NCBI GenBank assembly: GCA_012520575.1
Contig: JAAYOB010000030.1
Span: 1-30,423 of the forward strand
Direction of reading: 5' to 3'
From: Candidatus Stramentimicrobium fermentans
GTDB lineage: Bacteria > Atribacterota > Phoenicimicrobiia > Phoenicimicrobiales > Stramentimicrobiaceae
Length of the DNA stretch: 30,423 nucleotides
Each line of letters begins with the position of its first letter. The first letter of the stretch is position 1. A program made the position numbers and the translations under genes. Shown here piece after piece: positions 1 to 30,423 of this stretch. The notes under the pieces are model-generated. The model was not told the origin of the DNA. It did no database searches and worked only from the letters and a program-made list of their open reading frames with translations.

Positions 1-128
1 AAAGAACCTCTCGAATTGCAGTAAGTGAAGTATCCCTGGTCCGCATTTCCGGTAATAGCATTTATGTCAGAGGATTAGATGCTTTTATCGATAGTCCCGT
101 TCTGGATATTAAAGCGAGCAAAAGTTAA
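1..128 (+). CDS. trmO: C-terminal end of a TrmO-family tRNA methyltransferase (partial)
   Basis: Only the last 41 codons are in the window (reading frame from base 3, stop TAA at 126-128); the start lies off the left edge. The peptide carries the family's C-terminal signature: an RTSRIAVS stretch, then VRGLDA and PVLDIK near the end. This is the tail of the TrmO/YaeB (UPF0066) family, which N6-methylates the t6A at position 37 of tRNA-Thr using S-adenosylmethionine. The catalytic barrel cannot be seen, so function rests on the tail alone. No T-tailed terminator follows; a 9-bp inverted repeat lies 20 bases downstream. Confidence 0.72.
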   Translation, partial: RTSRIAVSEVSLVRISGNSIYVRGLDAFIDSPVLDIKASKS

Positions 129-148
129 GTCCGATAGTTTTATAGAAG

Positions 149-198
149 AATTTTGGGTAACAAGAGTCATCTTATTTTCATAGCATATTCCCAAAATT
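149..198. repeat. 9-bp inverted repeat after trmO
   Basis: AATTTTGGG at 149-157 is matched by CCCAAAATT at 190-198, with 32 bases between. There is no T-run on either strand right after the stem, so it is not a standard intrinsic terminator. It could be an operator or weak mRNA end structure, or chance in AT-rich DNA. Confidence 0.3.
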
Positions 199-236
199 AA
201 CATAGAATCTGCTTATTCTATTAATATATACTAACC

Positions 237-265
237 ATGTCAGTAAATATTTTGAGTACTATAAT
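237..265 (+). promoter_or_regulatory. Candidate promoter of the DUF4342 gene
   Basis: ATGTCA at 237-242 and a perfect TATAAT at 260-265 are 17 bases apart, the optimal sigma-A spacing. Transcription would begin near 272, about 70 bases before the start codon at 344. Confidence 0.45.
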
Positions 266-343
266 CCGTAAGAAAATGTCCATTTTAAAAGTAATAAAAG
301 GGCGTTATTTCCTATTGTAAATTTTAGGATATAGGAGAATGAG

Positions 344-607
344 ATGGTCAATAAACTAAAATCTTTTATTGTATCCGGTGAGGAAATTATCAAAAAGGTA
401 AAGGAAATTATTCGAGAAGGTAATGCCCGTAAGATAATTATTAAAAATGAGAAAGAGGAAACTATAGCAGAATTTCCTCTTACTGCAGGGGCAGTGGGAG
501 CATTGCTTGCACCTGCAGTAGCTGCTTTAGGAGCCATTGCCGCCCTAGTCTCCAAATGTAAGATCATAGTAGAGAAAAAAGAAGATAGTAATAAAGGGGA
601 CCGTTAA
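344..607 (+). CDS. DUF4342 domain protein, small
   Basis: An 87-aa protein matching the DUF4342 pattern. It has a charged helical N-terminus (residues 1-40, VSGEEIIKKVKEIIREGN then RKIIIKN), an FPLTAGAVGALLAPAVAALG hydrophobic stretch around 47-66, and a short basic/acidic tail. The central Ala/Gly-rich segment could be one membrane helix or a buried helix. The biochemical role of the family is unknown to me. The start is well supported: ATG at 344 with AGGAG at 333-337, six bases upstream, and a promoter-like element at 237-265. It stands alone, with divergent or unrelated neighbours. A 14-bp perfect hairpin lies 35 bases after the stop. Confidence 0.8.
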   Translation: MVNKLKSFIVSGEEIIKKVKEIIREGNARKIIIKNEKEETIAEFPLTAGAVGALLAPAVAALGAIAALVSKCKIIVEKKEDSNKGDR

Positions 608-641
608 CTTAGAAATTAAAACATTTATTCCATAATGGCAG

Positions 642-679
642 AAAGGTTAATGGACAGCGGTTAAAGTCCATTAACCTTT
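642..679. repeat. Perfect 14-bp hairpin between convergent genes
   Basis: AAAGGTTAATGGAC (642-655) and its exact reverse complement (666-679) enclose a 10-base loop. It lies between the 3' ends of the DUF4342 gene and the SIMPL gene, where a bidirectional terminator is expected. Neither side has a run of T longer than three, so termination efficiency is uncertain. It may instead be a stable mRNA 3' end or a protein-binding palindrome. Confidence 0.6.
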
Positions 680-805
680 CAAGCTTTCGGTTATTGAGGA
701 AGACTCAAAAATAAGTTTGGATAATAATTGGTAAGCCGAATGAGCTTATTGTGTCCCATATTCCCATATATAAAATATAGTTTATTGCAAAAAAGATAGA
801 TTATG

Positions 806-1528
806 CTAAAAAGAGAATTCGGTTACTACCGATGCTCTTATAATAACTGCTTCCGGTGATATTGGGGTTGGGACAGATGAGATATCCAAGCCTTTTGCCA
901 GCATTGATTCCTGTATATGGATAGGAGCGTAAGAGGCTTGTTCCTCTTTTATGCTGCGCAGTTCTATGATAAATTTTCCGGCACCTTCGGCAATGGCATC
1001 AGCCTTTTCCCGTGCCTGCCTGGTTGCCATTTTTAAAGCTTGCAACACTAATTGGTGGGATTCCTGCAACTCAAAATTAATATAGTTAATATTATTAGCG
1101 CCGGCTTTTACTGCCAAGTCGATTAGGGTGCCTACTCCTTCTAATTGGGTAGTCTCAATCAAGATTTCATTGTAAGCCTGGTAATAGATTTTATATTGTT
1201 CCTCATCAGCTGTACCTTTTTGCCATTCGCGGTAGCTGTTTAGTCTATAGGCGGAAGTCTTCACTTCTTCTTCGGAAAGGCCAAAATCCAATAATGCATC
1301 CAAAACCGTGTTTGTCAGTGTAGCATTCTCATTTACCGCTTCCCGGGCGGATAAGCTACGGGTTTCAATAGCCAAACTTATTTCGGCCAAATCCGGTTGA
1401 GCGGTTACTTCTGCCTGACCGTAAGTCTGTATAATCCTTTCCCCTTCAGCTGAAAAAGCAGCCAAGCTGAAAACTGACATAATTGCTAATAGGTAAAAAA
1501 GATTAAAAAAGATTTTTTTAATACGCAT
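806..1528 (-). CDS. Exported SIMPL-domain (DUF541) protein
   Basis: A 240-aa protein of the SIMPL/DUF541 (YggE-like) family. Residues 1-25 form a Sec signal peptide: MRIKK, a hydrophobic core, and a likely cleavage after AFSA before EGE. There is no lipobox, so it is probably periplasmic or secreted. The mature part starts with the family pattern of an IIQTYGQAEVTAQPDLAEISLAI strand followed by a helix (AREAVNENATLTNTVLDAL), and ends with PEAVIIRASVVTEF. A TTG further upstream (1534) would leave only one base after the AGAGG at 1536-1540. The ATG at 1528 has seven bases and is chosen. Family members have been linked to stress tolerance and interaction with signalling proteins, but no precise reaction is known. 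It is convergent with the DUF4342 gene and divergent from the phosphorylase. Confidence 0.82.
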   Translation of the reverse strand: MRIKKIFFNLFYLLAIMSVFSLAAFSAEGERIIQTYGQAEVTAQPDLAEISLAIETRSLSAREAVNENATLTNTVLDALLDFGLSEEEVKTSAYRLNSYREWQKGTADEEQYKIYYQAYNEILIETTQLEGVGTLIDLAVKAGANNINYINFELQESHQLVLQALKMATRQAREKADAIAEGAGKFIIELRSIKEEQASYAPIHIQESMLAKGLDISSVPTPISPEAVIIRASVVTEFSF

Positions 1529-1648
1529 AACCAAACCTCTCAGTATATTTTTCGATATATTTTATAAATATTTATTTACGTTTTCTAAGATTATGATTAA
1601 CTTACCATTTTTATTATTAAATGTAAACCTAAACATGCTTACATACTA

Positions 1649-1682
1649 GAATCATCCGGAATCATCCGGTTTTTTGAACCGG
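1649..1682. repeat. Tandem GAATCATCCG duplication plus CCGGTT hairpin
   Basis: GAATCATCCG occurs twice head-to-tail (1649-1658 and 1659-1668). The second copy runs into CCGGTT, which pairs with AACCGG at 1677-1682 across a 5-base loop. It could be an operator in the divergent promoter region or a terminator relic. Confidence 0.5.
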
Positions 1683-1871
1683 AGTTAAATTGAACTATTT
1701 CCTTGGATCTGATTGTACCGATAAAACGATGCTTTCCGGTTCTTTCCCAATCTCGTACTAATTTATAACTAAAAATGTTTATAAAAAACTTCAAGAGTAT
1801 CACTTTTGTGGTTGGAAAAGCCCAATTAGCTGTTAGTAAGAAATTGTTAAATGTGATAAAATCATTTATGT

Positions 1872-1880
1872 TGTTATAAT
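1872..1880 (+). promoter_or_regulatory. Extended -10 promoter element of the phosphorylase operon
   Basis: TGTTATAAT is a full TGnTATAAT extended -10. No good -35 hexamer lies 16-18 bases upstream, as is usual for this promoter class. The start site would be near 1887, giving a leader of about 50 bases. Confidence 0.5.
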
Positions 1881-1934
1881 AAAAATGGAATTACTATTTT
1901 TAAATAAACATTCAAAAGAACACAATCGGGAGGC

Positions 1935-3656
1935 ATGATGGAAGCAAAGAAAAATTTACTTTATGAGCACGAAGAATGTATCAAAAGGGGGAATAAAATC
2001 GCCTACTTTTCTATGGAGATTTGTGTTGACCACAAAATACCGACCTATAGTGGCGGATTGGGAATTTTGGCAGGTGATACTATACGGTCCGCAGCAGATT
2101 TGGGCGTTCCCCTTACGGCAGTTACTCTGCTTTATAAAAAAGGTTATCTAAAACAGAAGATCGATGGGCAGGGTTATCAACAGGAATTACCCGAAGAGTG
2201 GAACCCGCAAGAGGTGATGGTTAAATTACCGATACGAATTCAGGTGGAGATAGAGAAGAGGAAGGTTGCAGTCGAATGCTGGATGTATCTGGTAAGGGGT
2301 ATCGATGGCAGCAATGTGCCGGTTTATTTTTTAGATACCGATTTGCCGGAAAACAACGATTTTGACCGCAGTCTTTCCTATTATTTATATGGCGGCGATG
2401 AACGTTATCGCCTTGCTCAGGAAATAGTATTAGGAGTGGGCGGTGTAAGAATATTGCGAGAAATGGGGCATAAGGATATTTCTCACTACCATATGAATGA
2501 AGGACATGCCAGCTTACTGGCCCTTGAATTATTGAATAATTTTAATAATCTTGAGAAAAATAACTGGGATATTGAACAGGTCAAAAAAAGGTGTGTTTTT
2601 ACCACCCATACGCCGGTATCGGCAGGAATGGACCAGTTTCCTTATCCCTTAGTGGAGCAGGTTTTAGGCGAAATAATTCCCTTCGACCTATTAAAAAGTT
2701 TAGCCGGTGCGGAGAGATTAAATATGACCCAATTGGCTCTCAATCTCAGCCACTATATTAACGGAGTAGCCAAAAAACATGGACAGGTCTCCTGTGAAAT
2801 GTTTCCGGGATACCATATTGATTCTATTACCAACGGAGTCCATTCGGCTACCTGGGTGGGAAAATATTTTGCTGAACTGTACGACCAGTATATACCCGGT
2901 TGGAAATCAGACCCTTTCAGTCTGCGCTATGCCCTGAATATTCCGGATGGAGAGGTCTGGCAGGCACATCAGAAGGCAAAGGGAGAATTAATAGAATATA
3001 TCAATAAGGTGTCCAATTCAGCATTTGAAAAAGAGGTGTTGACCATAGGTTTTGCCAGAAGGGCTACCACTTATAAACGGGCTGATTTAATCTTTTATGA
3101 TTTAAATAGACTAAAGGAAATTGCCGGTAAAAAGGGTAAGATTCAATTAGTCTTTGCCGGTAAGGCGCATCCTAAAGATGGACCGGGAAAGGAATTGATA
3201 GCTAAAGTTGTCCGTATCTCTCAACAATTGTCAGATTCCGATAATATAAAGATGGTCTATCTGGAAGACTATAATATGGATTTAGGTAAGATGTTAACAT
3301 CAGGGGTAGATGTGTGGCTGAATACACCTAAAAAACCTCAGGAAGCATCCGGGACTTCAGGGATGAAGGCAGCTCATAACGGAATTCCCAGTTTCAGTAT
3401 TTTAGATGGATGGTGGGTGGAAGGGTGCATTGAAGGAGTTACCGGCTGGTCTATCGGTTCTGCGGCTAATTTGGAAAGCATAGAACAGGAAGAAGCAGAT
3501 TCCCTATATAGAAAACTGGAAATGGAGGTAATACCTGCTTATTATAATCAGAGGGCTCATTGGATCAATATAATGAGGCATTGCATTGCTGTTAACGCCT
3601 CATTCTTTAATACCCACCGCATGGTATTGCAATATGTGTCCAATGCTTATTTGTAA
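1935..3656 (+). CDS. glgP: Alpha-glucan (glycogen/starch/maltodextrin) phosphorylase
   Basis: A 573-aa GT35 phosphorylase that releases glucose-1-phosphate from alpha-1,4-glucans using phosphate and PLP, in the cytoplasm. It is the shorter bacterial/archaeal type (alpha-glucan family phosphorylase, near 550-600 aa), not the 800-aa glycogen phosphorylase type. Motifs in order: YSGGLGILAGD near residue 40, MNEGHASLL, TTHTPVSAGMDQFPY, TNGVHSATW, the phosphate-binding-type TYKRADLI, and EASGTSGMKAAHNG. In the last, K478 should carry the PLP Schiff base. GGGAGG ends at 1933. ATG codons at 1935 and 1938 are both possible, and 1938 has slightly better spacing. It heads a close-packed run with an unknown gene, purD and purH (gaps 43-51 bases), so it is likely co-transcribed from the element at 1872-1880. 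Confidence 0.93.
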   Translation: MMEAKKNLLYEHEECIKRGNKIAYFSMEICVDHKIPTYSGGLGILAGDTIRSAADLGVPLTAVTLLYKKGYLKQKIDGQGYQQELPEEWNPQEVMVKLPIRIQVEIEKRKVAVECWMYLVRGIDGSNVPVYFLDTDLPENNDFDRSLSYYLYGGDERYRLAQEIVLGVGGVRILREMGHKDISHYHMNEGHASLLALELLNNFNNLEKNNWDIEQVKKRCVFTTHTPVSAGMDQFPYPLVEQVLGEIIPFDLLKSLAGAERLNMTQLALNLSHYINGVAKKHGQVSCEMFPGYHIDSITNGVHSATWVGKYFAELYDQYIPGWKSDPFSLRYALNIPDGEVWQAHQKAKGELIEYINKVSNSAFEKEVLTIGFARRATTYKRADLIFYDLNRLKEIAGKKGKIQLVFAGKAHPKDGPGKELIAKVVRISQQLSDSDNIKMVYLEDYNMDLGKMLTSGVDVWLNTPKKPQEASGTSGMKAAHNGIPSFSILDGWWVEGCIEGVTGWSIGSAANLESIEQEEADSLYRKLEMEVIPAYYNQRAHWINIMRHCIAVNASFFNTHRMVLQYVSNAYL

Positions 3657-3699
3657 GAGTTAACAGTAAATAATTCAAAGAGGAAGGGGGTACCGCGTA

Positions 3700-4338
3700 G
3701 TGCAAAGTAATGCCTGGATAAAGGATTTTGTAGAAAGATTGACCAGCGTAGAAGGAAATTTTGAAATATTTGCCTCCCTATTTTTAAAATATGAACAGCA
3801 ATTTGTCTTTGGTATAAAAGATAGTAAGGAGTGGATTGAAGAATATGGCGAGAGAAAGGCAGCTTTTTCGGCTATTGGCGGGCGTATGGAGGAGGATACT
3901 GCTGATATAATGCAATTTTTAAAAAGTAGCGCAATGCAAGATATCGGATCGGATATTAACATTTTAGACAGTCCGTATACCTATCTCGACTACCAGCATC
4001 GTTTAAAAAAGATACCCATCAATCTGGTGAGGGGAGAGATTCGGCCCCAAATGATTACTATTATTCAGAAGGCCAAATATGCTTCGACTCCTAATACCCT
4101 TATCTTTAGTTATGCTGCCAGTACCAAGAGTAAACCGGATTCCCTGCAATACAGTGCCCTATTTTTAGCTAAAGAGGCAGTGCTGGTGAAAATGTTTAAA
4201 AAGAAAAAAACGGTGCAGGAGCTAAAGAAAGACGGCGCTGTCTTTGAAGAGCGTATAAAAATACCGGACAACCTTTATCTTTATCCCAGTGGCTCTATAA
4301 ATAGTCTGTTACGTTTTTTAAGTTACGAAGTTTTTTAA
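3700..4338 (+). CDS. Unrecognised 212-aa protein between phosphorylase and purD
   Basis: I do not recognise this family. The frame is bounded by a stop immediately before a GTG start at 3700, with AGGAAGGGGG ending about ten bases upstream, so the start is well defined. The protein is soluble-looking, mixed alpha/beta and charged, with no signal peptide, no membrane segment and no obvious cofactor motif. Noticeable parts are an aromatic N-terminal half (FEIFASLFLKYEQQFVFGI), a Gly-Gly turn (IGGRMEEDTADI), a central LVRGEIRPQMITIIQKAKYA, a lysine cluster (KMFKKKKTVQELKKDG) and an aromatic C-terminus. It sits 43 bases after the phosphorylase and 51 bases before purD in the same direction. Its codon use resembles its neighbours, so it is probably a real gene of the operon. 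Any link to glucan or purine metabolism is unproven. Confidence 0.75.
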   Translation: MQSNAWIKDFVERLTSVEGNFEIFASLFLKYEQQFVFGIKDSKEWIEEYGERKAAFSAIGGRMEEDTADIMQFLKSSAMQDIGSDINILDSPYTYLDYQHRLKKIPINLVRGEIRPQMITIIQKAKYASTPNTLIFSYAASTKSKPDSLQYSALFLAKEAVLVKMFKKKKTVQELKKDGAVFEERIKIPDNLYLYPSGSINSLLRFLSYEVF

Positions 4339-4389
4339 AAATATCTGAAATAATTGCAAAAAGAGTCTTATTTTGAGAGGGGGAAATAG

Positions 4390-5670
4390 GTGAATATTTT
4401 AGTAATTGGCAGTGGTGGTAGAGAACATACCATAGTCTGGAAACTGGCACAGAGCAAGTCAGTAAAACGTATTTATTGCGCACCGGGTAATGCGGGTATT
4501 GCGGAACTGGCAGAATGTCTGCCGGTAAAAACAGATGATTTAGAAGGTCTGTTAGAGGTTGCCCGTGCTAAAAAGATAGATTGTACTTTAGTCGGACCGG
4601 AGCTGCCGCTCTCCTTAGGCATTGTAGACCTGTTTGAACAGCACCATTACCCCATCTTTGGACCTCAGCGTAGGGCAGCCGAGCTCGAATCGAGCAAGGT
4701 CTTTGCTAAACAAGTAATGGGCGAATGTGATGTGCCAACCGCTCATTTTCAGGTTTGTGAAGATTACTTTAAGGCACTCTCTTATATTAAGAGTCAATCT
4801 TTTCCGCTAGTCATTAAAGCAGACGGATTAGCTGCCGGGAAGGGAGTCATCATAGTTGAGAACCAAAAAGAAGCTGAAGATGCTCTCTCTCAGATTATGA
4901 AGGAGAAGAGATTCGGTGAGGCGGGCAGGAGCGTAGTTGTTGAAGAATTTCTAAGCGGAGAAGAAGTATCGCTGCTGGCTATCAGTGACGGACAGCATAT
5001 TCAATCTCTCATATCGTCACAAGACCACAAGAAGATTGGGGATGGTGACCGGGGATTGAATACTGGAGGAATGGGTGCTTATAGTCCGGTCCCCTTTTTT
5101 AGTGAAGAACAGCAGGGATTTGTACTGAATAGAGTGTTCCGGCCAATTATTAACTATATGGAAAAAGAGGATAGGGTTTTCAAAGGGGTTCTTTATGCCG
5201 GCTTGATTTTGACTTCCGAAGGTCCCAAGGTATTGGAGTTTAATGCCCGTTTTGGAGACCCGGAAACACAGGCCATGCTTCCTGCCTTAAAGACTGATTT
5301 GATGGAGATAGCAGAGGCGACTATAGGCGGACATTTGAATAAAATAAAACTGAGCTGGCATGAGCAATCGACCGTTTGTGTGGTCCTGTCTTCACAGGGC
5401 TACCCCGGGACCTACCGACAGGGAGAAGTAATTACCGGTTTGGATAATTTAAAAGATCGGGATGATGTGATGGTTTTTCATGCCAGTACTGAAAAAGCAG
5501 AGAAAAATATAATAAGTGCCGGCGGAAGGGTATTAGGGGTCACTGCCTGGTCTGACTCTTTACAGGGAGCAATTGATAAGGCTTATCAAGCTGCACAAAC
5601 GATAAAGTTTGCTAACAAATATTACCGTAAAGATATTGGTCAAAAAGGACTGTCTTTTACCGGAATATAA
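4390..5670 (+). CDS. purD: Phosphoribosylamine-glycine ligase (GAR synthetase)
   Basis: A 426-aa ATP-grasp enzyme of normal family length. It joins glycine to 5-phosphoribosylamine, the second step of de novo purine synthesis. The N-terminal GSGGREHTIVWKLA loop (residues 7-20) is the classic PurD start. VIKADGLAAGKGVIIV near 140-155, and the later ARFGDPETQAMLP, are ATP-grasp and metal-binding motifs. GTG start at 4390, preceded by GAGGGGG at 4377-4383. It lies 48 bases before purH, forming a purDH pair; the other pur genes are not in the window. Confidence 0.97.
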   Translation: MNILVIGSGGREHTIVWKLAQSKSVKRIYCAPGNAGIAELAECLPVKTDDLEGLLEVARAKKIDCTLVGPELPLSLGIVDLFEQHHYPIFGPQRRAAELESSKVFAKQVMGECDVPTAHFQVCEDYFKALSYIKSQSFPLVIKADGLAAGKGVIIVENQKEAEDALSQIMKEKRFGEAGRSVVVEEFLSGEEVSLLAISDGQHIQSLISSQDHKKIGDGDRGLNTGGMGAYSPVPFFSEEQQGFVLNRVFRPIINYMEKEDRVFKGVLYAGLILTSEGPKVLEFNARFGDPETQAMLPALKTDLMEIAEATIGGHLNKIKLSWHEQSTVCVVLSSQGYPGTYRQGEVITGLDNLKDRDDVMVFHASTEKAEKNIISAGGRVLGVTAWSDSLQGAIDKAYQAAQTIKFANKYYRKDIGQKGLSFTGI

Positions 5671-5718
5671 TTATACTTATAAATATATAGAATTTAGAAA
5701 AACGAAAGGAAAGAAAAG

Positions 5719-7278
5719 TTGGATAAAATAAAGAGAGCTATTATCAGTGTTTCCGATAAGACAGGCATTGTCGAATTAGCCCGGGGGCTGACTAAAGCAG
5801 GGTATCAGATTATCTCTACCGGAGGGACTGCCAGGACCTTACAAGAGGCAGGTTTAGAGGTGACTTTAATATCGGAAATAACCGGTTTTCCGGAAATATT
5901 AGAGGGAAGAGTGAAAACCCTTCACCCGGCTATCTTTGGCGGTCTGCTGGCTCGCAGTGATAATCCGGAACATCAACAACAAATAAAAGAGCAGCATATC
6001 TTACCGATAGAGTTGGTAGTGGTCAATTTGTATCCTTTCGAAGAAACCGTTGCCAAAGAAGGTGTTGACATTGCAGAAGCTATTGAAAATATCGATATAG
6101 GCGGTCCTTCCCTTTTGCGGGCTTCCGCTAAAAATTATCAGGATGTTACGGTTATAGTCGACCCCGCTGACTATCCGGCCCTCTTAGAAGAACTACAAAA
6201 TTCAGACGGGCATATCTCTCTTGCCACTAAGAAGAAATTAGCGGTTAAAGTATTCCAATATACTTCTTATTATGACAGCCTCATTTATAATTATTTAGCC
6301 AGAAATATGCTCCCCGATGGAGATACTTTCTCGGATTATCTGGTGTTGGGAGCAAAAAGGGCTGGTACTTTGCGTTATGGTGAAAACCCCCACCAAAAGG
6401 CCGCTTTTTATCGGGAAAATATGGTGGAAGAAGCCAATTTAGGTGATGCCCATCTGTTGAGCGGGAAAGATCTCTCCTACAATAATCTGGTTGATTTGAA
6501 TGCCGCCTTAGGGATTATAAAAGAATTTGATGAGCCGGCGGTTACTTTCATTAAACACACCAACCCCTGCGGACTTGCTATAGCTGACAGCATTGAAGCT
6601 GCCTATGAGAAAGCCTATCAGGGTGACCCTTTATCCGCTTACGGCAGTATCATAGGCATTAATAGAAGAGTCGAAGAAAAATTAGCACAAATAATCAATA
6701 AAACTCCTTTTGTAGAGGCAATAGTAGCGCCATCTTATAGTGAAAGCGCTCTCTCTATTTTAAAAGAAAAGGGGAATCGACGTTTGATAGAGGTTGGTAA
6801 TCTGCAAGTTCAGGACCGGTATGTTCGGGAACTGAAGAGTATATCCGGAGGATTTTTAATGCAGGAACGGGATTTAAATAGTATTTCTCCGGATGATTTA
6901 GTAGTGGTTACCGAGAAGAAACCGGATAATGATGATATTGTAGAATTATTATTAGCCTGGAAGATGGTAAAGCATGTAAAATCAAACGCTATAGTTCTGT
7001 CGAGTAACAAACAGTTATTAAGTGCGGGGGGCGGTCAGATGAGCCGGGTAGATTCAGTGCAGATAGCGGTGCAAAAAGCGGGAGAGCGTAGCAAGGGAAG
7101 CTATTTGGCCTCTGATGCTTTTTTCCCATTCTCTGATGGGGTTGAACTGGCAGGCAAAGCTGGAGTAAAAGCTATTATTCAGCCCGGCGGCTCTAAACGG
7201 GATGCAGAGGCAATTGCCGCTGCTGATAAATTTGGACTGATTATGGTCTTTACCGGCTGCCGCTCTTTTAAGCATTAA
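5719..7278 (+). CDS. purH: Bifunctional AICAR transformylase / IMP cyclohydrolase
   Basis: A 519-aa protein for the last two steps of de novo IMP synthesis. AICAR is formylated from 10-formyl-tetrahydrofolate, then the ring is closed. The N-terminal cyclohydrolase (MGS-like) domain shows ISVSDKTGIVELA, STGGTARTL and GRVKTLHPAIFGG. The transformylase domain starts after about residue 200 and has the family's LRYGENPHQ motif. It also has FIKHTNPCG, with the catalytic pair K279-H280. The C-terminus SDAFFPFSDGVELA is typical. Start is TTG at 5719 with an AAAGGAAAG Shine-Dalgarno; no better start exists upstream. It is cotranscribed with purD. No terminator is visible after it, only a degraded DUF1015 remnant. 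Confidence 0.97.
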   Translation: MDKIKRAIISVSDKTGIVELARGLTKAGYQIISTGGTARTLQEAGLEVTLISEITGFPEILEGRVKTLHPAIFGGLLARSDNPEHQQQIKEQHILPIELVVVNLYPFEETVAKEGVDIAEAIENIDIGGPSLLRASAKNYQDVTVIVDPADYPALLEELQNSDGHISLATKKKLAVKVFQYTSYYDSLIYNYLARNMLPDGDTFSDYLVLGAKRAGTLRYGENPHQKAAFYRENMVEEANLGDAHLLSGKDLSYNNLVDLNAALGIIKEFDEPAVTFIKHTNPCGLAIADSIEAAYEKAYQGDPLSAYGSIIGINRRVEEKLAQIINKTPFVEAIVAPSYSESALSILKEKGNRRLIEVGNLQVQDRYVRELKSISGGFLMQERDLNSISPDDLVVVTEKKPDNDDIVELLLAWKMVKHVKSNAIVLSSNKQLLSAGGGQMSRVDSVQIAVQKAGERSKGSYLASDAFFPFSDGVELAGKAGVKAIIQPGGSKRDAEAIAAADKFGLIMVFTGCRSFKH

Positions 7279-7326
7279 ATAACTGTAAGCTAAAATTGAC
7301 CGCTTAACCAATTCTTAATTAGTTGA

Positions 7327-7617
7327 AAAAGAGGCAGAAATTTACAAAATTTATTGCACCAGAATAGGGTGTTAAATCCCTTATTGGGCATCGAAAACCC
7401 TCGGGAAAGTACTCGAATAGAGTTTATCGGAGGGCAAAATGCTTTGGAGGAGATTAGAGAAGAGAGCAAAAAGCCTTCTGTTGTCATCTTTACCCTATTT
7501 CCAACTTCTACTAAAGAGATAAAAGAGATATCCGATAAAACCCTGATCATGCCCCCTAAATCAACCTGGTTTGAGCCTAAATTACGCAGCGGAATATCTG
7601 TTCATCAATTTGATTGA
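7327..7617 (+). pseudogene. C-terminal remnant of a DUF1015-family protein
   Basis: From the stop at 7324-7326 an open frame of 96 codons runs to TGA at 7615-7617. Its translation matches only the last quarter of DUF1015 proteins. It has an NLLHQ...VLNPLLGIENP block, an IEFIGGQNALEEI block, a VVIFTLFPTSTKEIKEI block and the end signature MPPKSTWFEPKLRSG. Intact members have about 400 residues; here 300 are missing and purH ends only 48 bases upstream. There is no ATG and no Shine-Dalgarno, only a weak TTG at 7354. I read it as the surviving end of a deleted gene rather than a functional small protein. The function of DUF1015 is unknown to me. Confidence 0.75.
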
Positions 7618-7766
7618 TTAAATAATTGCCAATACCAAAAACCAAGAACAAATTTTTCTAATCCAACTAAAATGTAATTAATTTGTTTAAATTTATTATG
7701 GATAATTAGTAATATAGATTAGCAAAAAGAGTTCAATAAATATTCTTTTATTCATTCAACCAATAC

Positions 7767-7775
7767 TGCTATAAT
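7767..7775 (+). promoter_or_regulatory. Extended -10 promoter element of pyrR
   Basis: TGCTATAAT fits TGnTATAAT. No convincing -35. Transcription would start near 7782, leaving a leader of about 85 bases that begins with the hairpin at 7791-7815. Confidence 0.45.
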
Positions 7776-7790
7776 AAAGTAAGCTCACTC

Positions 7791-7815
7791 ACCATTCTAA
7801 ATACTGAGGAATGGT
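7791..7815 (+). promoter_or_regulatory. Hairpin in the pyrR leader
   Basis: ACCATTC (7791-7797) and GAATGGT (7809-7815) form a 7-bp stem with an 11-base loop containing CTGAG. PyrR-binding loops contain GAGG, and here GAGG spans the loop and stem edge, but the rest of the known consensus does not fit. It may be an autoregulatory site or an ordinary 5' hairpin. Confidence 0.35.
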
Positions 7816-7827
7816 ATTCTTCTTTAA

Positions 7828-8406
<579 letters not shown>

Positions 8407-8474
8407 AATTATATTTACAAAAATAGATTGGGGAAGAAATACAGTGATTCAGGAAATTTAATTGGGAGATTATT

Positions 8475-10262
8475 ATGTTCTACGGTAGTTGGGGAAGAAT
8501 ATTAGAGATCGATATAAACAAAAAGACCATTAGAGTGATAGAGCTGCCGGAAAACATTTATGATTGGTTTTTAGGAGGACGCGGCTTAGGTGCCTATTTC
8601 TATACCCAATATGCCCGACCCTGGGACCTTCCCCCTTTATCAGCAGAGAATCCTCTTATTATAGCTACCGGACCTTTGACCGGAACATCAGCACCGACCT
8701 CAGGGCGTGCGACTATGACCGCAAGGTCGCCTTTAACCAAAACAATCTTTACCTCGAATTCAGGCGGATTATTTGGAGCAAGGTTGAAGTTTACCGGATA
8801 TGATGCAGTCATTATATTGGGGAAATCAGCTAAACCAATTTATATTTCTATTAATGAAAAGGAGATAAAAATCGAAGATGCTGCTTCCTTGTGGGGTAAA
8901 AGCACCACCGATACTACTCAAAAACTGAAAGAACAGTATACTAAAACTGCCAGTGTCCTTTCCATCGGACCAGCCGGTGAAAATGGGGTTTTATTTGCCA
9001 GTGTGATAGCCGATGGAGCCAGAGGTTTCGGCAGAGGAGGTTTGGGAGCAGTCTGGGGTTCTAAAAATCTGAAAGCTCTGGTAGTGAATGGCAGGAAAAA
9101 GCCCAGGATAAAAGCCAAGGATAAATTAAGAAGTGTACTCTATGAAGCCCATAAAGCCATCAAGCAAAACCCCGTTACCTCTCAAGCTTTGCCGGAGTTA
9201 GGTACCAGTTTTATAATGGATGTGGCTTATTTTGAAGGGGCTTTACCTATTAAAAATTTTTCTACCAATCAATTTATTGGAATAGAGAGAGTAGGTAGTG
9301 CTGCTTTACAGAACGAGATAATGGAAAGGAAAACTTCTTGCTGGGGGTGCCCTATCTTTTGCGGTAGGCTAAGCCGAGATAGTGATGGCAATATTTCGGA
9401 AGGCCCTGAATTTGAGACTATCTGGGCTTTAGGACCAAACCTGGGAATAAATACGTTACCTCTAATACAGAAATTAAACCGACTGAGCAATGAATATGGG
9501 CTGGATACCATCTCTTTAGGCGGAGTAATTGCCTTTGCTATGGAGGCTACTGAAAAGGGAATTCGGGATTTTGGAGTAAGATTTGGAGAAGGAGAAAAGA
9601 TTGTAGACCTGATTAAAAAAATTGCTGAAAATAGAGGAATAGGGCAGGAATTAAAAACAGGGACAGCCAATTTAGCGCATAAAATAGGTAAAGAAGCAGA
9701 GTATTTTGCAATTAATGTTAAAGGGATGGAGTTTACGGGCTATGACCCGCGTATGATTAAAGGCATGGCGGTATGTTATGCTACTTCCAATCGCGGTGCC
9801 TGCCATCTACAGGGCGGATATTCAGTGGGACCGGAAATATTCGGACTTCCCCGTAGGATAGACCCTAAGCAGCAGATTGGGAAAGGAACCCTTGTGGCAA
9901 AAAGGCAGAATGATTCGGCAGCTGAAGATAGCCTGATAGTCTGCCGTTTTGCCGGTATGAGTGTTCTTATGGAAAATTGGTCCCGCATCTTATCAGCGGT
10001 AACCGGGAAAGCTTATTCCGCACAAACGTTGAGCATTATTGGAGAGAGAATATACAATTTGGAAAAAATCATAAATATGAAGCTGGGTTTTAGCAGAAAG
10101 GACGATTCCTTGCCCCCCAAATTAATTGAGGAACATTTGGGGGAGGAAAAGATAGACTTGGACACTATGCTCAATGAATATTATGAATTCAGGGGCTGGA
10201 ACCGGAAAGGAATACCTACCGGAACAAAATTAAAAGAATTGGGGCTGGAGGAAATACTGTGA
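8475..10262 (+). CDS. Tungsten-type aldehyde:ferredoxin oxidoreductase
   Basis: A 595-aa AOR-family enzyme (archaeal AOR is about 605 aa). It oxidises an aldehyde to the acid with a W-bis-pyranopterin and passes electrons to ferredoxin, in the cytoplasm. The N-terminal GRILEIDI...FLGGRGLGAY and the GPLTGTSAPTSGRATM region are the pterin-binding part. Four cysteines match the [4Fe-4S] ligands of Pyrococcus AOR almost position for position: C289, C292 and C296 (CWGCPIFC) and C490 (LIVCRF). ATG at 8475 follows GGGAG at 8464-8468. It overlaps the downstream aldolase by GTGA, so the two are translationally coupled. The aldehyde cannot be read from sequence. The pairing suggests a short aldehyde released by the aldolase, such as lactaldehyde, glycolaldehyde or acetaldehyde. 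Confidence 0.93.
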   Translation: MFYGSWGRILEIDINKKTIRVIELPENIYDWFLGGRGLGAYFYTQYARPWDLPPLSAENPLIIATGPLTGTSAPTSGRATMTARSPLTKTIFTSNSGGLFGARLKFTGYDAVIILGKSAKPIYISINEKEIKIEDAASLWGKSTTDTTQKLKEQYTKTASVLSIGPAGENGVLFASVIADGARGFGRGGLGAVWGSKNLKALVVNGRKKPRIKAKDKLRSVLYEAHKAIKQNPVTSQALPELGTSFIMDVAYFEGALPIKNFSTNQFIGIERVGSAALQNEIMERKTSCWGCPIFCGRLSRDSDGNISEGPEFETIWALGPNLGINTLPLIQKLNRLSNEYGLDTISLGGVIAFAMEATEKGIRDFGVRFGEGEKIVDLIKKIAENRGIGQELKTGTANLAHKIGKEAEYFAINVKGMEFTGYDPRMIKGMAVCYATSNRGACHLQGGYSVGPEIFGLPRRIDPKQQIGKGTLVAKRQNDSAAEDSLIVCRFAGMSVLMENWSRILSAVTGKAYSAQTLSIIGERIYNLEKIINMKLGFSRKDDSLPPKLIEEHLGEEKIDLDTMLNEYYEFRGWNRKGIPTGTKLKELGLEEIL

Positions 10263-10873
10263 AAAAGATAGAGAAGAATATTGTGGAATATTTTCAAAAA
10301 ATAGGATGGGCTGCCTATGTAGCAGGTTTACAGGATACGCACAGCGGAAATATGAGTATGCGTATCGGCAGCCGTATGCTTATTACCAGGCGCGGCTCCA
10401 TGCTTGGTTTTTTAAATGGTCATGATATTATTGAGTTAAGTTTAGAAAAAAATGACAGCGGAATCAGCCTGGCTTCCAGTGAGGTGGGGATTCACCGGGC
10501 TATTTATAAAGAAACAAATGGCTTGGCTATTGTCCATGCACACCTTATCAATGCGGTGATTCTTTCCTTTATTTATAAGGAGATTGTTCCTATTGACGTA
10601 GAAGCCTCCTATACTATTAAAAAGGTACCGGTACTCAGTTTTGAATTGGGCAGCGGTTCTAAGGAAATGGAAGAAGAAATTCCTAAATTTTTAAAAAATA
10701 ATAAGATTGTGGTAATAAAAGGGCATGGAGCAATTGGATTAGGTGAGACTCTGGAGGAGGCTCTTTTTTATAACAGTGTTTTAGAGAATTCTTGTAAAAT
10801 AATAATGGGTATACATTCTTTGGGTAAGAATCCTGAGGAGTTTACTCCCAAAGAGATTAACAGAGGATGGTGA
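10259..10873 (+). CDS. Class II (zinc) aldolase, fuculose-1-phosphate aldolase-like
   Basis: A 204-aa member of the class II aldolase/adducin family. These enzymes split a ketose-1-phosphate into dihydroxyacetone phosphate and an aldehyde with a zinc ion. Ligands and catalytic residues are in place: H93 and H95 in VHAHL, H156 in GHGAIG, and E75 in SSEVGIH, equivalent to the catalytic Glu73 of FucA. N-terminal THSGNMSMRIG is the phosphate-binding loop. The GTG start overlaps the AOR stop by four bases. Substrate options are fuculose/rhamnulose-1-phosphate, 5-deoxyribulose-1-phosphate (5'-deoxyadenosine salvage) or ribulose-1-phosphate. No kinase or isomerase is nearby to decide. No terminator follows. 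Confidence 0.9.
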   Translation: MKKIEKNIVEYFQKIGWAAYVAGLQDTHSGNMSMRIGSRMLITRRGSMLGFLNGHDIIELSLEKNDSGISLASSEVGIHRAIYKETNGLAIVHAHLINAVILSFIYKEIVPIDVEASYTIKKVPVLSFELGSGSKEMEEEIPKFLKNNKIVVIKGHGAIGLGETLEEALFYNSVLENSCKIIMGIHSLGKNPEEFTPKEINRGW

Positions 10874-10964
10874 GAAAGTTTTTACCTACCGTATTATGGT
10901 TGTCTGAACTGGTTAGTGTTAATTCTTTTTACTTTTAAATAAGAAAACATACAAAGCATTAAAT

Positions 10965-11867
10965 ATGAATACCGGTATCATATTCAACATTAAAAAATTT
11001 GCTATTCACGATGGTCCGGGAATCCGTACCACAGTCTTCTTAAAGGGTTGCCCTTTACGCTGTCAGTGGTGCCACAACCCTGAGAGCTGGTTAAGGAAGC
11101 CGGAAATTTCCCTGGACCAAGAAAAATGTATCAGATGCTATCAGTGCGTATCTTTATGTCCTGAGCAAGCCATATTTCTAAAGGATGACTATCCCTACAC
11201 TGATCAGAAAAAATGCGCACTCTGCAGCACCTGTGTTTCTATTTGCCCCGCTCAGGCCCGTGGGATTATCGGTAGGAGAATAAGTACTGTTAAAGTGATA
11301 CGTGAGCTGAGGAAGGATTTGATTTTCTATCAGGAGTCTGATGGTGGAGTCACCTTCTCGGGAGGCGAGCCCTTAGAACAGATCGATTTCCTTGCCGAGC
11401 TGCTCCTGCTCTGCAAGGAAGAGAGTATACATATTGCGGTAGACACCTGTGGCTATGCTCCCTGGTCTAACTTGGAGCGTATCCTTTCCCTGGTAGATTT
11501 ATGGCTCTTTGACTTAAAGATTTTAGATGAGCAAAAACATAAGCATTATACCGGGGTTTCTAATCAACTTATCTTAGAGAATCTAAGGAGGTTATCTAAG
11601 AAGACCAAGAAGATTGAAATTAGAATACCCCTTATTCCGGGAGTTAATGATAATATAGAGGAGATGGCTGAAATGGCTGGACTTATCCGCTCCCTTTCCT
11701 TGAGTGAGGTAAATATCTTGCCTTTTCACCGATTGGGCTTGGAAAAATATCGCCGTCTGGGTTTATCGGCCAATATGGAAGAGATTGGTGCTCTTTCTCA
11801 AAAGGATATCGAAGTTGTCAAACAGCTATTTTCTAAGCACAAGTTAAGAGTAAATATAGGAGGATAA
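10965..11867 (+). CDS. Glycyl radical enzyme activase (radical SAM, PflA/HypE family)
   Basis: A 300-aa activase with two added ferredoxin-like clusters, typical of activases for non-PFL glycyl radical enzymes. The radical-SAM cluster is C29-C33-C36 in GCPLRCQWC, right after FAIHDGPGIRTTVFLKG. Two more [4Fe-4S] sites are C55/C58/C61/C65 and C84/C87/C90/C94. GGVTFSGGEP is the SAM-binding motif. It abstracts a hydrogen from the glycine of the next gene's product. The stop is two bases before that gene's ATG, and the partner's AGGAGG lies inside this gene's last codons, so the pair is coupled. This gene itself has no recognisable Shine-Dalgarno before its ATG, unlike its neighbours. An AAAACATACAAA motif shared with the transketolase leader lies ten bases upstream. 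Confidence 0.95.
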   Translation: MNTGIIFNIKKFAIHDGPGIRTTVFLKGCPLRCQWCHNPESWLRKPEISLDQEKCIRCYQCVSLCPEQAIFLKDDYPYTDQKKCALCSTCVSICPAQARGIIGRRISTVKVIRELRKDLIFYQESDGGVTFSGGEPLEQIDFLAELLLLCKEESIHIAVDTCGYAPWSNLERILSLVDLWLFDLKILDEQKHKHYTGVSNQLILENLRRLSKKTKKIEIRIPLIPGVNDNIEEMAEMAGLIRSLSLSEVNILPFHRLGLEKYRRLGLSANMEEIGALSQKDIEVVKQLFSKHKLRVNIGG

Positions 11868-11869
11868 AG

Positions 11870-14230
11870 ATGAACCCCAGGATAACCATATTAAGAGAAC
11901 AGAGTCTTGCAGTTAAACCATTCATCGACATTGAACGGGCAAAGCTTATAACTGAGGCTTATCAGACTTATCAGGGTAAAGTACCGGTACCTATTTTGAG
12001 AGCATTAGTCTTCAAACACCTTTTAGAGAATAAGACTATAACAATCGAGCCGGATGAGCTTATTGTGGGAGAACGAGGGAGTTCGCCTGCTGCCACTCCC
12101 ACCTATCCTGAGCTGTGCTGCCATACCTTGGAGGATTTTGACATCATAGAACAGAGAGAAAGAATATCCTTCCAAGTCAGCCCTGAGGCCAGAAAAATAC
12201 AAAAAGAGGTAATTATTCCTTTCTGGCAAGAGCGCTCTATCCGCCATCAGCTCTTTTCTCTAATGGGCCAGAGCTGGTTGGATTCTTATGAAGCCGGGAT
12301 CTTTACTGAATTTATGGAACAGAGGGCGCCAGGTCATACCGTAGCTGATGGCAAAATCTACCGGGAGGGTTTTCTGAGCTTGCAAAAGCGAATTGAAGAT
12401 GCCATCCACCGTTTAGATTTTAAAAATGATAACCAGGCTTTTAATAAACTCAATCAATTGAAGGCTATGTCTATCTGTGCTGATGCTCTCATAAACCTGG
12501 CCCATCGCTATGCTCAATTAGCCGAAGAGTTAGCCGGAAAAGAAGAGGACGTTGTTCGAAAAAAAGAATTGCTCACTATAGCCGAGGTCTGTCGCCAGGT
12601 ACCGGCTCATGCACCGCGCAATTTCCGGGAAGCCTTACAGATGTACTGGTTTGTGCATATCGGGGTGACTAGTGAGTTAAACACCTGGGATTCTTTTAGT
12701 CCGGGACATTTAGACCAGCATCTCCTGCCTTTCTATAAACAAGATTTAGAAAGCGGAGCATTGAATAGAGAGAATGCCAGAGAATTACTGCAATGCCTCT
12801 GGATTAAATTTAATAATCAGCCTGCTCCGCCCAAGGTGGGAATTACTTTAGCGGAAAGCGGTACCTATACCGATTTTGCCAATATTAACAATGGAGGGCT
12901 TACCGCAAGTGGTGAGGATGGGGTCAATGAGGTTACCTACCTTATCTTAGAGGTAATTGATGAGATGCAACTCTTGCAACCCAGTACCAATATTCAGTTA
13001 AGTCAAAAGAGCCCGGACCTCTTTTTAAGGCGTGCCTGTGAGATTATCCGTAAAGGTTGGGGACAACCCTCGGTATTCAATAGCGAACTGGTAGTAGCAG
13101 AACTCCTGCGACAGGGGAAAAGTCTGGAGGATGCCAGGGAGGGAGGAACCAGCGGTTGTGTAGAGACAGGCGCCTTTGGAAAAGAGGCCTACATCCTAAC
13201 CGGCTATTTTAACCTGGTCAAGGTATTAGAGGTTACACTCCACAACGGGCAGGACCCCAAAAGTGGGAAACAGATCGGCATCGCAAGCGGTGATCCCAGA
13301 ACCTTCACCAATTATGACGAGCTCTTTGCCGCCTTTAGAAAACAGCTACATCACTTTATAGAGATTAAGATAAAGGGCAATCAGATAATAGAACAGCTCT
13401 ATGCCACTACTATGCCTGCTCCATTTCTATCCCTCATTATTGATGACTGCATAACAAGGGGGATGGACTACAATGCCGGCGGTGCCCGCTATAATACAAG
13501 TTACTTGCAAGGGGTAGGTATAGGAAGCATTACCGATAGCCTGACTTCCCTCAAATATAATATTTTTGACCGTAAGAATATAAGTATGAATACTCTGCTC
13601 GCGGTCCTTGCTGATAATTTCAGGGGTGAACCGGAGATCTATCAGCTGCTGAAGAACCAAACCCCTAAATATGGTAACGATAATGACTATGCCGATACTG
13701 TCATGCAGGAGGTTTTTGCTGCCTTTTATGAGGAGGTAGAAGGGCGCTCTAACACCAAAGGAGGTAAATATTGTATTAATATGCTTCCTACTACCTGCCA
13801 TGTTTATTTTGGTTCAGTGGTTGGTGCTACTCCCGATGGCCGCAAAGCCGGAGAGCCTCTCTCGGAGGGAATATCACCGGTGCAGGGTGCTGACCGGGAT
13901 GGTCCCACCGCAGTAATTAAATCAGCTGCCAAGATGGATCAGGTTAAAACAGGAGGTACACTACTCAACCAGAAGTTTACACCCTCACTTTTAGAGGAAG
14001 AAAAGGGATTAGAAAGTCTTGCTCATCTTATCAGAGCATATTTCAAACTAGGTGGTCACCATATACAGTTCAATGTAGTTAAAGCTGATACTTTAAGGGC
14101 TGCTCAGCAAAACCCGGAGGATTATCAGAATCTTATAGTACGGGTAGCCGGCTACAGTGATTATTTTAACAATTTGAGTAAGACTTTGCAGGATGAAATT
14201 ATCAGCCGTACCGAGCATTCCGACTATTAA
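11870..14230 (+). CDS. hypD: Glycyl radical enzyme, probable trans-4-hydroxy-L-proline dehydratase
   Basis: A 786-aa glycyl radical enzyme. C430 and E432 in SGCVETG are the thiyl cysteine and catalytic Glu. G761 in VAGYSDYF is the radical glycine. From memory of Clostridioides difficile HypD (active site F152, H160, D278, S334, F340, C434, E436, Y450, T645, G765), every position has its match here four residues earlier: F148, H156, D274, S330, F336, C430, E432, Y446, T641 and G761. I checked F148, D274, C430 and G761 by counting. MEQRAPGHT, AYILTGYFN and MLPTTCH are shared family stretches. HypD dehydrates trans-4-hydroxyproline to pyrroline-5-carboxylate, which ProC reduces to proline; proC is not in the window. 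AGGAGG at 11858-11863. The symbol also names an unrelated hydrogenase maturation protein. A different dehydratase specificity remains possible. Confidence 0.9.
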   Translation: MNPRITILREQSLAVKPFIDIERAKLITEAYQTYQGKVPVPILRALVFKHLLENKTITIEPDELIVGERGSSPAATPTYPELCCHTLEDFDIIEQRERISFQVSPEARKIQKEVIIPFWQERSIRHQLFSLMGQSWLDSYEAGIFTEFMEQRAPGHTVADGKIYREGFLSLQKRIEDAIHRLDFKNDNQAFNKLNQLKAMSICADALINLAHRYAQLAEELAGKEEDVVRKKELLTIAEVCRQVPAHAPRNFREALQMYWFVHIGVTSELNTWDSFSPGHLDQHLLPFYKQDLESGALNRENARELLQCLWIKFNNQPAPPKVGITLAESGTYTDFANINNGGLTASGEDGVNEVTYLILEVIDEMQLLQPSTNIQLSQKSPDLFLRRACEIIRKGWGQPSVFNSELVVAELLRQGKSLEDAREGGTSGCVETGAFGKEAYILTGYFNLVKVLEVTLHNGQDPKSGKQIGIASGDPRTFTNYDELFAAFRKQLHHFIEIKIKGNQIIEQLYATTMPAPFLSLIIDDCITRGMDYNAGGARYNTSYLQGVGIGSITDSLTSLKYNIFDRKNISMNTLLAVLADNFRGEPEIYQLLKNQTPKYGNDNDYADTVMQEVFAAFYEEVEGRSNTKGGKYCINMLPTTCHVYFGSVVGATPDGRKAGEPLSEGISPVQGADRDGPTAVIKSAAKMDQVKTGGTLLNQKFTPSLLEEEKGLESLAHLIRAYFKLGGHHIQFNVVKADTLRAAQQNPEDYQNLIVRVAGYSDYFNNLSKTLQDEIISRTEHSDY

Positions 14231-14333
14231 GTTAAAAGAGAAGATTGTTCTCATATAAGAATAATATTGATAGAGAAAATGATTTTAATAAAACATACAA
14301 ACAGAATAGTTTTACAAAAAATGGGAGGAAATA

Positions 14334-16322
14334 ATGTTAACAGAGGTTACTAAAATTATAAGAGGTCTATCAGTAGATGCCATAGAAAAGGCCAATTCAG
14401 GACATCCCGGCTTACCATTGGGCTGTGCTGAAATCGGAGCAGTGCTGTTTGGCGAAGTACTGAGACATGACCCTCAAAAACCGGACTGGCTGAATAGGGA
14501 TAGGCTTGTTCTCTCTGCCGGCCATGGTTCAATCTTGCTTTACGTTCTGTTGCATTTGTCCGGCTATGGTATTACCTTAGAAGATATTATGAATTTCAGA
14601 CAGGTAGGCTCTGTTACCCCCGGACATCCCGAATATGGACTTACCCCCGGAGTGGAAGTTACCACAGGTCCATTAGGCCAGGGCTTTGCTAATGGGGTAG
14701 GGATGGCATTGGCAGAAAGGATAATGGCCAAAAAGTACAACAAAGAAGAATTTGATATTATAGATCACTACACCTACGTTTTAGCCGGTGATGGTTGCTT
14801 GATGGAGGGTATTACTTCAGAGGCGGCCTCACTAGCCGGTCACTGGGGGTTAGAAAAGCTTATTGTAATTTATGATAAAAATCGGGTCTCTTTAGCCGGC
14901 AGTACCGATTTAATTTTTACTGAATCGGTGTCTGAGCGATTCCGTGCCTACGGTTGGCAGGTAATAGACCATGTTAATGGTCATGACCTTGATGAGATTA
15001 GGGCTGCCTTTCTGAAAGCTAAAGAAAAAAACGGTAAACCCGTACTCATTATTGCCGAAACTCATATTGGTTATGGGGCACCGACCAAGCAGGATAGTTA
15101 TTTATCGCATGGAGCACCTCTGGGAACTGAAGAGGTAGCCGGCTTGAAAAAGAATTTAGGGTTACCTGCAGATAGAACTTTTTATGTCAGTGATGTAGTG
15201 CGGAAATATTTCCAGGATAAAAAGTTTCTTCTTAAAGAATTAAGGGAACAGTGGGAGAAAAAATATAGGCAGTGGTCAGAGAAATTTACGGGAGAGAGAG
15301 AACAGCTGGAAAGGGCTATTAATTTAGAAATTTCGGAGAAAATGGATTTTTGGAATTTAGTAGCGTCTGAGAATATAGCCACTCGAAATACCTCCGGAGA
15401 TATTTTAGACAGTTTGGCAGATGAAATTCCGTACTTAATAGGTGGATCAGCGGATTTATCACCTTCAACCATGACCTATTTGCCCAAGCATTCTGAGATA
15501 CAGAAAGGCTGCTATGATGGACGTAATATTCGCTTTGGAGTTAGAGAGCATGCTATGGGTGCCATCTGTAACGGATTAGCTCTGCATAAAGGAATATGGC
15601 CTTATTGCTCCACCTTCCTGGTTTTTTCTGATTATATGAGGCCAACGATTAGATTAGCTGCCCTAATGGGATTACCGGTAATCTTTATCTTTACCCATGA
15701 CTCAATATATGTGGGAGAGGATGGACCTACCCATCAACCTGTGGAACAATTAGAATCACTAAGAATGATTCCCAACCTACAGGTTATTCGTCCAGCGGAT
15801 AGCGAAGAGGTGAAGGCTGCCTGGCAGAAAATTATAAAAAGGCGGGATGGGCCCACTGCTTTGATACTAACCAGACAAAAACTTCCCTTACTGGAAAAGA
15901 AAAATGGGATTAAAGATATTTTCCGAGGAGGTTATATTGTATATAACAAGGACGAAAACCCGGAGGTGGTTATTTCATCTAGCGGAAGTGAGGTACACAC
16001 CGCACTCCAGGTCAAAAATATTTTAGAGAAAGAGCGGGTTTCCTGCCGGGTAGTTTCTATTCCTGACCGCGAAGCGTTTGCCGGACAGGGGCAAGATTAT
16101 AGAGAGACGATACTGGGTGGCAAAAACACTTTTCAGGTAGTGATTGAGGCAGCTACCGGACAGGGTTGGTATGAAGTAGTGCCCAATCTTTCCTTGGGAA
16201 TCTTTATCAGGCAATTTGGAGAAAGCGGTCCCGGCGAGAAAATAGCCGCTAAATTCGGTTTTGAACCGGAAAAAATTGCCAGGTTAATTTTGGAGAAGCA
16301 GAAGATTAAAAAAGCAGAGTAA
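14334..16322 (+). CDS. tkt: Transketolase, full length
   Basis: A 662-aa TPP enzyme carrying both transketolase halves on one chain. It moves two-carbon units between sugar phosphates in the non-oxidative pentose phosphate pathway. Visible: EKANSGHPGLPLGCAE at the start, the TPP-binding GDGCLMEG with D153 and YDKNRVSL about 30 residues on, and RFGVREHAMG with E405, the Glu that activates the thiazolium. GYGAPTKQDSYLSHGAPLG and FSDYMRPTIRLAALMGLPVIF are also typical, followed by the C-terminal domain. GGGAGG at 14323-14328 precedes the ATG. A gap of 103 bases separates it from hypD; a weak TTGATA-16-TAAAAC lies there, so it may have its own promoter. It could feed triose and sugar phosphates from the aldolase step into ribose. 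Confidence 0.95.
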   Translation: MLTEVTKIIRGLSVDAIEKANSGHPGLPLGCAEIGAVLFGEVLRHDPQKPDWLNRDRLVLSAGHGSILLYVLLHLSGYGITLEDIMNFRQVGSVTPGHPEYGLTPGVEVTTGPLGQGFANGVGMALAERIMAKKYNKEEFDIIDHYTYVLAGDGCLMEGITSEAASLAGHWGLEKLIVIYDKNRVSLAGSTDLIFTESVSERFRAYGWQVIDHVNGHDLDEIRAAFLKAKEKNGKPVLIIAETHIGYGAPTKQDSYLSHGAPLGTEEVAGLKKNLGLPADRTFYVSDVVRKYFQDKKFLLKELREQWEKKYRQWSEKFTGEREQLERAINLEISEKMDFWNLVASENIATRNTSGDILDSLADEIPYLIGGSADLSPSTMTYLPKHSEIQKGCYDGRNIRFGVREHAMGAICNGLALHKGIWPYCSTFLVFSDYMRPTIRLAALMGLPVIFIFTHDSIYVGEDGPTHQPVEQLESLRMIPNLQVIRPADSEEVKAAWQKIIKRRDGPTALILTRQKLPLLEKKNGIKDIFRGGYIVYNKDENPEVVISSSGSEVHTALQVKNILEKERVSCRVVSIPDREAFAGQGQDYRETILGGKNTFQVVIEAATGQGWYEVVPNLSLGIFIRQFGESGPGEKIAAKFGFEPEKIARLILEKQKIKKAE

Positions 16323-16397
16323 CATTTTTGAATAATATGAGCCATGTACAAAATTAACAACTATTCAGAATATTTTTTGTAAATTTGTCTTTTTTGT

Positions 16398-16425
16398 TTG
16401 ACTTTTAGAAAGTTGTTGTTAAAAT
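16398..16425 (+). promoter_or_regulatory. Promoter of the lysine riboswitch transcript
   Basis: TTGACT at 16398-16403 and TAAAAT at 16420-16425 are 16 bases apart. Transcription would start near 16432, about 38 bases before the aptamer's P1 stem, which is the expected arrangement. Confidence 0.65.
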
Positions 16426-16469
16426 GGAACGTAACAATTAAATAGAGTGTGCCTCACTTTATTTTTGAA

Positions 16470-16670
16470 GTGAGGTAGAGGCGCGAACGATCAAGAGTAC
16501 TGATAGGGAGCCCAGGCAGTGTTGAACTATCAGAAAAGGGGTCTTCGCCGAAGTCTAAATGCTCTGGCTTAGGGTATTAGGCTGGGGTTATGGTAAATAG
16601 CCATAACACTGTCACCTGAGATAATTCCCGTTCTCAGGTGGAGCGCTATCTCATCGAGAAGAGATAAAGT
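16470..16670 (+). ncRNA. Lysine riboswitch (L box)
   Basis: The leader contains the conserved L-box core in order: GAGGTAGAGGCGCGAAC (16472-16488), AAGAGTA (16494-16500), AAAAGGGG followed by CGCCGAAG (16535-16554), GCTGGGGTT (16581-16589), CTGTCACC and GGAGCGCTATCTC (16640-16652). P1 is formed by 16470-16478 with 16646-16654, nine pairs including two G-U. The strand CTCATCGA (16650-16657) can instead pair with TCGATGAG (16704-16711) inside the terminator's left arm. Lysine binding should stabilise P1, release the terminator and switch transcription off. Without lysine the antiterminator forms. Known L boxes control lysine synthesis or transport genes; here the downstream gene is a broken amidohydrolase. 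Confidence 0.93.
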
Positions 16671-16697
16671 GGGATGTAAAAATGTTGCTATGTATTA

Positions 16698-16739
16698 GGG
16701 CAATCGATGAGCTTAGCGCTTATACCGATTGCCCTTTTT
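16698..16739 (+). terminator. Riboswitch-controlled intrinsic terminator
   Basis: GGGCAATCG (16698-16706) pairs with CGATTGCCC (16726-16734), followed by TTTTTATTTTTT. The left arm overlaps the antiterminator strand 16704-16711, which makes this the regulated expression platform of the L box. Confidence 0.9.
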
Positions 16740-17035
16740 ATTTTTTAATTGTTTAAATTAAAAAATAAACGATAGCTAAAAAATAATTTTGGGCGGAAAA
16801 AAATTTAACAAAAATTATAAAATAAGTGTTTGTTAATAATAGAACAATTAACAGAGGGAGGTTAACGATATTAAATCAGAACTAAAGAGAAAATAAATTA
16901 CGAGAAGGAGGAGGTATTTATAGATTTTAGAGAGAATAGTTTGTTAATAATATTACAACTTAAATTATTGCCAGCAAGTAAATTATAAGCATATTGTAAT
17001 AATGTCAAAAAATAAAAAAAGGAGAAAAATACACG
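16740..17035 (+). other. Gap between L-box terminator and amidohydrolase, with orphan Shine-Dalgarno sites
   Basis: Nearly 300 AT-rich bases. Two Shine-Dalgarno-like sites, GAGGGAGG at 16854-16861 and AGGAGGAGG near 16906-16914, are not followed by ATG, GTG or TTG in a usable frame. The third, AAGGAG at 17019-17024, serves the amidohydrolase ATG. The region looks like the leftovers of one or two small genes, or of a gene once controlled by the riboswitch. Confidence 0.45.
16828..16962. repeat. Imperfect direct repeat GTTTGTTAATAAT
   Basis: GTTTGTTAATAAT occurs at 16828-16840 and 16939-16951, each followed within a few bases by ACAA and a TTAA. A weaker relative (ATTGTAATAATG) lies near 16994. 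Spacing of the two exact copies is 111 bases. It may reflect a local duplication. Confidence 0.45.
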
Positions 17036-18811
17036 ATGAGAGGATTATCCAATGTTTTATTACCTTTAACTTTATTTATATTGTTAATTTCAATGTCAGT
17101 CATGTCTCAGGCTTTACCTGAAGATCCTGAAGTAATGTTTGCAGTACCTCATGATGCTGACGTAATATATGTCAATGCCAATATAATTACAGTTGATAGG
17201 ATGCATGATTGTTCTCGGGCCTCTGCCATGGCTATTGATGACGGTTGGTTTATCTATGTCGGTGATGAAACGGGAGTACAGGCCTATAAGGGACCTGAAA
17301 CCCTAGTAATTGATTTGGATGGAAAAACCGTTATCCCGGGTTTACATGATTCCCATATACATTACAGAATTGGATCCCGGGAACTGTATCCTTAACACCA
17401 GACATCAGGGAAGAGTTAGGTAAATGGGTTTCTGTGGAAAGGATGCAGAGTGTCATTAAAAACTGTATTGCCACTGGACAGGGGATGCGGATAGGCGAGA
17501 ACGGACAACCCTGGTTGGTATTAACTGGCTGGATGTCAGATGTATGGAACCCTCCGGTATTTCACAGAAAATTGGTTGATGTGGTATCAGGAGATATTCC
17601 CGTATACATATCCCGTTACACTCACGGAAGCGGATGTAACACTAAAGCTTTGGAACTAGCTGGTATCACTAAGGATACACCTGATCCCGAGGGAGGACAC
17701 ATCAAAAAAGATGAGAATGGAGAAGTTACTGGAGAATTTGTTGAGAGAGCTCCGGCTGAATTAACGCGTCTAATTCCTCCTGCAGTTCCCTATACCCCTT
17801 ATGGGAATGCCCGTAACTTTGTGGAAGGCCAGCATTTGGCAATTTCCAAAGGGCTTACTATGTGATACATGAGGCTTCTTCGACTGGTTATAATGATATA
17901 ATGCGAAATTTGAGCCTTTATGAAGGCAACATTATGTTACTTAGAATTAATGATATGTGTAGTCCTGATTGTGCAAAACAATTAGGTAAACCACTCAATT
18001 TTAACAATAGATACATAGTTCAGACTGTGAAGCAGCTTTCAGATGGGCTATGGGTTCCAGAGGCGCCTGGTTACTGGAAGAATATTCTGATTATCCTGGA
18101 TTTTTCGGTGAGCCCAGATTAACTCCACAAAATATAGGAGATTTAGGTGCAGAGCTCATTGATATAGGGTTCAATCTTGCTATACATGCCATTGGTGATG
18201 CTGCAAATCGTGCAGTTATTGATGGTTATGAAATGGCTTTAAAAAATACCGGAGCAGATCCGTTTAAGGTCAGGTTCCGAATTGAGCATTGTCAGACACT
18301 TACACCCGAAGATATTTTCAGGATTGCCCCCCTAGGGTTGATCGCTTCTATGCAGCCGCTTCATGCTACTGAAGACCAGCACTTTTCTCCCGATAGGCTG
18401 GGACCTGAGCGCATGAAGGGTGCCTATATCTGGAGTACCTTGCTTGATCTGGGCGTCGTGGTTGCCTCAGGTACGGATTATTCTGTTTCTCCCTACAACC
18501 CGTTTTATACCATTCATGCTGCAGTGACCAGACAAGATCGGGACAATTATCCACAGGGAGGCTTCTACAAGAACGAAGCCATGACCAGAGATGAAGCCCT
18601 GTGGTCTAGCACTTGGGCCGGTGCTTATGCTGCAAAAATGGAAGATATCTACGGCTCTATCGAGAAAGGGAAATTGGCAGACTTTGTGGTAATTCCGGTA
18701 GATATTTTGGATGAAGAAGCTATTACTGATGAAGACCTCTGGAAGATTGAAGTTGACATGACAGTCATCGGTGGTGAGGTAGCTTATAGAAAACCTGTAA
18801 TGGTGGAATAA
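17036..18811 (+). pseudogene. Secreted YtcJ-like amidohydrolase (Amidohydro_3), broken by three frameshifts
   Basis: Across three reading frames this stretch encodes one continuous amidohydrolase of about 590 aa, the family's normal length. It begins with a Sec signal peptide (MRGLSNVLLPLTL...SQA) and a good AAGGAG site. Metal-site motifs remain: HDSHIH in the first piece, then AIHAIGDAANRAVIDG, RIEHCQTL and ASGTDYSVSPYNP in the last. Each break is explained by loss of one base: near 17391 (ELYP then LTPDI), near 17862 (GLTM then IHEAS) and at 18046/18047 (QLSDG then AMGSRGAW). None falls in a long homopolymer. The pieces are 17036-17395, then about 17389-17865, 17862-18049 and 18047-18811. 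Family members hydrolyse amides or cyclic amides; the substrate is unknown. It is probably a recent pseudogene, less likely assembly error. It is the only gene after the lysine riboswitch. Confidence 0.88.
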
Positions 18812-18892
18812 AGTACCCCGCCTGATTAATTAAACCTTTTTTAATAAAGCGGAAATAGTAAATTAATACAAAGTATATAGAGATAACTTATC

Positions 18893-18930
18893 GGTGGCCT
18901 TGTTTCCAACTTGGCCACCATTATTTTTTA
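18893..18930 (+). terminator. Intrinsic terminator after the amidohydrolase
   Basis: GGTGGCC (18893-18899) pairs with GGCCACC (18913-18919) across a 13-base loop, followed by ATTATTTTTTAATTT. Confidence 0.85.
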
Positions 18931-19468
18931 ATTTAATATGCCCAAATTTTTGGTTTAAGTCTGTGCATATTGTTCCTCATCTGTTAATTCATAAATAAAG
19001 TGAGATTACTTTTATAAAACTAATATTATAGAAGATCTGATTAGTATTTTGTCCGCAATTTAAAAATAAAAGAAAGAGACCCCTAAGTGATTCACATAAT
19101 CAAAGAATGTAGTTTATTGTATCAGTAAATAATCCGACAGTTACCGGGCAGATAATGGCTGTAGCTGCGAGAGCAAGTATGAAACAAAAACCCTGCTGCT
19201 ATAGTCTATTGGATACTCCACTGATAGATTTTCTTTATGGAGAAAAAAAGAAATACTATTGCGGCTGGTATAGAGGATGCGGAAATCTAATTTAAAGACT
19301 AAGCTGAAGGGTGTAAACGAATTAAATAATTTTTGTAAAGATGAATACCGGGTAAATAGTTTTATTAAATAATCTGCAAAAATAACTACCTCACCTGATT
19401 CTTTCCTTATCATTCGATATAGCAAGAAGCTCTAGATGAGAAATAACTTTTTTCTATTAGATTTAATA
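18931..19468. other. Gene-poor intergenic region
   Basis: No gene I can support. The longest plausible coding stretch on the plus strand is a 60-codon open frame at 19113-19295 (internal ATG at 19155). Its product is cysteine-rich toward the end (KPCCYSLLDTP, YYCGWYRGCGNLI) and has no Shine-Dalgarno. I do not recognise it; it may be a gene relic. A 94-codon minus-strand frame (19141-19425) overlaps it, also without a start signal or family resemblance. Confidence 0.5.
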
Positions 19469-19477
19469 TGTTATAAT
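19469..19477 (+). promoter_or_regulatory. Extended -10 promoter element of the bifunctional nuclease gene
   Basis: TGTTATAAT, identical to the elements before the phosphorylase and the Lon-like gene. No clear -35. Start site near 19484, leader about 55 bases. Confidence 0.5.
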
Positions 19478-19539
19478 TAATATAAAGATAGTGACGTAAA
19501 TTCTTAAAAATGATATTAAAAAGAAAGGAGGAAAAGGTG

Positions 19540-20094
19540 ATGATACAGGTAAAAGTTTTTGGGGTCGCGATAGACCCGGTAACAAAAGGATTTGTCGTTA
19601 TTTTAAAAGATCAAGATGAGAAGAAGTGGCTTCCCATTTGGATTGGGCCCTATGAAGCCAAGATGATTTCTTTAGCCTTAGAGAAAAATAAACCAAGCAG
19701 ACCTTTTTCTCCCGATTTAATTAAGAATATTATTGAGGCCGCAGGTCTGATTGCTGAAAAAATCGTTATCTCTGACATAAAGGACAATACCTATTATGCT
19801 ACCATCTGTCTAAAAAAAGAAGAAAAAGAATTATTAATTGATGCCAGACCCAGTGATGCTATTGCAGTTGCCCTAAGATTAGAAGTACCTATCTTTATTG
19901 CGGAAGAAGTTATGAAAAAAGCCTCAGTAACCCATTCTTCCAAAGAAAGGGATGTAGCTGTTCAGTTAGCTCAACTGCAAAATGAATTGCAAATCGAAGT
20001 AGAAAAAGAAAATTATGAAAAAGCAGCTCAGCTGAGAGATGAAATTCGCCGCTTAGAAAAGATGAAAAATGTTCCTCCTTTGAAACCTAATTAA
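19540..20094 (+). CDS. Bifunctional nuclease (BFN/DUF151) domain protein with UVR motif
   Basis: A 184-aa cytoplasmic protein. Residues 1-130 form the BFN/DUF151 domain: VFGVAIDPVTKGFVVILKD, WLPIWIGPYEAKMISLALE and LIDARPSDAIAVALRLEVPIFIAEEVM. Residues 145-178 form a coiled UvrB/UvrC (UVR) interaction motif, LQNELQIEVEKENYEKAAQLRDEIRRLE. The two-domain layout is common in bacteria; BFN members have been reported with DNase/RNase activity. ATG at 19540 (or GTG at 19537) fits AAAGGAGG at 19524-19531. A longer frame from 19510 would place the Shine-Dalgarno inside the coding sequence and is rejected. A strong terminator follows at 20158-20191, so it is monocistronic. The UVR motif also occurs in Clp-associated proteins, which is suggestive next to clpB. 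Confidence 0.9.
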   Translation: MIQVKVFGVAIDPVTKGFVVILKDQDEKKWLPIWIGPYEAKMISLALEKNKPSRPFSPDLIKNIIEAAGLIAEKIVISDIKDNTYYATICLKKEEKELLIDARPSDAIAVALRLEVPIFIAEEVMKKASVTHSSKERDVAVQLAQLQNELQIEVEKENYEKAAQLRDEIRRLEKMKNVPPLKPN

Positions 20095-20157
20095 TTGGCT
20101 GTGATTATATTCAATAAAAGCTAGCAAAAGAGTATCAAGGAGAGGATTATGTTGCAT

Positions 20158-20191
20158 AAAAAGCTTCCTGTTTGCTGGCAGGAAGCTTTTT
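20158..20191. terminator. Intrinsic terminator after the BFN gene
   Basis: AAAAAGCTTCCTG (20158-20170) and CAGGAAGCTTTTT (20179-20191) form a perfect 13-bp stem with an 8-base loop. The A-run and T-run at its ends would allow termination in either direction. Confidence 0.92.
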
Positions 20192-20509
20192 GATAATAGA
20201 GTACATATAAAAAATATGGCTTGTTATCAGTACTTAGTAGTAAGGCACTATTTGACTGTATCTTATTGAGTTATTAGTGTCCTGAATAATTGGGAATGAT
20301 GGCAAGTGAATATAGAGTGATAGCCTATTTTGATATTATACTGCAGAGAAAACCATTCTTGAAGCAAATAATAATGCACTAAACCTTGTTTGAAAGTAGA
20401 AATAATACTATCTTAACTATAATTAACTAAACTGAAATAATACTACGATAAATGAATATTTGACATTAGCAGTATAATGACTGTGAAGTTTTCTAAAGGA
20501 GAAAAAATT
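20192..20509 (+). other. clpB upstream region
   Basis: About 320 AT-rich bases without a gene. A TATAAT at 20473-20478 and another at 20418-20423 are candidate -10 boxes, but neither has a good -35. I see no CIRCE inverted repeat and no paired CtsR-type GGTCAAA boxes, so any heat-shock control of clpB is not explained by those operators. Confidence 0.5.
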
Positions 20510-23104
20510 ATGACACAATTTGATAAATTTACAATTAAAGCTCAGGAAGCAATTAGTCAGGCACAGCAATTAGCTTTACAATACAGTCAGCAGGAAATTA
20601 GGAGTGAGCATTTATTATTAGCTTTAATCCGACAGCGTGATGGTATCATACCTTCGGTTTTAGCCAAGTTGGAGATAGATATTAATGATTTAGAATCGGT
20701 TTTGGAAAAAAGATTACAACAAATGCCCAGTGTACAGGGTGGTGTAAGTGGGCAATATGCCGGTAATGAGTTGAATACTGTTTTCAATAAAGCTGCTCAG
20801 GAAGCAGGCAAAATGAAAGACGAGTATGTCAGTACTGAACATCTTTTACTTGCTCTGATTGAATTAAAGGACAGTTCTTTTGCTCAATATTTTAAAGAAA
20901 GAGGTGTCAATAGAAATAGTGTTTACCAAGCCCTAGTGAGTATCAGGGGTCATCAGCGTATAATCGACCAGAATCCGGAAGAGAAGTACCAGGCGTTGGA
21001 GAAGTATTCCCGTGATTTAACCCAGTTAGCCAGAGAGGGAAAATTAGATCCGGTGATTGGCAGAGATGATGAAATAAGACGGGTTATGCAGATACTTTCC
21101 CGTAGAACTAAGAATAATCCGGTGTTGATAGGTGAGCCCGGAGTTGGTAAAACAGCTATTGTAGAAGGACTGGCACGTAGAATAGTGAGCGGTGATGTCC
21201 CCGAAGGACTTAAAAACAAGAGGGTTGTTGCTCTCGATATCAGTGCTATGGTAGCCGGTGCCAAATATAGAGGGGAATTCGAGGACCGCTTAAAGGCGGT
21301 CCTAAAAGAGATAGAGGAGGCAGAGGGCTCTATAATTCTCTTTATTGATGAGATGCATGTGCTGGTAGGCGCTGGTGCTGCAGAAGGTGCAATAGATGCC
21401 TCGAATATGTTGAAACCGGCCTTAGCCAGAGGAGAATTACACACCGTTGGAGCAACTACTTTAAAAGAGTATAGAAAGTATATCGAAAAGGACGCCGCCT
21501 TAGAGAGAAGATTTCAGATGGTGCTGGTAAAAGAGCCTACCGTTGAGGACACCATTGCTATTTTAAGGGGCTTAAAAGAACGGTATGAAGTACACCATGG
21601 GGTCAAGATTATGGATTCGGCCCTCATTGCTGCTGCTACACTCTCAAATCGCTATATTACCGACCGTTATTTACCGGATAAGGCGATAGATTTAATTGAT
21701 GAGGCAGCCTCCGGTCTGCGTCTGGAAATTGATAGTATGCCTATTGAAATAGATACTATTCAGAGAAAGATAATGCAGCTTCAGATTGAAAGACAGGCTT
21801 TAAAAAAAGATAACACAGACGTGGCACAAGAGAAGATTAAAAAAATAAATAAAAATTTGAGTAATCTGGAAGAACAGAAAAGTAACTTGATGTCCCGATG
21901 GAGTCATGAGAAAGAGATTATCCGGAAAATTAATGATATTAAGAGCGAAATAGAACAGGTTAAAACTGAGGCAGAACAGGCGGAAAGAAATGGCAATCTC
22001 AATCGATTGGCAGAGATAAGATATGGCAAGATGCCGGAATTAGAAAAACAACTGGAAGAGAGCAATAAAAAAATTGCCTCTTTGCAGAAAAGTTCCCGTA
22101 TGCTGAAAGAGGAGATAACCGAAGAAGATATTGCTCAGATTGTAGCTAAATGGACTAATATCCCGGTGGGACGTTTAATGGAAGGGGAAACCGAAAAGTT
22201 AATTCACATGGAACAGGAATTAAAGCAAAGGGTAGTAGGGCAGGATGAGGCGGTGAGTCTTGTTTCCAACGCTATACGGCGTTCCAGAGTGGGTATTTCA
22301 GATCCCAATAGGCCCATCGGTTCCTTCATATTTATGGGGCCAACCGGAGTGGGCAAGACAGAATTAGCGCGAAGTTTGGCAGTATTCTTATTCAATGATG
22401 AGAATGCCTTGGTCAGGATAGATATGTCTGAATATATGGAAAGGCACAGTGTAGCGAGACTTATTGGTGCGCCCCCCGGTTATGTCGGTTATGAGGAAGG
22501 CGGTCAATTAACAGAAATTGTCAGGCGCCGACCCTATTCGGTGATTCTTTTTGACGAGATTGAAAAGGCCCACCAGGACGTTTTTAATATCTTATTACAG
22601 ATAATGGATGATGGCCGATTAACCGATGGACAGGGTAGGGTGATTAATTTTAAAAATACTATCTTAATTATGACCTCCAATATCGGCAGTCAGTATATCT
22701 ACCAGATCAATTCTGAAAATAAAGAAGAAATAACTAAACAGATTGGTCTAATATTAAGGGAACATTTTAAGCCGGAATTTTTGAACCGAGTTGACGAAAT
22801 TATAACTTTCAATAAACTGGACAAAGAGTATATTATCCAGATTGTCGATATTCAGCTGGATATCTTAAGAAAACGTTTACAGGAAAGAGAGATTGGACTG
22901 CAGGTCAGCGCGAGAGTGGAGGAGGTACTGGCAGAACGTGGCTTTGACCCCCAATTCGGAGCCCGCCCTTTAAAGAGGGCTATACAGAGATACCTGCAAG
23001 ACCCGTTGGCTTTGCAAATATTGGAAGGAAAGATTAAGGAAAAAGAGCAGGTTCAGGTTGATTTTGATGAAAAGAAAAAAGAAATAATATTTCAAACAAA
23101 ATAA
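20510..23104 (+). CDS. clpB: ClpB protein disaggregase (Hsp100)
   Basis: An 864-aa AAA+ chaperone that, with DnaK, extracts proteins from aggregates. Order: Clp N-domain repeat (about 1-145), first ATPase with Walker A GEPGVGKT (K214) and Walker B LFIDEMH, a coiled-coil middle domain (about 400-520, rich in K/E/Q) that marks ClpB rather than ClpC/ClpA, then the second ATPase. The second ATPase has Walker A GPTGVGKT (K616) and FDEIEKAH, and the C-terminus has [11 protein letters not shown]. No IGF/L loop for ClpP docking is obvious, as expected. ATG at 20510 follows TAAAGGAG at 20495-20502. An in-frame ATG at 20477 is part of a TATAATG promoter-like box and is not used. A terminator follows at 23121-23169. 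Confidence 0.97.
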
Positions 23105-23120
23105 CAAATATCGGATAAAG

Positions 23121-23175
23121 AACAGTAAAAAGTTTATTTGTTATAGTAAATAAAAGGCTTTTTACTGTTTTTTAT
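23121..23175 (+). terminator. Intrinsic terminator after clpB
   Basis: AACAGTAAAAAG (23121-23132) pairs with CTTTTTACTGTT (23158-23169), and the inner TTTATT/AATAAA can extend the stem. A TTTTT run continues to about 23173. It lies between the convergent clpB and LiaF-like genes; the tract favours the plus strand. Confidence 0.85.
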
Positions 23176-23253
23176 AACAACGAAAATAATTTTTGAGAAG
23201 TAACCAGTTCAATCTGTTTAAAACAATATTATGTGCTCTATACTATGTTGATT

Positions 23254-24279
23254 TTACAGGTAATGGATATTAATCTTTGAAACCCCAGAATCGATATCTA
23301 TATCAACCTGATATAGTGCACTGTTATAGTTTTGAGAGATATAGGTATAGTCTTTCTGCTTTACAAAGTTTTCATCAAAATCCTTTTTACTTAATCCGGT
23401 ATCCAGATGAACCTTTGCCCCTACATCTTCAGGAATGGCAATATCGATCTTCGCAACTCCCGAGTCAATCTTTATGCTTCCATTGTAACGGGGAATAATG
23501 AGGTTGATATTGGAGGCGCCGCTTTTAATGGTGAAACTCTCTACTTTAAATTTTGATAAATCGTAGTCTATCGCAGTTGCCCCGGTTTCTAAGAAAATAT
23601 TATAGACAATATCAGGGTTTAGTTTTAAGTCAATTTGATTTTTTGGTGGGTCTATTGTCATTTTGTCGGAAATCGGTTGGTGATAAATTTGTACCTGTGC
23701 TTCATTATCCAGCATGGTGAAGCTTTCTACCGGTTTAAATTCAGGATACCGATAACTAACCTGGCATTCATAGAGCAGAGGAGTGGTATATTTGAGAGCA
23801 AAAGAACCGACCTCATAGTTTAGGGCGATATCTGCTTTTTGTATTAAGGGAACCATTTCGATATCTTTGCTGACCTCTCCAATCATTCCCTCTTCAGTTA
23901 ATTCCTGTATCTCTATACTTTCAGTATCCTCATCTTGCTCTGAAAATTCTTTTTCCATTTTCTGAACCACAGATGGGACAAGCTCCATCTCTTTTTGAAT
24001 GATTTCTACCTCAGTAGGAACTTTATCTCCTAATGGTACATCTAATCCCATATAACTGGCACCAATCCCCAAAATGACTCCCAGTAATAAGAGCAGGGGA
24101 CCTAACCAGGAAAGCCTTGTCCTAAAAATAAAACTAATACCCAGGCTGATTAACAGTAATGGCCATAGTTTTAAAAGGTTAAACCAGACAGACCATTCCA
24201 GTATGCTCAAGTTATTTAGTAATAGGATAATACCAACTAAGATTATAACCAATCCTTTAAAAAACCGGGCAATGCTCAC
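23254..24279 (-). CDS. LiaF/DUF5668-type membrane protein with toastrack-like C-terminal domain
   Basis: A 341-aa protein. Residues 7-78 hold about three membrane helices: GLVIILVGIILLLNN, LWPLLLISLGISFIF and LGPLLLLLGVILGIG, with the LWPLLLI motif of the LiaI/LiaF transmembrane family (DUF5668). Residues 90-150 are an acidic, low-complexity linker. From about 155 the protein is beta-rich with repeating short strands (IKSGASNINLIIP, IDSGVAKIDIAIP, LDTGLSK, IDSGVSKINIHYL). This is the pattern of the LiaF C-terminal/DUF4097 adhesin-like toastrack fold, probably outside the membrane. LiaF-type proteins act in envelope-stress sensing. GTG start at 24279 with AAAGGAGG six bases upstream. It is last in a minus-strand set after the Lon-like and TPR genes (gap 94 bases). 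No two-component genes are nearby. Confidence 0.8.
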   Translation of the reverse strand: MSIARFFKGLVIILVGIILLLNNLSILEWSVWFNLLKLWPLLLISLGISFIFRTRLSWLGPLLLLLGVILGIGASYMGLDVPLGDKVPTEVEIIQKEMELVPSVVQKMEKEFSEQDEDTESIEIQELTEEGMIGEVSKDIEMVPLIQKADIALNYEVGSFALKYTTPLLYECQVSYRYPEFKPVESFTMLDNEAQVQIYHQPISDKMTIDPPKNQIDLKLNPDIVYNIFLETGATAIDYDLSKFKVESFTIKSGASNINLIIPRYNGSIKIDSGVAKIDIAIPEDVGAKVHLDTGLSKKDFDENFVKQKDYTYISQNYNSALYQVDIDIDSGVSKINIHYL

Positions 24280-24373
24280 TTTTAGCCTCCTTTCAAAAAA
24301 ATCCTAATTAAATATTGTTATTTCCTGATATAAATTGCTATGCAAATTACCATGGATTAATAAAAATATCTAT

Positions 24374-25480
24374 CTATTCTTTAGTTAATCCGGACCAGCT
24401 ATTAGCAATTAACAGGCTTATTAATCTTTGCTGGTCAGATAAAGATTCAGGATTCACAGATAAAGCAGTCTCGGCTTCTCTTAAAGCATTTTCATAATCC
24501 TGGCTGCGATAATAAGTTAAACCTTTTTTGTAATGAGCCAGGGCCAGGACTCCTGGAGCATTAGCCAGATTGGCAGCTAATTGATAATTGGTCAGGGCTT
24601 CGGGAAGGTTCCCATTGTGGTAGTATTGGTCTCCAATTTCAATCAAAGCTTCAGCAAAGTTGTTAAAGGTAAATTGATGACTTCCCAGGGGATATATCTT
24701 TTGGGACAATTCTTTTTCCAATATAGCCCGATTATAATTATGGTCCTTAAGATTGATTTCGCCTTGAAAGAAATAAGCTAAAGCAGCAGACCTATCATCA
24801 CCTTCAAATTGGGTTGCTGTCTGATAAGCCTCCTTGGCCAGATCCAGCTCCCCAATGCTGCGATAATAGTTTCCTAAATTGAGGTAACAGTATGCATCAG
24901 GTTGGTAGGCTGATAGTTTTTCCAGAATCGGTGGTTGATGTTTTAAATAGCCCATGGCGGTAAATCTCTCATTTGCTTTTACCAATTGGTGATTATCGAG
25001 GTAGAGTTGACCCAATTCTGCATTTAATTGGGGATGATTAGGAATAAACTCTATCACCTTTTCATATTGCTCTATAGCTTTTTTCAGTTCACGCTGTTCT
25101 TTGTAAATCATTCCTTTAAGATAATAAGCATAGGCAATGCTGTCATCTGTTAGCCGGGACAGTTGTTCTAAAGTCTGTTCGTAATCACCCATTTCAAAAA
25201 AAGTATAACTTAAGTTAATTAAGGCAATCTTATTGGCGGGGTCCAGTTGCAGGGCTGTAGTAAATTCATCTTGAGCCGGCTTGTATAATTTTTGTCCTAA
25301 AAAAAAGTTTCCCAAATTAATCACCTGATAGACATCCGGCACAATTGTTTTTTCTTCTATAATCGACTGGAGGAGTGCTTCTAATCTAGCATCAGCGGCA
25401 CCAGCAGAAAGATAAAACAAGGTAAGAAATAAGAGGAGTAAACCGGCAATTCTTAGGCTCATATTGGAAGTTCTTTTCAT
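24374..25480 (-). CDS. Exported tetratricopeptide-repeat protein
   Basis: A 368-aa protein with a Sec signal peptide (MKRTSNMSLRI, a leucine-rich core, and likely cleavage around SAGAADA, residues 25-32). The rest is almost all TPR repeats. About seven to eight 34-residue units can be seen, for example DEFTTALQLDPANKIALINL, KAIEQYEKVIEFIPNHPQLN, LAKEAYQTATQFEGDDRSAA and NALREAETALSVNPESLSD. TPR arrays are protein-binding scaffolds; no enzymatic domain is present and the partner is unknown. ATG at 25480 with AGGAGG at 25489-25494, eight bases upstream. It lies 125 bases after the Lon-like gene and 94 bases before the LiaF-like gene in the same direction, so one transcript is plausible. Absence of a lipobox suggests a soluble exported protein. 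Confidence 0.85.
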   Translation of the reverse strand: MKRTSNMSLRIAGLLLLFLTLFYLSAGAADARLEALLQSIIEEKTIVPDVYQVINLGNFFLGQKLYKPAQDEFTTALQLDPANKIALINLSYTFFEMGDYEQTLEQLSRLTDDSIAYAYYLKGMIYKEQRELKKAIEQYEKVIEFIPNHPQLNAELGQLYLDNHQLVKANERFTAMGYLKHQPPILEKLSAYQPDAYCYLNLGNYYRSIGELDLAKEAYQTATQFEGDDRSAALAYFFQGEINLKDHNYNRAILEKELSQKIYPLGSHQFTFNNFAEALIEIGDQYYHNGNLPEALTNYQLAANLANAPGVLALAHYKKGLTYYRSQDYENALREAETALSVNPESLSDQQRLISLLIANSWSGLTKE

Positions 25481-25605
25481 TAAAAATTCCTCCTAAATTT
25501 TTAAAAAGATACTTTGAAAATTTTTTAAATTGTTTCGTTTTAATATATTCCTTAAATTAGTTTTATTTAAAGGTATTCTTAATCTTGATTTCTATTATAT
25601 TACTT

Positions 25606-28044
25606 TTACTCTTTTTCTTCACTAAATTTTTTTAATTTTAGAGTAAATTCTAAAAGCTTTTGGTCAACCGAGTAATTTACTGTGTTTTTCTTAAATTTGC
25701 CATCCTTTTGTCTCTCGCCAGCCTTTCTGCCGGTTAATATTTCTATTCCCTGGTCAATAGTCTTAACCGCATAAAGATGAAACTTGCCGTTTTTAATTGC
25801 CTCTACTACATCTTCTCTTAACATAAGGTCGTGTATATTTAAATGTGGGATTAACACTCCTTGAGACCCGGTTAATCCTTTTGCTCTACATACATCGAAG
25901 AACCCTTCAATCTTTTGATTCACTCCACCGATGGGCTGAATCTCTCCTTTCTGATTTACAGAGCCGGTTACTGCGATATCCTGTCTTATAGGAATATCGG
26001 CAATACTGGAGATAATGGCATAAACTTCAGTGGAAGAAGCACTGTCTCCTTCTACTCCTGAATAGGATTGTTCAAAACATATACTGGCGCTAATAGTCAG
26101 AGGTTTATCCTGGGCATATTTGGAACGAAGGTAGCCGCTCAAGATCAGGACTCCTTTATTATGCGTCTTACCACTCAGGCCTGCTTCTCTCTCAATGTTT
26201 ATAATCCCTGCCTTGCCCATAGAGGTCTTAGCAGTAATTCTGGTGGGCTTACCAAAAGAGTACTCTCCTAAATCATATATGGAAAGGCCATTCACCTGCC
26301 CTACCACTGAGCCTTCAGTATCTATCATTAGGGTTCCTTCTTCAATCATTTCTTGGATTTTATTCTCGATAAGGCTTAATCTATCTATCTTTTCTCTAAT
26401 AGCGATAGTAATATGTTTCTTTTGGATAACTTGTTGCTGGTCTTGTTTAGCCCAATAATCAGCTTCCCTTAACAAGTCTACCAATTTATTGAAATGGGTG
26501 GACAGTTTATTTTTTCTTTCTGTTAATCTGACCGCGTATTCTATCACCCCTTCAATTCCACTCCGGTCAAAAGGAAGAAGTTTTTCCCTCTCGCATAAAC
26601 GTTTAATAAAACAGGCGTATTGATAGACACTCGCATCGTCATTTTTAGTAACTGTATCAAAATCCGCTTTTATTTTAAAAATTTTTTCAAAATCCTGGTC
26701 TCGGAGAAAAAGAAGCTGATAGAGAAAAGGGTCTCCAATCATAACTACCTTTACATTACATTCAATCGGTTCCGGCTTAAGAGCAGAGGTGCTGAACATA
26801 GGAAAAGGGTCATAAGCTTCCGGCTCTATCTTCTGATTCAATAGAGTCCTTTTTATAGCAGGCCAGACACCCGGCTCAAGCAAGACATCCAGAGCATTAA
26901 CTACCAGAAATCCGCCATTGGCTTTTAGAAAGGAACCCGCTTTTATTTTAGTAAAATCGGTAACTATATGTCCGGCTTGGGTTATTCTTCTTTCAATCAT
27001 GCCGAAAAGGTTTTTGTAAGAAGGATTGGTTTCCATTATAACCGGAGAGGTCTTGGTATCCGAATTGTCCACAATTACGTTTACCGAATAATCCGGGAAA
27101 GTATCCTTTATCTGAGGTAATCTTAAACCGGGAATAGCTGAGGTTTGTTCTTTTTTTTCCTGAAAACGATCTATATTTTCAAGTACACTCTTTTGCACCT
27201 CATTTAGGTAAAAATCGATAGCTTTGTTATTATACTTTTTCTTTATTTCACCAGCTTCTTCTTCTACTAAGGGAGTAATCATTTTTACCTCTAATTCAGA
27301 TAGCTTACTACTTAAATCTTTTTGCAGTACGCTAATCTTTTTTGAAATCTGAATTATCTCCTTAGAAAATTCCTGATGCTTCTTTTTAATTATTTCAGAT
27401 TCTTCCTTAGTCATTTTTCCCTCTGCTATCAATGTCTCTAAATTTTCTAAATTTGTGGGCTTCTCATCTATAACGGGGAGGATATCTGGTCTGGTATAGG
27501 GACCTATTTGAATCTGGACAATAGTAAAATTTTCTGCCTTTACCTTATCTTCAAGGTCCTTAATCAGCGTCTGCTGCCTCTTTTTATAGCTTTCCGTCAG
27601 GGTATCCTTGCTCCCCTGGTGTCTGTCGCTTTCTAAGATGGCAGGAATGTGTTCTTTTAAGGTATTAACCAGATTCTCCATATCTTTTTTAAATTGATTG
27701 CCCTGTCCGGCAGGTAGACTAATAGCCCTAGGCATATCAGGGTATTTAAAATTGTGTACATAACATTTATCATCAAAGATAATATTTGTCCTTTTTCTAT
27801 CTTGTAATAACATTCTGATAGTAGTGTGACGCCCTGTCCCTGATTTTCCGGTAATGAAAATATTATAACCCAAATATTCCATGTTCAGACCTAATTCCAG
27901 GGCCTTTAAAGCCCTTTCCTGTCCTAAAATTTCATCACATACCTCTAAATCATCAGTGGATGAAAAATCAGCCTTTTCTAAATTACAATACCATCTTAAC
28001 TGTTCATGGGGTACTGCCAGAGAGTTAGTTTTTCTGATATCCAT
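25606..28044 (-). CDS. Lon-like ATP-binding protease (YcbZ/LonB-like, S16 family)
   Basis: An 812-aa member of the Lon-related family that lacks the Lon N-domain. Residues 66-75 carry the P-loop GKSGTGRHTT, with Arg in place of the usual Lys, followed by a long coiled-coil insertion (about 130-300). The remainder of the AAA module includes GGFLVVNALDVLLEPGVWP and a helical lid. The C-terminal S16 protease domain has S668 in GDSASSTEV and K711 in GGVNQKIEG. Their 43-residue spacing equals the Ser679-Lys722 dyad of E. coli Lon, so it should be active. These enzymes degrade unfolded proteins; some members are reported to have ATP-independent peptidase activity. No membrane helix is seen, unlike archaeal LonB. 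ATG at 28044 with AGGAG five bases upstream, and a near-consensus promoter at 28131-28159. Confidence 0.92.
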   Translation of the reverse strand: MDIRKTNSLAVPHEQLRWYCNLEKADFSSTDDLEVCDEILGQERALKALELGLNMEYLGYNIFITGKSGTGRHTTIRMLLQDRKRTNIIFDDKCYVHNFKYPDMPRAISLPAGQGNQFKKDMENLVNTLKEHIPAILESDRHQGSKDTLTESYKKRQQTLIKDLEDKVKAENFTIVQIQIGPYTRPDILPVIDEKPTNLENLETLIAEGKMTKEESEIIKKKHQEFSKEIIQISKKISVLQKDLSSKLSELEVKMITPLVEEEAGEIKKKYNNKAIDFYLNEVQKSVLENIDRFQEKKEQTSAIPGLRLPQIKDTFPDYSVNVIVDNSDTKTSPVIMETNPSYKNLFGMIERRITQAGHIVTDFTKIKAGSFLKANGGFLVVNALDVLLEPGVWPAIKRTLLNQKIEPEAYDPFPMFSTSALKPEPIECNVKVVMIGDPFLYQLLFLRDQDFEKIFKIKADFDTVTKNDDASVYQYACFIKRLCEREKLLPFDRSGIEGVIEYAVRLTERKNKLSTHFNKLVDLLREADYWAKQDQQQVIQKKHITIAIREKIDRLSLIENKIQEMIEEGTLMIDTEGSVVGQVNGLSIYDLGEYSFGKPTRITAKTSMGKAGIINIEREAGLSGKTHNKGVLILSGYLRSKYAQDKPLTISASICFEQSYSGVEGDSASSTEVYAIISSIADIPIRQDIAVTGSVNQKGEIQPIGGVNQKIEGFFDVCRAKGLTGSQGVLIPHLNIHDLMLREDVVEAIKNGKFHLYAVKTIDQGIEILTGRKAGERQKDGKFKKNTVNYSVDQKLLEFTLKLKKFSEEKE

Positions 28045-28130
28045 GACTACTCCTAATATAACGTATTATTGTAAGCCCTTTTTAACATGTAATCATTTGT
28101 ATTATTTTGCATAGCAGCTCTACTCCTTTT

Positions 28131-28159
28131 ATTATAACAGCATATTTTCTATTTGTTAA
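28131..28159 (-). promoter_or_regulatory. Promoter of the Lon-like / TPR / LiaF-like gene set
   Basis: On the minus strand TTAACA (28159-28154) and TATAAT (28136-28131) are 17 bases apart, and the -10 is extended (TGTTATAAT, 28139-28131). This is the best promoter match in the window. Leader about 80 bases. Confidence 0.7.
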
Positions 28160-28313
28160 GGAACGATATTATGAGAAAAGAACAATATAGATTAACAACA
28201 GAATGGATTTAGGAATCAAAAGAAGTTTTTCCGAAAAGATGAATCTTTTACTTTTTTAATATATAATAAAATTTAAATAGAAGATGATAATTAGAACAGC
28301 AGGAGGGTAAGTA

Positions 28314-29300
28314 ATGTCAAGAAGTATAACTATTGTTTTTGTTTTATTGATAATTATTATTGCTGGTTTTGCTTTTATTAATTATAGCCGTTTAAATCAA
28401 ATGAAAAGTGATTTACTAAAAAGAGAAGAATTATTAGGTGAATCAGAGCGCCTACTCAAAGAGCAGGAGACCTCTATTTCAGAGTTAGCTGAAAAGATGC
28501 GAGAAGTAATAAGAAAACAGGAACACCCTCAACATGAGGGGATTGTTAGCAATATTGAAGGGGAATTACGGGGATTACAGTTGAAGGTAGATGAATTGGT
28601 GCAAATGCGAAAATCTGATACCGTGGATATAGTCCTTTTCGGAGAAGAAAAAGCAAAATTGGAAACATTGCTTTCGGAGAGAGAAGGCCAATGGCAGGAA
28701 AAAGCAGAAGAAAGCAAGAGAATAATCTCCTCTTTACACAATGAAATCCAAAAATATGAGTTGGAGAGCAAATTAATAAATGAGAAAATATTAGATATAG
28801 AAGGATATTTAGCTTCAGAACAATCACAACGAAAAGAACTGGAGCAAGATTTAACCAGGTTTCAAGAGACTATTGAGCACTTACAGGGGCAATTAGCCTT
28901 AAAACAGGACGATGAAAAATATGTACAGCAAATAAGCGAATTACTGTCTACCACTCAAGAACTAAAAGAAGAAATTTCGAAAAAGGATTCTACCTTAGTT
29001 CAATTTCAAAAAGAGTATCAGGAGATAGTTGAACAATTAAATGCTTATCGGCAGTATGTTGAAGAATTGAAACAAGAACTTGCCAATGCTAAAGAAATAG
29101 AAGATGCTCTCCGGAAAGAGCAATTGGCAGAAAAAGAAACCGGTTACTATGAAGTAAAGAGTGGAGACAATCTTTGGAATATTGCGAGAGGAAAATACCG
29201 GGATGGGATAGCCTGGACCAAGATATTTAAAGCTAACCAGGATCAGATTCAAAATCCTGATTTAATCTATCCCTATCAACAATTTGTTATCCCGGATTAA
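28314..29300 (+). CDS. Membrane-anchored coiled-coil protein with C-terminal LysM domain
   Basis: A 328-aa protein. Residues 4-24 form one hydrophobic helix (ITIVFVLLIIIIAGFAFIN) with no clear cleavage site, so it is likely an N-terminal membrane anchor. Residues 28-272 are almost wholly Glu/Lys/Gln/Leu-rich heptads, a long coiled coil. Residues 278-328 are a LysM domain (YYEVKSGDNLWNIARGKY...NPDLIYPYQQFVIP), which binds peptidoglycan N-acetylglucosamine. The layout suggests a rod linking membrane to cell wall. There is no catalytic domain. ATG at 28314 follows AGGAGGG at 28301-28307, and a TATAAT at 28262-28267 may be the -10. It is divergent from the Lon-like gene and convergent with the acyl-CoA synthetase, 22 bases away, with no terminator visible between them. 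Confidence 0.88.
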   Translation: MSRSITIVFVLLIIIIAGFAFINYSRLNQMKSDLLKREELLGESERLLKEQETSISELAEKMREVIRKQEHPQHEGIVSNIEGELRGLQLKVDELVQMRKSDTVDIVLFGEEKAKLETLLSEREGQWQEKAEESKRIISSLHNEIQKYELESKLINEKILDIEGYLASEQSQRKELEQDLTRFQETIEHLQGQLALKQDDEKYVQQISELLSTTQELKEEISKKDSTLVQFQKEYQEIVEQLNAYRQYVEELKQELANAKEIEDALRKEQLAEKETGYYEVKSGDNLWNIARGKYRDGIAWTKIFKANQDQIQNPDLIYPYQQFVIPD

Positions 29301-29322
29301 GAAAGCTAAGAAACAATGAAAA

Positions 29323-30423
29323 CTATTTTTCGCATATCCGGTCGATCTCTTTAGCGTATTTTTCATGGATAATAAATCTTTTTAATTTCAGACTTTCAGT
29401 CACCTCGTCCCTTTCCTGAGAAAAATCGTCAGCTAATAGATCTATGCCCATTATCGTTTCAAAAGGCTGGAAACCATTATCTTTGGACAGCAGCCTTTTT
29501 TGCTCCTGTTGAAAGAGAGATAGAACTTCTTTCTTTTTAATCAAGTCATATTTATCTCGATAAGCGATATTTTTAGCACGGGCAAATTCAGTGAGAGCTT
29601 CAAAGTCGGGGACAATCAAGGCTCCTAAACGAGGTTTATCCTGTCCCACTACTATAACCGTATTTATATAAGGACTCTCCCCTAACTTATCCTCTAAGGA
29701 CTGTGGTTCCACGTTTTCTCCACCTCTCAGTACTATGGTATCTTTGATTCTCCCGATAATTTTTAGATATCTGCCGTTATAGGTTTTTTTACCTAGGTCT
29801 CCGGTATTGAACCAGCCATCTTGTAATACCTCAGCAGTCTTCTTTTCATTCTTAAAATAGCCTTTCATAATCAAGTCACCCTTAGCCAGGATAATACCAG
29901 GCTGGCCGTGAGGGACTTCTAATTCCGTATTCTCTTTATCTACAACCTTAACCCAGGTTTGAGGGACTGGCTCACCAACAGTGTAAATTATAGGATTGTG
30001 TTGCCTTCTCCCGGCAATTACCGGAGAGGTTTCCGTTAATCCATATCCTTCTAATACCAAGACTCCTACTGAATCTAAAAAAATATCAATATCTTCCGGC
30101 AAAGCACCGCCACCGCTAATGGCAAATTTAATTTTACCGCCCAATGTAGCACGAATCTTTTGGAAGACCAGTTTATCGAATATATGATAGGCAAAGGATA
30201 GTCTTCTTACGGTACGCCGAGCATCTTCTATCTCCTGAGAAGAAAATTGGTCGCGGTCAAAGAGAGGCATGGTATTTTCTGCTATTCTTTTAGCCCGCTT
30301 ATATCTTCTGGCAACATCGCACCCTTTGAAAAAGAGCAGCCGGTGTAATTTGCCGCCACTTTTTATCTTTTGCATAATTCCCTTGTACAAACTCTGCCAA
30401 ATACGGGGAACAGTGCACATAAC
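29323..30423 (-). CDS. Long-chain acyl-CoA synthetase (AMP-forming), C-terminal part
   Basis: The coding frame is open to the right edge; an internal Met near 30420 is not the start, because VPRIWQSLYKGIM belongs to the middle of the family. The 365 or so visible residues carry GYGLTETSPV (AMP-binding), the GWFNTGDLG motif with the ribose-binding Asp, IIGRIKDTIVLRGGENVEPQ (hinge), and the C-terminal VTESLKLKRFIIHEKY ending of the long-chain FACS group. About 230-260 N-terminal residues, including the P-loop-like motif, lie outside the window. It activates fatty acids to acyl-CoA with ATP, for lipid recycling or degradation, probably at the membrane face. It is convergent with the LysM gene. 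Confidence 0.93.
   Translation of the reverse strand, partial: VMCTVPRIWQSLYKGIMQKIKSGGKLHRLLFFKGCDVARRYKRAKRIAENTMPLFDRDQFSSQEIEDARRTVRRLSFAYHIFDKLVFQKIRATLGGKIKFAISGGGALPEDIDIFLDSVGVLVLEGYGLTETSPVIAGRRQHNPIIYTVGEPVPQTWVKVVDKENTELEVPHGQPGIILAKGDLIMKGYFKNEKKTAEVLQDGWFNTGDLGKKTYNGRYLKIIGRIKDTIVLRGGENVEPQSLEDKLGESPYINTVIVVGQDKPRLGALIVPDFEALTEFARAKNIAYRDKYDLIKKKEVLSLFQQEQKRLLSKDNGFQPFETIMGIDLLADDFSQERDEVTESLKLKRFIIHEKYAKEIDRICEK

Follow-up and report, generated by a model that had tools for sequence, protein, structure and literature searches.

We identified in the window (the entire 30,423-nt stretch analysed here, contig C10 of G000, a 1.58 Mb Atribacterota metagenome-assembled genome (MAG) that is 98% complete and 0.25% contaminated) a lysine riboswitch (L box) that is, with high confidence, a relic left by the deletion of its lysine/diaminopimelate (DAP) operon. 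The RNA match, the synteny of the locus, a remnant of the diaminopimelate dehydrogenase gene (ddh) and the failure to find the operon genes form the basis of this reading. A cmscan search matched Rfam family RF00168 to positions 16468–16656 of the forward strand with 114.1 bits (E 5e-30; gathering score 30) and over the full length of the model (positions 1–182 of 182). The score places the RNA in the curated lysine riboswitch family, the only Rfam family matched in the window, and confirms the presence of the L box proposed in an earlier note on this DNA. The features of the locus are as follows:

14334–16322, + strand: transketolase gene, the conserved left neighbour, with Pfam Transketolase_N, Transket_pyr and C-terminal domains
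16398–16425, + strand: sigma-70-like promoter TTGACT-N16-TAAAAT
16450–16477, + strand: 5' hairpin with a 12-bp stem (TGCCTCACTTTA/TGAAGTGAGGTA), its 3' arm being the 5' strand of P1
16468–16656, + strand: full-length lysine riboswitch aptamer (RF00168, 114.1 bits)
16650–16657, + strand: 5' arm of the antiterminator core (CTCATCGA), complementary to 16704–16711 and overlapping the 3' side of P1
16698–16739, + strand: intrinsic terminator of the riboswitch, a stem and T run aligned with the terminators of relatives
16704–16711, + strand: 3' arm of the antiterminator core (TCGATGAG), within the terminator stem
16740–17035, + strand: AT-rich stretch after the terminator, where the deleted block begins on the left; no trace of lysA could be recognised
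17036–18811, + strand: YtcJ-like (Amidohydro_3) pseudogene, with PF07969 pieces in three separate frames
19062–19253, + strand: 3' remnant of ddh, about 64 codons with one in-frame stop, detected by tblastn to intact ddh
19510–20094, + strand: bifunctional nuclease (BFN) gene, the conserved right neighbour (PF02577)

The RNA is a genuine lysine OFF riboswitch that looks intact and is of the type that acts by terminating transcription. Its promoter, already recognised in the earlier note, aligns with the TTTGAC(A/T)/TTAAAAT promoter of the lysA-linked orthologues. Both arms of the antiterminator are located where that note had read them, and so is the terminator, whose outer stem (GGGCAATCG/CGATTGCCC) spans positions 16698–16734 and is followed by the T run. 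Complementarity, constrained folds and alignment in relatives all support the P1/antiterminator/terminator platform of lysine riboswitches. The unconstrained fold of the leader combined P1 with the terminator (-108.7 kcal/mol), and forcing the antiterminator gave -104.0 kcal/mol, 4.7 kcal/mol above the free-energy minimum. Thus, the P1/terminator and antiterminator states are predicted to be mutually exclusive and near in energy, in agreement with the OFF switch by termination that had been proposed. We infer that the RNA binds lysine and terminates transcription: lysine binding would form P1 and stop transcription at 16739, and low lysine would favor the antiterminator and let the RNA polymerase run into the pseudogene. 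The RNA class is already known and the mechanism is not new; the setting, that of a relic, and the history are what differ.

The L boxes of the phylum carry a 5' hairpin, able to pair with the 5' strand of P1, that is absent from the RF00168 model. The hairpin folds at -16.8 kcal/mol in the window, and most of the 37 L boxes of the phylum have equivalents with compensatory changes. Because its 3' arm doubles as the 5' strand of P1, the hairpin should, as modelled, compete with P1. The swap control for this hairpin was weak because the upstream sequence is AT-rich. The sequence of the hairpin varies by L-box type (CTCACTT/AAGTGAG, CTTGTAT/ATACAAG, CTTGCAT/ATGTGAG) and the pairing is retained. 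The 5' arm of this pre-aptamer hairpin can also pair with a segment 3' of P1.

The earlier note had suggested asking which gene the L box precedes in related genomes. The transketolase gene is followed by the L box and then by lysA-dapF-dapL-lysC-dapA-dapB in G001, which belongs to the same genus, and in G008 and G009, which belong to the same family. NCBIfam equivalogs supplied the gene names in G001: lysA (TIGR01048), dapF (TIGR00652), DapL (TIGR03540), aspartate kinase (NF005159), dapA (TIGR00674) and dapB (TIGR00036). G006 has an L box followed by the identical gene order as far as dapA. Contig breaks interrupt the operon in G002, where contig C176 starts inside the L box and carries lysA-lysC-dapA-dapB, and in G007, where lysA-dapF-dapL and lysC-dapA-dapB are split over two contigs. 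G003 carries lysA-dapF-lysC-dapA-dapB on a contig without the upstream region. dapB turned up in seven relatives, and lysA and the dap genes are grouped in every one of them. L boxes outside the Firmicutes and Gammaproteobacteria have also been reported before lysine/DAP operons (PMC5584792). Like lysine riboswitches of this biosynthesis-operon type, the window RNA has a full-length aptamer and the P1/antiterminator/terminator platform, and its orthologues in relatives likewise precede the lysine/DAP operon; the window differs in that the controlled operon is deleted and no intact gene lies downstream. A downstream gene for lysine biosynthesis, transport or catabolism, which is the usual setting of an L box and not a property of the RNA itself, is present in G001, G008 and G009 and absent from the window. 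The original target of the window L box would have been the lysA-dapF-dapL-lysC-dapA-dapB operon.

The neighbours on both sides of the deleted block are conserved. The transketolase shares 73–78% amino acid identity with its counterparts in G001, G002, G008 and G009, where the gene lies ahead of the lysA-linked L box. Named relatives reached by way of the transketolase were 'Candidatus Atribacteria' MAGs, which places the window in the Atribacterota. On the right, BFN orthologues that are 81–85% identical follow the dap block in G002, G007 and G008, and G001, G002 and G003 share the gene order of the window from BFN (19510) through clpB, the gene at 23254 and a TPR gene to lonB. BFN directly follows dapB in G007; in G008, the contig and strand that carry dapB also carry BFN-clpB. 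A single contig of G002 runs from inside the L box to lonB, with lysA-lysC-dapA-dapB and BFN-clpB-lonB on the same strand; between L box and BFN it carries lysA, lysC, dapA, dapB, an ABC transporter, ddh (assigned by TIGR01921) and a second dapF-like gene. The same interval of the window contains only the amidohydrolase pseudogene and the ddh remnant. This remnant matches TIGR01921 weakly, is 58–64% identical (amino acids) to the intact ddh of G001–G004 (tblastn E 1e-24 to 3e-21) and lies upstream of BFN as ddh does in G001, G002 and G003. The stretch at 16740–17035 had no tblastn match to 227 proteins of relatives. The features that the earlier note had described within 16398–17035 are there, but the region extends to about 19250 and includes the ddh remnant, which the note had missed. 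One or several deletions would have removed everything from just past the riboswitch terminator into ddh.

The region upstream of BFN in G001, G002 and G003 has a branched-chain-type ABC transporter, the diaminopimelate dehydrogenase and the second dapF-like gene (L156 9018–9983, L160 9158–10084). This cluster could serve in the uptake or use of diaminopimelate.

None of the genes of the operon were found in G000. The genome searches recovered no dapF or dapB, and a search with the G001 lysA found no lysA. Queries with the G001 dapL, lysC and dapA found no orthologues, only paralogues about 24–33% identical, of a kind also present in G001 alongside the true genes. A displaced operon was also considered, and searches for the six operon genes found none elsewhere in G000. 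The aminoadipate route to lysine was rejected as well: the LysX model did not exceed its cut-off in G000, and G001, which bears the DAP operon, has the same weak homologue. Hence, the 98% complete MAG lacks the set of genes (lysA, dapA, dapB, dapL, dapF) for DAP and lysine prototrophy by the DapL route. With the operon present in relatives and none of its genes found in G000, the results favor the suggestion in the earlier note that the original lysine gene was lost and the switch orphaned. Because the missing genes travel as one operon, a single unassembled insertion elsewhere in this MAG would restore the pathway.

Another member of the genus, G004 (1.1 Mb), also lacks dapF and dapB and retains lysA and ddh. 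Its L box is cut by a contig end, which explains the apparent lack of an L box in this genome; the terminator, 90% identical to that of G001, and lysA are both present. G001 (full operon), G004 (L box and lysA) and G000 (L box alone) are thus a graded series in one genus, with losses that need not belong to a single lineage.

We also identified, at 7354–7614, the 3' remnant of a gene of about 421 codons in relatives (57–61% amino acid identity). The purH-pyrR interval of G001 and G008 contains genes for an aminotransferase and a phosphoglycerate-dehydrogenase-like protein, the ~421-codon gene, and genes for ornithine carbamoyltransferase and a class III aminotransferase, all of which are missing in the window. 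This interval is a second decayed biosynthetic block in the window.

G000 has a second L box (C1:1585–1773, 109.9 bits), which precedes a gene for an NhaC-type Na+/H+ antiporter. The lysW/nhaC family (COG1757) is listed as a lysine transporter target of L boxes (PMC5584792). The likeness to L boxes of LysW (NhaC superfamily) belongs to this second copy; the window L box is the other copy. The second L box probably still regulates uptake through the NhaC/LysW-type protein, a presumptive transporter. A single mismatch interrupts a stretch of about 90 nt common to the two L boxes of G000; the first half of the window L box is nearly identical to the nhaC copy. In G001 and G006, the two copies match without a difference for 291 and 311 nt, respectively, from upstream of the aptamer to the terminator, and their flanks are unrelated. 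Furthermore, the lysA- and nhaC-linked L boxes within a genome are usually more alike than orthologues between genomes (pairs L032/L042 in G001, L043/L044 in G006, L041/L038 in G002, L046/L047 in G008, L048/L049 in G009 and window/L033 in G000). Judged from these sequences, this looks like whole-riboswitch gene conversion between the two L boxes of a genome, and conversion with the nhaC copy plausibly keeps the window L box intact. Within the phylum, some L boxes (L011, L020, L024, L030 and L036) precede a saccharopine-dehydrogenase-like gene (start MKVLVFGGSGKMGS), which is a candidate L-box target worth checking, although the gene is named by sequence only.

The gene next to the L box offers another explanation. 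As the earlier note had described, it is a broken YtcJ-like amidohydrolase about 300 bases on: the PF07969 pieces (17036–17395, 17434–17865 and 18050–18811; best E 6.6e-47) start 297 nt after the terminator and need at least three frames instead of a single intact one. Its nearest solved structures are the uncharacterised hydrolases 3icj and 3igh. The note had also raised the prospect of a new type of L-box target. Such a target could have been a secreted hydrolase yielding lysine from peptides that was later broken, and the location of the gene, next on the same strand with an AGGAG-like ribosome site ahead of its ATG, is consistent with this idea. Yet the amidohydrolase occupies the exact spot of the deleted lysine operon, and a search of 49 other genomes from the phylum at E 1e-20 returned nothing, so that no relative carries it at this locus or elsewhere. 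Because it has no close relative in the 49 genomes and is broken, the amidohydrolase is an unlikely target, and we regard this explanation as the least probable of all. The simplest reading is that it is a later arrival that has since decayed. After the deletion of the lysine/DAP operon, an unrelated amidohydrolase gene would have arrived at the locus and then lost its reading frame; we infer this order of events from the present arrangement. It is very improbable that misassembly fused a locus ending in an L box with an unrelated one. L boxes are repeats in these genomes and do break contigs, as in G002 (C218, C176) and G004 (C64), where contigs end inside or at the L box. Against misassembly, both flanks are collinear and co-oriented with relatives, the stop-bearing ddh remnant marks a real deletion and the six operon genes were not found elsewhere in the assembly.

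The intact look of the promoter, aptamer and terminator raises the question of whether selection has retained the L box because its terminated RNA still responds to lysine and serves as a trans-acting sRNA or decoy. At 117 columns invariant in other genomes, the window L box differs at 7 and the nhaC-linked copy at 10, five of them shared, so that sites conserved in relatives are no more altered in the window. The ddh remnant differs at 12 of 99, an underpowered comparison with the L box (p 0.15); the orphan L box thus gave no sign of accelerated decay in a test of little power. The lack of extra change at conserved sites could hint at retained function. Neither a target nor an independent transcript is known for such an RNA, the second copy should also yield a terminated L-box RNA, and the intactness is explained without a new role if the loss was recent or if the nhaC copy converted the window L box. 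Hence, we consider use as an sRNA or decoy quite improbable. A broader proposal, in which the riboswitch was kept either because its terminated RNA acts freely in response to lysine or because it serves as a conversion template for sequence exchange with the second L box, is improbable too. Under the preferred reading of a relic switch, read-through would enter the pseudogene and the window L box would therefore control nothing useful at present. We found no direct precedent in the literature searched for relic riboswitches, riboswitch gene conversion or lysine/DAP auxotrophy in Atribacterota, though such an absence is weak evidence.

The loss of the operon has consequences for cell wall synthesis. 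The Mur ligases are present in G000, and its MurE (L141 1962–3449) bears the DNPR motif seen in every relative that was read. DNPR is the usual mark of a DAP-adding MurE. The motif is also retained in the MurE of G004 (L143), which, like G000, is without dapB and dapF. A DNPR-type MurE in a cell without DAP synthesis implies scavenging of DAP and lysine, as such a cell has to take up DAP or muropeptides unless it uses lysine; import probably supplies both lysine and the DAP of the wall. The deep-subsurface anaerobe Fidelibacter multiformis, which can synthesise neither DAP nor lysine and depends on cell-wall material from outside (PMC11652737), provides a precedent for this auxotrophy. G000 differs in having kept its Mur ligases, including the DNPR MurE, and may depend on muropeptides. 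The case documents a regulatory RNA outliving its operon, graded in one genus, and indicates that the presence of a riboswitch alone is not evidence of the pathway. Furthermore, DAP synthesis has been lost from a genome that encodes a DAP-type MurE, and the organism is therefore predicted to obtain its cell-wall building blocks from neighbours.
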